Below, piece by piece: positions 1 to 64,000 of a DNA stretch of 64,000 nt. Position 1 is the stretch's first letter. Every line of letters begins with the position of its first letter. This DNA comes from Luteitalea sp. (lineage in GTDB: Bacteria > Acidobacteriota > Vicinamibacteria > Vicinamibacterales > Vicinamibacteraceae): positions 1-64,000 of the forward strand of contig WHTT01000031.1 of NCBI GenBank assembly GCA_009377605.1. The letters run 5' to 3'. Under the pieces are notes generated by a model, which did not search any database, was not told the DNA's origin, and was given only the letters and a program-made list of their open reading frames with translations. The position numbers and the translations under genes are program-made.

Positions 1-45
1 GCCACGTCGCGAAGGCCTTCAGCCCTCGTCCGCTACGTACGGAGC

Positions 46-135
46 GGTAGGGCGCGCTCGCCGACTCGTCCGCCGTAGCGCGGAGCGCGAAGGCGTGAGC
101 GCGCCGTAGGGACGCCTCGGCGAGGCGTCCCTACC
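46..135. repeat. Composite REP-like palindromic repeats
   Basis: Two GGTAGGG-type units lie here. The first begins GGTAGGGCGCG at 46. The second is a near-perfect palindrome: arms at 106-119 (GTAGGGACGCCTCG) and 121-134 are exact complements around one base. The same family recurs near 8.1, 11.5, 16.0, 32.2, 40.6 and 61.8 kb. It lies directly downstream of the gene ending at 137, so it could also act as a transcription-terminating hairpin, but there is no T-tract. Confidence 0.75.
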
Positions 136-136
136 A

Positions 137-568
137 TCACGACGCCCCCTCGGGCGACGGCGTGGCCTGATACACCTTGCGAAGCCGCTCGACGGCCTGC
201 TCGGCCTGACTGTTCGCGTCCTGATTGAACTCTCGCGTGAGCGCCTGCGCCTGCTCGATCAGCTTTGCTGCCTGATCGAGGTTGGGAATCTGATCACGCG
301 AGCCGCGGCGCTGCAGCAGCGGACGCGCGCCAGCAATATAGTGCTTGGCCTGGTCGAGCTGCTGGCTCGCGTCCCCGAAATTCTTCGTGTAGACGCTGAC
401 CCGCGCATCGAGGACCAGCGCGGTCGCCTGAGAGAGATGTAGGCGCAGCAGCGCGCGATCGCGCTGTTGCTCGAACGTGGATGCTCCCCACCAACCGTAG
501 AGATACCCAGCCAGGAGGGCGAGGACCAGCCCGCCCGTGATCCAGAGGGCCCATTTGAGTTTTGCCAT
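137..568 (-). CDS. Membrane-anchored helical hypothetical protein (143 aa)
   Basis: Not recognised as a named family. The N-terminus carries one hydrophobic segment (about residues 6-24) followed by a Trp-rich junction. The rest is soluble, Gln/Ala-rich and helical with coiled-coil character, so it is probably anchored in the inner membrane with the helical part in the periplasm. It starts at ATG 568, 12 bp downstream of the glycerate kinase gene on the same strand, so the two are probably co-transcribed. Nothing in the sequence links it functionally to glycerate metabolism. Confidence 0.7.
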   Translation of the reverse strand: MAKLKWALWITGGLVLALLAGYLYGWWGASTFEQQRDRALLRLHLSQATALVLDARVSVYTKNFGDASQQLDQAKHYIAGARPLLQRRGSRDQIPNLDQAAKLIEQAQALTREFNQDANSQAEQAVERLRKVYQATPSPEGAS

Positions 569-580
569 GGCAGTGTCCAG

Positions 581-1807
581 TCATAGAACCAGAGCCACCT
601 GCAAGTCGCCGACGTTGGTATCCGTCGGTCCCGTTCGCACGAGATCGTCGAGCCGTTCGAAGAAATGATACGCGTCGTTCGCCTCGAGCGCATGCGACGG
701 CACGAAACCCAGGCGCGCGGCGCGCACGGCCGTGGTGGGATCGACAATGGCGCCCGCGGCATCCGTGGGTCCGTCGATGCCATCCGTGCCCACGCTCGCC
801 AGCCACACCGGACGCGGCGCCGTGGCGACCGCCTCCGCGAGCGCGAGCGCCAGCTCTTGGTTTCGACCGCCCTTGCCCGAGCCGCGCACCTGAACCGTGG
901 TCTCTCCGGACGAGATGATGCAGCATGGCCCGTCTCGCTCCGCACGATACGCCAGCGCCCGCGCCAGGAGATCAGGTGCGACCTCTCTAGCTTCGCCTGT
1001 CACCGCCGCCTCCGTCACGTGCACCTGGTAGCCACAGCGCTCAGCCTCACGCTGCGCTCCGTCCATTGCCGAGCGGCGGCTCCCAATGACGAGATAGCCA
1101 CCGTTTGCCAGCCGCCGATCGCCCGGCTTGGGCGTCTCTTCCACCTCACCGCGCGCGCCTCGCTCGAGCAGCAGGCGCACGATCGGCGGCAGCGCGTCTC
1201 CCACACCGAGCTCCGCCACGGCCGCGAGCGCCTGGCGGAACGTGCTCGGGTCGGGCACCGTGGGGCCGGACCCGATGACGCTCGGATCATCCTCGACTGG
1301 CCCGACGACATCGGAGATCGCCAACGTGAAGGTCGGCGCCGCGCTCGCCGCCGCCAGACGTCCTCCCTTGATCGCCGACAGATGCTTGCGCACACAATTC
1401 AAATCATGGATGGCAGCACCGGCGCGCAGTAACGCGGTCGTCGCCGCCTGCTTGTCGTCGAGCGTGATCGACAGATGCGGCACCGCCAGCAGCGCCGACG
1501 CGCCACCCGAGAGCAACACGAGCAGTTGTGCGTCGACCGGGGTCAGGGCCGCGAGCTGCAACGCACGGTGACCACCGCGAACGCTGCCAGGCGTCGGCAC
1601 CGGATGTCCCGCGTTGACCCAGGCGACCCGATCCGGCAACGGCGTGCGTCCGTGCGCGCTGACCACCACACCGCCCGTACAAGCCGCGCCCGCCCGGTCG
1701 AGGTATGACGAAGTCATCGCCGCTGCAGCCTTGCCGGCGGCAATCAACGTTGTCGAGCGCGCGAGGTCGAAGCCTGGAAGTCTCGCGGTCGCGATCGCGC
1801 TCTCCAC
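581..1807 (-). CDS. Glycerate 2-kinase, MOFRL/DUF4147 family
   Basis: Phosphorylates D-glycerate with ATP, feeding glycerate into lower glycolysis (family knowledge). The N-terminal DUF4147 part shows the AAGKAAAAM phosphate-binding motif near residue 24 and the LSGGASALL motif. The C-terminal MOFRL part carries SSGETTVQVRG, GGRNQELALALAEA and SVGTDGIDGPTDAAGA. The GTG at 1807 is the first conventional start, but the frame stays open upstream and encodes residues that look like the normal first helix of the family (about 30 codons, RSDLAAIVDAAIAAA). A CTG at 1894, overlapping the TGA of the preceding small ORF, is the only near-start codon there. The true start may therefore be 1894. Confidence 0.93.
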   Translation of the reverse strand: MESAIATARLPGFDLARSTTLIAAGKAAAAMTSSYLDRAGAACTGGVVVSAHGRTPLPDRVAWVNAGHPVPTPGSVRGGHRALQLAALTPVDAQLLVLLSGGASALLAVPHLSITLDDKQAATTALLRAGAAIHDLNCVRKHLSAIKGGRLAAASAAPTFTLAISDVVGPVEDDPSVIGSGPTVPDPSTFRQALAAVAELGVGDALPPIVRLLLERGARGEVEETPKPGDRRLANGGYLVIGSRRSAMDGAQREAERCGYQVHVTEAAVTGEAREVAPDLLARALAYRAERDGPCCIISSGETTVQVRGSGKGGRNQELALALAEAVATAPRPVWLASVGTDGIDGPTDAAGAIVDPTTAVRAARLGFVPSHALEANDAYHFFERLDDLVRTGPTDTNVGDLQVALVL

Positions 1808-1890
1808 GAGGGGGTGGGCACTCGCAGCCGCAATCGCCGCGTCTACGATAGCGGCGAGATCGCTCCGCGCACGTGGACTCGAGTTAGTCG

Positions 1891-2271
1891 TCAGTGCAGG
1901 TTCGCGTGAGAGGCAAAGGTGGAAAGGCGGGTCACGTGATCGAATTGATGTAGGATGCAGCTCACGACATGATCCGCCTCACCGCTCCTGCATAAGTCTT
2001 CCAAGCAGCCATCGAGACGCGTCAGCGCTGCCTCGAGGCAACACATCGCATCCTCCGAATAACACTGCTGGCGAAGGCAACGATGGTGCTTCAAGAGCTC
2101 TTCACGATAGAACTCGATGCAGATTGGAGGGAGGCACGAACTCGACGCTCGACGTTTCGAGTTCGGGGTACGATGTTCCAAGTTGGGGGCTCTAAGGTCG
2201 CTCGGGCAGTCTGACACGCGTGACTCCATGCAGCAACGGCTGTCCTTGTGACCGTTCCTAACTGTAAACAC
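1891..2271 (-). CDS. Possible small Cys/His-rich protein (uncertain)
   Basis: An open frame whose last ~80 residues contain nine cysteines and several histidines in a helical context (for example CLRQQC and MCCLEAALTRLDGC). The first ~45 residues overlap a degenerate CGAGGTT-type repeat and do not look like protein. A more likely start is internal, for example the ATG of MCCLEAAL, preceded by GGAGG. Its TGA overlaps a CTG that may start the glycerate kinase. The Cys spacing resembles metal-binding four-helix proteins, but no family match is claimed. It may not be a gene. Confidence 0.3.
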   Translation of the reverse strand: MFTVRNGHKDSRCCMESRVSDCPSDLRAPNLEHRTPNSKRRASSSCLPPICIEFYREELLKHHRCLRQQCYSEDAMCCLEAALTRLDGCLEDLCRSGEADHVVSCILHQFDHVTRLSTFASHANLH

Positions 2272-2367
2272 CCTGTGTTCGGCCTGTCAACCGTGGGAGC
2301 GTCGCACAGGGACATGGATCGACGCGCTTCCATCGATCCGTTCGTCCCCGTTCATCGACGCTCCACC

Positions 2368-4785
2368 TCATCTGTTACTCTCGGTCCGTGCGTAATTGTC
2401 CAGCTCCAATCGCAGCGCCCCAAAGCCAGCGCGAACCTCCGCGAGGATTGGCAGCCGCCGCGCGTCTCCAGATAGCCAGACGCGAATCTCCGGCGGCTGG
2501 CGCGTTTCCACACGCCGCTGCAGTCCCGCCTCGATCCGAAGTGCCTCGACCTGCTTGCCCTGCACGTTGACCGACTCCACTCTCCTGCCCAACACCTCGA
2601 GCACCATCGTCCGGCCCATGTCGGTGATCGGGACGCGCACGCGCTGACCTGACGCCAGCTCCAACGTGCGCACGTAAAAGAAGACCGCCAACGGATCGCG
2701 GACGTCTTTCGCCACGCGGAACGACATCTCGCGCTCCACTCCCCCTGCCCTCGGCCGCAGCATCGTTGCCGTCTGTTTCTCTCGCTCGTAGTGGATCAGG
2801 AGATCGACGGTGCGGCGTCCCTCGCGCAGATGTCGCTCGTGCAGCAGCGGGAACAAGGCGCCGTCCGTCCAGGTCGCGAACTGGTCGCGCGCCTCGAAGA
2901 AGCGAGCGACCCAAGGCGCCGTCGCTGCCGTCACAACGAACCGGTAGTGCGCCCCGCCGGCGAGCGGCTGCACACCGGGTGTCTGGGCAGGTGTGCCGCC
3001 GGGCTGTACTTCGAATGTCGCACGGCCAGCCGGGAGCGATGTGCCGGCGCTGACCCACAGCACACGGTACGTCGCACGCTCGCCGACTTCGAAAGGTATA
3101 GGGCCAGCGGGCGGCGGCGGTGGAACCGCTGCCGGGCCCAAGCGCGCCTCCAACTCACTGCTCTCTGCGAGCTCATAGATGCGCGTCTCGGGCCCGAGCG
3201 TCGGATCTCTCACGCGTGCTCGCTCGACGAGCGGCCACGCCGTTGTGTCCACGGCGCGGTTGGTCACGACAAAGCGTACGTCCAGCTCATCGAGGGTCCA
3301 GAGCGCATCGGACGACGGAAAACCCGCCAGGGCGTCCGACAGCGCCGAGTAGAACATGGGCCGCTGACCGCTGTAGCCGTTGACGATTGGCCGTCGGTGC
3401 TCCAGCGTCTGAAGCATGAACGGCGTGTTTCCGAGATCCCGCGCGAGCGGGAGATAGACGACGGCGCCAGGCCCTTTGGCGCGCGCCAGCCACGCGCCAG
3501 TCTGAGTCGTCAGCGGCGGTGCCGACACGAGTGTCAGCGGTCGATTGAGATACTCGACGCACGCGAGCAGGATGAGGAGGATGGGGAGAAAGGAACCGGA
3601 AAAAGGAACCGGGTACCTTTTCCCCAACCCGACGGCAGCCAAAACGGCAACGCCAAACGCGACGAGGATGGCGAAGCGGGCCGGCGCCCGCACGGCGTGG
3701 AATCCAAATACCCACCGATGGAGAGCAGCATAGACAGACCGCGCTCCGTCCGGTCCCAATGACAAGAGGCCGCCGACGATGATCAGGGCGAGCATCGCCC
3801 AGACCAGTGGCTTGGCATCTCGCCGCCACCCATGCCACACGCCGAACAGGGCCAACACCAGCGCCACGACACCGACGAACAGGCCATCCTCGACCGACCG
3901 CGCCTCGGCCAGCGCCCCGGTGACGCCGTAGAGCAGGTTCGTCGGCGGCACACTTGCGTAGCTAGACGGCGTTGCAGCATGACGAGCCGCCTCGATCAGG
4001 ACACGACCGAAGCCCTCACGTTGTTGGACCTGCCAGTAAGGCCGCAGAATGGGAGCAATCACGACTACGCCGACAGCACCCGCGATGAGAAGGCGCCCTA
4101 CGAGGGCGCCGCGGCGACGGGCGCCGATGCTGACGAGCAGCGCAAGCGCCGCGACCGCGAGGCCCAAGGCGCCGATCACACCGTAGTAGACAGAAGAAGC
4201 CGCGTTGATCCCCGCCGTCACGCCAAGCCCGACGACGTCACGCCACCGGCGGCCCGCCATGAGGCGATGGAGAAACAGGAACGCAAGCGGCAGCACATAG
4301 GTGCCCTGCAGCGCCAAGTGAATGAGATGCGAAAAGTGATACGGCCAGAAGCCCCAGACGAGCCCAGCCATGAGCGCCCCCACCGTCGAACCGGTGATGC
4401 TTCGCGCAAAGACGTACATCGCGAGCGCGCTGCCCCACAGCGATCCGAGCAGCAGGAGGTTGTAACAGAGCACCAGGTTCTGGCCGCTCACGGCGTAGAT
4501 CGGCGCAACCAAGAGCGCCTGCGGAAGCAGGTGGTCGCTGTAAGCGAGCGTCTGCGTCGCGGGGTGGAAGATGGGAGCGTCGAAGACACGGCCGTCGAGA
4601 AAGGCGATTGGGTCGCTGAAGAGGACGCTCAAATCCCAGCCGAGCACCCACAGATTGAGATACGGATCGCCCGGCCCGATCGGCGCGATGAGATGCGAGG
4701 TGAGCGAGACCGCCGCGGGCCATGTAACGACGAGCGTGATGACCAGGTAGAAGCAGGCAGGTCGTAGGACAGAGAGGAGGGTCAA
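2368..4785 (-). CDS. Polytopic membrane protein fused to a C-terminal DUF3108 domain
   Basis: 805 aa. Residues ~1-430 form about ten or more hydrophobic segments with the [15 protein letters not shown] loop after TM1, as in GT-C/YfhO-like membrane proteins that process lipid-linked sugars. Residues ~430-560 are a soluble loop region. Residues ~565-800 match the DUF3108 pattern ([17 protein letters not shown], then an FEARDQF-type strand, and [11 protein letters not shown]). DUF3108 is normally a stand-alone periplasmic protein, so this looks like a fusion. The start is TTG 4785, overlapping the TGA of gatB by 4 bp. The substrate is unknown. Confidence 0.8.
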
Positions 4786-6269
4786 GGTGAGCCGGGTGCT
4801 TCGAGCGCACGTTTCAACAGGTCGTTCACGCGCCGAGGGTTGGCCTTGCCGCCCGTCCGGCGCATCACTTGGCCGACCAGAAAGCCGAGCGCCTGCGGCT
4901 TGCCGCCGCGATACTGTGCCACGGCTGCCGGGTGCTCGGCGGTGACCTGCCGCACGACCGCGGCAATCGCTTCCTCGTCATCGATTTGCACCAACGCGTC
5001 GCGCTCCACGATGACACTCGCGCGATCGCCGGAGAGATACATCTTCTCGAAGACCTCCTTGGCGACCGAGCTGCTGATTCGGCCCCGCTCGACGAGCTGA
5101 ATGAGCTCTGCAAGGGCGTCTGGCGCCACCGGGAGCTGCGCGATGTCGCGCTCATCGGCATTGAGGCGGCGCAGCACCTCTCCCATCACCCAGTTGCTTG
5201 CCGCCTTGGCCGGGGCGCTGACAGCCACGCGCTCGAAGTAGTCGGCCACCGCCATCGACTGTGTCAGCACACGCGCGTCGTACTCCGGGAGGCCGTAGCT
5301 CGACACGAATCGCCGGGCACGCTGGTCGGGCAGCTCCGGCAGGCGCGCGCGTACGCGCTCCACCCACGCGTCTGCAATCACGAGCGGCGGCAAGTCCGGC
5401 TCTGGGAAGTACCGATAATCGTGGGCTTCCTCTTTCGACCGCATCGGCTGTGTGCGTCCACTCGCCGGATCGAACAAGCGCGTCTCCTGCACGATGCGCC
5501 CGCCCGTGGCGAACGCGTCGGTCTGACGCTGCACCTCGTACTCTAGCGCTCTCTGGAGGAACTTGAACGAGTTGAGGTTCTTCACCTCGACCTTCACGCC
5601 CAGCTCACGGCTGCCAACAGGCCGCACCGATACGTTGGCGTCGCATCGCAGGCTTCCGGCCTCCATGTTGCCATCGTTCACGCCAATCGCCACCAGGATG
5701 GCCCGAAGCCTCGTGAAGAGCTCGGCCGCTGCGGAGGCGGTTGAGAGATCTGGCTCCGTAACGATCTCGATGAGGGGAACGCCTGCGCGGTTGTAGTCGA
5801 GGTAGGTGTACCGGGCGGAGTCTGCGAAGCCTTCGTGCAGCGACTTGCCGGCATCCTCCTCCAGGTGGACGCGCCGGATGCGGACCGTCTCCGATGCCTG
5901 ATCGCCATCGATGGTCAACCCACCCTCAACCGCCAACGGCTCCTCATACTGCGAGATCTGGTAGCCCTTGGGAAGATCCGGGTAGAAGTAGTTCTTGCGT
6001 GCGAAGATCGAGACCGGAGACACGCGACAACCCAACGCGAGAGCCGCCTTCATGGCAGCCTCGACGGCGGCCTCGTTCAGCACGGGAAGGGCGCCTGGTA
6101 GGCCGAGGCATACCGGACAGACGTGGCTGTTCGGCGGCGCACCAAATGCCGTGCTACAGCCACAGAAGATCTTGGTGGCCGTCCTGAGCTGGGCGTGAAT
6201 CTCGAGCCCAATGACGGCCTCGAGGAAGGTTCGAGGTCCGAGATTCGAGGGTTGAGGGTCGAGGGTCAA
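4782..6269 (-). CDS. gatB: Asp-tRNA(Asn)/Glu-tRNA(Gln) amidotransferase subunit B
   Basis: The kinase/tRNA-binding subunit of GatCAB, which converts Glu-tRNA(Gln) and Asp-tRNA(Asn) to the amidated forms in organisms lacking the direct synthetases. The N-terminal [10 protein letters not shown] motif, the Zn-type cysteines ([18 protein letters not shown]), [20 protein letters not shown] and the C-terminal YqeY-like domain ending [10 protein letters not shown] are all present; ~490 aa is normal. The first in-frame start, TTG 6269, lies inside a 7-bp repeat, so about the first 14 residues are repeat-encoded. Native GatB usually begins a few residues before VIGLE. gatA and gatC are not in the window. 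Confidence 0.97.
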
Positions 6270-6405
6270 GGTGAGAGGTTAGAGGTTCAAGTGCGAGCTC
6301 GGATCGAATGCTCGTCAGAGCAGTTCACCGAACAAGCAGACACGCTCAAAGTTACACCGGGAGGCTCGAAGCTCCAACCCTTGGACCTCGAACCTCCCTC
6401 TTGTC
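6226..6405. repeat. Heptanucleotide (CGAGGTT-type) inverted repeat arms
   Basis: Degenerate head-to-tail copies of a 7-bp unit (GAGGTTC / GAGGGTC) run across 6226-6290. Complementary copies (CTCGAAGCTCCAACCC, then GGACCTCGAACCTCC) lie at 6363-6400, forming two arms of a long imperfect hairpin. The left arm covers the 5' end of gatB and the right arm ends at the stop of pckA. The same unit reappears at 13986-14118. Confidence 0.75.
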
Positions 6406-6406
6406 G

Positions 6407-8002
6407 CTAGAGACGGGGTCCGGCGGCAACGACTGCAGGCGATACGGACGAAGCAAACGCCGAGAAGTTCTCGATGAACATACGAGCGAGCTTGATGGCG
6501 TGGCTATCGTATGCGGCCTTGTCGGCCCACGTCTCGCGGGGTGACAGGATGTCGGACGGCACGCCTGGGACGGCTGTCGGCACAGCAAGGTTGAAGATTG
6601 TATTCGTCTCGTAGGGCACGTCTTCCAGCGCACCCTGGAGCGCGGCGTGCAGCATGGCGCGAGTGTAGGCGATGGGCATGCGCCTGCCGACACCATACGG
6701 TCCGCCGCTCCATCCTGTGTTGACCAGCCACACCCGCACGCCGTGTCTGGCGATCCGCTCCCCGAGACCACGTGCGTAGGTGCCGGGACTCAACGGCAGA
6801 AACGGCGCCCCGAAGCAGGTACTGAAGGTGGCGGTCGGCTCGGTCACGCCACGCTCGGTGCCCGCAACCTTGGCGGTGTAGCCGGACAAGAACTGATAGA
6901 GGGCTGCCTCAGGCGTGAGCCGAGCAATGGGCGGCAGAACGCCAAACGCGTCGGCCGCAAGCATGACAATATTGCTGGGGTGGCTGCCGGTGCCGCTGGG
7001 GACGGCGTTGCCGACATAGCTGAGGGGATACGCGCCGCGAGTGTTCTCGGTCGTGGAGTCGTCGTCCAGGTCGATTACCCGCGTGACGGGATCAATGGCG
7101 ACGTTCTCGAGCACCGTGCCGAAGCGGCGTGTCGCGCGGTAGATCTGGGGCTCTGCTTCCTCCGACAGATGGATCATCTTCGCGTAGCAACCGCCCTCGA
7201 TGTTGAAGATCCCGTCGTCACTCCAGGCGTGCTCATCGTCTCCGATGAGACCGCGTTCCGGATCGCTCGACAGGGTCGTCTTACCGGTACCTGAGAGCCC
7301 GAAGAAGAGCGCGACGTCGCCTCGCTCGCCGATATTGGCCGAACAGTGCATCGGGAGCACGCCCCGCTGCGGCAGCAAGTAGTTCATGACGGTGAAGACG
7401 GATTTCTTGATCTCACCGGCATAGTTGGTGCCGCCTATCAGCACCAGCCGCTGCTCGAAGCTCACCAGGATGAACACACCGGAGTTGGTCCCGTGCGATG
7501 CCGGATCCGCCTGGAAGCTCGGTGCAGCAACGATGGTGAACTCTGGGACGAATGCTGCAAGCTCCTCCGGGTCGCCTACGGGCAAGAGGAGGTGCCGCGC
7601 GAACAGGCTGTGCCAGGCGCGCTCGGTGATGACTCGCACTCGCAGTCGATACTGCGGGTCTGCCCCACCGTAGCAGTCCTGAACGAAGAGCTCCCTGCCT
7701 TCGAGCGCGCTCATCAGATCACGCTGGACCGCGGCAAACTGATTCGGCTCGATCGGCCGGTTGACCTCACCCCACCAGATGTCGCCTTCCGAAGAGGCCT
7801 CTCGCACGATGAACTTGTCACGGGGAGAGCGGCCCGTGTGGGGCGCCGTGACGCAGACCAACTGACCGGTGTCGGCGACGAGACCTTCGCCGCGGCAGAG
7901 GGCATGCTCGAAGAGGGCGGCCGGCGGGAGGTTCCAGTGAGCGCGTGCGTGGCGGATGCCCTGCTGTTCGAGCGTTTGGCCGTGCTGAACGTCGGTGCTC
8001 AT
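6407..8002 (-). CDS. pckA: Phosphoenolpyruvate carboxykinase (ATP)
   Basis: Gluconeogenic enzyme converting oxaloacetate plus ATP to PEP, ADP and CO2 in the cytosol. The 531-aa product has the substrate loop TGRSPRDKF, the kinase P-loop [13 protein letters not shown] at residues 235-247, the metal site LIGDDEHAW and the C-terminal [15 protein letters not shown] 8002 is chosen over the long upstream open frame because homology begins near there (the ALFEHAL segment) and CGGAG sits about 7 nt upstream. The gene is divergent from the SpoIID-like gene. Its stop abuts the repeat arm shared with gatB. Confidence 0.97.
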
Positions 8003-8112
8003 GAAGGCTCCGGGCCTCGTCTCACATGACGATACGGCATGGGTATCATGCAATGACCTTATGCTACCGGCCATGGCCCGATCCGTCAACTCTGGAAGCA
8101 TGGTTCGAGCGC

Positions 8113-8138
8113 GGCGCGTTCGGCGAACGCGCCCTACC
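8113..8138. repeat. REP-like palindrome
   Basis: Exact inverted repeat GGCGCGTTC / GAACGCGCC followed by CCTACC, lying between pckA and the SpoIID-like gene. It is the same unit as at 61793-61818 in the opposite orientation. Confidence 0.75.
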
Positions 8139-8222
8139 ATCCGGGGCTCGGCCGAGCGCACCTGCCATGGTGACGTAGGAACGCCCCGCCGAGCCGTCCA
8201 GCTCGTCGCGGTATCATGCCGC

Positions 8223-9227
8223 GTGTCTTGCCGGCGGCTCTTGTTGCCGGCGCTCTTCGTCTTGGGCGCCGTGTCTCCCTCCCTGCTAGCGGGGTGTCGG
8301 AGTGGCCACAAGCCGCCCGTGCTGCAACCGGGGGAGCCGGCTGTGCCGCGGGGCCGCACGGCAACACTCCGCGTCCAAACTCGTCACAACGGCGCCGCGC
8401 ACGTCGTGACGTTCGATCTCGAGGAGTACGTACGGCTGACGGTCGGTGCGGAGATCGTCGTCTCGACCCGCGACGCGGCGTGGGCCCAGCGTATCTACGA
8501 GGTCCAAGCCATCGTCGCGCGCACGTATGCGCTCGCCAACATCGGACGGCACGCCGAGGAGGGCTTCGACCTCTGCTCGACCACACATTGCCAGTTGCTT
8601 CCGGATCGGGCACACCCCACGCGTTCGGATGACGTGATTGCCGCCGCGGTGGAGACGACGCGTGGCCTCGTCATCGCGCACGACGGGCGGCCCATCCGCG
8701 CGCTGTTCCACGCGCACTGCGGTGGCCACACGAGCGACGCCGACCAGATCTGGCCGGGACCGGCCGTGCCATACCTGCGAGGCGTGCGCGACCCCTTCTG
8801 CTTGCGAGAACGGCCGGCTCGCTGGACCTTTCGCCTGTCATCGGCCCGGCTCACGCGCGACCTCGACGGCTCACCCCGCACTCGCGTCGACGGCCGCATC
8901 GATGGCTTTCAGGTCGTCGAGCGGGATCCGGCAGGCCGGGTCCGTATGGTGGCGCTGACCGGCCGTCGGAACGGGCTCGTGCGGGGTGAAGAGCTGCGCA
9001 GCGTCGTCATGCAGGCAGAAGGGCCCACGAGCCTTCGCAGCCCACGCTACACGGTTCGCCGCGACGGCGACACGTTCGTGTTCGATGGCCAGGGCTTCGG
9101 CCACGGTGCGGGGCTTTGCCAGACCGGCATGATGGGCCGCATCAAGGCCGGCCACACACCGAACGACGTGCTCACCTACTACTTTCACGGATCCCGAATC
9201 GTCAGACTCGATCGGCTGACGTCCTGA
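8223..9227 (+). CDS. SpoIID/LytB-domain lipoprotein
   Basis: 334 aa. An N-terminal hydrophobic stretch ends in the lipobox LLAGC (about residues 20-24), giving an exported lipoprotein. The remainder is a SpoIID/LytB domain: [12 protein letters not shown], then [37 protein letters not shown] and C-terminal [15 protein letters not shown]. SpoIID proteins are lytic transglycosylases acting on denuded glycan strands; in non-sporulators their role is in envelope or septal peptidoglycan turnover (inference). GTG 8223 is chosen because it directly precedes the signal sequence. The frame is open further upstream, but that region includes a REP-like repeat. Confidence 0.9.
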
Positions 9228-9340
9228 CGCGTCCCGCTGGCCATGAATCGCCGTGATAATGTTCCTCAGCGGATCCGCTTCGCGGCGTCGCGCGATCGAA
9301 GCGTGCGTCGCCCCTCCCCTGACGTGCAGAGGACAGGACC

Positions 9341-11494
9341 ATGAGACACGCGTATTGGACCGCTAGGCTATTCATCCTGACTATTGGCTTCGCCGCTGGC
9401 GCTGCGGACGAACGCGGAGCCGCGAGGAGCGAGGACACACCCCCTGTGGCAAAGAGGATTCCCAAGGTTCGTGACTTGCACGGTGATCGGTTCGTGGACG
9501 ACTACTTCTGGCTGCGGGAGAAGTCCGACCCGGAGGTGCTCAAATACCTCGAAGCCGAGAACGCATACACGGACACGGTGATGAAACCACTCGAGGGAGT
9601 ACGGGAAACGCTCTATGCGGAGATGGTCGCGCGGATCAAGGAGACCGACTTGTCGGTCCCCTACCGAGAGGGCGACTACTGGTACTACACGCGGACCGAG
9701 CAAGGCAAGCAATACCCAATTCTCTGTCGCAAGCAAGGCAGCGTCGACGGAGGCGAAGAGATCTATCTGGATGTCAACGAGCTCGCCGTGGGCGAGAAGT
9801 TCATGGCCCTCGGCGCAGTCGCGGTGAGCGATGATGGGAATCTCGTCGCCTATGCAACGGACAACACTGGCTTCCGCGACTACCGGCTGCACGTCAAAGA
9901 TCTGCGAACCGGCCAGGTGATAGAAAGCCCGGTGGAAAAAATCGTCACGATAGCCTGGGCCGCCGATAACCAGACGCTGTTCTACACCATACCGGACGCC
10001 GCCAAGCGACCATACAGGTTGTATCGCCGCACGATTGGCCAACAAGGCGACTCGCTGTTGTACGAGGAAGAGGACGAGCGGTTCCGTGTGCACGTGTCGC
10101 GCTCGCGCAGCAAGGACTACCTCTTCCTCGAGGTAGAGAGCCATACGGCGTCGGAGGTGCGCTACCTTCGCACGGACGAGCCCACGGCGGCATGGCAGCT
10201 CATCGCAGCACGTGAGGACGACCACGAGTACGACGTCGACCACCGTGGCGACCTGTTCTACATCCGAACCAATCAGGCCGGCCGGAACTTCGGTCTCATG
10301 ACGGCGCCGCGTGACAGGCCAGACCGCACCAATTGGATCGAGCTCATCCCGCATCGCGCGGACGTCATGCTGGAGAGCGTGATTCTCTTCCGCGATCATC
10401 TGGTCCTCGCGGAGCGGGAGCACGGGCTGCCGGTCATCCGCGTTCAGCGATTCGGCAGCACGGCGTGGCAGGGCGTCCCATTCCCGGAACCGGTCTACAC
10501 GGCGGTCCCGGCGCCCGGCCCGGAGTTCAACGCCACAGAGCTTCGCTACCACTATCAGTCGTTCGTCACGCCGAGCTCCGTCTTCGAGTACGACATGGAG
10601 ACGCGAGAGACCAGGCTTCTGAAGGAAGACGAGGTGCTCGGCGGCTACGAGCGCACGAAGTATGCCACCGAGCGGATCTACGCAACCGCCGCGGACGGCG
10701 CCAAGGTCCCCGTGTCGCTCGTCTATCTGAAGACACTGAAGCGCGACGGGAGCGCGCCTCTCTTCTTGACGGCCTACGGCTCGTACGGCTTCCCCAGCAA
10801 TGTCCGGTTCTCATCCAATCGTTTCAGTCTCGTCGATCGTGGGGTCGTCTACGCGCTCGCGCACATTCGCGGCGGCGGCGACCTCGGCAAGCCGTGGCAC
10901 GATGCGGGACGCATGATGAACAAGAAGAACACCTTCACCGACTTCATCGCGTCTGCCGAGCACCTCCTCGCAAAGAAGTATGGCGCCAAGGATCGCCTGG
11001 TGATCGAGGGCGGCAGCGCGGGCGGCTTGCTCATGGGCGCGGTCACCAACATGCGACCAGATCTCTTCAAGGCCGTTGTGGCCCATGTCCCGTTCGTCGA
11101 CGTCATCAATACGATGTCGGACCCGTCGCTCCCCCTCACCGTAGCGGAGTTCGAAGAGTGGGGTAACCCAGCAAAGAAGGCGGAGTACGAGTACATCAGG
11201 TCGTACTGCCCATACACGAACCTCGCGCGCAAGGCGTATCCGGCGATGTTGGTCAAGACGTCGCTCGACGACAGTCAAGTGATGTATTGGGAGCCTGCGA
11301 AGTACGTGGCGCGGATGCGCGCGCTCAAGACCGACGAGAACCCGCTGATCTTCAAGACGAACATGAGCGCCGGCCACGGCGGCGCGTCGGGGCGCTACGA
11401 CCGCCTCCGCGAGATTGCCTTCGACTACGCGTTCATGCTCTGGCAAATGAAGGTGTCAGGACTGGGTAGGGCTCGTTCGCCGAACGCGCCGTAA
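9341..11494 (+). CDS. Prolyl oligopeptidase family protein (S9A, oligopeptidase B-like)
   Basis: 717 aa with an N-terminal signal-like segment, so probably periplasmic. The propeller begins with the FVDDYFWLREKSDPEVLKYL motif typical of oligopeptidase B. The C-terminal alpha/beta-hydrolase domain has the nucleophile GGSAGG (Ser559), Asp644 in DDSQVMYW and His679 in SAGHGG. It cleaves short peptides after basic or proline residues, according to family. The last codons and the TAA are supplied by a REP-like palindrome, giving an atypical tail after the VSGLG residues. A bidirectional hairpin follows. Confidence 0.93.
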   Translation: MRHAYWTARLFILTIGFAAGAADERGAARSEDTPPVAKRIPKVRDLHGDRFVDDYFWLREKSDPEVLKYLEAENAYTDTVMKPLEGVRETLYAEMVARIKETDLSVPYREGDYWYYTRTEQGKQYPILCRKQGSVDGGEEIYLDVNELAVGEKFMALGAVAVSDDGNLVAYATDNTGFRDYRLHVKDLRTGQVIESPVEKIVTIAWAADNQTLFYTIPDAAKRPYRLYRRTIGQQGDSLLYEEEDERFRVHVSRSRSKDYLFLEVESHTASEVRYLRTDEPTAAWQLIAAREDDHEYDVDHRGDLFYIRTNQAGRNFGLMTAPRDRPDRTNWIELIPHRADVMLESVILFRDHLVLAEREHGLPVIRVQRFGSTAWQGVPFPEPVYTAVPAPGPEFNATELRYHYQSFVTPSSVFEYDMETRETRLLKEDEVLGGYERTKYATERIYATAADGAKVPVSLVYLKTLKRDGSAPLFLTAYGSYGFPSNVRFSSNRFSLVDRGVVYALAHIRGGGDLGKPWHDAGRMMNKKNTFTDFIASAEHLLAKKYGAKDRLVIEGGSAGGLLMGAVTNMRPDLFKAVVAHVPFVDVINTMSDPSLPLTVAEFEEWGNPAKKAEYEYIRSYCPYTNLARKAYPAMLVKTSLDDSQVMYWEPAKYVARMRALKTDENPLIFKTNMSAGHGGASGRYDRLREIAFDYAFMLWQMKVSGLGRARSPNAP

Positions 11495-11540
11495 AGATAC
11501 CTCGGCGAGATGACGGCCGGCTCGGCGAGGCGGCCCTACC
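11465..11540. repeat. Pair of REP-like palindromes at the end of the peptidase gene
   Basis: Two units in opposite orientation: 11465-11490 starts GGTAGGGCTCG, and 11515-11540 ends CGGCCCTACC. The first provides the final codons and stop codon of the upstream gene. The ~190-bp spacer to the convergent HAD gene also holds a CCCTGAGCGGAGGCGAAGGGC-type palindromic stretch near 11640-11660. Confidence 0.75.
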
Positions 11541-11555
11541 TAGAACCCTTGAGAA

Positions 11556-11589
11556 CCCGAAACTTGACGCATTTGGGTCAAGTTTCGGG
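11556..11589. terminator. Bidirectional terminator-like hairpin
   Basis: Perfect 13-bp stem CCCGAAACTTGAC / GTCAAGTTTCGGG with an 8-nt loop, placed between two convergent genes (peptidase ending 11494, HAD gene ending 11688). There is no clear U-tract on either side, so intrinsic termination is inferred from the position and stem stability. Confidence 0.6.
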
Positions 11590-11687
11590 GCTCACAAGTG
11601 AGCGTCGCCCCTCGACTCGCTGTCGCTCGCTCGGGGCGCCCTGAGCGGAGGCGAAGGGCGTGGGGCGCGACCGAAGGCCGCGGCCCG

Positions 11688-12395
11688 CTAGAAATGTTCC
11701 GTCAATTCCTCGAATCGCTCCAGGACGAGCAGGCGCTCGGACGTGTGGTCAGGAAGCTCGGCGAGCTCGAGCGCCCAGGTGTCCGGATGCGGAATGAAGA
11801 CGGCGCTGAGGCCCGCGGCGAGCGCCGGGATGATGTCGGATCGCGGGCTGTTGCCCACCATCCAGCCAGTGCCTGCCCGGATGCCGTGCCGGCGAGCGGC
11901 GTCGACGTACGCTGCCGTGTCCTTCTCGCGCAGCACGTCCACGCGGTGGAAGAGCAGGTGCACGCCGGAGCGGGCCACCTTGGCGAGCTGATCGTCGTGA
12001 TTCCCTTTCGTCAGCAGGATCAGCCGATGCCGCCCCGCAAGCTGGCGGAGCGTTTCCGTCACACCGGGCAGAAACTCGATGCCGCGCCGCGCGAGGAGCA
12101 TCACTTGCGCCTCGACGACCCGGAGCGTGTCGGCCAAGTCAGGCGTCGGAACCTGCGCTTCGCAGGCCAGCTCCAGGCAATGGCGGAAGTTGGCGAGGCC
12201 GTATCCATGGGTGCGCACACGCGCGCGCTCGAAGGCGAGCAGCGTCTCGCGAAACCGCGCCGGCGAATGGCCCTGCCGCGCCACCGACTGCGCGACCTGT
12301 GTAATCGCCCGGTCGAAATAGACGTTGTTCTCCCACAGCGTGTCGTCCGCGTCGATGAACAGTGTCAGGCCAGATAGTCGTGGTTGGACATGCAT
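11688..12395 (-). CDS. HAD-superfamily hydrolase
   Basis: 235 aa. Motif I is FIDADDTLW (nucleophile Asp15, acid Asp17), motif II LLTKGNH, and motif IV GNSPRSDIIPALAAG, the usual four-helix-cap HAD phosphatase layout. The product is cytosolic. The substrate is unknown; the family includes sugar phosphatases and pyrimidine nucleotidases. ATG 12395 is selected because it starts nine residues before motif I's strand; the frame is open further upstream, but that part overlaps the divergent sigma-factor gene region. Confidence 0.87.
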   Translation of the reverse strand: MHVQPRLSGLTLFIDADDTLWENNVYFDRAITQVAQSVARQGHSPARFRETLLAFERARVRTHGYGLANFRHCLELACEAQVPTPDLADTLRVVEAQVMLLARRGIEFLPGVTETLRQLAGRHRLILLTKGNHDDQLAKVARSGVHLLFHRVDVLREKDTAAYVDAARRHGIRAGTGWMVGNSPRSDIIPALAAGLSAVFIPHPDTWALELAELPDHTSERLLVLERFEELTEHF

Positions 12396-12444
12396 ACCGT
12401 GGACGGAAGCGTGCGACCCTGCTAGACTCGAATTTTGCCCACCA

Positions 12445-12462
12445 CGGGCCCTCAGGGGCCCG
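12445..12462. other. GC hairpin in a divergent intergenic region
   Basis: Perfect 7-bp stem CGGGCCC / GGGCCCG with loop TCAG in the ~105-bp space between the divergent HAD and sigma-factor genes. It may be an operator or a leader structure for the sigma gene; there is no further support. Confidence 0.4.
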
Positions 12463-12501
12463 GCGTGCCGGGACCGTAAACAGCCCGACAGCGAGTAACG
12501 T

Positions 12502-13245
12502 ATGCCAATGGTAGTGCGCGGACAGCCCCCGGTTCCACTTGCTCCAGCGCCGGGGTCCGAGTCCGACCTAGCGGTCGTGGTGAAGTCGCTGCTCGCAGAG
12601 GGCAACAAGGCGGCGGCGCGCGAGGAGTATGCCGAGGTCGTCCGCCGCCACCAGCGGCGCGCGCTTCGGATCGCCTACTGGTATTTGCGTGACGTCGCCG
12701 AGGCCGATGAGGCGGTCCAAGACGCGTTCATCAAGACCTTCACGCACCTCGGCGATTTCGACGCCGCCCGCTCGTTCGACGTGTGGTTCACGCGCATTCT
12801 GGTCAACGGCTGCCTCGACCGTTTGAAGGCGCGCACACGGCGTGAGCGGTGGATGGTGCCGATGACCGATAGCGCGGGCGCCGACGTGATGGCTCGCAGC
12901 GCCACACGCGAGGCGTCACCCGAAACGGCGCTGCTTCGCCGCGAGCGTGGCGCCCGCTTGCTCGACGCTGTGCGACGGCTGCCGGATCGCCAGCGTACGG
13001 TGATCATGTTGAGCCAGATCGAAGGCCATAGCACGCGCGAGGTGAGCGAGGTCACCGGACTGAGCGAAGCGACGATTCGGGTGCATCTCTTCCGCGCGCT
13101 CCGGCGCCTCCGTCGGTTGCTGGCCGATGATCCAGCATTTGCAAACGGTCGCCATGAGACGGAGAACGCCGAAGCGCGACGCGCGAAGGCGGAAGGCCAC
13201 GCGCTCCCTACGGCAGCAAGTAGCGAGGGATCCTCGACCGCGTAA
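12502..13245 (+). CDS. ECF-type RNA polymerase sigma factor
   Basis: 247 aa. Region sigma-2 spans about residues 45-115 (YLRDVAEADEAVQDAFIKTF, then the FDVWFTRILVNGCLDRLKAR helix). Region sigma-4 spans about 155-210 (LPDRQRTVIMLSQIEGHS, then a TGLSEATIRVHLFRALRRLR helix-turn-helix). The N-terminal ~40 residues are low-complexity and the C-terminal tail is short. It is followed 60 bp later by an anti-sigma factor gene, so activity is probably controlled by sequestration. The environmental signal cannot be read from the sequence. Confidence 0.93.
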   Translation: MPMVVRGQPPVPLAPAPGSESDLAVVVKSLLAEGNKAAAREEYAEVVRRHQRRALRIAYWYLRDVAEADEAVQDAFIKTFTHLGDFDAARSFDVWFTRILVNGCLDRLKARTRRERWMVPMTDSAGADVMARSATREASPETALLRRERGARLLDAVRRLPDRQRTVIMLSQIEGHSTREVSEVTGLSEATIRVHLFRALRRLRRLLADDPAFANGRHETENAEARRAKAEGHALPTAASSEGSSTA

Positions 13246-13305
13246 AACGCGCTGGTTACCACAGGCGCCGCAGCTGGTGAAGGCTGTAGCGTCGGGAGCT
13301 TGTGA

Positions 13306-14001
13306 GTGCTCGACAAATTGTGGACCGCCTGGCCCAGGGTACGGCATCTTGGGGAACGGCATCTTGCCGACCACGAGTTGTTGCGTATCACCGCCGCAGG
13401 TCAGGACACACTGCCCACTCCAGACGCACAGGATTCGGAGCGTCCTGACGCACGATCGCGAGCGCATCTGGCCGTCTGCGACATCTGCCGCCGACGCGCG
13501 GATCAGCAGCAGGCTGCACTTGCCGATCTCGCAGACGCGGCTCGCGGCTCGCTGGACGAGCTCTTCTCCACCAGCCGCTTGGAGCGCCAAGTCACCGCTG
13601 TCATGCGTCGCCTCGATGGCGATCAGGAGCGCGGTCGCCTGCTGCTGTTCCCGGGCCGTGCTGCCGTCCGCTTCCGTCCCGCCCTCTCGTCGCGTCGGTG
13701 GATCGCGGCCGCGGCGGCCGCCGGTCTGTTCCTTGGCCTCATGACCGGCCAATTCGTCTCGTTGGACCGGGCTGCGGGCCCATCGGTGAGCCGCGCGACC
13801 GCAACGGGCGTCCAGGCGCCGGCCCCAGCCGTACCGGCGTCGCGGCCGCTCGCGCCAAGCGTCGACGATGGAGAGGCGCTCCTGTTCGAAGTCGACGCTG
13901 CCCTCACCTCCCTGGGTAGCCCGGAGCTCAGGGCACTCGACAACCTCACGCCACGGGTCTCCGCCACGTTCGCGTCGGCGCAATATCAAGGTTCGAGGTA
14001 A
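13306..14001 (+). CDS. Zinc-type transmembrane anti-sigma factor
   Basis: 231 aa. The N-terminal domain carries the Hx3Cx2C zinc anti-sigma signature (His54, Cys58, Cys61: HLAVCDIC). A membrane segment follows at about residues 128-147 (WIAAAAAAGLFLGLMTG), then a Pro/Ala-rich periplasmic tail. It presumably holds the upstream ECF sigma factor at the membrane until a signal releases it. The start is GTG 13306. The stop codon and last residues fall inside a CGAGGTT-type 7-bp repeat, so the native C-terminus may have been altered. Confidence 0.85.
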   Translation: MLDKLWTAWPRVRHLGERHLADHELLRITAAGQDTLPTPDAQDSERPDARSRAHLAVCDICRRRADQQQAALADLADAARGSLDELFSTSRLERQVTAVMRRLDGDQERGRLLLFPGRAAVRFRPALSSRRWIAAAAAAGLFLGLMTGQFVSLDRAAGPSVSRATATGVQAPAPAVPASRPLAPSVDDGEALLFEVDAALTSLGSPELRALDNLTPRVSATFASAQYQGSR

Positions 14002-14118
14002 GAGGTTCGAGGTTCGAGGTTTGTGGGGGTGTTTTGAAGCTCCCGGGCTTCCGGACGCCAGCCTGGGAGCGTCGTACACCCCAACCTTGACCCTCGAACC
14101 TTAAACCTCTTACCTCTA
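13986..14118. repeat. Heptanucleotide (GAGGTTC) inverted repeat arms
   Basis: The left arm (13986-14020) is GGTTCGAGGTAAGAGGTTCG plus further GAGGTTC copies. The right arm (14084-14116) is its imperfect complement ending CCTCTTACCTC. The two ~25-bp arms could pair across a ~65-nt GC-rich loop. The left arm contains the stop codon of the anti-sigma gene, and the right arm runs into the ispH promoter region. Confidence 0.8.
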
Positions 14119-14122
14119 TAAT
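14117..14122 (+). promoter_or_regulatory. Candidate -10 box for ispH
   Basis: A perfect TATAAT sits 9 bp before the GTG start at 14132, so a transcript would be leaderless or nearly so. No well-spaced -35 is obvious; a TTGACC at 14087-14092 inside the repeat is about 24 bp away, too far for a standard promoter. Confidence 0.4.
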
Positions 14123-14131
14123 AGATAGGTT

Positions 14132-15367
14132 GTGCCGTCGCTGATTTTCCGCAAGGGACTCGATCTCAAGCACGCCGTCGCCGATGCCCTCGCCGACGAC
14201 TACCACAGTGCCCTGGTCGATCGGATCAAGCAGAACGGCTTCCACCACCAGTCGGGCCGGTTGGTCGTCCACCTCGCGCGTGAGTTTGGTTTCTGCTACG
14301 GCGTCGATCGAGCCGTCGACTACGCGTACCAAGCGCGCAAGAAGTTCGAGGACCGCCGCGTGTACCTCACGGGTGAGATCATTCACAATCCCCAGGTCAA
14401 CGGGCGGCTTCGAGCGGCGGGTATTCGCTTCCTGACCGACCCTGGCGAATCGGCCGAGAGGCTCGGCCGGGACGATGTCGTCATTCTGCCGGCGTTTGGT
14501 GTGACCGTCACCGATCTCGAATACCTGCAGAGCCGCGGCTGCACGCTCGTCGACACCACGTGCGGCTCCGTGCTCAACGTCTGGAAGAACGTCACACGCT
14601 ACGCGCGTGAAGGCTTCACGGCCATCATTCACGGCAAGGTAAAGCACGAAGAGACGCGCGCAACCGCGTCGCAGGCACTGAAGTACCCCAGCGGCCGTTA
14701 TCTCGTAGTGCTCAACGAGGCTCAGGCAGGCGCGGCGTGCCAGTACATCCGGCACGGAGGGGATCGATCCGGCTTCCTGTCACGGTTCAGTGCCGCAGCG
14801 TCACCCGGCTTCGATCCGGATCGCGATCTCGTGCGCGTCGGATTGGCCAACCAAACGACGATGTTGATGTCCGAGTCGTTGGCGATCGCCGAGATGTTCC
14901 GCGACGCCATGCGGGACCGATACGGCGAGCCGGCGCTCCCCGACCACTACCGTCACTTCGACACCATCTGCAGCGCCACGCAGGAACGACAGGACGCCAT
15001 CGTCGAGCTGTTGAGCGAGCATCCGCTCGATCTCATGCTCGTCTTGGGCGGTTATAACAGCAGCAACACCTGCAACCTCGCGCGCCTCTGCGCGGAGCGC
15101 GTTCCCACCTTCCACGTTGCCGAGCCGCGGTGCCTGGTCTCGGACGACGAGATCCGCCACCGGCCGGTGCCTCCGTTGGGCCGACCGCCGCAGGCCGCGC
15201 GCGAGACGGTGGAGCGAGGGTGGCTGCCGTCAACCGGGCGCGTTCGTGTCGGTTTGACCGCCGGCGCATCGACGCCCAACAGCATCATTGGCGAGACGGT
15301 CGAGCGGCTGGCGACGCTCACAGGGCGAGCCGATCGGCCCCCTCACGTTAAGGATGTAAACCGCTAA
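14132..15367 (+). CDS. ispH: 4-hydroxy-3-methylbut-2-enyl diphosphate reductase (long form)
   Basis: Last enzyme of the MEP isoprenoid pathway: a [4Fe-4S] protein reducing HMBPP to IPP and DMAPP. Cluster cysteines are visible as Cys55 (GFCYGVDRA), Cys144 (VDTTCGSVLNVWKNV) and Cys280 (FDTICSATQERQDA). At 411 aa with the CYGVDRA, GEIIHNPQVN and ICSATQERQD motifs it belongs to the plant/cyanobacterial-like long form rather than the ~315-aa proteobacterial form. The start is GTG 14132; the first residues (MPSLIFRKGLDLK) are typical of this form. Confidence 0.95.
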   Translation: MPSLIFRKGLDLKHAVADALADDYHSALVDRIKQNGFHHQSGRLVVHLAREFGFCYGVDRAVDYAYQARKKFEDRRVYLTGEIIHNPQVNGRLRAAGIRFLTDPGESAERLGRDDVVILPAFGVTVTDLEYLQSRGCTLVDTTCGSVLNVWKNVTRYAREGFTAIIHGKVKHEETRATASQALKYPSGRYLVVLNEAQAGAACQYIRHGGDRSGFLSRFSAAASPGFDPDRDLVRVGLANQTTMLMSESLAIAEMFRDAMRDRYGEPALPDHYRHFDTICSATQERQDAIVELLSEHPLDLMLVLGGYNSSNTCNLARLCAERVPTFHVAEPRCLVSDDEIRHRPVPPLGRPPQAARETVERGWLPSTGRVRVGLTAGASTPNSIIGETVERLATLTGRADRPPHVKDVNR

Positions 15368-15442
15368 GCCGCACTGTTATCAAGGTTTGTCGTAAATAGT
15401 GTGCCCGCCGTCGTCGTAGTCACAGGTTAGAAAGGCTCGCGC

Positions 15443-15949
15443 ATGCCGCGCCGTTGGATCATCTCATTTCTGCTCATCGTTGCGTTCGTTGTTGGCGCCC
15501 CACGTCTGGCGGTGGAGCTGAAGGCGGGCTGTGCCCTGCCTGAGCATCCCGCTGCGGGAGCGCTCGAGGAAAAGCAGGCACGCAAGTGGTGGCGATGGGA
15601 CCTCTGTCAGGCAGAAATCGGTCTCACCGACAAGCAATCTGACAAGCTCGAAGGGATTTTTCAGAGCCTCTTGCCGGATCTGCACCGCCTGAAGGAGGAC
15701 CTCGATCAACGCGAGACCCATCTCTCGACCTTACTCGTCGAGGGAACGAAAGAGGCCAAGGTACGCGAGGCGATCGATCACGTCGAGGAATCGAGGAGCG
15801 AGCTGGGTCGCACCCGCGCGCTGATGCTCTATCGGATGTACAAGGTCCTCAGCCCCGACCAACGCCGAAAGCTCAAGGCGTTCTGGGAACGCCGCGAGAA
15901 GGAACAAGAGAGCTCCCAGGATCCCCCCAGCGCTCGGAGGCAGCTGTGA
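15443..15949 (+). CDS. Spy/CpxP-like periplasmic sensor (LTxxQ family)
   Basis: 168 aa with an N-terminal signal/anchor segment (residues ~4-20), then an all-helical domain with two LTxxQ-like motifs: LTDKQSDKLEGIF and LSPDQRRKLKAFWE, separated by coiled-coil sequence (HLSTLLVEG, then an EESRSELGRTRALM helix). Spy/CpxP/CnrX-type proteins sense or chaperone in envelope or metal stress. It overlaps the TolC-like gene by 4 bp (GTGA) as the first gene of a four-gene RND efflux operon, which suggests it monitors export stress for that pump. Confidence 0.85.
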   Translation: MPRRWIISFLLIVAFVVGAPRLAVELKAGCALPEHPAAGALEEKQARKWWRWDLCQAEIGLTDKQSDKLEGIFQSLLPDLHRLKEDLDQRETHLSTLLVEGTKEAKVREAIDHVEESRSELGRTRALMLYRMYKVLSPDQRRKLKAFWERREKEQESSQDPPSARRQL

Positions 15950-17772
15950 GGTTCCGATACCTCGTGTGCGCCGCTGCGCTCACCGGGGTTGTCGGGCTCG
16001 AGACCGCCGGCAACGCCACAGCGCAAACGACTCAGCCCGGCGCGCTCGGCGAACGCGCCCTGCCAGCATCGGACGCCCGTGTCGAGGAGCTGTTGGCGGA
16101 AGTGCGCGCACGGCAGTTGGCCCCGAGCCAACCAGAACTGGGCCAACCGGCAACGCCTGACACACCGGTCGTCGACCTTCGGCTGGACGAAGCGGTCAGC
16201 CTTGCGCTCGAGAACAACCCGACGATCGCCGCCGAACGGCTGAACCCGCGGCTCGAAGAGCTCAGCCTGGCCGGCCTGCGCAGCAACTACCGGCCGGTCC
16301 TCCAGACGACGATCACCCAGAACAACACGGTGCAACTGCCGCGGAATCAGCTCACGGGCGGCGAACGTGTCACGGATGACACGCAGACCTACACGTTTGG
16401 TGCGGACCAGGCACTACCCTGGGGCGGTGGTGGCTTCCAACTCTCGTGGCTGAACCGCCGACAAGAGTCCTCGAGCGAGTTCAATACATTCAATCCGCAG
16501 TACAACTCGTCGCTCGAGGCCGTGCTGACGCAGCCCTTGCTTCGCAACTTCCGGACCGATACCACGCGGACCGAGATTGAGCTCACGCAGATCAACCGGG
16601 ACGTCGCAAATGTGCAGTTGCGAGCCACGTTGACGAACACCGCCGCCGACGTTCGCAACGCGTACTGGGATCTGGTCTACGGCATTCAGGCCGTAGAGGT
16701 GGCGAAGCAATCGCTCGCGCTCGCGCAGAAACTGGTCGAGGACAACCAGGCACGCGTCGAGGTCGGCGCCATGGCGCCGCTCGACGTGGTCCAGGCAGAA
16801 GCGGAAGCGGCGGCTCGTCGCCAGACGCTGGCGCAGGCGAGGGCCACACACCGGATCGCCGAGCTGTCGCTCAAGCGCTTGATCGTCACGGGAACGAGTG
16901 ATCCGCGTTGGCACGCCCGACTCAATCCTGTCGACCAACCGAGCGTCAGCAAGCAGGACGTGGATGTCACCGTCGCGCTGAAGAATGCGCTCGGAAGCCG
17001 TACGGATCTTGCAGAGGCACGCCGCGGTCTGGAGGCCACGGATCTCACCACGCGTCTCTATAAGAACCAGTCGTTGCCGGCGGTGGACTTGGTGGCATCG
17101 TATGGGCTCCAAGGTATTGGCGGGACGCAAATCCTTCGCGACGGTGGCCTCGGCGGCGACGTGTCCGAAACGATCCCTGGCGACTTTGGGGACGCGCTTC
17201 GACGGATGACCGGCCGCGACTTCCCCACCTGGAACATCGAGCTCCAACTGAGCTATCCGATCGGGCCGAATCCTGCGGCCGCGAGCCACCAGCGCGCCCG
17301 TCTCCAGCGACAACAAGCTGAGATGGAACTGAAGGCGCTCGAGCTACAGGTCGCGACCGAGGTTACGAATGCGGCGCTGCAGGTGGAAAGCGCACTCGAG
17401 CAGGTGGACGCGGCAGAGGCCGCGCGGGAGCTGGCTCAACAGCGGCTCGATGCCGAGCAAACCCGGTTCGATGTGGGGCTCTCGACGGCGTTTTTCGTCG
17501 TGCAGGCGCAGCGCGATCTCGCCGATGCGGCCAATGTCGAGTTGCGCGGGGTGCTCGACTATCGCAGGGCGCTGGTGGAGCTCGAGCGCGTTCAGCTCGC
17601 GCCCGGCGGCAGTCTGTCGTTTGGCCCCTCGGGCGCCGGTGGCTTCGCCGCTGGCGGCGGTGGAGGCGCCGCAGGAACGGCGGGGCTCGGCGGTGGTAGT
17701 GGGGCGGCCGGAGGCGGTACCGGGGGTGCCGGAGGCGGCGGCGCGGCGGGCAATGGCCCTTCGCCTCAATGA
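15946..17772 (+). CDS. TolC-family outer-membrane efflux protein with Gly-rich tail
   Basis: 608 aa. A signal peptide is followed by a linker, then two tandem OEP/TolC repeats (DLRLDEAVSLALENNPTIAA near residue 70 and LELQVATEVTNAALQVESAL near residue 470) with long periplasmic helices. It forms the outer-membrane channel for the adaptor and pump encoded downstream. The start is GTG 15946. Two oddities: residues ~30-38 (GALGERALP) are encoded by a REP-like palindrome, and the last ~55 residues are almost pure Gly/Ala (GGGGGAAGTAGLGGG), unlike typical TolC C-termini. Confidence 0.93.
   Translation: MRFRYLVCAAALTGVVGLETAGNATAQTTQPGALGERALPASDARVEELLAEVRARQLAPSQPELGQPATPDTPVVDLRLDEAVSLALENNPTIAAERLNPRLEELSLAGLRSNYRPVLQTTITQNNTVQLPRNQLTGGERVTDDTQTYTFGADQALPWGGGGFQLSWLNRRQESSSEFNTFNPQYNSSLEAVLTQPLLRNFRTDTTRTEIELTQINRDVANVQLRATLTNTAADVRNAYWDLVYGIQAVEVAKQSLALAQKLVEDNQARVEVGAMAPLDVVQAEAEAAARRQTLAQARATHRIAELSLKRLIVTGTSDPRWHARLNPVDQPSVSKQDVDVTVALKNALGSRTDLAEARRGLEATDLTTRLYKNQSLPAVDLVASYGLQGIGGTQILRDGGLGGDVSETIPGDFGDALRRMTGRDFPTWNIELQLSYPIGPNPAAASHQRARLQRQQAEMELKALELQVATEVTNAALQVESALEQVDAAEAARELAQQRLDAEQTRFDVGLSTAFFVVQAQRDLADAANVELRGVLDYRRALVELERVQLAPGGSLSFGPSGAGGFAAGGGGGAAGTAGLGGGSGAAGGGTGGAGGGGAAGNGPSPQ
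16036..16061. repeat. REP-like palindrome inside the TolC-like gene
   Basis: GGCGCGCTCGGCGAACGCGC followed by CCTGCC differs from the intergenic REP-like unit at 8113-8138 by about two bases, yet it lies within an open reading frame just after the signal peptide and keeps the frame open. Confidence 0.65.
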
Positions 17773-17807
17773 GGGCCAAGAAGGCCGGTATAAGACATAG
17801 AACCGTC

Positions 17808-19034
17808 ATGCGGAAGTTTCTCATCGCCTTCGCGCTCTTCGTCGCGGTGGCAGCAGGCGTCTTCTTCTATAGCCGCTCTGGCGCTCCTGCATCGGAGCGC
17901 CAACCGACGGGGGGGCGCGGCGGGAGGATGGGCGGCGAGCGTCCCACCCCGACCGTCGAGCTGGGAGCCGTCACGCGTGGCGAGATCAGCGCCAACTTGA
18001 CCGTCGTCGGCAACCTGGTTGGCGCGCAGACCGTCGACGTCGGGCCGAAGGTAAGCGGCCGCCTAGAGGCTGTGGACGTCCGTATCGGCGATTCTGTGCG
18101 GCGCGGTCAGCGCTTGGCGCTCGTCGAGGACCGCGAGCTGCAAGAGCAGGTGCGACAGCAGGAGTCGGCCTACGAGGTGGCCCAGGCCACGATTCGGCAA
18201 CGCGAGGCGGACCTGGGCGTCGCGGAATCGAACGCGCGGCGGTCGCGCAGTTTGTTCGAGCGCAAGATTCTCGCCCAACAGGCGCTCGAGGATGCCGAAG
18301 CTGCGGCACAGTCGGCGCGGGCGCAGCTCGACCTCGCGCGAGCGCAGTACTCTCAGGCGGGCTCTCGGCTCGAAGAGCTGCGGATTACCCTCGCCAACAC
18401 CCGTGTGGTCTCGCCGGTCCATGGATTCGTCGGGAAGCGTTACCTCGATCCGGGTGTCCAGGTTTCCCCCGCGGGCCCCATTGTCTCCGTCGTGGACATC
18501 AGCCTCGTACGTCTCGTCGTGAATCTCGTGGAACGGGACCTCCGGCGGGTGCAACCTGGCGTGCCCGCGGTGGTCCAGGTGGACGCGTATCCCGGAGAAG
18601 CCTTCAAGGGTCGCGTGGCACGCCTCGCGCCCGTGCTGGATCCGGCAACGCGCACCGCGCAGATGGAGGTCGAGGTCCCGAATTCGGACTCGCGGCTGAA
18701 GCCTGGGATGTACGCCCGGGTCAGTCTGCAGACCGCGCATAGTCAAGATGCTCTCGTGGTGCCCAGAAACGCGGTGGTCGACCAGGAGGGCCGACGCGGC
18801 GTGTTCCTGGTGAACGAGCGGACGGCGCGCTTCACCGAGATTCGCACGGGCATCGAGGAACCCCAGCGAGTCGAGGTGGTGAGCGGCCTGAGCGAAGGCC
18901 AGCAGGTCGTCACAACCGGCGCGGCGGGCCTCCGGCACGGTGACGCGGTGCAGGTGGCCGACCAGCGAAGCGGCAACGGAACGTCTCGAGCTGAAAACAG
19001 GCCGACAGCACGGAAGCCACGCAGTGAAGACTGA
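17808..19034 (+). CDS. RND efflux periplasmic adaptor (membrane fusion protein)
   Basis: About 408 aa. An N-terminal membrane anchor (MRKFLIAFALFVAVAAGVFF) is followed by the first lipoyl half (VGPKVSGRLEAVDVRIGDSV), an alpha-hairpin (coiled coil ~105-190), the second lipoyl half (TRVVSPVHGFVGKRYLDPG), beta-barrel and membrane-proximal domains. It bridges the inner-membrane pump and the TolC channel. An upstream ATG at 17769 overlaps the TolC stop (ATGA) and would add 13 charged residues; 17808 is preferred because the hydrophobic anchor begins there. Confidence 0.92.
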   Translation: MRKFLIAFALFVAVAAGVFFYSRSGAPASERQPTGGRGGRMGGERPTPTVELGAVTRGEISANLTVVGNLVGAQTVDVGPKVSGRLEAVDVRIGDSVRRGQRLALVEDRELQEQVRQQESAYEVAQATIRQREADLGVAESNARRSRSLFERKILAQQALEDAEAAAQSARAQLDLARAQYSQAGSRLEELRITLANTRVVSPVHGFVGKRYLDPGVQVSPAGPIVSVVDISLVRLVVNLVERDLRRVQPGVPAVVQVDAYPGEAFKGRVARLAPVLDPATRTAQMEVEVPNSDSRLKPGMYARVSLQTAHSQDALVVPRNAVVDQEGRRGVFLVNERTARFTEIRTGIEEPQRVEVVSGLSEGQQVVTTGAAGLRHGDAVQVADQRSGNGTSRAENRPTARKPRSED

Positions 19035-19078
19035 GGGCCGCCTCGAGCCTTGACAAGGAACCAGCACTAGGAGCTCCC

Positions 19079-22000
19079 ATGAGCATCCCACGCCTCGCCA
19101 TCCACCGTCCTGTCACCGTCTTCATGCTCTGTAGCGTCGTCCTGCTGCTCGGCTCGGTGGCCCTTCTTCGCTTGCCCGTTGATCTGATGCCGGATCTCGA
19201 GATGCCGAGCCTGACGATCCGGGTCAACTACGAGGGCGTCGGGCCGCGCGAAATCGAGGAATCGATCACTCGGCCGATCGAGCGATCCGTCGCGGCCGTG
19301 GCTGGCCTCGATCAGATCAATTCGAGCTCGAACGAGGGCAGCAGCCAGGTGCGCCTCAACTTCACGTGGGGCACCGACATCGACGTCGCCGCCGACGATG
19401 TGCGTGCCCGGCTCGATCGCGTGCGGGGCCAGCTTCCAGAGGATGCCGACGCGCCCACGCTCTACAAGTTCGACTCGTCGCAGTTCCCAATTGTCTTCAT
19501 TGCGGTCGCTGGCGACTTCGATCCGGTGACGCTGCGCGAGCTCACGGAGAACGATCTCATGCCGCGCTTCGAGCGCATCTCGGGTGTCGCGGCGGTTGAG
19601 GTGCGGGGCGGCCTCGCCCGACAGATTCTCGTCGAGCTCTCGCGCGAAAAGACGACGGCGCTCGGACTCCCGGTCGATCAGGTGGTCCAGCTCCTCCAGA
19701 GCGAGAATCAGAACGTCCCGATCGGCGAAATCGACGAAGGCGACCTCACGTATCTCCTTCGCAGCCCAGGCCAGTTCACGGATCTGGACGACATTCGCAA
19801 TATTGCCGTGATGACGCGCGGTGGCGTCTCGTCAGCGACGCCGCAGACGGCGTCGTCTGGTTTCGGCGTCCCGGTCTACCTGCGCGATGTGGCCGAGGTG
19901 CGCGACGGGACCGAGGATCGGCGCTCCTACGTGACGCTCGATGGAAAACCTGGCATCCGCCTGACCATCACGAAGCAGTCTGGCGAGAACACGGTCGCCG
20001 TGGCCGAGAGGATCAGCGCGGAGGTCGAGCGCATCAACCGCGAGATGCCAAGCGTCAATTTGCGGATCACGCGCGATATGTCGATCTTCATCCAGCAGTC
20101 GATTGCCGCGGTGCGCGAGGCGGTGCTGCTCGGCTCCGTGCTGGTCGTCCTGATCATCTTCATCTTCCTGCGAAGCTTTCGCTCGACGCTGATCATCTGC
20201 GTGTCGATCCCGATCTCGATCATCGGCACGTTTGCGTTGCTCTATTTCGGTGGCTACACGCTGAACACGATGACCTTCGGGGGGCTCGCGCTCGGGGTGG
20301 GCATGATCGTCGACGCCTCGATCGTGGTGCTCGAGAACGCCCAGCGGCACATGGAACTGGGCAAGGATCGCGTGCAGGCGGCCATCGATGGCAGCGAGGA
20401 AATGTGGTCGGCAATCGTGGCCTCCACGCTGACCCACATCGCCGTCTTCGTGCCGCTCTTCTTCCTCGCCGGCTTCTCGAGCATCCTCTTCAGGCAGCTC
20501 TCGGTCGTGGTGATCTTCTCGCTCATGATGTCGCTGTTCGTGGCGGTGACGCTCGTGCCGGTGCTCTGCGCGCTGCTGCTGAAGGCGCCCGTCAAGGGCG
20601 AGGCGCGTCGCGGGTGGTCCGGCCGCATGTTCGAGACGAGCGAGCGGTGGCTCCAGCGCGTCGATGACGGCTACCGAGGCTTCCTGCATCGTGCGCTCGC
20701 TCACCGGCCGACGGTGCTCGCCACCGGAACAGGCCTGTTCGTCCTTGCCCTCTTCATCCTGCCGCTGCTCTCCTTCGAGCTGATGCCGCAGACCGATGAG
20801 GGTGAGGTCGATGTCGACATCGAGCTGCCCGTGGGCACGCGCATCGAGCGGACCGAACAGGTCCTGATCCAGATGGAACAGATGGTTCGAGAGGCGGTCC
20901 CGGAGGCGATAAGCCTTTTCACGGAAGGCGGCGGTGGCGGATGGCGGGGCGGCTCGACGCACGAGGGTGAGATCGAAATCCAGCTGACCCGCAAGGAGGA
21001 GCGATCGCGCTCCAGCGAGGAGATCGCACAGGCGCTGCGGCGAGAGCTGTCGGGCCTCCCCGGCGTGGAGGTGCGTGCCCGCGCTTCGGGCGGCAATTTT
21101 GCGCTGAACCGTATCCTGGGCGACCAGGCCGAATCCCGTCTCTCGCTCGAGATTCGCGGGTACGATCTCGAGGACGCCAGGCGCCTATCCTTGGCGGCCC
21201 GGGACGCCATGCAGACCCTTCCAGGCATTACCGACGTCCGTATCGACCGCGAGGAGGGGCGTCCCGAGATGGCGATTCGGGTCGACCGTGACAAGGCAGC
21301 CACACTCGGCATGGGGGTGGGGCAGGTTGCCGACACGCTGCAGACCAACATCGCTGGTAGACAGGCGGCCTTCTATCGCGAGCGCGGCGAGGAGTACCCG
21401 ATTATCGTGCGTCTTCGCGAAGAGGACCGGCGGCGCGTGACCGACGTGGGCGACGTGCTCGTCACGACCCCGTCCGGGAGCATCGTCCAAGCAAAGAACC
21501 TCCTGAACCTGCAGCCCGACGCTGGTCCTACCGAGATCGACCGGAAGAATCAGCAGCGGATCACCACCGTGAACGCGGAGATCGAGGTGCCGCTCAGCGA
21601 AGCCGTTTCCCGCGTCCGGGAGATCCTGCCTCGGCTCGATATTCCGCACGACTTCACGGTGGGATTTGGTGCGGAGCTCGAGGAGCAGCAGAAGACGTTC
21701 CGGCAGCTCCAGTTGTTGCTCGTGCTCGCGATTCTCCTGGTCTATGCGGTGATGGCATCGCAGTACGAGTCGCTCCGCGATCCGTTCATCATCATGTTCT
21801 CCGTCCCGCTCGCGGCGATTGGCGTTGTCGGCATCCTGTGGCTCACCAACACAGCGTTCAGCTTGCAAGCGTTCATTGGGGCCATCATGCTGGCGGGCAT
21901 CGTGGTGAACAACGCCATTCTGCTCGTGGACTACACCATCACGCTCCGGCGCAGAGACAAGGTGCCGCTGCGTGAAGCCGTGGAGCTCGCTGGCCGCACA

Positions 22001-22264
22001 CGACTCCGGCCCATCTTGATCACCACCCTCACGACCGTCCTCGGTCTCGTGCCCATGTCGCTCGGCTATGGTGAGGGCGCCGAGCTACAGGCCCCCCTCG
22101 CGCGCGTGGTGATTGGCGGGCTCATCACGTCCACGCTCATCACGCTGGTGTTCGTGCCAACGCTGTACACCATCTTCGAGGAAGGCTTCAGGGGCTTGCG
22201 CCGAGCGCCTGGCCGGGAGCCTGCAGCGCAAGCGCCCGAGGTGGCGGTCGGCAGGCGCGCGTAA
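19079..22264 (+). CDS. RND efflux transporter permease (AcrB/Mdt-like)
   Basis: 1061 aa, the normal length of a proton-driven RND pump with 12 TM helices. It shows the N-terminal MSIPRLAIHRPVTVFMLCSV helix, the first porter domain (PDLEMPSLTIRVNYEGVGPR), the TM4 proton-relay motif GGLALGVGMIVDASIVVLEN and the second-half AGIVVNNAILLVDYTITLRR. It is the last gene of the Spy-TolC-MFP-RND operon. It resembles the hydrophobic drug/lipid exporters of Acidobacteria more than metal pumps (no CusA-like Met pattern seen). The substrate is unknown. Confidence 0.95.
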   Translation: MSIPRLAIHRPVTVFMLCSVVLLLGSVALLRLPVDLMPDLEMPSLTIRVNYEGVGPREIEESITRPIERSVAAVAGLDQINSSSNEGSSQVRLNFTWGTDIDVAADDVRARLDRVRGQLPEDADAPTLYKFDSSQFPIVFIAVAGDFDPVTLRELTENDLMPRFERISGVAAVEVRGGLARQILVELSREKTTALGLPVDQVVQLLQSENQNVPIGEIDEGDLTYLLRSPGQFTDLDDIRNIAVMTRGGVSSATPQTASSGFGVPVYLRDVAEVRDGTEDRRSYVTLDGKPGIRLTITKQSGENTVAVAERISAEVERINREMPSVNLRITRDMSIFIQQSIAAVREAVLLGSVLVVLIIFIFLRSFRSTLIICVSIPISIIGTFALLYFGGYTLNTMTFGGLALGVGMIVDASIVVLENAQRHMELGKDRVQAAIDGSEEMWSAIVASTLTHIAVFVPLFFLAGFSSILFRQLSVVVIFSLMMSLFVAVTLVPVLCALLLKAPVKGEARRGWSGRMFETSERWLQRVDDGYRGFLHRALAHRPTVLATGTGLFVLALFILPLLSFELMPQTDEGEVDVDIELPVGTRIERTEQVLIQMEQMVREAVPEAISLFTEGGGGGWRGGSTHEGEIEIQLTRKEERSRSSEEIAQALRRELSGLPGVEVRARASGGNFALNRILGDQAESRLSLEIRGYDLEDARRLSLAARDAMQTLPGITDVRIDREEGRPEMAIRVDRDKAATLGMGVGQVADTLQTNIAGRQAAFYRERGEEYPIIVRLREEDRRRVTDVGDVLVTTPSGSIVQAKNLLNLQPDAGPTEIDRKNQQRITTVNAEIEVPLSEAVSRVREILPRLDIPHDFTVGFGAELEEQQKTFRQLQLLLVLAILLVYAVMASQYESLRDPFIIMFSVPLAAIGVVGILWLTNTAFSLQAFIGAIMLAGIVVNNAILLVDYTITLRRRDKVPLREAVELAGRTRLRPILITTLTTVLGLVPMSLGYGEGAELQAPLARVVIGGLITSTLITLVFVPTLYTIFEEGFRGLRRAPGREPAAQAPEVAVGRRA

Positions 22265-22425
22265 CCACAGAGGACACGAAGGGTACGAAGGACACAAAGA
22301 TTTCACCACGAAGGACACGAAGAGCACGAAGAAACCAATTGGATTTTCTTCTTCGTGAACTTCGTGTCCTTCGTGGTTGATCCTTCGTGTCCTCAGTGGT
22401 GAACTTTCGTGGTCTTCGCGGTTCG
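22261..22425. repeat. 9-bp periodic (ACGAAGGAC) inverted repeat
   Basis: Head-to-tail 9-mers (GACACGAAG, GGTACGAAG, GACACAAAG, GACACGAAG, AGCACGAAG) run from 22271 to 22333. The complementary series (CTTCGTGAA, CTTCGTGTC, CTTCGTGGT) follows from 22349. Arms ACCACGAAGGACACGAAG and CTTCGTGTCCTTCGTGGT pair perfectly over 18 bp, so the RNA would form a long hairpin just after the pump stop codon at 22264. It could serve as the operon terminator, although the repeat is clearly a dispersed element type. Confidence 0.85.
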
Positions 22426-22528
22426 CCGGCACCACGCCCTTCCCCTTGCTGCTACAATCTTTCCCCATTGCCCACCCCGTGCACGATGAAGCGTGTACGG
22501 CCAATCCAATCGTGTCATAAGGAGAACC

Positions 22529-23590
22529 ATGCGAAGGGTGTGGACTCGCCTTCTGCTGTGTGGGTGTTCGCTTGCCTGGCCGCTTGCGGCTCAAGCTCAA
22601 CTGACAACGGGGACGATTGCTGGTGCGGTAACCGACGATTCCGGCGCTATCCTGCCGGGCGTGAGTGTCACGGTGGAGAGCGATCGGCTCATCGGCGGTT
22701 CGCGAAGCACGATCACGGATGATCGCGGCGAGTACCGTTTCGACAATCTCGTCCCAGGGACGTACGCGCTGCGCTTCGAGCTCACCAGCTTCAAGGCCGT
22801 GGAGCGCGAGGAGATTCGCATTGCGGCAGGCTTCGTGGCCACCGTCGACATGGTGCTCGAGCTCGGTGATTTGGAGGAGACCGTCACGGTCAGTGGCGCG
22901 GCACCGGTCATCGACACGAGGTCGAACGTGCAGCAGACGATCATGAATCAAGAGCTGCTCGAGGAGATCCCAACCGGGCGCGACGTCTGGTCGGTGGGTA
23001 AGCTCATTCCGGGCGTCACGGTGGCGACCTATGATGTGGGCGGCACACAGGGCATGCAGCAAAGCGCCGTGTCTGCGCACGGCTCGCGCTCCGACGACAA
23101 GACCTTCGCGATCGACGGTCTCGCGGTGAACTGGCCCGGCGGCGGGGGTGGCTCCACGATGGTCTATTACGACCAGGGCATGTTCGAGGAGGTGAACTAT
23201 CAGACGTCGGCCATTCCCGCCGAGATTGCCATCGGCGGCATCCACATGAACATGGTCACCAAGTCCGGGGGAAACACGTGGCGCGGGGATGCACGTTACT
23301 ACTGGGCCGATGACAGCCTCCAGGCGGAGAACTTCGACCAGGTCAGCGAACAGTTCGACTTCCCCGGTGGCAACCCCATCACGGAGCAGTACGACCTCAA
23401 CGCGACGCTCGCAGGCCCCGTCGTGCGCGACCGTATTTGGTTCTTCGGGTCGTACCGGCGATGGAAGGTCGATAAAGAGCTGCTCGCCGTCTTCAATTCG
23501 GATGGGACGAACGCCATCGACGATAACCTGATCTGGAACGGCTCTGGCAAGCTCACGATTCAGCCACGGGCTGGATCCCGCAGCAAGTGA
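22529..23590 (+). pseudogene. TonB-dependent receptor, N-terminal fragment (frameshifted)
   Basis: Starts at ATG 22529 behind AAGGAGAACC. A signal peptide (ending AAQAQ) leads into a carboxypeptidase-regulatory-like domain (GTIAGAVTDDSGAILPGVSV) and a plug domain (VDMVLELGDLEETVTVSG; IPTGRDVWSVGKLIPGV), then the first barrel strands (WFFGSYRRWKVDKELL). Oar-type receptors are about 1000 aa. Here the reading frame ends 10 codons after GKLTIQP because ~200 residues of barrel have been lost and the remainder is out of frame. The C-terminal part continues in the next entry. Probably non-functional. Confidence 0.88.
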
Positions 23591-24717
23591 GCCCGGCCGG
23601 GACGTGGGTTCCCGAGCGGCAGCTCGAGCGCCGAGACGTCTACGAGCAGTGGATGCCGGTTTGGCGCGCTGGCGTTGTCTACGACCTCTTTGGCGACGGG
23701 CGCACTGCAATCAAGGGTAACTATAGTCGGTACGGCTTCCAGGTCGGGATCGACCATGTCACGCAGATACATCCCTTCACGCTCACGCTCGCCAACATCC
23801 CCTGGTCCGACCTCAACGGCGACGACTTTCCGCAGACCGGCGAGCTTGGCACGTTCGAGGGCTTTGCGGGGGCGGCGACCACACGGTATGCAGATGCCGA
23901 CGGGCCCGACTGGGGCTACTCGGACGAAATCACCGCCGGCATCGAACATCAGCTCCTGGGCGACATTCGTGTCGGCGCCATGTACCACCATCGGACGAAT
24001 CGCAAGAATATCGGCTTCCGGAACGCGGCGGTGCCTCCCGACGCCTATGTACCCACCGAGATCGCTGATCCCCTCGGCGGGGGGACGCTAACGTTCTACA
24101 ACCTCGATCCCGAGTTTCTCGGCCTGCAAGACAATGTCCGGGAGAACATCCCGCTCTTGGACACCGACTACGACGGTATCGAGGTAACCGCAGCGAAGCG
24201 ATTCGCAGATCGGTGGCAGCTGTTGTTCGGCTATACCTTCGGCACCAACGAGGGAGGCATCGACCTCGGAGACTTCAACGATCCCAACAACCTGATCAAC
24301 CAGCAAGGCAAGGTCGCCAACGACTCCACGCACAGTTTCAAGGTGGCCGGAACCTGGGTGATCCCGCGGGCGGAGATCTCGCTCAGCAGCAGCCTCGTGC
24401 GCAACACGGGATATCCGAGGCAACCGACCTATCAGATCAATCGCGAGATCTACCCAGACCTCACGCGGTCCACGCAGAACCTGCGGCTCCTCCCGCGAGG
24501 TGAGCTACGGGTGCCCGATGTGACAATGATCGATCTCCGAATCTCGCGACCGTTCCGCTTCGGCACGACGACACTCGAGCCGCAGCTCGATATCTTCAAC
24601 GCCACCAATGCCGACACGATCGTGGGCGTGGTCGACCAGATCGGCTCGCGCTACGGCTTCCCAACGGAGATTCTGGCGCCCCGCCTCGTGCGCGTTGGTC
24701 TTGTCATTCGATTCTAA
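23587..24717 (+). pseudogene. TonB-dependent receptor, C-terminal barrel fragment
   Basis: Continuation of the same receptor in another frame. Homologous sequence begins before the nominal GTG at 23587, at about 23567 (TGWIPQQVSPAGTWVPE), confirming that the break is inside the gene and not between two genes. It contains typical Acidobacterial receptor barrel strands (GVVYDLFGDGRTAIKGNYSR, QLLFGYTFGTNE) and ends in the outer-membrane C-terminal signature VRVGLVIRF. No ribosome-binding site fits an independent start. The two halves together give ~740 residues. Confidence 0.88.
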
Positions 24718-24887
24718 GGGCGAGAAGCTGTCTTAAAGCCGGCTCCTGAAGTTCGACGTCGACTCGTGGCGAGTGATGGAAGGAAAGCTCACGCCGCGAG
24801 CACGAAAGGCGCTCGACACACTTCGGGAGGAGGGAGCACCGTTCACGAGTGGCATCCAGCAGCCTGTATATATGGTAATATGTCGAT

Positions 24888-25166
24888 ATGGTCAAAGCGA
24901 CCTTCACGCTCGATGACGAGACGATGCAGACGATCCGGGCCATCGCGGAACGCAAGAAGAAGGCGCAGAGTCTCGTCGTTCGTGAGGCGATCGCTGTCTA
25001 CGCTAGCCGAGAGGAGAAGCTCAGTGACGAGGAGCGTGCGCGGAAGCTGCGCGTGATCGACAATCTGATGTCGCGAGCTCCCACGCGCCCGCAGGCCGAG
25101 GTGGACGAGGAGTTGCGCGAGATCCGCCGCGGCCGACGGCTCGGGTGGCGGCGGCCGGCAGAGTGA
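24888..25166 (+). CDS. Ribbon-helix-helix antitoxin
   Basis: 92 aa. The N-terminal MVKATFTLDDETMQTIRAIA strand-helix, followed by KKAQSLVVREAIAVYA, is a CopG/RHH DNA-binding fold. The C-terminal half is charged and disordered-like (EVDEELREIRRGRRLGWRR), as expected for a toxin-wrapping tail. It overlaps the PIN toxin gene. Three ATATG(G) steps just upstream (24868-24892) may form the autoregulatory operator. Confidence 0.85.
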   Translation: MVKATFTLDDETMQTIRAIAERKKKAQSLVVREAIAVYASREEKLSDEERARKLRVIDNLMSRAPTRPQAEVDEELREIRRGRRLGWRRPAE

Positions 25167-25546
25167 TGTTGGTTCATCTGGATACATCGCTGCTGGTCGA
25201 TGCCTTTACTGGGACTGGACGTTCCCTGGAAGCCCTCCGCACGGCGACAGCAGACGGTGACGTCATCACCTTCTCGACCATCGTGTTGTACGAGTGGCTT
25301 CGTGGACCGAGGGCAGAAGGCGAGAAGGAAGCGGTCGACCAGTTCTTCGCGTCTGACATGCTCGCGGTCTTTGGTGCGCGTGAGGCAGAGCGCGCTGCGG
25401 CGCTGTACCGACAGGTGAAGCGAGCGCGGCAGCGCCAGGCCGACCTCGCGATCGCCGCATGCGCCCTCGAGCATAGTGCCTGCCTCTGGACACTCAATCG
25501 CGCGGACTTCGACGACATCTCGGAGCTCACACTCTATGAACGGTAG
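25166..25546 (+). CDS. PIN-domain ribonuclease toxin (VapC-like)
   Basis: 126 aa. Acidic PIN residues are visible: Asp near the N-terminus (MLVHLDTSLLVDAF), the Glu of VLYEWLRGP, and the C-terminal Asp pair (RQADLAIAACALEH and LNRADFDDI). VapC toxins cleave tRNA or rRNA. The start ATG 25166 shares a base with the TGA of the RHH antitoxin (a GTG at 25163 is equally possible), giving tight translational coupling. Together they form a type II toxin-antitoxin module beside the broken receptor. Confidence 0.88.
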   Translation: MLVHLDTSLLVDAFTGTGRSLEALRTATADGDVITFSTIVLYEWLRGPRAEGEKEAVDQFFASDMLAVFGAREAERAAALYRQVKRARQRQADLAIAACALEHSACLWTLNRADFDDISELTLYER

Positions 25547-25604
25547 AGATGGGATCCGCGTGGCCGGAGTGAAGAGAAAGACAGTTATTCTCCTCATATT
25601 ATGA

Positions 25605-26141
25605 TTAGAATGCGCTTCTAATCTGGCCCCTCGCCTTCCCGTGAGCGTGGAGGCGAGCGCGCAGCTCGGCCACCGTCATGCCGGTAATCGGATCGAGCCA
25701 GTCGGAGGCGATCTCACTCAGGGGATCGAGCACGAACAGGCGCTCGCGAAAGCGCGCGTGTGGCACGTGTAGCCCTGGCTCCTCGACGATATAGCTGCCA
25801 AAGAGAATGAGATCGAGATCGAGAGTGCGTGGCGCGTAAGAGTGCGGCGCAGCTCCGGCCATCGCCTGCGGTGTCGTCTTGTCGGGGCGCGACCGACCGC
25901 GTTCTTGCTCGACTTGGAGCAGGAAACCCAGGAGCTCTCGAGGGCCAAGCGCGGTTACGCCGACGACGGCGCTGTTGAGGAAGTCTGGTTGCGGCTCGTC
26001 TCCTACCGCCTTCGTCTCATGAACCGAGGAGGCGGTGAGGTGCGACAGATGCTCGGGCAAGCGCGCCCGCGCGTATTCGAGATGGGCACGACGGTCACCG
26101 AGGTTGCTCCCCAGCGCAATGGCGACGCGGGACAACCGCAT
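25605..26141 (-). CDS. folK: 2-amino-4-hydroxy-6-hydroxymethyldihydropteridine pyrophosphokinase
   Basis: Transfers pyrophosphate from ATP to hydroxymethyl-dihydropterin in folate synthesis. The 178-aa product has the ALGSNLGDR N-terminal motif, VHETKAVG, QPDFLNSAVVG, and the PRTLDLDLILFG metal/ATP signature followed by VPHARFRERLFVLDPL. The gene begins immediately after the stop of the helical-protein gene (0 bp spacing) in a dksA-like / helical protein / folK operon. folB and folP are not nearby. Confidence 0.96.
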   Translation of the reverse strand: MRLSRVAIALGSNLGDRRAHLEYARARLPEHLSHLTASSVHETKAVGDEPQPDFLNSAVVGVTALGPRELLGFLLQVEQERGRSRPDKTTPQAMAGAAPHSYAPRTLDLDLILFGSYIVEEPGLHVPHARFRERLFVLDPLSEIASDWLDPITGMTVAELRARLHAHGKARGQIRSAF

Positions 26142-26633
26142 CTACTCCATCCATCGAACCGGTAATACTCCGCCGCCAGTCGTTGCACCCCCTCGCCGAC
26201 GACCGAGCAGGTCATCGCGGCCTGCGAGCGCCTGCTCGAAGAAGCGGCGATGCTCGACCACCTCGCCGAGGATGACCTTCAACATGTTGCGGTGTCGGGC
26301 ATGCGAAAGATCTTCGACGCGCGGGGCCCAGCGCTCGACGAATGCCGTCTGCTGTTGCAGATCTCCCTCGATCACCGCGCGCTGGCGTGCCTCAGCCTTG
26401 CCCACCTGCGGCACGGCAAGCGGCTCGAATGTGCTGGGCACCTCGCCGCCGAGATCCCGCAAGGCGGTCTGCAGCCACGTCAAGTGGGTCTCCTCCCGGG
26501 CGACGATGTACTGGTAGGTGTTGTTGATCTCGTAGTCGCCTACCGCCTGCGCGCCCTTGACGTGTCGATCGAACAGCGCCAGTCGCTCGCGGTAGAAGTC
26601 CTGAAGCAATGAAAGGAGCTCGGTCGGCTTCAC
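26142..26633 (-). CDS. Helical-bundle (ferritin-like) hypothetical protein
   Basis: 163 aa, all-helical, with His/Glu residues on helices that resemble ferritin-like or DinB-like bundles: RLALFDRHVKGAQ, YIVAREETHLTWL, VILGEVVEHRRFFEQAL. An EExxH-type element (REETH) and a second EVVEH could ligate a metal, but the family is not certain. GTG 26633 is chosen because it overlaps the TGA of the upstream zinc-finger gene (GTGA); the much longer open frame upstream is the shadow of that gene. Confidence 0.72.
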   Translation of the reverse strand: MKPTELLSLLQDFYRERLALFDRHVKGAQAVGDYEINNTYQYIVAREETHLTWLQTALRDLGGEVPSTFEPLAVPQVGKAEARQRAVIEGDLQQQTAFVERWAPRVEDLSHARHRNMLKVILGEVVEHRRFFEQALAGRDDLLGRRRGGATTGGGVLPVRWME

Positions 26634-26965
26634 GCGTTTTGCTTTTCCTTGCAGGTAATGCAGACGCGTGTCCAGGGAATGGCCTGCAACCGCGCAGCAG
26701 AAATGGCCTGACCACAGTCTCGGCAGACGCCGTACGTCCCCTTCTCGATGCGCGCAAGCGCTTCTTCGATGGCTTGCAGGATCTTGGCGTCGGTCTGCTT
26801 GAGCCTGAGCTGGATGTGCACCTCGTTGTTGCCGGTGGCTTGATCCGCGAGGTCGCCCTGCCGCGAGTTCACGTCCATCGATGCGTGCAGCACCCGAAGC
26901 CCGCCGGCCGAAAGCAGCTCGCTCCGCTTCTTGAGGAGCATCTCCTGGAGATCCACAACTTCCAT
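26630..26965 (-). CDS. DksA/TraR-family C4 zinc-finger protein
   Basis: 111 aa: an N-terminal coiled coil (LLKKRSELLSAGG, then the QLRLKQTDAKILQAIEEALA helix) and a C-terminal C4 zinc finger, Cys81-x2-Cys84 and Cys102-x2-Cys105 (CRDCGQAISAARLQAIPWTR). DksA-like proteins bind the RNA polymerase secondary channel and modulate transcription with ppGpp. This one lacks the canonical DxxDxA coiled-coil tip, so it may be a divergent family member. First gene of the operon ending in folK. Confidence 0.88.
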   Translation of the reverse strand: MEVVDLQEMLLKKRSELLSAGGLRVLHASMDVNSRQGDLADQATGNNEVHIQLRLKQTDAKILQAIEEALARIEKGTYGVCRDCGQAISAARLQAIPWTRVCITCKEKQNA

Positions 26966-27064
26966 CGACGTTCGGTACCTCAGACCGCGCCCATCTCGCG
27001 CGCGTTAACCGCAGATCATAGCACGGCCGCGCAATCAGGGATCCACCGAAGCCCAGGGCGAGCG

Positions 27065-29671
27065 CTACTCGGCACGTAACACACCGAGCGGCCGGCCGCG
27101 CAGCACGTTGATGCTCGCAACGATGCCGACCGCGCCCACACCGCACGCCACCAAGAGGATCGTCCCCAAGACGTGGGCCGGGAGGAAGCGCCACGGCAAG
27201 TCGAACACCTGCTCGGTGACGAACCAACTCAGGATACAGGCGCCCAGGGCGCCAACCGTCCCCGCGAGCGCCCCAAGCGTCACGTACTCCACGGCGAGCA
27301 TCGCGGCGACCGTGCGTCCGCTCGCGCCAAGGGTCTTGAGGATCGCCGCCTCGTAGAGGCGCTGGAACTTGGTCATGGCAACGGCACCGATGAGAATCAG
27401 CAGCCCCGACGCCAACGCGAGGCCACCGACCACGGAGACGGCCAGCGTGATGTTCGACACGATCTGCCGCAGTGTGTGCAGCACCTCACGAACGTCCACG
27501 GCGGACACGTTGGGAAACGCCGTGATGAGATCGCGCTGGAACCTCGCGCGGGCAAGCGCGTCCCCGGGAGCCCGCAGCACGCCCAGATACCAGTGCGGCG
27601 CGCCTTCCAGGGCGCCAGGGCGGAAGACGAACATGAATCCGCCGTTGCGTGCATCGCTCCAATCGACCTCCCGCACGCTGGTGACGCGTGCGGCAACGAC
27701 ACGGCCCACCACGTCGAAGCGGACGACATCTCCGAGCTCGAGACCGTCCTCCCGCACGTTCTCTTCGATAGACACTTCCGGCAAAGCGCCCCGCTGCACT
27801 GGCCAGAACTCCCCTGCGACGACGCGTTCGTTCGACGCGAGGCGATCACGATACGTCACCGTGTACTCACGCGACGGGCCGCCGCGCTCCCGTACCTCCT
27901 CCGGGCTCTCGGCCTCTATCCGGCGGCCGCGGATGCCGACGACACGCGCGCGCAACACCGGGAGGAGCTGGATCTCGCCATCGAGCCGCCAGCGCCGCAC
28001 GAACGCCTCCACCCCAGGGACCTGATCCTCCTGCACATCGATCAGGAACATGTCCGGCGCGTCGCTGCGCAGCTCCAGCGCCAGCTCGCGCAGCAGGTTC
28101 ACCTCGACCAGGCGCACGCCGAGAATAAAGAACGTCCCGACCCCGACAGCGAGCAGGATCACGCGTGTTTGGTTGCCCGGACGGCTGACGGCGAGGACGG
28201 CGTGCCGCAGTGGAAACCAGGTGCTCGACGCCAACGGCTGCACCACGCGGACGAGCAGGCTGCCAGCCGCCCCCAACGCCAGCGTCACGCCCACGAATCC
28301 GAGCGAGACGGCTGCACCCACGCGCAGCGATCCAGCTTGCCATGCGGCAAGCCCTACCAAGCCGGCAACGACGACAGCAGCAACCGCGGCCTGCGTAACG
28401 TCGACGCCCGCCAGGCGCGCACGCCAGGCCTTCGCCACACCAGCCGGCGTCAGCCGCGTGTCCGCGCTCCGCGCCGTCTGGGACGCCAGCGACAGCCGGG
28501 CCGCCTCATCGCGCAGGAGTAGCAGCGGTTTCACACGGCGCACCTCCAGCAGCGGCACGAGCGCGAACAGCAGCGAGACCAGGACGCCCACGCCGCCAGC
28601 TTGCAACGCGGCCCCCCACGTCAGGCCGAAGCTAATGGACTGCAGGTCGGGAACAACGCTACGAGGCACGAACGGTACGGCAAGAGCGGCCATGCCCACG
28701 CCGCACGCGCTTCCGATCACCGCCAGCAATGCCACCTGGGTGACATACACGGCCAGCACTTGAGCGCTCCCCGCGCCAAGGCACTTCAGCACGGCGATGC
28801 TTTTGAGCTTCTGGCGCACGAACACACGCGTGACACTCCACACGCCAACGCCCCCGAGCACCACCATGACGAACCCCACGAGGCTCAGGTAGTTCTCGCT
28901 GGTCTCCAGTCGATCGCCGATCCGATCCTCAGTGCCGCGATATGAACGGACCGACGCGAGCGCCGGCCTGAGCAGGTCGCGAAGCGCGCTCTCCAGTGAC
29001 GCCAACGACTCATCTGGAACGCGCAGGCGCGTGAGGTAACGTGCGCGACTGCCACGCCCCAGCAGATCGATCGTGAGGAAGTCCGCGCGGTCGATCAGCA
29101 CGCGCGGCCCCAACGTGAAGCCGCCAAGACGGCGGCCCGGCTCTGAGCGCAGCACGCCGCGGATCTCGAATGTTCCACGGCCAATCACGATCTGCTCGCC
29201 GACCTCGACCCCGAGCTGCACGAGCAGCTCCGGCCGCACGAGGGCGCCGTGATCGGCCACGAGCGCGTGCGTGTAGCGCCTGCCGTCGGCAAGAGCTACT
29301 GTGCCGTAAAGCGGAAACGCCGCATCGACACCCGCGAGCTCGATCATGCGGGCGATGGCCTTCGCCTCCTCGGCGGGACGCACCATCGTGGCGGTCTCAA
29401 TGGACTCCGACCGCCCGCCGACCGCCGCCTCATCGAGCAAGCGATCCATGCGATCGCCGAGCGCCGGCCGGAGAGGTTGGTTCGACTGCACGACCAAGTC
29501 GCCAGCGGTCAGCGTGCGCGCCTCGCGCGCGATTGCGCCCCGCACGTTTTGAATCACGGATCGCAGTGCGGCAATGGCACCCACGCCAATCGCAACGCAG
29601 AGAAAGAAGAACAGCAGTCGGTGCCAGGAGGCCCGCAGCTCACGAACGGTCATCCGGAAGACGAAAAGCAT
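27065..29671 (-). CDS. FtsX-family ABC transporter permease (YbbP-like)
   Basis: 868 aa with an N-terminal TM helix (LLFFFLCVAIGVGAIAAL), a periplasmic domain, a three-TM FtsX core (~270-370), a middle TM pair, a second periplasmic domain and a C-terminal FtsX core ending VASINVLRGRPLGVLRAE. This layout is that of YbbP/macrolide-type permeases that power extraction of lipids or envelope substrates. It works with the ATPase gene just upstream (29869-30573). The start is ATG 29671; an internal Met (residue 7, MTVRELRASWHRL) is also possible. Confidence 0.9.
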   Translation of the reverse strand: MLFVFRMTVRELRASWHRLLFFFLCVAIGVGAIAALRSVIQNVRGAIAREARTLTAGDLVVQSNQPLRPALGDRMDRLLDEAAVGGRSESIETATMVRPAEEAKAIARMIELAGVDAAFPLYGTVALADGRRYTHALVADHGALVRPELLVQLGVEVGEQIVIGRGTFEIRGVLRSEPGRRLGGFTLGPRVLIDRADFLTIDLLGRGSRARYLTRLRVPDESLASLESALRDLLRPALASVRSYRGTEDRIGDRLETSENYLSLVGFVMVVLGGVGVWSVTRVFVRQKLKSIAVLKCLGAGSAQVLAVYVTQVALLAVIGSACGVGMAALAVPFVPRSVVPDLQSISFGLTWGAALQAGGVGVLVSLLFALVPLLEVRRVKPLLLLRDEAARLSLASQTARSADTRLTPAGVAKAWRARLAGVDVTQAAVAAVVVAGLVGLAAWQAGSLRVGAAVSLGFVGVTLALGAAGSLLVRVVQPLASSTWFPLRHAVLAVSRPGNQTRVILLAVGVGTFFILGVRLVEVNLLRELALELRSDAPDMFLIDVQEDQVPGVEAFVRRWRLDGEIQLLPVLRARVVGIRGRRIEAESPEEVRERGGPSREYTVTYRDRLASNERVVAGEFWPVQRGALPEVSIEENVREDGLELGDVVRFDVVGRVVAARVTSVREVDWSDARNGGFMFVFRPGALEGAPHWYLGVLRAPGDALARARFQRDLITAFPNVSAVDVREVLHTLRQIVSNITLAVSVVGGLALASGLLILIGAVAMTKFQRLYEAAILKTLGASGRTVAAMLAVEYVTLGALAGTVGALGACILSWFVTEQVFDLPWRFLPAHVLGTILLVACGVGAVGIVASINVLRGRPLGVLRAE

Positions 29672-29699
29672 TGGTATTTCAGTGCCGCGGCCGACTATA

Positions 29700-29880
29700 G
29701 GGTGACAAGGTGACGCGGGTGATTGGGTGATTGGGTGATCAGCGTGTTCGAACGGAGTCGGCGCCGTCTTTGGCCTTTGGCCGTGTCCAAGATGGCAACG
29801 TCGCTGACCTTCAACCCGATCACCGAGTTACCCTGTCACCCTGTCACCCCCTCACCATGTCACCCCCTTCACCCTGTCCG
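29700..29880. repeat. 8-bp periodic (GTCACCCT / GGGTGATT) inverted repeat
   Basis: The left arm has GGGTGACAAGGTGACGCGG, then GTGATTGG repeated. The right arm (29830-29880) is a run of 8-mers: ACCCTGTC, ACCCTGTC, ACCCCCTC, ACCATGTC. The arms are roughly complementary and flank ~100 bp. The right arm contains the stop codon and last residues (TGRTG) of the ABC ATPase gene. Confidence 0.75.
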
Positions 29881-30573
29881 TCCCGTGACCGCCACCGGCC
29901 GCTCCGTCTCCGGCTGTTCCGCTATCCGACCGTCGCGCAAGTTCAATCGGACATCGGCACGCGCGGCGAGCTCGACATCGTGCGTCACGAGCACGAGCGT
30001 CGTATCGCGCCGTGCGTGGACGAGGAACAAGAGATCGATGACGTGTCGGCCGTTCTCGGTATCGAGGTTCCCGGTCGGCTCATCAGCCAACAGAATGGGC
30101 GGGTCGTTCGCGAGGGCACGTGCGAGCGCCACGCGCTGCTGTTCGCCTCCCGACAGCTGTGACGGATAGTGGTGGCCGCGGTCATCGAGACCAACCTCGC
30201 TCAACAGCGCCCGCGCGCGTTCGGCCGCGTCCCGACGGCCCCTGAGCTCAATTGGGACCATGACGTTCTCCACGGCGGTGAGCGACGGCATCAAGTGAAA
30301 GAACTGGAACACGAAGCCGATCTTTTCGCCGCGCACGCGCGCCAGCGCATCTTCCGACAAGGCGGTGATCCGCGTGCCGTCCACCCACACATCTCCGGTC
30401 GTCGGCTGGTCGAGGCCGGCCATCAAACCGAGCAAGGTCGACTTGCCACTACCGGATGGCCCGACGATCGCCATCGTTTGCCCTGCAGGCACGACGAGAT
30501 CCAGGGGATGGAGGATCACCAGCGGCCGGCCGCCGCTCGTGACCGTCTTCGAAACGTTGTGCAGCTCAATCAT
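29869..30573 (-). CDS. ABC transporter ATP-binding protein (YbbA/LolD-like)
   Basis: 234 aa. Walker A GPSGSGKST (residues 38-46), Q-loop FVFQFFHLMPSLTAVENV, signature LSGGEQQRVALARAL, Walker B PILLADEPTGNLD and H-loop LVLVTHD, all typical of the MacB/LolD/YbbA class that partners FtsX-type permeases. The start ATG 30573 overlaps the tesA stop (ATGA). It is followed by the permease gene on the same strand after a ~200-bp repeat-containing gap. C-terminal residues after PVAV are repeat-encoded. Confidence 0.95.
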   Translation of the reverse strand: MIELHNVSKTVTSGGRPLVILHPLDLVVPAGQTMAIVGPSGSGKSTLLGLMAGLDQPTTGDVWVDGTRITALSEDALARVRGEKIGFVFQFFHLMPSLTAVENVMVPIELRGRRDAAERARALLSEVGLDDRGHHYPSQLSGGEQQRVALARALANDPPILLADEPTGNLDTENGRHVIDLLFLVHARRDTTLVLVTHDVELAARADVRLNLRDGRIAEQPETERPVAVTGRTG

Positions 30574-31301
30574 GATGGGGGTGACTTCGCAAGCAGCGGC
30601 TCCAGCACCTTCCAGACGTTCCCAGCCACGCGTCTGGCTCCCTCGGCGTTGGGGTGGATGCCGTCTGCCTGATTCAGCGCTGGCACGCCGGCCACGTCCT
30701 CGAGCACGAACGGCAGCAAGCGCACACCCGGTGTGCGCGCGAGATCCTGAAATGCGCGGCGGAACTCGGCGGTATAGGAAACGCCGAAGTTGGGCGGCGC
30801 CTCCATCCCACACAGCAGCACGTCGATGTCCCGCGCCTGGGCCCGCTCGATGATCGCGCCGAGATTCTGCTTCATCTGCGCCACGGTCAGGCCGCGCAAG
30901 CCGTCGTTGCCGCCAAGCTCGAGAACGAGAACGCGCACGTCGCCCTCCAGCACCCAGTCCAGGCGCCGCAAGCCACCAGCCGACGTATCACCGGACACGC
31001 CGGCCGCCACCACCTCGAAGTCGTATCCCGCCTCATCGAGCTGTTGCTGCACTACCGCAGGAAACGCTTCGTGCGCCCCAAGGCCCAAGCCTGCCGCGAT
31101 GCTGTCGCCGAGCACGACAATGCGCGGGCGCCCATCCTGTGGCGGCGCCGTGTCCCGTGCATCTGACGTGGCCGGCTCGGAAGTGAGGGCTGAATCGGTA
31201 TTGGTGGGATCGGACCGCCCGCGCGTACAGGCGGTCAAGACGAGCAGCAGCGCGGCGGCGGTGAGCAGCGTGCGTGGAGTCTGTCGAGAGCTAATCCGCA
31301 T
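30570..31301 (-). CDS. tesA: SGNH hydrolase, TesA-like lysophospholipase/esterase (lipoprotein)
   Basis: 243 aa. Start ATG 31301 gives a signal sequence with lipobox LTAC (Cys25), predicting a lipoprotein. SGNH blocks: GDSIAAG (Ser67), GVSGDTSAGG, LGGNDGLRG and C-terminal DGIHPNAEG (Asp/His). TesA hydrolyses acyl thioesters and lysophospholipids in the periplasm. It overlaps the ABC ATPase by 4 bp, so in this genome the tesA and ybbAP genes, divergent neighbours in E. coli, are one operon, supporting a joint role in envelope lipid handling. Confidence 0.92.
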   Translation of the reverse strand: MRISSRQTPRTLLTAAALLLVLTACTRGRSDPTNTDSALTSEPATSDARDTAPPQDGRPRIVVLGDSIAAGLGLGAHEAFPAVVQQQLDEAGYDFEVVAAGVSGDTSAGGLRRLDWVLEGDVRVLVLELGGNDGLRGLTVAQMKQNLGAIIERAQARDIDVLLCGMEAPPNFGVSYTAEFRRAFQDLARTPGVRLLPFVLEDVAGVPALNQADGIHPNAEGARRVAGNVWKVLEPLLAKSPPS

Positions 31302-31422
31302 CGTCTCGCGTACATTGTGACCCAGCTTGGAAGACGTAGAAACACGAGTGCAGGTTCCCAATGGGTCCAGGTGATCTGCTAGCATAGTCGGCGTTTCTCC
31401 AACGGAGCAGAGAGAGGATCCG

Positions 31423-32184
31423 ATGAATCGATGGCTCAACGTCTCGTCAGCGTCTTGCCTCGTCCTGGTGGCCGCAGCAGGTGTCCTCGGCGCGGCCCAG
31501 CAAGGTTATGAGCCAACGCCGGGCGAGATTCCGCCACCGGCCGAGGCGGCGCCGGTTGTCACGCCAGGCGAAGGCACGGCAGCGCCCTCCGATGCCATCG
31601 TGTTGTTCGACGGCAACGATCTGTCGAGTTGGGCAAGCGAAAAGGGAGAAGGGGCGCCAGGCTGGAAGGTCGAGAGCGGCTACATGGAGGTGGTCAAAGG
31701 CGCCGGCGGCATCGCCACCAAACAAGGTTTCGGCGACTGCCAACTCCACATCGAATGGGCGACGCCCGCTGAAGTCGAAGGCGAGAGCCAGGGGCGCGGG
31801 AACAGCGGCGTGTTCCTGCAGGGGCGCTACGAGGTGCAAGTCCTCGACGCCTATCAGAACGAGACGTACTTCCATGGCACGGCGGGATCGGTCTACAAAC
31901 AACACGCACCGCTCGTGAACATGGCGCGAAAGCCGGGTGAATGGCAGACCTACGACATCATCTTTCGCGCGCCCGAGTTTGACAGCAGCGGTGCGGTCAC
32001 GACGCCCGCCTACGTCACCGTGCTGTGGAACGGTGTGCTCGTGCAGGACCACGTAGAAGTCAAAGGCGGCACAACTCACGAGGGGGCACCGACATACGAG
32101 GCACACGACGCGGAGCTGCCCTTGCTACTGCAGGACCATGGGAACCCTGTGCGCTTCCGTAACATCTGGGTCCGCAAGCTTTAG
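31423..32184 (+). CDS. DUF1080 / 3-keto-disaccharide hydrolase family protein
   Basis: 253 aa. A signal peptide (to about residue 25) and a Pro/Ala linker lead into a concanavalin-like sandwich domain: [82 protein letters not shown] and the terminal [13 protein letters not shown]. The family cleaves 3-keto glycosides or binds glycans and is greatly expanded in Acidobacteria and Planctomycetes. The product is exported. A REP-like palindrome begins at the last base of the stop codon. Confidence 0.9.
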
Positions 32185-32209
32185 GTAGGGCCGCCTCGCC
32201 GAGGCGGCC
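32184..32209. repeat. REP-like palindrome
   Basis: GGTAGGG followed by the perfect inverted repeat GGCCGCCTCG / CGAGGCGGCC, starting at the G of the TAG stop codon of the DUF1080 gene and lying 18 bp before the hutH start. Confidence 0.75.
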
Positions 32210-32226
32210 GATCCGTACACAAGCCG

Positions 32227-33786
32227 GTGACGAGCTCACCACCCACGTCCCACGACGTCGTGACGCTCGATGGCGGCCGATTGACCATCGACGAGATCGA
32301 GCGTGTCGCGCGCCGTGGTGCTTCTGTCCGTCTGGGCGGGACGGCAGCGTCGCGCGTGCGCACCTCACGCCAGCGTGTCGAGGCCGTCCTTCCATCGGAG
32401 CGGGTCCTTTACGGAATCAATACCGGCTTTGGTTCCCTCTCACGTGAGCGGATCCCGCACCGCGAGCTGCGCGCGCTGCAGCACAATCTCGTACGGTCGC
32501 ACGCTGCGGGTGTCGGGCGGGCGCTTCCGGAATCGCTTGTGCGCGCCACGATGCTGATCCTGGCGGCTTCGCTCTGCCGTGGGTATTCTGGCGTTCGCTT
32601 CGAGCTAGTCGAGCGCCTTGTCACGCTCCTCAATGGACGCGTGACCCCCATCGTCCCGAGCATCGGCTCGGTTGGTGCCTCTGGAGATCTCGCGCCGCTG
32701 GCGCACATCGCGCTGGTGCTCATTGGCGAGGGTCGAGCCACACGCGACGGCAAGGCTGCGGACGCGACGCAGGTGCACGCAGAGCTGAGCATCACGCCCC
32801 TCCAGCTCGAAGCCAAAGAGGGTCTCGCGCTCGTCAATGGCACGCATCTGATGGCGGCCGACGCGGCGCTGCTCTGTGCCGACGCCGAGCGGCTGTTCGA
32901 TGCCGCGCTGATTGCCAATGCGATGTCGAACGACGCAGCAAAGGCCACCGATGCGTTCCTGGATCCGCGTGTCTACGAGGTGCGCGCCCAGGCCGGACCC
33001 AGCGCCATTGCGGCCTCGCTCAGATCTTGTCTCGAAGGCTCGACGATCGTCGAATCGCACCGGACCAACGACCCGCGCGTTCAGGATCCATACTCGTTCA
33101 GATGTTCCCCGCTGGTGCTCGGGGCGGCCCTGGACGCGTTTCTCTACGTGCGCAGTCGTGTTCGCGACGAGCTCGCCGCCGTGACGGACAATCCGCTCGT
33201 CTTTCCGGATGATGGCGTCGTCTCGGCCGGAAGCTTCCACGGCATGCCAGTGGCGCTGCCCCTCGATGTCATGGGCCTGCTGCTCACTCATGTTGCTGGC
33301 ATCGCCCAACAGCGCGTCTTCGCGCTGCTGGCGGCCCGCGACCCGGAGAGCGGGCTCGTGCCACATCTCAGCCCGAAGCCCGGCCTCTGCTCTGGCCTGA
33401 TGCTGGCGCAATACACGGCCGCCGCCTGCTGCAACGAGCTCGTCGGCCTGGCGGCGCCAGCCACCGTCGCGAACCTCCAGACGAGCGCCGGCATCGAGGA
33501 CTACAACTCCTTTGGGCCGCGTGCGGGCGCGAAGGCGCGTCGCGCCCTGGAGCTCACTCGCTGGGTCGTCGCCATCGAGCTCCTCTGTGCCGCCCAGGCG
33601 CTGGAGCTCCATCGGCCGCTGCGCTCGGGAGAGGCCGTGGAGCGCGCGTGGCAGGCCGTCCGGACGGTCGTGTCGCCGCTGACAACTGATCGCCCCCTGG
33701 GAACAGATATCGAAGCCCTGGCACGACTGGTCGAGGAGGACGTCTTCGCGCTCGGAGAGGCATCACCGTTACGATCAGGGACTTAG
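32227..33786 (+). CDS. hutH: Histidine ammonia-lyase
   Basis: First step of histidine catabolism: L-histidine to trans-urocanate plus ammonia. 519 aa. The MIO prosthetic-group triad Ala151-Ser152-Gly153 sits in GSVGASGDLAPLAH; GINTGFGSLS and the tail of conserved ammonia-lyase helices (DYNSFGPRAGAKARRALELT) are present. The start is GTG 32227. hutI follows after 22 bp, all of which form a hairpin. The urocanase and formiminoglutamate steps are encoded 9-14 kb downstream. Confidence 0.97.
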   Translation: MTSSPPTSHDVVTLDGGRLTIDEIERVARRGASVRLGGTAASRVRTSRQRVEAVLPSERVLYGINTGFGSLSRERIPHRELRALQHNLVRSHAAGVGRALPESLVRATMLILAASLCRGYSGVRFELVERLVTLLNGRVTPIVPSIGSVGASGDLAPLAHIALVLIGEGRATRDGKAADATQVHAELSITPLQLEAKEGLALVNGTHLMAADAALLCADAERLFDAALIANAMSNDAAKATDAFLDPRVYEVRAQAGPSAIAASLRSCLEGSTIVESHRTNDPRVQDPYSFRCSPLVLGAALDAFLYVRSRVRDELAAVTDNPLVFPDDGVVSAGSFHGMPVALPLDVMGLLLTHVAGIAQQRVFALLAARDPESGLVPHLSPKPGLCSGLMLAQYTAAACCNELVGLAAPATVANLQTSAGIEDYNSFGPRAGAKARRALELTRWVVAIELLCAAQALELHRPLRSGEAVERAWQAVRTVVSPLTTDRPLGTDIEALARLVEEDVFALGEASPLRSGT

Positions 33787-33808
33787 GGGTCAAGCCCCCT
33801 TGACCCCT
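33785..33808. promoter_or_regulatory. Hairpin filling the hutH-hutI gap
   Basis: Perfect 10-bp inverted repeat AGGGGTCAAG / CTTGACCCCT with loop CCCC. It starts inside the hutH stop codon and ends exactly at the hutI ATG (33809), leaving no room for a normal Shine-Dalgarno outside the stem. It could modulate hutI translation or mRNA processing. Confidence 0.55.
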
Positions 33809-35044
33809 ATGCCCATACTCGTCAACATCGCGACACTCGCTACCTGCCAAGCGCGGGGCGGTCAGGATTCTATTGGCGCTATCGACAATGCCGCGCTGGT
33901 GTGGGCCAGCGAGAGGATTCGTTGGGTCGGACGTGCGGCGGATCTGCCGCCTGAGTTCGCCGGTGAGACACGCGTCGACGCGAAGGGTCGGCTCGTGATA
34001 CCGGGTCTCGTGGACTGCCACACGCACCTGGCGTTCGCCGGCTCGAGAGCGCGAGAGATTGCGGCGCGGCTGGCTGGCGCCTCCTACATAGATATTGCCC
34101 GCGCGGGCGGTGGCATCCAAAGGACGGTGGACGACACACGGGCCGCATCGGGCGCCGACCTCGCCGCGCATGCTCGTGCGCACCTCTGGGCCATGGCGGC
34201 ACTCGGCGTGACCACCGTCGAGTGCAAGAGCGGGTACGGCTTGGACGTCGACACCGAGCTCCGGCTGCTCGACGTCTACCGCCAATTAAGCGCCGAGGGG
34301 CCACTGCGGCTGGTGCCGACATGTCTGGCGGCGCACGTCGTGCCCCGCGAGTCTCGCCACGACCGTCCGGCCTACGTGCGCCTCATCACCGACAGGCTCC
34401 TCCCCGTGGTTGCCGAGCGCGGCCTCGCCCAGTTCTGCGACGCCTTCGTCGAAGACTCCGCCTTTACCGTTGATGAAGCGCGCACGGTTCTGACATGTGC
34501 CCGCACGCTCGGTCTCGGCGCGAAGCTGCACGCAGATCAGCTCTCGGACGGTGGCGGCGCCGTACTGGCCGCGGAGATCGGAGCGGTCTCGGCCGATCAC
34601 CTCGAGCACGTCTCGGCGGAAGGCATCGCGAAGCTGGCGGTGGCGGGCGTGACGGCCGTCAGTCTTCCACTGGCTGCACTCTACCTCCGGCAGCATCCCG
34701 CGCCAGCACGGCAGCTGATCGAAGCTGGCGTACCCGTTGCGGTTGCGACCGACTTCAATCCCGGAACGGCACCGACCCATCATCTACCTCTTGCTCTGCT
34801 GCTGGCCTGCACCATGCAGCACATGACGGCTGACGAAGCGCTGAAGGGCGCAACGCTCTTCGCGGCACGGGCGATAGGCCTGGAACAGGAGATCGGATCT
34901 CTCGAAGAGGGCAAGTCCGCGGATTTCGCGATCATCGACGCGCCCGACCACCTCGAGTGGCTCTATCATTTCCGGCCGAATGCTTGTCTCGCGACCTATG
35001 TCCGCGGCCGGTGCGTGTTCGGTGGAACGTCGCCCCTGGGCTGA
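33809..35044 (+). CDS. hutI: Imidazolonepropionase
   Basis: Third step of histidine breakdown: 4-imidazolone-5-propionate to N-formimino-L-glutamate. An amidohydrolase of ~411 aa with metal-binding GLVDCHTHLAFAGSR near residue 64, the ARAGGGIQRTVDDTRAAS substrate loop, and the C-terminal VATDFNPGTAP metal/base motif. ATG 33809 is preferred over TTG 33800, which lies within the intergenic hairpin. Confidence 0.97.
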   Translation: MPILVNIATLATCQARGGQDSIGAIDNAALVWASERIRWVGRAADLPPEFAGETRVDAKGRLVIPGLVDCHTHLAFAGSRAREIAARLAGASYIDIARAGGGIQRTVDDTRAASGADLAAHARAHLWAMAALGVTTVECKSGYGLDVDTELRLLDVYRQLSAEGPLRLVPTCLAAHVVPRESRHDRPAYVRLITDRLLPVVAERGLAQFCDAFVEDSAFTVDEARTVLTCARTLGLGAKLHADQLSDGGGAVLAAEIGAVSADHLEHVSAEGIAKLAVAGVTAVSLPLAALYLRQHPAPARQLIEAGVPVAVATDFNPGTAPTHHLPLALLLACTMQHMTADEALKGATLFAARAIGLEQEIGSLEEGKSADFAIIDAPDHLEWLYHFRPNACLATYVRGRCVFGGTSPLG

Positions 35045-35080
35045 TGCCGTGCGCGCGTTGCCCGTCGCTCGAACAACAGC

Positions 35081-35488
35081 TCAGACGAGCACGACCGTAA
35101 GGGCGGACTCGAGCCCTTCGAAATCATCCGAATTGCGGGTGAACAACGGCAGGCCATTGACTGACGCCGTGGCGGCAATCATGAGATCGATGCGGCGCGG
35201 TTTCGCACTGCGGCCGGCCGCCAGGGTCAGCGCCACCAGCCTGCCGTAACGGCGCGCGGCATCCGCATCGAAGGATAGCGGAGATGGGTGTGCCGCCTCC
35301 ATACTCTGGAGTCGCTCTGCTCGTGTCGCGCGTTCCCGCGGATCGTGTGTTAGATGGACGCCTTGTGACAGCTCTGCAAGCGTGATGGCACTGATTGTCG
35401 CGCTAACCGGCAGCTTCTCGTCCGGGATGTCGACCAGATCAATGACTACCGACGTGTCGAGCACGCCTCGTGGATGACGCTCAGCCAT
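35081..35488 (-). CDS. PIN-domain toxin (VapC-like)
   Basis: 135 aa from ATG 35488. PIN acidic residues: RGVLDTSVVIDL (Asp), AITLAELSQG (Glu), RRIDLMIAATA and FTRNSDDFEGL. A putative site-specific RNase. It overlaps the end of the antitoxin gene by 8 bp. It sits between hutI and the kynurenine genes, converging with hutI across ~36 bp. Confidence 0.9.
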   Translation of the reverse strand: MAERHPRGVLDTSVVIDLVDIPDEKLPVSATISAITLAELSQGVHLTHDPRERATRAERLQSMEAAHPSPLSFDADAARRYGRLVALTLAAGRSAKPRRIDLMIAATASVNGLPLFTRNSDDFEGLESALTVVLV

Positions 35489-35732
35489 CGAGTCGATCGT
35501 CGTCTCGGAAGAACGCATCTGCCTCAGCCCTCATCTTGAGATAGCTCCCAGTTGGCAGCCCGGCGAGCGCGCGCTTGAGCTGAGTGACGAGCGTGAAGAC
35601 CTCGGCCGGCAATGGACGAAGCTCAGCGACCTCAACGCCATTACGTGTAACGCGGAAGGTCTCGCCCGCCTCAACGGCATCCATGACGGCTGCGCTGCCG
35701 TTGCGTAGCTCTCGCTGACTAATCGTCCTCAT
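35481..35732 (-). CDS. Phd/YefM-type antitoxin
   Basis: 83 aa. The N-terminal MRTISQRELRNGSAAVMDAV, followed by GETFRVTRNGVEVAELRPL, is the Phd/YefM DNA-binding fold. The C-terminal helix region (LKMRAEADAFFRDDDR) would occupy the toxin active site. First gene of a type II module with the PIN toxin. Confidence 0.9.
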   Translation of the reverse strand: MRTISQRELRNGSAAVMDAVEAGETFRVTRNGVEVAELRPLPAEVFTLVTQLKRALAGLPTGSYLKMRAEADAFFRDDDRLDG

Positions 35733-35805
35733 ACCCTCGATTGTAGCACCGCGTGTACCGCTGGGCTACATGTCGGGCTGAGAGGAACCAAACTTGCGCG
35801 GGCAT

Positions 35806-36978
35806 CTATAGAGAAAGCACTTCACCCAGGCGGGCGATCGCTTCGCGGAGTTGATCGTCAGAGAGATACGGCGCCGGGCCCAGCCGCAAGAGGTCGCCGC
35901 GCGCGTCTGTGAGCACCCCTCGTGCACGCAGCGCTTCGGCCAGACGGCGAGCCTGAGGTGAACGCAGCGCGAGAAAGCCGGCTCGGCGCTCAGCGGGGAT
36001 CGGTTCGACGTGGGCGATGCCGGGATCGACATCTAGCCCTTCGAATGCGGTCTGCAGCAGGCCGACCTGATGCAGGCTGATCTCGCGCAGGAGCGCCGGT
36101 GTCAGCCTCATCTCAGCGTGGAAGTCGAAGACCGCCGCGGCCCGATACTGTGAGGTCGGATCGTAGGTCGCGCCCGCAAACGTTGCCGCGCCTGCTCCAT
36201 ATCGAACCCAGCCCAACACCGCGCGCTCATCCCGATCTCCGAACTCGCTGAACCAACCGGTGAGCACGGGTCGCAGGCGGCAGTGAGGTGGGATGCGGAG
36301 GAACGCGTTGCCTTCCCCGAGCTGGCAGTACTTGTAACCGCCACCGGTGACGAACGCCTCGTCGAGGCGCATCTCACCGATATCGAAGGGAACGGCGTTC
36401 AAATGATGGTACGCGTCGACGAACAGGACCGCGCCGTGGCACGTGCACGCCGTCGCAACCGCGTCCAGGTGCGGCACGATTTCGGCGGTCTCGTAGAACA
36501 CCGACGAGACCAGCGCGCAGGCCGTGCGATCGTCGACTGCAGCGGCCATCCGCTCGGCGACCGTTTCGGCTGGTCGAGCCGGGATCCGCAGGATCTCAAG
36601 GCCCGCCTCCTCCAATCGATCGAGCTGCCTCCGTATGCTGTGAAACTCACCATCGGTGGTCACAAGACGCGGCCGTTCCCCAAGCGGGAGCGCAGAGAGC
36701 AGCCGCGTGACGAGCTCATGGGTGTTCTGACCGAGCGCGAGCTCGCCGTTGCTATCACCAAGCAGGCGCCTGAAACCTTCTCTGACACGCGAGGCTTGCT
36801 CCTCTGCCCTTGGCCACTTCTCGTCCACGAGGTCGGCGGCGTCGAGCCAGGCACGTTGCTGAGCCTCGAAGCCCACGTCCGGCCAGGCTTGATGAGAATG
36901 GCCTGTGAGCAGCAGCCGCTCGCTGACACGGAAGCGCGAATAGTGGCGCGCCAGTCGGTTGTCGGACCTGTAGGTCAT
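35806..36978 (-). CDS. kynU: Kynureninase-like PLP enzyme
   Basis: 390 aa, fold-type I (class V aminotransferase family). The PLP lysine is Lys216 in TGGGYKYCQLGEGNAFLRIP; the aspartate motif is LFVDAYHHLNAVPFD. The family converts kynurenine to anthranilate plus alanine. Assignment as kynureninase rests on motif resemblance and the adjacent tryptophan 2,3-dioxygenase gene on the same strand 63 bp upstream. No kynurenine formamidase or 3-monooxygenase is seen, so the pathway would end in anthranilate if a formamidase is encoded elsewhere. Confidence 0.85.
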   Translation of the reverse strand: MTYRSDNRLARHYSRFRVSERLLLTGHSHQAWPDVGFEAQQRAWLDAADLVDEKWPRAEEQASRVREGFRRLLGDSNGELALGQNTHELVTRLLSALPLGERPRLVTTDGEFHSIRRQLDRLEEAGLEILRIPARPAETVAERMAAAVDDRTACALVSSVFYETAEIVPHLDAVATACTCHGAVLFVDAYHHLNAVPFDIGEMRLDEAFVTGGGYKYCQLGEGNAFLRIPPHCRLRPVLTGWFSEFGDRDERAVLGWVRYGAGAATFAGATYDPTSQYRAAAVFDFHAEMRLTPALLREISLHQVGLLQTAFEGLDVDPGIAHVEPIPAERRAGFLALRSPQARRLAEALRARGVLTDARGDLLRLGPAPYLSDDQLREAIARLGEVLSL

Positions 36979-37041
36979 CGTCGGCTCGATGCCAGCCCGG
37001 CGCTCATAGAGACAGAGTCGTCGTCTGGGGACGCGCCCGGC

Positions 37042-37857
37042 TCAGAGTTGACTGCGGATGGCCCAGAGATCGGGGAACAGCGGTCGTCCGACTGTCTCGC
37101 GCAGATACGTCGCGCCTCCAGACCCGCCAGTCCCGCGTTTGCCCCCGATCGTGCGCTCGACCATCTTCACGTGTCGATACCGCCACTCCTGAATGCCCTC
37201 ATCGAGATCGACGAGTCGCTCACACAGCTCGGCGTTCTTCGGGTCGCCTCGGTAGACATCAACCAGCAGGTGTTGAATCTCGCTCGAGGGCTCGATGCCA
37301 GTTGTGACGTCGCGGTGCACTTGGTCCGCAGGTACCGGGTATCCCTCTCGCGCGAGATACCGAAGGAAGGCGTCCCACAGTGTAGTCTGATGATAGCGAC
37401 GCTCGAGAGCGATCCGGCCGCGACTGCCTTCCGGAAATCGCCGCACGATCTCCGCCGACTTCAGACCCAGCGCGAACTCGAGCTGGCGAAATTGATCGGA
37501 TTGGAAGCCGCTCGCGGCCTCCAGGCGCGCGCGGAATGACAAGAACTCGAGCGGCGTCATTGTCTCGAGAATGTCGAGTTGCACGACGAGCACTTTGAGG
37601 ATCGTCAGGATCCGCTTCAGCGTGTGCTGTGCCCGAGACGACTCGCCCTTCTCGAGCAGACGCTCCACGTAATCGAGCTCGTGTAACAGCTCCTTGAACC
37701 ATAGCTCGTAGACCTGGTGAATGACGATGAACAGCAACTCGTCATGCTCGGGTCCTGCAGATCGCGGTTGCTGGAGCGAGAGCAGCTCGTCAACGCGCAG
37801 ATAGCTGGAATACGTGACAGCCTTCGGTTGGCTCGCGTCTGGAGGCTCGTTCGTCAT
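37042..37857 (-). CDS. kynA: Tryptophan 2,3-dioxygenase
   Basis: Heme enzyme opening L-tryptophan to N-formylkynurenine. 271 aa with the N-terminal VTYSSYLRVDELLSLQQPRS, the heme/substrate helix DELLFIVIHQVYELWFKELL, FLSFRARLEAASGFQSDQFR and C-terminal WRYRHVKMVERTIGGKRGTG, including the distal and proximal His contexts. It forms an operon with kynU. Confidence 0.97.
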   Translation of the reverse strand: MTNEPPDASQPKAVTYSSYLRVDELLSLQQPRSAGPEHDELLFIVIHQVYELWFKELLHELDYVERLLEKGESSRAQHTLKRILTILKVLVVQLDILETMTPLEFLSFRARLEAASGFQSDQFRQLEFALGLKSAEIVRRFPEGSRGRIALERRYHQTTLWDAFLRYLAREGYPVPADQVHRDVTTGIEPSSEIQHLLVDVYRGDPKNAELCERLVDLDEGIQEWRYRHVKMVERTIGGKRGTGGSGGATYLRETVGRPLFPDLWAIRSQL

Positions 37858-38149
37858 GTGTGGCCTTGCTGACGATCATATAAGGAGAACGAGGGGGTGC
37901 GTGGGCGTCCCTGACGCTCGTGAGCGGCTCGCCGTCGACGGCCAGCTCAACCTGCACCGGCTCGACACCGCCGCGAAGCCGAACGATGATGGCAGCAGGA
38001 GCCCCGGACGAGGGCTGTCACGTCGGGCAGAGACGTTCAACGACGGCTGAAGCGCCAGCTGCGGCGTCTTTACCACTCGAAAGCGCGTACGCTCGTAGTC
38101 GTAATGAATGTGCGTCGCGAGGAGTAACGAACACAACACGGCGAGCAGA
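37858..38149. other. Intergenic region without a confident gene
   Basis: 292 bp between the divergent kynA and sulfatase-like genes. Open frames exist on both strands; a minus-strand stretch around 37890-38130 reads partly like protein (VLCSLLLATHIHYDYERTRF) but changes frame and has no supported start, so it may be a decayed gene or chance. Promoters for both flanking genes should lie here. AAGGAG at 37883 points along the plus strand but has no start codon after it. Confidence 0.4.
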
Positions 38150-40633
38150 ATGCCTCGACTATCGAAGCTTTCACGTGAGATCCTCCATGTTCTCGCGCTC
38201 TCCGCCTTCGCCATTGCGCAGCCGCTGTTCGATGTGCTCGGTCGTGACGCGACCTTCTTCGTGGCGCAAGGGTCGAGTGTCACGCACGTGCTCCTCTTTT
38301 CGACCGTGGCCCTGCTCGGCCCACCCCTCGTCATCGTTGCGTGCACACGACTCGCCGGCATCCTCTGGTCTCCTGCACGTCGGATGCTACACCGCGCCGC
38401 GATTGGCGGGCTGGCGGGACTGACGGTTGCACCGCCCGTCACGAGTCTCCTACAGATCGGCACGATCGGGTGGCTGGCAATCTTCGCGGGCGTCGGTGTC
38501 CTTGTGATCCTCGCTTACAGTCGCTGGCCCCGGTTCCAGGAGATGCTCACGTGGGCCGGGGCGGCACCGGCGGTCTTCTTGGCGGTGTTTTTCTTCGGCG
38601 GTCCCGTGCGACACCTTCTACTCCCAGCCCGAGTCCAAGCCGAGGTCGAGAGTGTGGGCGCCGCTGCAAAGGCCGCTGTGCCGGTTGTCATGCTCGTGTT
38701 CGACGAGCTGCCTCTCGGCAGCTTGTTGCAGCCGGACGGGACGATTGACTCTAGCCGCTATCCCAACTTCGCACGCCTTGCGGCGTCGTCCACCTGGTAC
38801 CGTAACACGACGACGAACGCCGAACAGACGTCCCGCGTCATCCCTGCCCTTTTGACGGGCACAGTGCCGGAGGCGAACAAGATTCCGGCGGCCAACGCCT
38901 ACCCGCAGAATCTCTTCACGCTTCTCGGCGGCACGTACCGAATTCACGCGACCGAGTTCATCACGCGGATGTGCCCTCCCGGCACCTGCATTGGGCCGCC
39001 AGACCGCGCCAGCTTCGGCTCGCTCCTCACGGATGCCGGAATCGTTTACCTGCACGGCGCCCTGCCGGCGGACCTGGCTGAAGCCCGTCTGCCACCGCTG
39101 GCCGACCGCTGGACCGGCTTCGGCGCTCCGGTCGCGCCAAATGCGGAAGCGTTCGCCGAGTGGAGGCAGGCGGATGCGAGCCATGACCAGATCGACCGAT
39201 TCGCGAGCATCATCGACCGCATCAGCCGGGCCGAGTCGCCCGCACTCTGGTACGTGCACATCGGCATACCTCACGAACCCTGGCGCTTTCTCCCTACGAT
39301 GCAGGTCTACGCTGGTCATTCGAGACCCGGGCTCATGGCCCACGGCCAATGGGGATCGAGCCAGACAGCCGTGGACCACTCGCTGCAGCGCTATCTACTC
39401 CAGCTTCAATTCGCGGATCGCTTGCTGGCGAGGTTGCTGGACCGGGTCCAGAACGCCGGTCTCCGCGATGAAGCCCTCCTTCTGGTGCTCGCCGATCATG
39501 GGGCCACGTTCCGTCCCGGCAGCAACCGGCGGTCGCTGGACGGAGAGAACACGGCGGAGATTCTTCCGGTGCCGCTCTTCGTCAAATATCCCGGCCAGCA
39601 GCAGGAACGCGTGGATACGCGCAACGCCGAGCTGATCGATGTGCTGCCCACGATTAGCGACGTGCTCGGCATTCAGGTGCCCTGGACGATGGATGGCACG
39701 TCCCTGCGACTTGATGGTCCCGAACGGCGCGAGAAGCGAGTCTTCCTCTCCAGGCAAGAAAAGGTTGAACGCTTCGGCCGCTCGATTGATGGCGTCAACG
39801 GCGTGTCCCAGCGGATTCGAGCGCTGTTTGGACCAGGAGGTGGCGATGATGATCTCTATCGGTTCGGGCCGCATCGAGATCTCGTGGGCCGACCCGTCAG
39901 TGCGCTCGACCTGCTCCGCACCGATCACCGCAGCGCGCAAGTTCGCCTGGACGATGTCGCTGCATATCTCGACGTCGAGCCGAAAGGTCCCTTCGTTCCG
40001 GCGCTGCTCGCGGGCACGGTGACCGGCCTCGAGAAATCCACGCCCGTCGCGGTTGCCGTGAACGGCACGATTGCCGGCACGGGATGGACGTACCAGGACA
40101 AAGCGGACCTCAAGATTGGCATCATGTTGTCCCCGCGCTACTTTTCTCCTGGGAAGAACCACATCGAGGTCTATCGCGTCGCATCCGCTGGACAGTTGAC
40201 ACCTCTCCCGCGTGCCAGCCAATTGATATACCGGGCGATCTCAGATCGCGAAGAGAACATCGTGGGGATCGAAGCCAGTAATGGCCGAACCCTCTCGCTG
40301 AAGGAGAAAGGCTTTGGCGGCATGGTGGATCACGTCACGTGGACTGCCCGAGTCGTGTCGATCAATGGATGGGCGGCCGATCTCGCGCGCGAGCAGGCCC
40401 CAAAGACCTTTCTCATTGTCTATCGAGGGCGAGTCGTCCAGATCGTGGATACGACGCGGCGCCGAGACGTGGCCAAACATTTCAAGAGCGAGGCGCTGAC
40501 CGACTCTGGGATCGTCGCGCACCTTGCCCCGACTCTCGTACCGGACGAGCGCGCGATAGAGGTCTACGCAGTCTTCGACGACGCCGCGTTCCTGGTGCCC
40601 CGTAACGAGAACGCCACGGCCGGGCGGCCCTAA
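38150..40633 (+). CDS. Membrane-anchored sulfatase/phosphoethanolamine transferase-like protein
   Basis: 827 aa. About five TM helices in residues 1-160 (ILHVLALSAFAIAQPLFDVL, then HVLLFSTVALLGPPLVIVA) precede an alkaline-phosphatase-superfamily domain: VVMLVFDELPLGSLL (metal Asp), a TTTNAEQTSRVIPALLTG nucleophile region with Thr/Ser instead of the CxPSR formylglycine site, WYVHIGIPHEPW, and LLLVLADHGATF (Asp-His). The ~250-residue C-terminal extension is unrecognised. The membrane-plus-Thr layout resembles arylsulfatase-like/LtaS or EptA transferases. ATG 38150 is chosen by the onset of the conserved hydrophobic region. The last codons and stop lie in a repeat. Confidence 0.8.
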   Translation: MPRLSKLSREILHVLALSAFAIAQPLFDVLGRDATFFVAQGSSVTHVLLFSTVALLGPPLVIVACTRLAGILWSPARRMLHRAAIGGLAGLTVAPPVTSLLQIGTIGWLAIFAGVGVLVILAYSRWPRFQEMLTWAGAAPAVFLAVFFFGGPVRHLLLPARVQAEVESVGAAAKAAVPVVMLVFDELPLGSLLQPDGTIDSSRYPNFARLAASSTWYRNTTTNAEQTSRVIPALLTGTVPEANKIPAANAYPQNLFTLLGGTYRIHATEFITRMCPPGTCIGPPDRASFGSLLTDAGIVYLHGALPADLAEARLPPLADRWTGFGAPVAPNAEAFAEWRQADASHDQIDRFASIIDRISRAESPALWYVHIGIPHEPWRFLPTMQVYAGHSRPGLMAHGQWGSSQTAVDHSLQRYLLQLQFADRLLARLLDRVQNAGLRDEALLLVLADHGATFRPGSNRRSLDGENTAEILPVPLFVKYPGQQQERVDTRNAELIDVLPTISDVLGIQVPWTMDGTSLRLDGPERREKRVFLSRQEKVERFGRSIDGVNGVSQRIRALFGPGGGDDDLYRFGPHRDLVGRPVSALDLLRTDHRSAQVRLDDVAAYLDVEPKGPFVPALLAGTVTGLEKSTPVAVAVNGTIAGTGWTYQDKADLKIGIMLSPRYFSPGKNHIEVYRVASAGQLTPLPRASQLIYRAISDREENIVGIEASNGRTLSLKEKGFGGMVDHVTWTARVVSINGWAADLAREQAPKTFLIVYRGRVVQIVDTTRRRDVAKHFKSEALTDSGIVAHLAPTLVPDERAIEVYAVFDDAAFLVPRNENATAGRP

Positions 40634-40691
40634 GAACAAAGGGCCGCCCTACTGAGTTGTCCGGATGGTAGGGCGGGGCTCACACCCTACC
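40622..40691. repeat. REP-like hairpins between convergent genes
   Basis: Hairpin 1 has a perfect 10-bp stem GGGCGGCCCT (40622-40631) / AGGGCCGCCC (40640-40649) with an 8-nt loop; it contains the TAA of the sulfatase-like gene. Hairpin 2 is GGTAGGG (40667-40673) / CCCTACC (40685-40691) and contains the stop codon of the GMC gene. Together they probably serve as a shared terminator region. Confidence 0.75.
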
Positions 40692-42092
40692 GAAAGCACC
40701 TTCCCGAATGCCGTGAATCAGATGGTCGGCCAAGCGGTACGCCAGCGCCACGATGGTAAAGGTCGGGTTTACCAATCCCGCACTCGGAAACACCGAGCTA
40801 CCGGCGAGAAACAGGTTGGCCAGCGTGTGGACCCGGCAGTGAGCATCGACCACCCCAACGCGCGGATGCGGATTCATGCGTGTGGTGCCGATGTGGTGGT
40901 TGCCAAGGCCAACCTGGCTCGGAATCGCGGCAGGACGAAGCCTTCCCCATCCTCGCTCTCCGACGATTCGGGCCGCCAGTCGCTGCGTTTCCTGCAGGTT
41001 ACGCCGGTCGATCCCCGACAGGACGAAGTGGAGCTCGCACTTGTTCTGACCCAGCTCGTCGCGCTCGGCCATCAACGTGACACGGTTGTTCCGGTCCGGG
41101 AGGGCTTCACCGTATATCACCGCTCCGAGCAGCGCTGGATCGTCGGCGGGAAGATCCAACGCGCCAGTCACCTGGAGCAACGCACGACTGAGCTCGTTCG
41201 GCTTCTCCGTGAGCTTGCGCAGGCTGAGCCCGACGTCCAGGAGCTCGTGTCGAGCCTGCAGCCCCGGTGAGAGCGCGGCGAACATGGGCCACTTCTCGGA
41301 CATGCGAACCGCTCGGCCGGTGAGCAAGAAGACGTGCTCCATGAAATAGCGTCCGACGAGGTCGTGCTCGTTCCCTATGCCCCGTGGGTTCATCTCGGTT
41401 GGCTGAAGGAGCAATCGGGCATTCTCGATGGCTCCGGTCGCCAGCACGAACACACGCGCCCTCACAGAGAAGCGGTTGCCGCCGAGTGTGGCGACTTTGA
41501 CGGAGTGGAGCCGTCTGCCACCGCGTTCCGTCTCGAGCTCGATCACGTTGCCAAACAAGAGAACACGCACCGACGCGGACCGCTCCAGTCGGTCGCGATA
41601 CGTCTGGCCGAGTCTCAGGTTCTGAATCGCATAACTGTTGACCTTGACCAACGGTGCATCGTTTGGCGGTGGCGGGTCGGGTCGGTACGGCCTCTTCGCG
41701 TCGAGGAACAGCGCCGCTCGCTCGTAGTACGGGTCGAGCTCGCGCCGGGAGAATGGCCACTCTCCAGTCGGGACGCCAGGGCGTCGGCCGAATACGTGGG
41801 CACTGATCGGGAGCGTGTGGCCACCCCAGTGATTGGTCGTACCGCCGAATTGCCGCAGGCGCGACGTCACCAGATAGTTGTGCGGCAAGCGATCGCCGCT
41901 GACCTGACCGCGATAGAGGCTCTGTGTCCCGACATCGAACTGCATCCCACCAGCCTCGATGACGCAGGTGTCGATGCCGTGCTCGGCGAACGTGGTGGCC
42001 AACGTGAGTCCCGCAGCCCCCGCACCGACCACGCACACATCGGTAGCCAGGGCGGTGCCACTCTCCACCGACCGCGAATCCTCGAACTTCAC
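40680..42092 (-). CDS. GMC-family oxidoreductase, catalytic subunit
   Basis: 470 aa FAD-dependent alcohol/sugar dehydrogenase. The N-terminal dinucleotide fold is DVCVVGAGAAGLTLATTFAE with IEAGG; RLRQFGGTTNHWGGHTLPI binds FAD; the C-terminal active site is GNHHIGTTRMNPHPRVGVVD (His) and PSAGLVNPTFTIVALAYRLA (Asn). It resembles the large subunit of periplasmic gluconate/fructose dehydrogenases. It has no signal peptide of its own, and the 4-bp overlap with a small twin-arginine-like subunit upstream suggests it hitch-hikes through Tat as a complex. Confidence 0.92.
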   Translation of the reverse strand: MKFEDSRSVESGTALATDVCVVGAGAAGLTLATTFAEHGIDTCVIEAGGMQFDVGTQSLYRGQVSGDRLPHNYLVTSRLRQFGGTTNHWGGHTLPISAHVFGRRPGVPTGEWPFSRRELDPYYERAALFLDAKRPYRPDPPPPNDAPLVKVNSYAIQNLRLGQTYRDRLERSASVRVLLFGNVIELETERGGRRLHSVKVATLGGNRFSVRARVFVLATGAIENARLLLQPTEMNPRGIGNEHDLVGRYFMEHVFLLTGRAVRMSEKWPMFAALSPGLQARHELLDVGLSLRKLTEKPNELSRALLQVTGALDLPADDPALLGAVIYGEALPDRNNRVTLMAERDELGQNKCELHFVLSGIDRRNLQETQRLAARIVGERGWGRLRPAAIPSQVGLGNHHIGTTRMNPHPRVGVVDAHCRVHTLANLFLAGSSVFPSAGLVNPTFTIVALAYRLADHLIHGIREGAFGRV

Positions 42093-42562
42093 AATCGTGA
42101 CCCGGTGGAAGGCTGGTCCATCGCGTGGAGCACGGCGAATAGCCGTGCCTCTGTCTGGGCCAGCTCCCAGCCGCCAACGAAGAGCGTACGCCCCATGGCG
42201 TAGTCCCGTCGCATCTCTTCGCGGAGAAGCTCGAGCGCGCCATCGGCATCGCGCCCCCGAAACCGGTCAGGCTCGCGAAAGAGACGTCTGGCCAGCTCTC
42301 CTGGCCTCTGCTCGTCGACGGCTTCGAGCGCCGCTGCTCCCAGAACGTCCAGCGCACCGGCGAGCGCCAGACGACGACGGAGCCGTTCGAGTGTCTGACG
42401 CTCCCAGCTGTGGAGCTCTTCGCGACCGCGCCGGAGAAAGATAAGCCCCGCGCTTCCTGCTGTTACTGCGCTCAACAGCGCGAGTAGCGCCCTGCGGGAT
42501 ACACCGACGTCAGGCTCGGGGCTGCGGCTTGCTCGTGTTCCTGGTGCAGGCTGGCTCGACAA
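42089..42562 (-). CDS. Small subunit of GMC dehydrogenase (gluconate 2-dehydrogenase subunit 3-like)
   Basis: 157 aa. The N-terminus has a twin-arginine-like motif and hydrophobic stretch (VSRRALLALLSAVTAGSAG), then a helical domain with the pattern of gluconate 2-dehydrogenase subunit 3 / sorbitol dehydrogenase small subunits (LGAAALEAVDEQRPGELARR, then the FVGGWELAQTEARL helix). In that family the small subunit carries the Tat signal for the FAD subunit. No cytochrome c subunit is encoded next to it. The overlap with the large-subunit gene is ATGA. Confidence 0.82.
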   Translation of the reverse strand: MSSQPAPGTRASRSPEPDVGVSRRALLALLSAVTAGSAGLIFLRRGREELHSWERQTLERLRRRLALAGALDVLGAAALEAVDEQRPGELARRLFREPDRFRGRDADGALELLREEMRRDYAMGRTLFVGGWELAQTEARLFAVLHAMDQPSTGSRL

Positions 42563-42635
42563 ATCTCTGAGACGTTATCAGAAGCCAGATTTCGTACGCA
42601 AGGGTGGAAAAGTGACAGGCATCTTTTCCACTGCC

Positions 42636-44309
42636 CTACATAACGCCCCGACGCTCGAGCGCCCGCGTCAGCGCCTCGACGAGCCGTGCGGCCTCTGCTC
42701 GGACGTGTGCGATTTCGTCTCGGCACTCGCGCGTGAATGTCTCGTCCTGGATGGATGCCAGGTTGATCAACACATTGAGTGTGGCACCTTCGACGCCGGC
42801 ACGCGCCATGAGGCCGGCAACACCCGCGTCGGAAGCGGCATGTGGATTTCCGCGCTCGACGATCGAGCCGGCGAGGCGCAGCACTTCCAGGCTGAGTTGC
42901 ATGGTCTCGCGCGGCACCTGCGCCGCACGCTGGAGCGCCGCCTCGATTGCGCCCGCGCGTGCCGACTCGTCGGTCGCCGTGCCCTTGGGCAACCGGCGCG
43001 CAGCGACCACATCCATGAAGGCGCGCGTGTCCTCGTCGACGAGCGTGGCGAGGCGAGCCTTGAGCTCCTGCGCACGCTCGGCGTCTGCGCACAGCGCCGC
43101 TGACGCTGCTTCGAAGCCAGATCGGCCCACGGTCACGTTCGCCACCAGCGCGGCCAGCGCCGCGCCCAGGCTGCCCGCGAGCGCAGCGACCGAGCCGCCG
43201 CCAGGCGCTGGCGCCTCCGAGGCGACTTCGTCGACAAACCGCGCCACGGCCATGCTCAGCAACGGCGCCTCCGGCTCGAAGTAGGCTTCGATGATCTTCT
43301 TGTTCACATCGAACGGCGCGATCTGATCCAAGCCGAGCGAGCGGATCGCGATCTCCACCAATTCGGCCAGGGCAACACCGGTCGACTTGCCCTGTCGGCG
43401 CAGATAGTAACGGCCCGCTTCGACAATCGGCTCGCGCGGCGTCATGCCGACCAGCTCCGACCCGGAGACGCGCAGGCCAAGCTTGGCCGCCTCCTCGCAC
43501 ACGACCTCGAACACCGTGTGCAGTGCCGTCGTCTTGTAGTCGAGCAAGTTGATGGAAACCTGCGCTTGGCGATATTCCTCGATGTACCAGCCGATCGCCC
43601 GCACGCGACGCAGGCGGCCGGCCACGCGCTTCGGTTGGCCGTCGGTGCCACGAACGATCTGCCCGCTCGCGTCGCGCTGGGCTCGCCCCGCCTCGCGAAT
43701 CGTCAGGGCGATCTCGTGCGCCAAGCGCCGGTCGCGCGTATTGAGGTTGACGTTGTAGGCGAGCAGGAAGTCACGCGCGCCCACGACAGTGGCGCCATAG
43801 CGCGCCTCGAAGCGGACAGGTCCACAATCCGGCTGCCAGGCGGGATCTCGAAGCTTTTGCGCCAACCCTTCGTACTCGCCAGCGCGGATGGTTGCGAGGC
43901 TGCGGCGCGCGTCAGAGGACGCCGCATGCTCATAGAAGTAGACCGGCACCCGCAGGTCCTCCGCGATGCGGCGTCCGACGGCGTGCGCCATGTCCACGCA
44001 CTCCGCCATCGTGACCCCGGCGACAGGCACGAACGGGCACACGTCCATCGCGCCAATCCGCGGGTGCGCGCCCTGGTGCACGCGCATGTCAATGTGCTCG
44101 GCCGCCGCGTGCGCCGCCTTGACCGCCGCCTCTTGCACGGCGTCCGGCTCCCCGACGAACGTGTACACCGTTCGATTGGTATCAGCGCCCGGATCGACGT
44201 CCAACAGCTTGACGCCCGAGACACTCGAGATGGCCTGGGCGATGGCGTCGATCACATGCTGGTTGCGGCCATCCGAACAGTTCGGTACGCACTCGACGAG
44301 CCTAGTCAT
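42636..44309 (-). CDS. ftcD: Bifunctional glutamate formimidoyltransferase / formimidoyl-THF cyclodeaminase
   Basis: 557 aa fusion. Residues 1-180 and 181-325 are the N and C formiminotransferase domains (LVECVPNCSDGRN, VHQGAHPRIGAMDVCPFVPV, LLAYNVNLNTRD). Residues ~350-557 are cyclodeaminase (FVDEVASEAPAPGGGSVAAL). It transfers the formimino group from formiminoglutamate to tetrahydrofolate and releases ammonia, giving glutamate and methenyl-THF. This is the animal-type fused enzyme and completes the histidine pathway with hutH, hutU and hutI. It is divergent from hutU, with only 29 bp between starts. Confidence 0.96.
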   Translation of the reverse strand: MTRLVECVPNCSDGRNQHVIDAIAQAISSVSGVKLLDVDPGADTNRTVYTFVGEPDAVQEAAVKAAHAAAEHIDMRVHQGAHPRIGAMDVCPFVPVAGVTMAECVDMAHAVGRRIAEDLRVPVYFYEHAASSDARRSLATIRAGEYEGLAQKLRDPAWQPDCGPVRFEARYGATVVGARDFLLAYNVNLNTRDRRLAHEIALTIREAGRAQRDASGQIVRGTDGQPKRVAGRLRRVRAIGWYIEEYRQAQVSINLLDYKTTALHTVFEVVCEEAAKLGLRVSGSELVGMTPREPIVEAGRYYLRRQGKSTGVALAELVEIAIRSLGLDQIAPFDVNKKIIEAYFEPEAPLLSMAVARFVDEVASEAPAPGGGSVAALAGSLGAALAALVANVTVGRSGFEAASAALCADAERAQELKARLATLVDEDTRAFMDVVAARRLPKGTATDESARAGAIEAALQRAAQVPRETMQLSLEVLRLAGSIVERGNPHAASDAGVAGLMARAGVEGATLNVLINLASIQDETFTRECRDEIAHVRAEAARLVEALTRALERRGVM

Positions 44310-44338
44310 GCCTCACCCACCGGCGGTAGGATACCAGC

Positions 44339-46042
44339 ATGAGCACGCAGGCTCCCAGTGAGCGGCGCATCATTCGCTCACCGCGCGGCACGGCGATCTC
44401 CTGCAAGGGCTGGCCGCAGGAGGCTGCGCTGCGCATGCTCATGAACAACCTCGATCCGGACGTCGCCGAGCGTCCAGAAGAGCTCGTCGTTTACGGCGGC
44501 GCCGGGAAGGCCGCACGCGACTGGGCCGCCTTCGCGGCGATTGTGGACACGCTCCGCCGGCTGGGCGACGAGGAGACGCTGATCGTGCAGAGCGGCAAGC
44601 CGGTCGGCGTCTTCAGGACGCATGCCGATGCACCGCGGGTGTTACTGGCCAACGCCAATCTGGTGCCGCGTTGGGCGACCTGGGACGAGTTCCGCCGCTT
44701 GGAAGCGCTTGGCTTGACAATGTTCGGCCAGATGACGGCGGGGTCCTGGATTTACATTGGTACGCAGGGGATTCTGCAAGGCACCTACGAAACCTTTGCC
44801 GAATGTGCGGCGCAGCATTTCGACGGCTCCCTGGCAGGCCGGCTCGTCGTGACGGCAGGCTTGGGCGGCATGGGCGGCGCACAGCCGCTCGCCGTCACGA
44901 TGAATGGTGGTGTCTGCTTGGCCGTAGAGGTCGATGCAGCTCGCGCGGCACGGCGCGTCGAGACGGGCTACTGCGATGCCTGCGAGACCGACCTCGATCG
45001 CGCCCTCGAACGCTGCGAGCGAGCCCAGCGTGCCAAGCAGCCGTTGTCGATAGGTCTCGTTGGCAACGTCGCGGACGTCCTGCCGGAGCTGGTACGACGC
45101 GGCCGCGTACCGGACGTCCTCACCGACCAGACCGCTGCGCACGACCTCCGCGTGGGCTACATTCCGGTCGGCGTGACGCCGAGGCAGGCGGCCCACTGGC
45201 GCGAGGCGGGCCCCGCCGAGTACGAGGCGGCGGTGCTCGATTCGATGGTGGTGCACGTCAACGCGATGCTCACGCTCAAGAAGCGCGGCGCCGTGACGTT
45301 CGACTATGGAAACAATCTGCGCGGCCAGGTGGCAGACCGTCGGGGTCTCAACGAGGCCTTTACGATTCCCGGCTTCGTGCCGGCGTTCATCCGCCCGCTC
45401 TTCTGCCGGGGGGCTGGCCCGTTCCGTTGGGTGGCGCTCTCGGGAGATCCAGAGGACATTCGGGTCACCGATGAGGCGCTCTTGGAGCTGTTCCCACGGA
45501 AGCCAGGTTTGGCCCGCTGGCTCCGGATGGCGCGCGAGCACGTCAAGCTCCAGGGGCTTCCAGCCAGGATCTGTTGGCTCGAGTACGGCGAGCGCGCCGA
45601 GGCCGGCCTCAAGTTCAACTGGTTGGTGGCCCACGGTAAGGTGAAAGCGCCGATTGTCATCGGTCGCGATCACCTCGATGCCGGCTCGGTCGCATCACCC
45701 AACCGCGAGACCGAAGGAATGCGCGACGGCTCCGACGCCATCGCCGACTGGCCATTGCTCAACGCTCTCCTCAACACGGCGTGCGGTGCGACCTGGGTCT
45801 CGATTCACCATGGCGGGGGCGTCGGGATTGGGTACTCGGTCCATGCCGGCATGGTCATCGTGGCAGATGGCACCGACGCGGCAGCGCGGAGACTCCAGCG
45901 AGTGCTCACAGCGGATCCGGGGACTGGCGTCATGCGTCACGCCGACGCCGGCTACGAGCTGGCCATTCAAACGGCGCGCGAGCGCGGAGTCGACTTACCG
46001 ATGGTTATCCGAGCTGCGACGTGCAGTGCGGGCAACGAGTAG
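44339..46042 (+). CDS. hutU: Urocanate hydratase
   Basis: Second step of histidine catabolism: urocanate to imidazolonepropionate, with NAD+ as electrophilic cofactor. 567 aa with [40 protein letters not shown], the NAD fold [31 protein letters not shown] and the conserved cysteine in [22 protein letters not shown] 44339 has a TAGGA-like site upstream. Its 3' end overlaps, antisense, the stop of an MscL remnant. Confidence 0.97.
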
Positions 46043-46205
46043 CCGCGATGGGAACGTCCGTTGCGCAGAACGTGCAGGGCTTCGTGGTCGGCTCGGCTGC
46101 GGCCTCTTCTCGGCGCAATCGGTTCATCGCGCGCACCACCAGGAAGACCGCGAACGCCACGAAGATGAACGTGACCAGCGCATTTGCGTCTCCTCGTCGG
46201 GCGGC
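46005..46205 (-). pseudogene. MscL mechanosensitive channel, C-terminal remnant
   Basis: Reading from about 46195 down to TAA 46005-46007 the frame encodes NALVTFIFVAFAVFLVVRAM (TM2 of MscL), NRLRREEAAAEPTTK, and a [20 protein letters not shown] tail, the zinc-ribbon-like C-terminus common in some bacterial MscL proteins. TM1 and the periplasmic loop are missing upstream: sequence beyond ~46200 no longer resembles the family, and no start is evident. The remnant overlaps hutU by 38 bp in antisense. It is a decayed channel gene. Confidence 0.75.
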
Positions 46206-46360
46206 CGCGTCTTGTAGCTCTCGAGCACCTCGACCTTGAGCTGGACGAGCGCACCGTCCGCGCAGCCGCGGGAGCGCGCCCGAGGAGGATCGAGTGGGGC
46301 TGGTAGATGCATGCGCCGCTTGTCACGCGCGCCCGCCTCCCCGGGGCCCGCGCCGACCGC

Positions 46361-46615
46361 TTACCTGAACTCTCTCGCGAACTTCTCCAGTCGTTGGGCG
46401 ATCTGTTGCGCCTCCAGCCGACGCTGCGTCGCCTCGGTCAGGGGCACCCCCTCGTAGGTGCGACCGTTCACGGCGGCCACCGCTTCGAGCAATCCGGCGC
46501 GGACCGCATCGCGAATCGCGCCAGCCACGTCGGAAACGACGGCGTCATTCAGTGGATAAGAGGGCGGCACACGGGTGAGCGCACGTCGCGCCCGCTCCAA
46601 CGAATCGATAGTCAT
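46361..46615 (-). CDS. Small helical hypothetical protein (84 aa)
   Basis: Starts at ATG 46615 (MTIDSLERARRALTR), 37 bp after the radical SAM gene on the same strand, so probably co-transcribed. Predominantly helical and charged, with no motif I recognise. The end (IAQRLEKFAREFR) is amphipathic. The open frame extends further upstream, but that part overlaps the radical SAM gene and is not protein-like. Confidence 0.55.
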   Translation of the reverse strand: MTIDSLERARRALTRVPPSYPLNDAVVSDVAGAIRDAVRAGLLEAVAAVNGRTYEGVPLTEATQRRLEAQQIAQRLEKFAREFR

Positions 46616-46652
46616 GGTCAGTGGCGTCAAGATCTCGGGCCGGCGATGCCGA

Positions 46653-48227
46653 TTAACCCGATGCGTCCGATAATCGTCCGCTCTCGGTTCCAAGAGCCGG
46701 ACCCGCGCCCCTATTGTATGCAGAATTGCTGTCACGCAAGTAGTCGCGCTCGCGGGCCCGGATCGCCTGGTAGCGGCGGAAGACCGTGCGGGCGTCTTCG
46801 AGGCCGACGAGGGAGCGCCACGTGGATCCGCGAAAGGTGTGGGCAAACATCCCACGCCAGTGGCGAAGCGCGAACCACGGATAGTGAGCCATGGCGCGCG
46901 GCAGGTGCCGCACCTTCATCCACCGCTCCGCGCGCCACCGCAGGAACTCCACCTCCTCCGCGGCCACGTGGGCGGTTCTGACGACGGCCGTCGTCCCATC
47001 CCACTCCTCGAGCCGCTCATTGACGATGAGGCCCCGCTCGCGGAAGTCCATGGACATGGGTGTTCTCGGATACGGTGTCGGGTGCTGAATGTACGGCCAG
47101 TCGACATACCGTCGCGCGAACTCCAGATTGGTGAGAATCGATGACACAGTGTCATCGGGATTGCCGACGATCAGGCCGCCGACGACGTACATGCCGTTGC
47201 GATGGAGATGATCGATGGCCGCGAGCGTGGCATTACCGACAACCTTTCCCTGATCTCTCGCCGCGTTCTTCGCACGTGCCTTCAGGAATCCCAGGTCCTC
47301 ATCGAGGATGTTCTCGATCCCGAGGAATACGTATCGGAATCCGGCGCGCTTCATCAGAGGGGCGAGTCGCGCGCCGTGCTGTGCGATGGCCGACGTCATG
47401 GCCTGCACGATGAGCTCGCCGTCGTTCAAGCCAGCGTCGATGATTGCCTCGCAGAGCGCCGTGAACCGATGGACGTCGAGCGTGATGTTGTCATCGACAA
47501 GAAATAGGACCTCGCCTCCGTGTGCTCGCGCATCTCGAACGTCCTCCAGCACGCGTGCGATGGGGAGCTTGTGGAAGTTGCGGCCGCGCATCTCGATGAT
47601 GGCGCAGAAGCTGCAGTCGTACGTACAGCCGCGCGAGGTCTCGATGACGTCGATGCCCCGTCCCATGAACGTGTAGCCAGACAGCACCCGTGCCGCGCGC
47701 TTCGCCGGCTTGATGGCCTCGGCCTCCAGGCGTGACACGTGCCGGTCGGGATTGTGCCGGAACGTCTGGCCGTCACGCCATGAAAGCCCCGCAATGTCGT
47801 CGAATCGATCGTGCCCCTCCAGCGCACGAACGAGGGCGCAGAACGTCAGCTCCCCCTCTCCGCGGACGACGAAGTCGATGCCGAGCGCTGGGTCCTCGTA
47901 CGCCTCCCAGGCGAGGCTGGGATCGTAGCCGCCGACCACGATGCGAGCGTCCGGCACGAGCCTCCGAACGAGCCGAGCGATCTGCAGGGCCGTGCGGCGC
48001 TGAAACGTCATCACCGAAAGGCCGATGAGCTCCGGCTGGTGCTCCAGCACCAACCGCGTGACCGTCTCGCGCACGCGACCGTGGGCGAGGATCAGGTCTG
48101 CAATCGCCACGTCGTGGTGCGGGTCCACGTTCCCGGCGAGCGACGCCAGCGCGCCGTTCGGGATGCGAACCGCGACGACCGGCGTGTGCTCGAACGAGTC
48201 TGGCATCGACAGGAGCAGGATGCGCAT
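46653..48227 (-). CDS. B12-binding radical SAM protein
   Basis: 524 aa. The N-terminal cobalamin-binding Rossmann domain (~1-150: ELIGLSVMTFQRRTALQIAR, then IVVGGYDPSLAWE) lacks an obvious DxHxxG base-off motif. The radical SAM core has ETSRGCTYDCSFCAI (CX3CX2C, binding [4Fe-4S]), VLFLVDDNITLD and GFRYVFLGIEN. The C-terminal ~150 residues are as in the BchE/hopanoid-methylase-like class. The reaction is unknown; relatives modify lipids, tetrapyrroles or peptides. ATG 48227. Confidence 0.9.
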   Translation of the reverse strand: MRILLLSMPDSFEHTPVVAVRIPNGALASLAGNVDPHHDVAIADLILAHGRVRETVTRLVLEHQPELIGLSVMTFQRRTALQIARLVRRLVPDARIVVGGYDPSLAWEAYEDPALGIDFVVRGEGELTFCALVRALEGHDRFDDIAGLSWRDGQTFRHNPDRHVSRLEAEAIKPAKRAARVLSGYTFMGRGIDVIETSRGCTYDCSFCAIIEMRGRNFHKLPIARVLEDVRDARAHGGEVLFLVDDNITLDVHRFTALCEAIIDAGLNDGELIVQAMTSAIAQHGARLAPLMKRAGFRYVFLGIENILDEDLGFLKARAKNAARDQGKVVGNATLAAIDHLHRNGMYVVGGLIVGNPDDTVSSILTNLEFARRYVDWPYIQHPTPYPRTPMSMDFRERGLIVNERLEEWDGTTAVVRTAHVAAEEVEFLRWRAERWMKVRHLPRAMAHYPWFALRHWRGMFAHTFRGSTWRSLVGLEDARTVFRRYQAIRARERDYLRDSNSAYNRGAGPALGTESGRLSDASG

Positions 48228-48376
48228 GCTGACCTCGGTGACCTGGCCTGTGCGAGGAGGACATGATGAGCATAGCGTCTGCCAGACGTACCAGCAAGCG
48301 CAGACAGTGGAGCTCGGAAAGCGGATGTCTTGGTGAGAGGCGACAATGGCCGGCGGGCTTCACGTATAATCCCGCT

Positions 48377-49345
48377 ATGCGCCGACGCCTGGCGTCGTTC
48401 GCTCTCATGCTGGGGCTGGTCGTCACGGCTGTCCCTGTCTTTGTTCAGTCCTCCGCTTTCACCTTGGCGGTCGTGCGGCGTGACGGAGTCCTCGTGCCGT
48501 TCGTCACGTTCACGGGGACGAAGTTCGAGCGACATTGGCCAACCCCGGAACGGCACACGGATGTCCCGGCTGCGCTCGACGCCGTGCCATCGGGCTGGTG
48601 GCCGGACAAGCGTCCACAGATCGAGTGGCGCTTTCAACCGCTCGAGGGCGAGACTCACTCCCTCGAAGTCAAGAGTCCGATTTGGGTGCCGGTCCAATGC
48701 CAGCAGCAAACGGCGCTCCTCACGGACTATCAGACGGCGGAACCGCCGCCGCCGCCAGACGTGCAGCCCTACCCCAAGGATGGCCTCGCGTGGACGGGCA
48801 CTGCGACCATCGAGCCCATTGACATCCTCACGAGCGAACACCCGGTGTGGCAGCGCCTTGGCCGAGAGCTCGCGAGCACCATCACCAAGCACGAGCAGGA
48901 AGCGATCGAGCGCGCGGAGAGGTCCGGCTGGCGTCATCCCCTGGCGAAAGAGGCGCGTGAACGAACATCGGCTACGCTGGAGGCCGTCTACGGCGCACTT
49001 ACTGGCAGTACGCAGGGTGGCCGCGCGTACTACGTCGAAGCGACGAAGCGATACAAGCGCAAACCGGGTGATAGAGATGCGGATTGCGATATCGTGTCGT
49101 TCGTCCATGGCTGGGTTCGCGTCGACAAGGGCGGTAAGGTCCTCGCTGCTCGCATGGGAGGCAATGTCACGGCCTGCGACTATCACTCGGTGGCCATCAT
49201 GCACCCGCTGGCAGTGCTACGGCTGAACGCCAAACCGCTCTGGGTGGTGCAATGGTCCACGTGGGGGAAGGAACAGTACGAGATCATCGATCCAACTGCA
49301 GGGAAGCTTCTCTTCGAAACGACCGCAGGCCAGTGCTCAGGGTAA
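48377..49345 (+). CDS. Secreted protein of unknown function
   Basis: 322 aa from ATG 48377, with a signal peptide (MRRRLASFALMLGLVVTAVP, cleaved near VQSSA). The mature part starts with FTLAVVRRDGVLVPFVTFTG and contains Trp-rich segments (GWWPDKRPQIEWRFQPLEG), a Pro run before QPYPKDGLAW, and a C-terminal domain with GWVRVDKGGKVLAARMGGNV. I do not recognise a named domain. It overlaps the RNase-toxin gene by 13 bp, so co-translation is likely, but a functional link is not shown. Confidence 0.75.
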   Translation: MRRRLASFALMLGLVVTAVPVFVQSSAFTLAVVRRDGVLVPFVTFTGTKFERHWPTPERHTDVPAALDAVPSGWWPDKRPQIEWRFQPLEGETHSLEVKSPIWVPVQCQQQTALLTDYQTAEPPPPPDVQPYPKDGLAWTGTATIEPIDILTSEHPVWQRLGRELASTITKHEQEAIERAERSGWRHPLAKEARERTSATLEAVYGALTGSTQGGRAYYVEATKRYKRKPGDRDADCDIVSFVHGWVRVDKGGKVLAARMGGNVTACDYHSVAIMHPLAVLRLNAKPLWVVQWSTWGKEQYEIIDPTAGKLLFETTAGQCSG

Positions 49346-49926
49346 TCCCTCATCGTCTGGCCGTAGCAGCTGCGCTGTCGATTCTGTGTGCGGCGTGTCA
49401 ACTGGGGTCGCTTCCAGAGAGCGCGAGCCCTTCAGGTGCTGCCAACGCTCGCGCTGCCGCGGCGCACGACGCTCCTATCCGACAGGCTGCTTCTTCCCGC
49501 CCAGACACTCGCTCGCAAGAAGAACCCGTGGCTGGCACGCCGCGCCGCGACCTCGCCTGGGACGAGGCACACGGCGGCCACACGCTCGCACGTCATGTCG
49601 GTCTCGGCGACCGAGACCTGCGTGCAAGACTTGCGGCTGAGGACATCTCAGCTGCCTCGACGTTCATGGACCGCGAGACTGCAGAGCGTGTGGTCGCCGA
49701 CGCCCTGGAAACGTCGCGCGCACAGATCCAGCGCTGGTCGCGGAGAAGCGGACGACGTCCGAACCTTGTCGTTCACTTTCGTGGCAATCGAGACGAGCCG
49801 ATTGGCCGCTCGCTCCGGCGTGGCTCGCGCCGCCCGAAGACTTGCTGGGCCGCCAGAATCGTCCTGAGATGGGATGAGCAGCTGGACCAATTCTTCGTGT
49901 TAACCGCCTATCCCGAGGTGCCGTGA
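49333..49926 (+). CDS. Exported RNase A-like (CdiA-CT type) toxin
   Basis: 197 aa from GTG 49333. Residues 1-22 form a signal sequence with a degenerate lipobox (LCAAC); ~23-72 is a disordered Ala/Ser/Arg linker; ~73-197 matches the bacterial CdiA-CT RNase A domain: AHGGHTLARHVG (His83, His88), ISAASTFMDRETAERVV, IGRSLRRG and terminal FFVLTAYPEVP. Members are tRNA/RNA-cleaving effectors at the end of giant CdiA or other polymorphic toxins. Here the domain is nearly free-standing with its own export signal. An immunity-like gene overlaps its end by 4 bp. Confidence 0.85.
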   Translation: MLRVIPHRLAVAAALSILCAACQLGSLPESASPSGAANARAAAAHDAPIRQAASSRPDTRSQEEPVAGTPRRDLAWDEAHGGHTLARHVGLGDRDLRARLAAEDISAASTFMDRETAERVVADALETSRAQIQRWSRRSGRRPNLVVHFRGNRDEPIGRSLRRGSRRPKTCWAARIVLRWDEQLDQFFVLTAYPEVP

Positions 49927-50279
49927 TGAGGTCGCGCAAAGCTCGCACACAGGGTAAGCGGCGGCGTGCCAAGCCGGTCCTCGTTGCGGTGTTTCCAGAG
50001 CTCACCCAGGTGTTGCAGGGCTATCTGCACGAAGACTTCGGCATCGAGCACGGCTCGGCCCATGAAGCGATTGCCGCTTACAGGGCCGATGCCTCCGACG
50101 AGGAGCGCGCGCGATTCAATCGCGAGGTCGGGCGGTTCCTCAGAATGGTCCATGGCGCGAGGATCTCTGCAATTCGCAGAATTCTTGCGCGCGATTTTCG
50201 GTCGGCGTGGGCGCCGCGCAGCGTGGCGGAGCTTCGCAGTGTGCTGTTCGACAGGGAGGACGAGAGCAAGTCGCTCTGA
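49923..50279 (+). CDS. CdiI-like contact-dependent inhibition immunity protein
   Basis: 118 aa. After a basic N-terminus it shows the pattern of the CdiI_2 immunity family: AVFPELTQVLQGYLHEDFGI, EHGSAHEAIAAYRADAS, then a helical C-terminus (WAPRSVAELRSVLFDRE). Such proteins bind and neutralise the CdiA-CT nuclease made by the same cell. ATG 49926 (or 49923) overlaps the toxin stop codon, the standard toxin-immunity arrangement. It is cytosolic: no signal peptide. Confidence 0.85.
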   Translation: MMRSRKARTQGKRRRAKPVLVAVFPELTQVLQGYLHEDFGIEHGSAHEAIAAYRADASDEERARFNREVGRFLRMVHGARISAIRRILARDFRSAWAPRSVAELRSVLFDREDESKSL

Positions 50280-50303
50280 GCACGCCTGTGTCGTAGGCAG
50301 GCG

Positions 50304-51113
50304 CTACGGCTCCGCGAGCCCGAGCCGCTGAGCCCCCGCGTAGACGAGGAACCGTCGGCCACGAAGAAACCCGATGAGCGTGACGTTCAGCTCGCGGGCC
50401 AGCGCAACCGCCAGACTCGACGGCGCTGACACGGACGCCACGATAGGCACCCCGGCCGCGCACGCCTTCTGCACGATTTCGAAGCCGCCTCTTCCACTCA
50501 CCAACAGGACGGCGCTCGTCAGCGGCACGCGGCCCTCCACGACGGCCCAGCCCACGACCTTGTCGACCGCATTGTGACGACCGACGTCCTCACGAATGAC
50601 CTGGAGCGTGCCATTGGCGTCGAAGAGCGCCGCAGCGTGGAGACCGCCGGTTCGCGCGAAGATCGTTTGCGCACCGCGCAGCACGTCTGGCAGCCTGCAC
50701 AACACATTTGGCTCGATCCGAAGCGCGGAGGTCGCCGGCAGGAGCCCCGGCACCCGGACCGCCCCGCGCTCCGCCACGCCGCATAGACCGCAGCTCGACG
50801 TCGCGATGACGCGGCGGACCCTCGCTTGCGGATCGAACGCCACGCCTTCACGCAAGGTCACCTCGACCACGTCATCCGAGGCCTCCGGTGCGGCGGCAAT
50901 GTGCGCCAACGCGCCTCGCTCCTCGATGAGGCCCTCGGTGAGCAACCATCCCACAGCCAGCTCCGCATCGTGCCCCGGCGTACGCATCGTCACCACCATT
51001 GGCGTTCCGTTGACGCGCACCTCCAGCGGGGCTTCCACGACCAGTGCATCAGCGAGCCGGCGCGGCTCACCGTCGTTCCATTCCGTGACGTGGGTCCCAG
51101 CAATTTGCGGCAT
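50304..51113 (-). CDS. fdhD: Formate dehydrogenase accessory sulfurtransferase
   Basis: FdhD transfers sulfur from a cysteine desulfurase to the molybdenum cofactor of formate dehydrogenase. 269 aa with VNGTPMVVTMRTPGHDAELA, the catalytic TSSCGLCG pair (Cys108, Cys111), REDVGRHNAVDKVVG and SGRGGFEIVQKACAAGVPIV. No formate dehydrogenase gene lies in the window, so its client is elsewhere. It converges with the immunity gene across a 24-bp gap. Confidence 0.96.
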   Translation of the reverse strand: MPQIAGTHVTEWNDGEPRRLADALVVEAPLEVRVNGTPMVVTMRTPGHDAELAVGWLLTEGLIEERGALAHIAAAPEASDDVVEVTLREGVAFDPQARVRRVIATSSCGLCGVAERGAVRVPGLLPATSALRIEPNVLCRLPDVLRGAQTIFARTGGLHAAALFDANGTLQVIREDVGRHNAVDKVVGWAVVEGRVPLTSAVLLVSGRGGFEIVQKACAAGVPIVASVSAPSSLAVALARELNVTLIGFLRGRRFLVYAGAQRLGLAEP

Positions 51114-51249
51114 GCTGCTCCAGTCCGCCTGCGCTATGCTCCCTCGTGCGACCGATAGCGCCAGCTATTCTGGCACGCTTCAGGTTGTGTCGGTTGGAAT
51201 GGGCCCACCGCACAGCTGGGATGGCGAATACTGCTGAGAAAGGGGCGGA

Positions 51250-51753
51250 ATGGCTACGCTCTATCGCGATTGGTGGCCGCCGACGGATCTGCCGACGTTT
51301 GTCCTGCTGCTCGTCACCTGTGTCGTGGTGATGGTTTTCGCATGGCGAGCGTGGCGCCTCTGGGATGCAGCCGAGACGCCCGTCGTCGTCGGCCACGTGG
51401 CTCAAGATCACCTCATCTTGGCGAACTGTGGAAAGGGTGTTGCGCTCAATGTCGTCGCCACCGGGAAGGGGTTCCCGAACGAGCTCGAGCAGATCAGCGG
51501 CATCGCGGCGGGCGCGCAGGCACGGTTCCTCTTGACGAGCGCCCTTACCGTTGGGGCAACGATTCACATCCACTATCGAAACGCGTCGGGACGCTGGCAC
51601 CGTTCCGAGCTCGTTGCCACCAGACAGACCAGCGCAGGTGGTCCCATGAGCATCAGCTTCTCGCGGCGCGTGCAGCGGTGGCGCGTTCCCAAGAAGGTTC
51701 GGCGGGCGCTGTCGAGAGTCGTCGCGCGTGAGTTCGTCACGCGCGATCAGTGA
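51250..51753 (+). CDS. Single-pass membrane protein of unknown function
   Basis: 167 aa with one TM helix (residues ~16-34: TFVLLLVTCVVVMVFAWRAW), followed by a beta-rich domain (PVVVGHVAQDHLILANCGKG, then RFLLTSALTVGATIHIHYRN) and a very basic C-terminus (RRVQRWRVPKKVRRALSRVV). Not recognised. ATG 51250 has a GGGGCGGA stretch upstream. Transcribed away from fdhD. Confidence 0.6.
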   Translation: MATLYRDWWPPTDLPTFVLLLVTCVVVMVFAWRAWRLWDAAETPVVVGHVAQDHLILANCGKGVALNVVATGKGFPNELEQISGIAAGAQARFLLTSALTVGATIHIHYRNASGRWHRSELVATRQTSAGGPMSISFSRRVQRWRVPKKVRRALSRVVAREFVTRDQ

Positions 51754-51841
51754 GACGGCCGGCTGGGCGAGTCCGACGTTCAGGTACGTGGCAGCTCGAA
51801 CACACGAGCCTATCGAGGGTCGCGGAGCGCGTGGCGTCGTC

Positions 51842-53281
51842 TTACTCTTGCGGCTTCTTTGGGCTGCCTTTCTGCGCATCGCCGGACGGCGCATTCGGAC
51901 CGTAGCTCGATTGATCACTGAGCAGGCGCGGCTCATTGAAGACAGTGCGGCGGTCGCCTTGCTGCTGCATCCACTGCTCTAGCTCGGCGCGCATCTTCTT
52001 GCGCTGGGTGGCATGCTGCGGATCACCAGCGAGGTTTTGCTGCTCGTGGGGATCGGCCCGCAGGTCGTAGAGCTCCTCCTCGGGGCGAGCATGATATCGC
52101 TTCACAATCGCCGCCGCCCCTTCATCGGTCTTCGCTGCCGTTTCCCACGTCGACCAATAGGGGCGTTGTCCGAGCTCTCCCGGAAGATCAATGTGCGTCG
52201 TGAAGGCGAACTCCGGATGGAGATTCCAGAGATACTTCCAGTCCGCTGTCCGAATACTGCGAATCGGGTAGACATTCCAACGACCATCGCCGCTGTGTGT
52301 CGCGAAGATGCGGTCACGGTGCGTCATGCGCTCGCCACGCAACACCGAAAGGAAAGAACGACCATCGATCTCTTGGGGGGCCTTGCCGCCGGCTGCCTCC
52401 AACAACGTGGGCAGAAAATCCAGCCAGCTCACCATGGCATCCGTGCGTGTGCCCGGCTTCACCACACCCGGCCACGAGATCATCAAAGGAACACGAATGC
52501 CAGCGTCGTAGCAATTCCACTTGGCAAACGGCCACTGCGCTCCGTGATCGCTGCTGAAGAGAAAGAGCGTTCGCTCACCGAGATGCTCCCGGACGGCGGC
52601 GAGGATCAACCCAAGCTGGTTGTCGGCGTTCGTCACAGCAGCCGCGTAACGAGCACGCCACTTGCGTGTCGCGGGCGTATCGACGGAACCGGCAGGAAGT
52701 GTCAGCGTGTCGGCGTCGTCGCCTTGTGGATCTTCCGGCCATGGCACGTGTGGCCAGTTGCTCCCGACGAAGAGACACAGCGGCTTGGCGTTGTTCCGAT
52801 CTCGCTTCTTCAGGAACTCGATCGCTGCCGGAATGGCCTCGTGATCGTGAAACGTATCGTGCGCGAAATAATCGAAGCCGTAATCAGCAGTGTGCTTGTA
52901 GTGAGAGACCTTTCCAAACGCGACAACCTCGTAGCCGAGCTCCTGAAAATATGAGGGCCACTTCCTCAATTCCGCACGCGGCTTCGCGTGGTTCGGCTCG
53001 GCCCCATTACGCGCCGGCATCAGCCCTGTGAGTAGGGCCGCACGGCTCGGAGCGCAACTCGGCGACGCCACGAACGCGCGCGTGAACATCAATCCGGCGT
53101 CGGCCACGCGCTGCATGTTCGGCGTACGAAACTCCTTCGAGCCGTACGGTGTGGCGTCCAGCTGGCTGTGATCGTCGGTCAGGAAGATGACAATGTCGGG
53201 TGGTCGCTCGTCGCTCTGGGCCGAGCTCCCGCCGGGAAGGCTCCAGAGGCACACTGTCAGGAATGTGAGGAGAATTCTCAT
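51842..53281 (-). CDS. Type I sulfatase (formylglycine-dependent)
   Basis: 479 aa with a signal peptide (MRILLTFLTVCLWSLPGGSS), hence periplasmic or exported. The sulfatase signature is PSCAPSRAALLTG, Cys76 in the CxPSR context being the residue converted to formylglycine; metal ligands are at IFLTDDHSQ and FSSDHGAQW. The family is closest to heparan N-sulfatase/iduronate-sulfatase-like enzymes that desulfate glycans. ATG 53281 is chosen because the signal peptide starts there. No maturase (FGE or anSME) is seen nearby. Confidence 0.93.
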   Translation of the reverse strand: MRILLTFLTVCLWSLPGGSSAQSDERPPDIVIFLTDDHSQLDATPYGSKEFRTPNMQRVADAGLMFTRAFVASPSCAPSRAALLTGLMPARNGAEPNHAKPRAELRKWPSYFQELGYEVVAFGKVSHYKHTADYGFDYFAHDTFHDHEAIPAAIEFLKKRDRNNAKPLCLFVGSNWPHVPWPEDPQGDDADTLTLPAGSVDTPATRKWRARYAAAVTNADNQLGLILAAVREHLGERTLFLFSSDHGAQWPFAKWNCYDAGIRVPLMISWPGVVKPGTRTDAMVSWLDFLPTLLEAAGGKAPQEIDGRSFLSVLRGERMTHRDRIFATHSGDGRWNVYPIRSIRTADWKYLWNLHPEFAFTTHIDLPGELGQRPYWSTWETAAKTDEGAAAIVKRYHARPEEELYDLRADPHEQQNLAGDPQHATQRKKMRAELEQWMQQQGDRRTVFNEPRLLSDQSSYGPNAPSGDAQKGSPKKPQE

Positions 53282-53556
53282 GGAAGATGATGTTCGGCTT
53301 CTCGCACCGTTGTCCATGGCAGGGCGTGGCGTTGGTCTCGACGGCCAGCAACGCGAAGCAAGCGCCGGAAGAAGTCCGCGCAGAGTGGTGTAGTCTAGCA
53401 TCACCGTGAACCGTGGATCTTAGCACTCCTCGAACGGAGGGCGTCATGCTCGAGGCATCGTCAACGCACGAGTCGCGCCCGTCACGATGAGCACGAGGAG
53501 GCCACCGGAGGCGCGGGTCGTGACCGTGCACTTCATTGCTGACGAAGGAGGGAATC

Positions 53557-53928
53557 ATGTTCGAGAACACCAAGGCATTCAGTGGCTTCGCCGTCGACGA
53601 CCTCCAGAAAGCGCGGGACTTCTATGCGAAGACACTCGGTCTGCGTGTGTCCGAGGAGCATGGCCTGCTCACGCTGCACATCGCTGGCAGCCGGGACACG
53701 CTGGTCTACCCCAAGCCGGACTTCACACCGGCGACCTACACCATCCTGAACTTCCCCGTTGACGACGTCGACAGGGCGGTTGACGAGCTGGCCGCGCGGG
53801 GCGTGCGCTTCGAGAGGTACGATGGGTTCGACCAGGACGCGAAGGGCATTGCGCGCCGTGGGACGCCGTACATCGCCTGGTTCAAGGATCCCTCTGGCAA
53901 CATCCTGTCTGTGCTCCAGGTGAAATAG
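53557..53928 (+). CDS. VOC-family (glyoxalase-like) protein
   Basis: 123 aa with two beta-alpha-beta-beta-beta modules typical of VOC proteins: [20 protein letters not shown], then the [20 protein letters not shown] module and the closing [18 protein letters not shown]. The His of the first metal position is not obvious, so it could be a non-metal member. GGAGG lies 7 nt before ATG 53557. It is followed by a lipoprotein gene after 6 bp. Confidence 0.92.
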
Positions 53929-53934
53929 AGACGT

Positions 53935-54348
53935 ATGCGCAAGAAGGTAGCGATCGTCGCTTGCTTACTCCTGTCTGCGTGCAGCGACCGGACGTCGGAC
54001 ACCCCGCCACCACAGGCAGAGGTCGCTTTTGAACAGGAGCAACCGCCGTTCGTGGGAAAGGTCTGGATGTCGACGGACGCGGCAGCGGCGCCGGGAGCGC
54101 TTCGCATCTTTCTTCCCAACGGTACTCTCCTGATGGATTCGTGCTGGGAGACCTATCGCCTCGCCGAGTGGCGGTCAGTCGATGAGCGCCGAATCGAATG
54201 GCAGGAAGATACGGCGGCGATCCAAGCCGAGGTCGCTGAGATCACCGACAAACGGTTGGTATTGCGACTGCAGCTGGTCGGAGAAACCAAGGAGGAAACC
54301 TATAGCGCGGCACGGGTCCCGTTTGTCTGTCCAGACATGCCGCGATGA
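53935..54348 (+). CDS. Small lipoprotein of unknown function
   Basis: 137 aa. The signal peptide ends in lipobox LLSAC (MRKKVAIVACLLLSAC), so it is lipid-anchored. The mature domain (GKVWMSTDAAAAPGALRIFL, a CWETYRLAEWRSVDERRIEW strand pair, EETYSAARVPFVCPDMPR) has two cysteines and looks like a compact beta domain conserved in Acidobacterial lipoproteins; no function is known. Co-directional with the VOC gene. Confidence 0.8.
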   Translation: MRKKVAIVACLLLSACSDRTSDTPPPQAEVAFEQEQPPFVGKVWMSTDAAAAPGALRIFLPNGTLLMDSCWETYRLAEWRSVDERRIEWQEDTAAIQAEVAEITDKRLVLRLQLVGETKEETYSAARVPFVCPDMPR

Positions 54349-54523
54349 CCGAGGCCTCCCGACGAGATGGCTCACGACCAACGGCATCGAGGGTTACCTG
54401 GAAATCGCTGGCGGGTACGATTGCCAGAATGTGGGATCAGCCGCGATCCATGCAAGGGGCTGGCGGTTCGGGGAAACCGTTCGCTGTGAGCGCTCAACAA
54501 AGGCTTGGTCAATGGTAACGCAT

Positions 54524-54640
54524 ATGGCACCATCGGTGATCCTCGTCGGTGGTGGCACGAAGAAGCAGCAGGCCCGGGATATTGCAGCAGCGCAGAAGCG
54601 ATAGCAAGACTACAAACGGCGTAAGACCAGGGAGCGATGA
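54524..54640 (+). pseudogene. HigB/RelE-like toxin remnant with amber stop
   Basis: The frame encodes VILVGGGTKKQQARDIAAAQ, KR, TAG, QDYKRRKTRER, TGA. This is the C-terminal signature of the addiction-module killer family (normally GGxKxxQxxDIxxAxxxWxDYKRR), with the conserved Trp replaced by amber codon 54602-54604. Sequence upstream of ~54520 no longer resembles the toxin N-terminus. The original TGA (54638-54640) still overlaps the antitoxin ATG as ATGA, confirming the ancestral operon. Inactive toxin. Confidence 0.8.
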
Positions 54641-54972
54641 CGATGCCTCTCACACGAGCCTTTAAAGACACCGTCCAAGCACGGATGCAACGGGATCCAG
54701 CCTACCGGCGCGAGCTGCTCCGCGAAGGTATTGAGTGCCTCGTCACGGGGGATCTCGAGACCGGGAAGACGATCCTACGCGACTACATCAACGCCACGGT
54801 TGGCTTCGAGGACCTGAGTGCGACGCTGCACAAGTCGCCGAAGAGCCTGATGCGGATGCTGGGCCCGCAGGGAAATCCTCGAGCACGGAATCTGTTTGAC
54901 GTAATCGTCTGTTTGCAACGCGTCGAACGCGTGCACCTCGGCATCACCACGCGTCCGCGCTCGGCAGCGTGA
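54637..54972 (+). CDS. Addiction-module antitoxin (HigA-like), orphaned
   Basis: 111 aa with the features of the transcriptional-regulator antidotes paired with RelE/HigB-like toxins: PLTRAFKDTVQARMQRDPAY, then GDLETGKTILRDYINATVGF and an HTH-like LHKSPKSLMRMLGPQGNP. It appears intact and keeps the ATGA overlap with a toxin gene destroyed by a nonsense codon and an N-terminal loss. It may still repress its promoter or neutralise a related toxin elsewhere. Confidence 0.85.
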   Translation: MTMPLTRAFKDTVQARMQRDPAYRRELLREGIECLVTGDLETGKTILRDYINATVGFEDLSATLHKSPKSLMRMLGPQGNPRARNLFDVIVCLQRVERVHLGITTRPRSAA

Positions 54973-55188
54973 GCGGCACTGACGCCGACTTGCAACCCAG
55001 TGCGACCGTCCCGCCACAACGCTCCTTGAGCGTCTCGGCAGCCGGCTCGAGACGCTGATCCGCATCGCCGAGCATCGGATCCGAAGCGGCAGCCCTGGCC
55101 CGGGTGCACGCGTCGCTTGTCATTGGAGTCTGGCTTGTCTCCCGCTCGTGCACGACCGATCAACGCAAGGCGCACGAGACGTCCACCA

Positions 55189-55572
55189 TCAGGGGTGGCG
55201 GGTCCCCACAGATCCGGCGACCACCATGGGTAACGGGAGCAAGTCGCGGCGGACGGCATCGAGCACGAATCCCAGCGACTCGAGCGTGACAGCTCCGAGA
55301 AGCGTTGCGTCGTCGGACTCAGCGAAGATGACCGGCGCTGCGCCGCGCTGTCCCTTGTAGAAGAACAGCGCGTCCCCGCGATCCCGCTCGATACCTGAAC
55401 CGTCGGCGAGCCGAAAGCGCTGTCGACCGTGAGCGACGATGCCGAGTCGATCGAGCACCGCGCGCGGCACGAACGAATACACAGCCCCTGAATCGACCAG
55501 AAACTCGACGGATTCACGTGTCGCTGGATCGGCAGGGTTGGCCACGTCAAGGGCTAGCACGGTGAGACCCAT
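55189..55572 (-). CDS. Retropepsin-like aspartic protease family protein
   Basis: 127 aa single-lobe clan AA protein: EFLVDSGAVYSFVPRAVLDR contains the catalytic D-S-G (DTG equivalent), followed by the LADGSGIERDRGDALFF strand pair and the LLGAVTLESLGFVLDAV helix typical of retroviral-type aspartyl proteases in bacteria, which work as dimers. No signal peptide. It stands alone among toxin-antitoxin and mobile-element debris; such genes are frequently mobile. Confidence 0.8.
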   Translation of the reverse strand: MGLTVLALDVANPADPATRESVEFLVDSGAVYSFVPRAVLDRLGIVAHGRQRFRLADGSGIERDRGDALFFYKGQRGAAPVIFAESDDATLLGAVTLESLGFVLDAVRRDLLPLPMVVAGSVGTRHP

Positions 55573-56013
55573 AGTCCTCGATCAGCATAGCAGTCTGGGG
55601 ATTATGTCGACGAAAAATCCTTGACGCTGGACCGGCTGGCGACTCGTGATGGCACATCGGCTCTGCGTCCTCGGGTTGCCGGCCGCGTTCCGCTCCCTAC
55701 GGTCCTGATAGCCGGCACCACTCATCTGACGAGCCTGCATGGATCCATGAGCCTGGCGGCTGATTCTCTTCATGCTTCACTTATCGGCGTAAGTGATTGA
55801 TTCTAAAGTGCCTGGAGTGGCGCTGATGGTCGATCGCGTCCTCGCCCAGGATGGCGACGACGGGATACGTTTTCACGCTGCCGCCGAGCCGACCGAGGAG
55901 GAGATGTGTACGCGCTCGTGGCGCCGGCCTCGCGGTCCGCTACTACCTGGATCGGCATCCGCTGGAGGCCTGGCAGGAGTACGTCCGCCAGGAGATCGAG
56001 TGGAGCCGGCAGC
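55573..56013. other. Remnant-rich gap: transposase-like scrap and palindrome
   Basis: No intact gene. A palindrome TCACTTA / TAAGTGA (loop TCGGCG) lies at 55777-55796. From ~55800 to 55905 one plus frame reads GVALMVDRVLAQDGDDGIRF, HAAAEPTEEEM, resembling the C-terminal tail of an IS91-like transposase. A different frame then reads LAVRYYLDRHPLEAWQEYVR up to TGA 56027, which looks like the end of an antitoxin preceding the PIN gene. Frames change repeatedly, so these are decayed pieces. Confidence 0.5.
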
Positions 56014-56313
56014 ATGCCGGCCGGTGATCTGCCGCTCGCCGCGATCGCGGACGCTGGTCCCCTCATCCATCTCGACGAGCTCGACGTTCTCGACATTCTT
56101 GCGGGATTCACCGCCGTCTTGGTGCCCTCGATCGTAGCGGCCGAGACTTCGCGTCGCCGCCACGGATGGCGCGAGCGTGCGCCGGCGTGCCTCCACGCTG
56201 AGGACCCCGATCCCGCGGCTGTTCAGCGGCTGCTCGCCCGGTCATCCGGTGCCAAGCTCGATCCAGGCGAAGTCGCTGCCCTCGCACTCTGGGAGGATCA
56301 TCCCTTATTATTC
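56014..56313 (+). pseudogene. PIN-like toxin gene truncated at tRNA-Leu
   Basis: ATG 56014 overlaps the end of an antitoxin-like frame by 14 bp. The product reads ADAGPLIHLDELDVLDILAG, then the VLVPSIVAAETSRRR segment and LDPGEVAALALWEDHPLLF, matching DUF3368-type PIN proteins (Asp, Glu, and the GE helix). The last expected strand with the terminal Asp is missing: the frame runs directly into the antisense of tRNA-Leu starting at 56316, with no stop until 56646. The 3' end was probably replaced during integration at the tRNA. Confidence 0.7.
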
Positions 56314-56315
56314 AG

Positions 56316-56401
56316 TGCCGGGAGTGGGTCTCGAACCCACACGGGCCGTGAAGCCCAAGGGATTTTAAGTCCCCAGCGTCTGCCAATTCCGCCATCCCGG
56401 C
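56316..56401 (-). tRNA. tRNA-Leu (anticodon UAA)
   Basis: An 86-nt class II tRNA read on the minus strand. The acceptor GCCGGGA (56395-56401) pairs with TCCCGGC (56317-56323) and the discriminator is A. The anticodon loop CTTAAAA gives UAA; there is a long variable arm (GGGCTTCACGGCCC) and the T arm GTGGGTTCGAGACCCAC. CCA is not encoded. Its 3' end abuts the truncated PIN gene, consistent with use as an integration site. Confidence 0.95.
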
Positions 56402-56496
56402 CCTTCGCAGCGATCTCGGCCCCGCACAGGGTATTCTACGGTGGGAAACCCAGCCACGAGGCACGCGCCCCAGATCGGACTCTCCCTGTCCCCTGC

Positions 56497-56766
56497 TCAC
56501 TGACCGGGCGCGGCTTGCGGCCGTTCCAACGCTTTGAGCGCCTCGCTCAGCGCCTCGGCCTCCCGCTTCACCTCGTCGAGCTCGGCGGCGATCTCGTGCT
56601 CTTGCTGCTGAAGCGCCGCCTCCGGGCCAATGGTTGGACGGGGTGAGGTCTGCTGAGCGGCAACCGGAAAGCTCCACGCGACGCTCAAGAGTAGCGCCAG
56701 CAGTAGTGTCGCGCGCGCCGGCGGGACGACGTACACGACCGAGGCAATGGCTGGTGCGACCGTCAT
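56497..56766 (-). CDS. Small secreted coiled-coil protein
   Basis: 89 aa. A hydrophobic signal region (ARATLLLALLLSVAWSFPVA, cleaved near AAQ) precedes a Glu/Ala-rich amphipathic helix (EHEIAAELDEVKREAEALSE) of about 45 residues. AGGAGG lies 5 nt before ATG 56766, which supports translation. Function unknown; located between tRNA-Leu and the divergent PadR gene. Confidence 0.65.
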   Translation of the reverse strand: MTVAPAIASVVYVVPPARATLLLALLLSVAWSFPVAAQQTSPRPTIGPEAALQQQEHEIAAELDEVKREAEALSEALKALERPQAAPGQ

Positions 56767-56847
56767 CGTTCCTCCTCGCCAGGGCTCATCTTAGCGCGGG
56801 GCGGCGAGTCGCTGCCACTCGTGAGCACCCCCTCTAGACATTTGCTC

Positions 56848-56876
56848 TTGCTCGGTATTATATCAATCAGTATAAT
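56848..56876 (+). promoter_or_regulatory. Promoter and candidate PadR operator
   Basis: TTGCTC (56848-56853), 17 bp, TATAAT (56871-56876). The -10 box is half of a perfect inverted repeat ATTATA-N8-TATAAT (56857-56876), the dyad form expected for a PadR operator. The padR ATG lies only 9 bp past the -10, so the mRNA would be nearly leaderless, and a bound regulator would block polymerase directly. Confidence 0.6.
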
Positions 56877-56885
56877 TTCGCTTAC

Positions 56886-57257
56886 ATGCGCAGACGTCAC
56901 GATGGGCAGCAGTCGCACGTGCGGTTGAAGACCCGCCACTATTACATCCTGCTGTCGCTCGCCGAGGGCGATCGTCATGGTTTGGCCATCGCTCGCGAGG
57001 TTCGAGCGCTGAGCGATGATCGCGTCCGGCTGTGGCCGGCGACCCTCTACGGCTCGCTCGAGGAGCTGCGGGCGCGCGGCTGGATCGAGGAGCTGGACAA
57101 TCCGAGACACCGCCCGGCAGACGAGAGCGAGCGGAAGCGCATCTATCGCATCACAAAGCGCGGGCGCGCGCTGCTGGCAGCGGAGACGGAGCTGCTCGAG
57201 GGCTTGGTGCGCATGGCGCGCTCGCGTCTGAAGCCACGGCCAGGAGCCGCGTCATGA
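56886..57257 (+). CDS. PadR-family transcriptional regulator
   Basis: 123 aa winged-helix repressor: RHYYILLSLAEGDRHGLAIA (helix 1-2), LWPATLYGSLEELRARGWIE (recognition helix and wing entry), then the KRIYRITKRGRALLAAE wing and a C-terminal dimerisation helix. It overlaps the ADOP permease gene by 4 bp (ATGA), an arrangement that is a hallmark of Acidobacteria. It probably autoregulates through the dyad just upstream. The N-terminal ~11 residues are not conserved; GTG 56919 is an alternative start. Confidence 0.93.
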   Translation: MRRRHDGQQSHVRLKTRHYYILLSLAEGDRHGLAIAREVRALSDDRVRLWPATLYGSLEELRARGWIEELDNPRHRPADESERKRIYRITKRGRALLAAETELLEGLVRMARSRLKPRPGAAS

Positions 57258-59923
57258 GTGCACGTACCAACGTCGACCGTGCACGCCGCGCTTATCGGCG
57301 GCTCCTGCGATTGACGCCTCGTCTCCTCCGGCAGAGGCACAGCCCCGAGATGGAGGAGCTCTTCGCCGAGATGCTGGTCGAAGCGCGTGGGCGGGGGGGA
57401 CGCTCCGCAGCGCTCGCGGTGTGGCTATGCGCCGTCGTGGACGTCTTGCGCACGCGGACGCCCGGACCCTCCCGGGCCCACTCAACGCTCGTCCAACCTC
57501 GGATGAGCGGACGAGGGATGATGCTGAGCACGAACCTCCGCTACGCACTGCGATCGTTCACGCGTCAGAAGCTGTCGACGTCCCTGGTCATCGCCATGCT
57601 GTCGCTGGGCATCGGCGCCAACGTGGTCGTCTTCAGCCTGATCAACGGTTTGTTCCTCCGACCGTTCCCCTTCTCGGAGCCGGACAGACTCGTGTACGTG
57701 AACTCGAAGGCCCCGCGCTGGAACCTCGACGAGCACGTTGGAATCAACTACCCGGACTTTCACCAGTGGCGGCAGTCGGTCAAGCTCTTCGAAGGCATCG
57801 CGTTATCAAAGGGCGACAGCTTCAACATGGCAACCGGGACTCGTGCCGAGCGAATTACCGGAAGCCGCGTCACATGGGACTTCGCGGACGTGCTGCGGGT
57901 CCGACCAGTCATTGGCCGCCTCTTCACCCCTGACGAAGATCGCCCAAACGGCCCAGCCGTTGTGTTGATTGGCTACGCCTTATGGCAGGAGCGCTTCGAC
58001 GGCGCCCCCGGCGTTCTGGGCAAACGGCTCCGCCTCGACAGCGTCCCACACACGATTGTCGGTGTGCTTCCACCCGAGGGCGAGTGGCAAGAATCGCGGC
58101 TCTGGGTCCCACTTCAGGGCGACCCCAATCAGCAGGGACAGAGCTACTCCGGCGGCGGCATCGGGCGCCTCTCGCCTGGCGCCAGCATGGAAGCTGCCCA
58201 GCGGGATTTGCTCCGCGCGCACGAGCCTATCTGGGAGACCCGCGACCGCGAACGAATCGTATCGCCGTACATCAAGCCGCTGCGTGAAGAGCTCTCCGGG
58301 AGCTTCCGCACGATGGCCTCGACGCTCGGCGTGGCGGTAGCGTTGCTGCTGCTTGTCGCCTGCGCGAACGTCGCGAGCGTCATGCTGGCTCGCGCGCTCG
58401 CGAGACGCCGGGAAATGGGTCTCCGCCTGGCTGTCGGTGCCGGCCGCGCCCGGCTGCTCCAGCAGCTCTTCGTCGAGAATCTGGTGCTCGCCATCGTGGG
58501 TGGCGCGCTCGGCCTGGCCCTCGGCTTCTGGGCACTTCGTGGGCTGCTTGCCGCGGCGGGCGACCAAGTGCCGCGCTGGACGACCTTCGAGCTCGATTGG
58601 CGCATCGTCCTCTTCGCGGTTGCCCTTAGTGGCCTGACGACGCTGCTGTTCGGGTGTGCGCCTGCCCTGCATGCCATCCGTGGCAACTTGTGGGCCGCTA
58701 TGCGTGATGCCGGCGGAGGCTCGACGACTGCGCCCGGTGGCCGTCGCACACTCTCGTGGCTCGTCGGTGCCGAGTTCGCCCTGGCCTCCGTGTTGATCAT
58801 CTGCGGCGGGCTGCTCCTCCGCGCGTACGCACAGGTCCGGAATGTCGACCCGGGGTTTCGGACGGAACGGATCCTCACGTTTGGGCTCGATCTGCCCGAG
58901 GCCTCGTATCCCGATGATGCCAAGCGTCTTGCGTTCTGGGAGCGTCTCAGCAGTCGTCTGGAACGTCTGCCCGGAGTTCAGATGGCAGGTCTCGTCACCT
59001 GCGCGCCGCTGGGCTGTCACTGGGGCGTCCTACTGGACGCAGAGGGCCAGCCGCCACGCCGGCCGGGCGAGCAGAACCCGGTCGTGCTGATCCGACTCGC
59101 CAGCGCCAGCTATTTCCAGGCGATGGGCATCCGGCTCAAATCAGGACGGTTCTTCGACGAGCGCGACGCACGCGACGGGAGGCCGCGCGGGGTGGTCGTG
59201 AACGAAACGCTCGCAAAGACATTCTTTCCCAACGTCTCCGATCCCGTGGGACGCCGATTGCGAAGCGGAGACGAGGAAGATCCGTGGCTCACCGTGGTCG
59301 GCGTCGCACATGACGTCAAGCACTACGGTCTCGAGGAACCGATGCGCCCCGGTCTCTACGCTCCCCTGCCGATGAACCCAGCCACCAATCTCACGGTTGT
59401 GCTTCGAACGGCGGGTAACCCCACGTCGATCGCCGAGAGTGCGCGCAGGGCCGTGAGAGAGCTGGACACCGATCTCGCGCCCTTTCAGGTACGAACGATG
59501 GAGGAAGCGCTCAACCAATCGCTGGTTGAACGACAGTCGTACTCGGTTCTCTTGGTTGCCTTCGCGACGTTAGCACTCCTGCTCGCCCTCGGCGGGATCT
59601 ACGGCGTCGCGTCGTACTTCGTCACGCAGCGCACGCGTGAGATCGGCATTCGGCTGGCACTTGGCGCACGCGCGCGCGACATCACTCGGACGCTTCTCGG
59701 CAGCAGCCTGGGGCCGGTCGTCGTGGGAACGGTTCTGGGCGTTGCCGCGGCAATCGGTTGTGCCCGGCTGCTCGCAGATCTGCTGTTCGGCGTCTCCCCC
59801 CACGATGCTGCGATCATGGCAGCGGGCGTTGCGCTGTTGATTCCAACTGCGCTCGCGGCGAACTGGCTCCCGGCGCGCCGCGCCGCCCGCATCGATCCGA
59901 AGGAGTTGCTCCGAATCGAGTAG
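57254..59923 (+). CDS. ADOP-type ABC permease (MacB/FtsX duplicated orphan permease)
   Basis: 889 aa. Residues ~1-75 form the soluble N-terminal domain unique to ADOP proteins (RLLRLTPRLLRQRHSPEMEE). Next is a MacB periplasmic core flanked by TM1 (LVIAMLSLGIGANVVVFSLI) and an FtsX triple-TM (ALLLLVACANVASVMLARAL, then the RREMGLRLAVGAGRARLLQQ loop), and the whole unit is repeated to the end (QRTREIGIRLALGARARDIT; RIDPKELLRIE). No ATPase is adjacent, as usual for these orphan permeases. ATG 57254 is chosen by the padR overlap and the conserved N-domain. Confidence 0.93.
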   Translation: MSARTNVDRARRAYRRLLRLTPRLLRQRHSPEMEELFAEMLVEARGRGGRSAALAVWLCAVVDVLRTRTPGPSRAHSTLVQPRMSGRGMMLSTNLRYALRSFTRQKLSTSLVIAMLSLGIGANVVVFSLINGLFLRPFPFSEPDRLVYVNSKAPRWNLDEHVGINYPDFHQWRQSVKLFEGIALSKGDSFNMATGTRAERITGSRVTWDFADVLRVRPVIGRLFTPDEDRPNGPAVVLIGYALWQERFDGAPGVLGKRLRLDSVPHTIVGVLPPEGEWQESRLWVPLQGDPNQQGQSYSGGGIGRLSPGASMEAAQRDLLRAHEPIWETRDRERIVSPYIKPLREELSGSFRTMASTLGVAVALLLLVACANVASVMLARALARRREMGLRLAVGAGRARLLQQLFVENLVLAIVGGALGLALGFWALRGLLAAAGDQVPRWTTFELDWRIVLFAVALSGLTTLLFGCAPALHAIRGNLWAAMRDAGGGSTTAPGGRRTLSWLVGAEFALASVLIICGGLLLRAYAQVRNVDPGFRTERILTFGLDLPEASYPDDAKRLAFWERLSSRLERLPGVQMAGLVTCAPLGCHWGVLLDAEGQPPRRPGEQNPVVLIRLASASYFQAMGIRLKSGRFFDERDARDGRPRGVVVNETLAKTFFPNVSDPVGRRLRSGDEEDPWLTVVGVAHDVKHYGLEEPMRPGLYAPLPMNPATNLTVVLRTAGNPTSIAESARRAVRELDTDLAPFQVRTMEEALNQSLVERQSYSVLLVAFATLALLLALGGIYGVASYFVTQRTREIGIRLALGARARDITRTLLGSSLGPVVVGTVLGVAAAIGCARLLADLLFGVSPHDAAIMAAGVALLIPTALAANWLPARRAARIDPKELLRIE

Positions 59924-59978
59924 AGGCACACGCCGTCAGGTTGCGCATCTTGGGTGAGGGAGCCATAGCGCGTGCGAA

Positions 59979-60332
59979 TCAGTGCACGGTGGGAGATGGC
60001 TGATCGCGCGACATCGCACGGGTGAGCAGACGCTCGAGCTCGGCCTGTGCGATCTCGAACGGCCCGGCTACGACAGCTGCACTGTGCGTCTCGATCGCGA
60101 TCAGCATGCCACCATCGTGCGGCGTCACGACCCAGTTGAAACCGCGCAGCGTAATCGGCGGCTCCTCGACGCGATCTGGATTCTGCGCGCGGTCGATGGC
60201 CAGCAGCATCGTGCGGACCATCGCGGCCGCATCCGCCTCGGTCCACGCTTCCGGTTGGGTACCGGCGAGCGTCGCGGTTTCAGCCAACGCGGTCGTCTCG
60301 CCGCGCAGAAGCACTTCAATGGTGTATGTCAT
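59979..60332 (-). CDS. Hypothetical protein (117 aa)
   Basis: Soluble, no signal peptide. MTYTIEVLLRGETTALAETA, then the EADAAAMVRTMLLAIDRAQN helix, RGFNWVVTPHDGGMLIAIET and a C-terminal helix suggest a small alpha/beta domain able to bind a ligand or partner. I do not recognise a family. ATG 60332; convergent with the ADOP gene across ~55 bp. Confidence 0.6.
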   Translation of the reverse strand: MTYTIEVLLRGETTALAETATLAGTQPEAWTEADAAAMVRTMLLAIDRAQNPDRVEEPPITLRGFNWVVTPHDGGMLIAIETHSAAVVAGPFEIAQAELERLLTRAMSRDQPSPTVH

Positions 60333-60356
60333 AGTCTCAATTGGTGTCCCACATGA

Positions 60357-60395
60357 GCCGAGGGACGCCCGTCGGTTCGGCGGGCGTCCCTCGGC
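60357..60395. terminator. Strong 15-bp hairpin
   Basis: Perfect stem GCCGAGGGACGCCCG (60357-60371) / CGGGCGTCCCTCGGC (60381-60395) with a 9-nt loop, between two minus-strand genes. It is downstream of the Cys-rich peptide gene (stop 60429), so it is positioned as a terminator, but no U-tract follows. The arms share GGGACGCC with the REP-like family. Confidence 0.55.
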
Positions 60396-60428
60396 GAAGG
60401 GTCCACCTCGAATCGATCGAAACTCAGG

Positions 60429-60617
60429 TTATCGCTCGACCGGCGCGCAGTCGATCGGGCAGGTTTGGGCGTTCTCGCACGAGGGCGCGCAGAAGCCGTC
60501 GCCGCAGCGCTGGCAGAACGCCGTGGATCCGGTCTGCATCGCAGACGAGAGCGCCAGAAACGCGCCAAGAACCCCCGCGATCGTGATTGAACCCACGGTC
60601 CAGGTTCGCGTCGTCAT
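60429..60617 (-). CDS. Small secreted cysteine-rich peptide (62 aa)
   Basis: A signal peptide (TWTVGSITIAGVLGAFLALS) precedes a ~30-residue mature region with six cysteines, FCQRCGDGFCAPSCENAQTC and CPIDC, the GDGxCxxxExxxxCPxDC pattern seen in small disulfide/metal-binding repeats. AAGGAGG is followed by ATGACGATG; the second ATG (60617) has the ideal 6-nt spacing and is preferred over 60623. It lies upstream of nothing obvious but beside a metal-efflux locus. Confidence 0.65.
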   Translation of the reverse strand: MTTRTWTVGSITIAGVLGAFLALSSAMQTGSTAFCQRCGDGFCAPSCENAQTCPIDCAPVER

Positions 60618-60809
60618 CGTCATCCTCCTTGGCCGTTGCACTCCGCTGTTAAGCATAGCGCACTCCTCGACGACGGCCCCACAACGCAATCGCGACCAGC
60701 AAGATCGCGAGAGATACGGCACCGGATTCTAGCTAGTGTCCTGTCCGGCAATCTCAATCATGGACGACCCCTGTGCGCAGCAACGGACGTCGCGGCTGTA
60801 TTCGGCCGG
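60618..60809. other. Intergenic region, no gene seen
   Basis: 192 bp between the Cys-rich peptide gene and the end of the DUF3347 gene. It presumably carries the promoter of the peptide gene; no convincing boxes, ORFs or repeats were found. Confidence 0.4.
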
Positions 60810-61256
60810 CTACTTCGCTGCCTTCATCGGTGTCCCGCACGTGGCCATGGACTTCCCGTAATACGGGTTCTCCACCTTCTCGCCCTGCTGCACCCACGGC
60901 TTCTTCTTCATCTCACACATGAAGCCTTTCACTCCTGGAAGATCGGCCTCCATGAACTTTGGGACAAGCGCCTCCGAGAGGGTGCCGAACTGGAGGCGCG
61001 CTGCCTCGATATCCTTTGCGCTCGCGAGCTGCTCGCCCGCCTTTCGAGCCGCAGGACCGGCGAGCTCCTCTGCCAAGGGCGTCAAGGCCTTCGCGTGAGT
61101 ATCGACTTCTTTCAGCGTGTCGCCGGCCAGGGCGGTCCGCACCGCCTCGTAGTGCTCGAATGCCTGCGCGGCCGTAGTGCCCTCTTGCGCGGCCGGCAAC
61201 GACATCGCCGAGAGCACGAACGCCGCCACAATGGTCGTGAATCGAAAACTCGTCAT
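60810..61256 (-). CDS. DUF3347-like periplasmic protein of metal-efflux locus
   Basis: 148 aa with a signal peptide (VAAFVLSAMSLPAAQ). A helical domain (AAQAFEHYEAVRTALAGDTL, then the EELAGPAARKAGEQLASAKD helix) ends in the Cys/Met-containing motif FMCEMKKKPWVQ, NPYYGKSMATCGT, as in DUF3347 domains attached to copper/silver efflux adaptors, where Met/Cys residues bind Cu(I). AAGGAGGAAAAG precedes the ATG. Third gene on the minus strand after the CusA-like pump and the Cys lipoprotein. Confidence 0.82.
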   Translation of the reverse strand: MTSFRFTTIVAAFVLSAMSLPAAQEGTTAAQAFEHYEAVRTALAGDTLKEVDTHAKALTPLAEELAGPAARKAGEQLASAKDIEAARLQFGTLSEALVPKFMEADLPGVKGFMCEMKKKPWVQQGEKVENPYYGKSMATCGTPMKAAK

Positions 61257-61312
61257 CTTTTCCTCCTTGTGCTCATGAAATCAGCTATCGGCCAGTCACG
61301 TCACGTCCAGCC

Positions 61313-61720
61313 TCATTCACCACCGTCGTGTCGCTCGCCCTTTCTATAGCGTTCAAGGGTCTCCTCGCTGCTGAAGTAGAGGACGGATTGGTCGGGGCGG
61401 GCGGCAACAACCGCGCCCGCCTTGTCCACCCAGTCGCCGGTGACCGGGTCGACGGCAAGGCGAACGGCTTGGTCCGTCTTGAGGCGTTCTTCGCACATCT
61501 GGCAACAGCCGTAGTACGTCGTGTTGTTTACCTTCACCGGGATCTGATCGCGCTCGAAGGCGGTATCGTTGACCATGCAGACCCGCTCGAGCTCCACGCG
61601 CTCGAGCGCGGCCTGATCGCCTGCCTCTTTCGGCTCAGCCGCTCGGCTACAAGCCGAGAAGAGAGCCACGGTCGCAAGGACGCCGAGGACCGTGGCCGTT
61701 TTGCGTGCGTGGTGTGTCAT
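61313..61720 (-). CDS. Metal-binding lipoprotein (TRASH-like)
   Basis: 135 aa. Lipobox LFSAC near residue 24. The mature domain reads VCMVNDTAFERDQIPVKVNN, then TTYYGCCQMCEERLKTD, the Cx~20CCxxC arrangement of TRASH/YHS-type metal-sensing domains. Likely a periplasmic copper-binding lipoprotein or chaperone supplying the adjacent CusA-like pump (inference from context). AAGGAG lies 8 nt upstream of ATG 61720. Confidence 0.8.
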   Translation of the reverse strand: MTHHARKTATVLGVLATVALFSACSRAAEPKEAGDQAALERVELERVCMVNDTAFERDQIPVKVNNTTYYGCCQMCEERLKTDQAVRLAVDPVTGDWVDKAGAVVAARPDQSVLYFSSEETLERYRKGERHDGGE

Positions 61721-61758
61721 GTCATCGGCTCCTTGTCATGCTCCGTCGTTGAGTAAGA

Positions 61759-61818
61759 GGACGCCTCGGCGAGGCATCCCTACCGCCACCATGGTAGGGC
61801 GCGTTCGCCGAACGCGCC
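61759..61818. repeat. Pair of REP-like palindromes in opposite orientation
   Basis: Unit 1 (61759-61784) is GGACGCCTCGGCGAGGC followed by ATCCCTACC; unit 2 (61793-61818) is GGTAGGGCGCG followed by TTCGCCGAACGCGCC. CCCTACC and GGTAGGG face each other across 8 bp, so the pair can fold as one long cruciform between the CusA-like gene and the lipoprotein gene. Confidence 0.8.
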
Positions 61819-61872
61819 AGACCGGACAAGTCTCCCGTCATAGATCCCTTCCCTGCCGAATGTTGATCTCCT

Positions 61873-64000
61873 TCACGAGGTCGCCTCCTCTCCTGACTCG
61901 GCCCCCTGCAGGCGTCGCCTCTTCCAGATGGCGTAGATGGCCGGATAGACGGTGAGCTGCAGCACGAACGAGCTGACGATGCCGCCAACCATCGGCGCGG
62001 CGATGCGCTTCATCACATCGGCGCCGGTGCCAGTGGACCACATGAGCGGCATGAGCCCCAAGAGCAGGACCATCACGGTCATGAACTTCGGCCGGATGCG
62101 CTGCGCGGCGCCCTCGACGATCGCGTCGGTCAGATCCGCGAACGAGCGTAGGCGTCCCTCTCGCTCGCGGCGCTCCCGTGCCAGGTTCAAATAGAGGAGC
62201 ATCACGACGCCGGTCTCGGCGTCGATGCCCGCCAGGGCGATCAGGCCCACCCAGACCGCGACGCTCAGGTTGTAATCCAGCGCCCAGAGCAGCCACACCG
62301 CACCGATGAGCGAGAAGGGGATCGCGAGCAGGATGATCCCGACCTCGGTCAGCGACTTGGTGCTGAAGTACAGCAAGAACACGATAATGAGGAGCGTTAC
62401 CGGCAGCACCACCGTGAGCTTTGCCTTGGCCCGCTCGAAGTACGTGAACTGGCCGGCCCATTCGATGCGCACGCCCGCCGGCAGATCGACCTGCTCGGCC
62501 ACGACCTGTCGCGCGCGCTCCACGTACGCCGCGATCGCCTGGTCGCCCGGATCCACGAACACATAGCTGACCAACCTGGCATCCTCGGAGCGAATCATCG
62601 GAGGACCGGTCGCGAACGACATGCTCGCCAACTGGCCCAGCGGCACCTGTGCGCCCGTGAGCGTCGGCACCAGGACCCTGCGCAGGCTGGCGGGAGACTC
62701 CCGGAAGTCGCGGGCGTAACGCACCGCCACGGGGTAGCGTTCGCGCCCCTCCACGGTCTCGCTGATCTGCATCCCGCCGATCGCGGTCATCACGACATCG
62801 TTCACGTCGCCGACGGTGAGCCCGTAGCGCGCCGCGGCACGGCGGTCTGGCTGGATGTCCAAGTAGAAGCCACCGGTGGCGCGGTCGGCAAACGCCGAGC
62901 GCGTGCCCGGAATCTGCGCCATCACCTGCTCGATGGCGGTCGAGGCGCGCTCGATCTCCGTCAGATCGTCGCCGAAGACTTTGATGCCGAGTGGCGCCCG
63001 GATACCGGTCGAGAGCATTTCGGTGCGCGTCTGGATCGGCATCCACCAGATGTTCGGCATCCCGGGATAGCGGAGCTTCTCGTCCATCTCGGCAATCAGC
63101 GCGTCCCAGGTCAACCCTGGCCGCCACTCCTCCCGCGGCTTGAGCACGACCACCGTCTCGACCATGCCGATCGGTGCGGGATCCGTGGCCGTGCGCGCCC
63201 GCCCCATCTTGCCGAACACGCTCACCACTTCCGGAAACGTCGCCAATTGGCGGTCCATCGACTGCAGCACCTGCATCGCCTCGCCGGACGACATGCCGGG
63301 CGGCGCGGTCGGCATATAAAGGATCGCCCCCTCGTTGAGCGGCGGCATGAACTCGCTCTCGAGCTTCGAGAACGGCACCACCGAGACCGCCAACAGGACG
63401 ACGCTGATGGCGATCGCCGGCCATGGCCAGCGCACCACGGGCCGCACGACCGGGCCGTAGAGGCGGGTCAGCCACCGGCTCAAAGGGTTGTGCTCCTCGC
63501 CGCGAATCTTGCCGCGAATCACCAAGGCGGACAGCGCCGGGATGAGCGTCACCGAGAGGATCGCGGCAAAGGCCATCGAGTACGTCTTGGTGAAGGCGAG
63601 CGGCTTGAAGAGCCGGCCCTCCACCCCTTCCAGCGTGAAGACCGGCAGGAAGGAGACTGTGATCACCAGCAGCGAGAAAAAGATCGCCGGTCCCGTTTCC
63701 TGCATCGCATGAATGATCGTCGCGAGGTGAGACGGATTCGCTCCCTCCGGCTCCGACTTGGCCGCCTCGGCTCGCTCCTCGAGGCGTTTGTGGACGTTCT
63801 CGATGATGATGATCGCCGCGTCCACCATCGCGCCAATCGCCACGGCGATGCCGCCCAACGACATGATGTTGGCCGTCAGGCCCTGGTAGAACATCGGGAT
63901 GAACGACATCAGCACCGCCAGGGGCAGCGTGACGATGATGACCAGGGCGCTTCGCGCATGCAGCAGGAAGAGGAAGATCACGATCGACACCACGACCATC
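61873..64000 (-). CDS. CusA/CzcA-family heavy-metal RND efflux pump (5' end beyond window)
   Basis: The C-terminal 709 residues of a ~1040-aa pump. They begin within TM3-TM4 (LPLAVLMSFIPMFYQGL), with the TM4 relay GGIAVAIGAMVDAAIIIIEN, the central pore segment PTAPPGMSSGEAMQVLQSMD and the second-half helices (VWVGLIALAGIDAETGVVML, the HME-type relay). The PPGMS and METGV-like acidic/Met pattern indicates the Cu/Ag or Zn/Co/Ni class; the neighbouring DUF3347 and Cys lipoprotein genes favour copper/silver. Start codon and N-terminus are not in the window. Confidence 0.95.
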   Translation of the reverse strand, partial: MVVVSIVIFLFLLHARSALVIIVTLPLAVLMSFIPMFYQGLTANIMSLGGIAVAIGAMVDAAIIIIENVHKRLEERAEAAKSEPEGANPSHLATIIHAMQETGPAIFFSLLVITVSFLPVFTLEGVEGRLFKPLAFTKTYSMAFAAILSVTLIPALSALVIRGKIRGEEHNPLSRWLTRLYGPVVRPVVRWPWPAIAISVVLLAVSVVPFSKLESEFMPPLNEGAILYMPTAPPGMSSGEAMQVLQSMDRQLATFPEVVSVFGKMGRARTATDPAPIGMVETVVVLKPREEWRPGLTWDALIAEMDEKLRYPGMPNIWWMPIQTRTEMLSTGIRAPLGIKVFGDDLTEIERASTAIEQVMAQIPGTRSAFADRATGGFYLDIQPDRRAAARYGLTVGDVNDVVMTAIGGMQISETVEGRERYPVAVRYARDFRESPASLRRVLVPTLTGAQVPLGQLASMSFATGPPMIRSEDARLVSYVFVDPGDQAIAAYVERARQVVAEQVDLPAGVRIEWAGQFTYFERAKAKLTVVLPVTLLIIVFLLYFSTKSLTEVGIILLAIPFSLIGAVWLLWALDYNLSVAVWVGLIALAGIDAETGVVMLLYLNLARERREREGRLRSFADLTDAIVEGAAQRIRPKFMTVMVLLLGLMPLMWSTGTGADVMKRIAAPMVGGIVSSFVLQLTVYPAIYAIWKRRRLQGAESGEEATS

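Follow-up and report, generated by a model that had tools for sequence, protein, structure and literature searches.

The primary papers on the Rickettsia palindromic elements (RPEs) reportedly describe palindromic repeats that lie in frame within protein-coding genes. For REPs with a GTAG head, copies inside genes of several species are already in print, together with the use of the REP TAG as a stop codon and the proposal that REPs do no harm in flexible linkers or loops (Di Nocera et al. 2013, PMC3733652). The repeat that we describe here, in the gene of a TolC-like efflux channel of Luteitalea sp., resembles those cases in that a palindrome of a GTAG-headed family lies wholly within an ORF and supplies extra residues, with most copies of the family being intergenic near gene 3′ ends and some providing TAG stops; it differs from them in its host, a member of the Vicinamibacteria (Acidobacteriota), and in its target, an efflux channel. 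In the main text of PMC3733652 the string 'acidobacter' occurs once, in connection with transposases, and 'outer membrane' and 'efflux' are absent, the supplementary target-gene list lying outside this count. No account of intragenic REPs of Acidobacteriota was found in the portions of PMC3733652, PMC6006769 and PMC8852301 considered. Because PMC3733652 already describes intragenic GTAG REPs, TAG stops and the tolerance of linkers, the present event is a further case of a known kind, an intragenic GTAG REP. The likeness to RPEs, as PMC3733652 presents them, is that palindromic repeats stand in frame in protein-coding genes; in contrast, the intragenic repeats of R. conorii are given there as CGTC-tagged REPs or the longer RPE-1, rather than as GTAG-tagged, and just 8 of the 220 REPs sampled in our genome lie well inside genes. 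The REPtron of S. maltophilia, with its group 3 TnpAREP, shares with the present family a perfect palindrome, a 3-nt loop and a GTAG head, and a GCAG head was tested there; its stem is of 8 bp rather than 9 bp (PMC8266576).

The window (the whole stretch of DNA analysed, 64,000 nucleotides) contains genes for a TolC-like outer membrane efflux protein (OEP), a membrane fusion protein and an RND pump (Table 1). The OEP gene is an ORF of 608 codons with a GTG start that overlaps the upstream stop. The REP starts 93 nt inside this coding sequence, in frame and antisense to the gene, with the frame open throughout the element, and the sense strand encodes GALGERALP as residues 32-40, between an apparent signal peptide (putative and, like its cleavage site, read by eye from the sequence) and SDARVEELL, the first conserved motif. 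The element is taken as coding rather than as 5′ untranslated because a GTG also stands at the position of the OEP start codon in the DNA of the sole congener and because the two proteins align without gaps from the start to residue 61. The in-frame location of these nine residues after the signal peptide of a TolC-like protein, as given in the first-pass annotation, is borne out, the signal peptide being an apparent one. An AlphaFold2 model from a three-sequence alignment (mean pLDDT 48.5, pTM 0.30), which is too poor to rely on, has coil over residues 1-41 and a first helix from residue 42, an arrangement consistent with a linker at the REP site. A search of solved structures returned 13 matches, each of them weak and to a channel protein of the outer membrane, in most cases one named TolC; they span about residues 206-319, and none extends to the linker.

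Once properly delimited, the element is a 26-nt REP unit at 16039-16064, reading GGCAGGGCGCGTTCGCCGAGCGCGCC on the minus strand, with a GGCAGGG head (GCAG in place of GTAG), a 9-bp stem containing one T.G pair (minus strand) and a 3-nt loop. The first-pass annotation had reported a 26-bp copy about two mismatches from an intergenic unit. This holds, with the boundaries refined: the 26-mer at 16036-16061 differs from window positions 8110-8135 at 2 sites and from 61796-61821 at 3 (minus strand), and has zero matches in 100 dinucleotide shuffles of the window. The redrawn unit is 2 mismatches from the type B consensus and likewise 2 from type F, and it is a single mismatch away from each of three copies, the intergenic G000:C39:44799 and C27:54560 and the in-gene C10:14581. 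It is a member of a GTAG-headed REP family.

Table 1. Positions in the window of the REP-bearing gene, its neighbours and the REP units compared.
Feature	Position	Strand	Remarks
Type-B REP, intergenic	8113..8138	-	0 mismatches; comparison unit of the first-pass annotation
LTXXQ / Metal_resist family gene	15443..15949	+	Upstream; 4-nt overlap with OEP gene start
TolC-like outer membrane efflux protein (OEP) gene	15946..17772	+	REP host; Pfam OEP 149.8 bits, cut-off 22
REP in OEP gene	16039-16064	-
HlyD/CusB-type membrane fusion protein gene	17808..19034	+
AcrB/AcrD/AcrF-family RND pump gene	19079..22264	+
Type-C REP unit	61759-61784		Inverted, 1 mismatch; adjoins 61793..61818
Type-B REP, intergenic	61793..61818	+	0 mismatches

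The main forms of the repeat in the host genome are GGTAGGGCCGCCTCGCCGAGGCGGCC (A), GGTAGGGCGCGTTCGCCGAACGCGCC (B) and GGTAGGGACGCCTCGCCGAGGCGTCC (C), with a rarer form GGTAGGGCGCGCTCGCCGAGCGCGCC (F). At up to 3 mismatches we found 220 distinct REP sites (A 86, B 78, C 46 and F 10) in 2.78 of 6.79 Mb (41% of the genome), in stretches chosen mostly on contig size and in some cases because they were already known to hold matches; the sampled density is a biased estimate, stretches having been chosen partly for their matches, and the fraction in genes should be little affected. Genes in this survey were called with our own hexamer scorer rather than a standard caller. A 21-base palindrome had 162 matches genome-wide, against 4 for the backwards pattern (up to 3 mismatches, each strand), and the head GGTAGGG is present in 155 of the 199 copies that are not wholly genic and in 15 of the 21 in-gene copies. 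Of 40 genomes searched for the type-B unit with up to 3 mismatches allowed, 6 contain it, the host genome included, and all six belong to the same family. The match in one of these six is a lone and doubtful one, the unit is missing from one of the seven members of the family, and the stem and loop forms vary between genomes. One gene for a REP-associated tyrosine transposase (RAYT) scored above the curated cut-off (L039:1447-1917, about G000:C22:23258-23731; NF047646, 100.7 bits, cut-off 80), and a second Y1_Tnp match in the genome is broken by an internal stop. Three features of the GTAG REP family are found here: a short palindrome with GTAG at one end (in the family as a whole), a high copy number with most copies intergenic, and a RAYT in the genome. 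Within G000:C22 21001-27000, none of the four consensus forms flanks the RAYT gene even when 6 mismatches are allowed, and the closest of the sampled REP copies lie some 2.6-2.7 kb upstream, in which the locus departs from the REPtron of S. maltophilia (PMC8266576). The lack of adjacent REPs does not bar the repeats from the GTAG family, because several species carry RAYT genes without flanking REPs (PMC3733652). By analogy, the copy in the OEP gene may itself be immobile: for one TnpAREP, the transposase of S. maltophilia, cleavage could hardly be detected when the head was GCAG (PMC8266576).

Copies within genes are rare. The 220 sampled REPs comprise 174 intergenic copies, 25 that overlap the edge of a gene, 13 that form gene tails and 8 inside genes. 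Of the 25 edge copies, 24 are at the 3′ end of the gene and share their first base, or their first five, with its stop codon. Random 26-mers fall wholly within genes in 81% of cases, compared with 21 of the 220 REPs, and REP insertion into genes is therefore avoided or, more likely, purged. Seven genes, including that of the OEP, have a REP inside, and three of them, the OEP gene again among them, were compared with relatives. In a FabZ-LpxA fusion gene (L053:11778-13151; G000:C2:71778-73151, minus) two paired REPs lie in frame within the FabZ domain, and 22-23 residues are missing there in all six family relatives. In a gamma-glutamyltransferase gene (L103:11584-14649; G000:C10) a REP pair lies in frame close to the C-terminus, with 21 extra residues relative to the congener; the four other aligned family members terminate even earlier, and the sixth genome, which gave only a distant match, stands outside the alignment. 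Both are cleaner insertions than that of the OEP gene, and the three genes together form a small collection in which the tolerance of proteins and of reading frames for REPs could be compared. Among in-gene copies antisense to their gene, 7 of 10, including that in the OEP gene, share the frame [GA/GR]xGExxLP (p = 0.02, post hoc); same-orientation copies, some of them pairs within one gene, fall in one of two open frames in 8 of 11 cases (p = 0.11). That REPs in this lineage repeatedly give rise to new segments of proteins in frame, as linkers, loops, C-terminal tails or stop codons, and that the antisense reading [GA/GR]xGExxLP is favoured as the best-tolerated peptide, is a generalisation that we regard as unlikely.

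In all six other orthologues from the family the REP is absent, the best matches to the four consensus forms having 10-11 mismatches; the linker of the congener holds no recognisable REP, with 10 mismatches at best. The scan took in 29 other orthologues over about 210 nt around the match start and may miss the linker in distant ones, and the statement of absence is confined to the six family members. A search of named genomes found two loci, one in the congener and the other coding for a distant protein. Host and congener share 56/93 nucleotides before the REP, 9/26 within it (shuffle mean 9.1) and 41/55 after it. The residues GALGERALP were seen neither in the congener nor in the other orthologues aligned. 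The observation named beforehand as refuting the first-pass reading, a REP-free orthologue that keeps these residues, did not occur among the orthologues examined. Linker length could be anchored at both ends in 12 of the 30 orthologues and could not be in the other 18: it is 14 residues in both genomes of the genus (the host and its sole congener), 6, 6, 6, 6 and 8 in five family members of another genus, and 2-4 in the other five anchored orthologues. Against a simple insertion, a gain of nine residues is thus invisible relative to the closest relative. We think that the linker of the congener, which is proline- and alanine-rich, lengthened independently. Sequence supports a recent insertion, and length supports it relative to five of the six family members but not relative to the congener. 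The expectation of a nine-residue insertion unique to the lineage is accordingly upheld only in part: the residues are unique to the host genome among those examined, whereas the sole congener has a linker of equal length.

We consider it likely that the REP in the OEP gene is a recent, tolerated and probably neutral RAYT-type insertion that followed the split from the congener. A GTAG-headed REP, a short element that does not move on its own and that a RAYT probably mobilises, would have been copied into the linker that separates the signal peptide of the efflux channel from its first predicted helix, antisense to the gene, with the frame open across the element and the reading frame retained. 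The nine REP-encoded residues would have been tolerated because relatives differ in the length and sequence of this linker, a variation that agrees with the flexible, tolerant region of the first-pass annotation, and this copy would have survived where most genic insertions were presumably purged. At four-fold sites 127 of 281 positions differ from the congener, and an unconstrained 26-mer would be expected to have undergone about 7 changes on the host lineage since the split, compared with the 1-2 seen. This dating argument weakens if the REP segment changed at only a third or a half of the rate at four-fold sites, for which the probability of at most 2 changes is 0.47 and 0.21, and of at most 1 change 0.22 and 0.07, respectively; a total of 2 changes would then not be improbable. 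On the insertion reading, the OEP gene presents an apparently recent case in which an exported channel protein has gained residues from a selfish palindrome.

An unlikely alternative is that the linker was long to begin with and that the REP replaced a stretch of it, by an insertion accompanied by a deletion or by recombination. The equal linker length in the two congeners and the chance level of identity over the REP would both follow from such a replacement, but a coincident deletion of equal length is required, and both of the other in-gene REP pairs for which relatives were aligned have added residues on balance, about 22-23 in one gene and 21 in the other. It is quite unlikely that the REP entered in the common ancestor of both genomes of the genus, the copy of the congener having since eroded and that of the host having stayed near the consensus through constraint or exchange with other copies. 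Although the 14-residue linker is common to both congeners, against 2-8 residues in the other ten anchored orthologues, and the dating argument is weak under constraint, nearly all change would have to fall on one branch, given that 17 of 26 sites differ and the host copy is 1-2 mismatches from the consensus or sister copies, and the congener retains no trace of a REP.

A selected role of the REP peptide or hairpin, for example as a spacer in export or channel assembly or as an early mRNA hairpin, seems to us very improbable. The preserved reading frame, the frame common to most antisense copies and the GCAG head, given its effect on cleavage by the S. maltophilia transposase (PMC8266576), would all be in keeping with such a role. 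However, same-orientation copies have no significant frame bias, the residues are not kept in the congener or the other orthologues examined, and GGCAGGG heads, found in 10 copies, are not peculiar to copies in genes (2 of 21, versus 8 of the 199 others, p = 0.245). The term 'domesticated' used in the first-pass annotation is unsupported for this REP, the copy being 1 mismatch from intergenic copies and one genome carrying a REP at the site. The codon change from CTA to CTG in the OEP and gamma-glutamyltransferase copies was considered as a sign of selection and rejected, since the GGCAGGG head also occurs among the copies that are not wholly genic. An early mRNA hairpin was likewise rejected, as the folded sense strand is no stabler than shuffles (z 0.11 for 51 nt and 0.77 for 146 nt; minus strand -1.0). 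That coding DNA resembles a REP here by chance has a negligible probability, since the minimum over 2000 codon shuffles of the OEP gene was 4 mismatches to the REP (0/2000 at up to 3) and the reversed-consensus control gave 0 sites at up to 4 mismatches and 4 at 5 in 2.78 Mb.

Other palindromes were also noted. A prolyl oligopeptidase gene (9446-11494) terminates within a REP at 11465-11490, from which its tail GRARSPNAP derives; a partner unit in inverted orientation follows this REP at 11515-11540. In a gene of the 3-keto-disaccharide hydrolase family (31468-32184), the last G of the TAG stop is common to a type-A REP at 32184-32209. A second GTAG-tagged palindrome, GTGTAGGCCCGACCTTTAGGTCGGGC, is recurrent in contigs C1, C2, C4 and C8 of G000. 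A 45-nt inverted repeat of ACGAAGGACACGAAG-like units is located 3′ of the AcrB-type pump gene, at 22289-22393.
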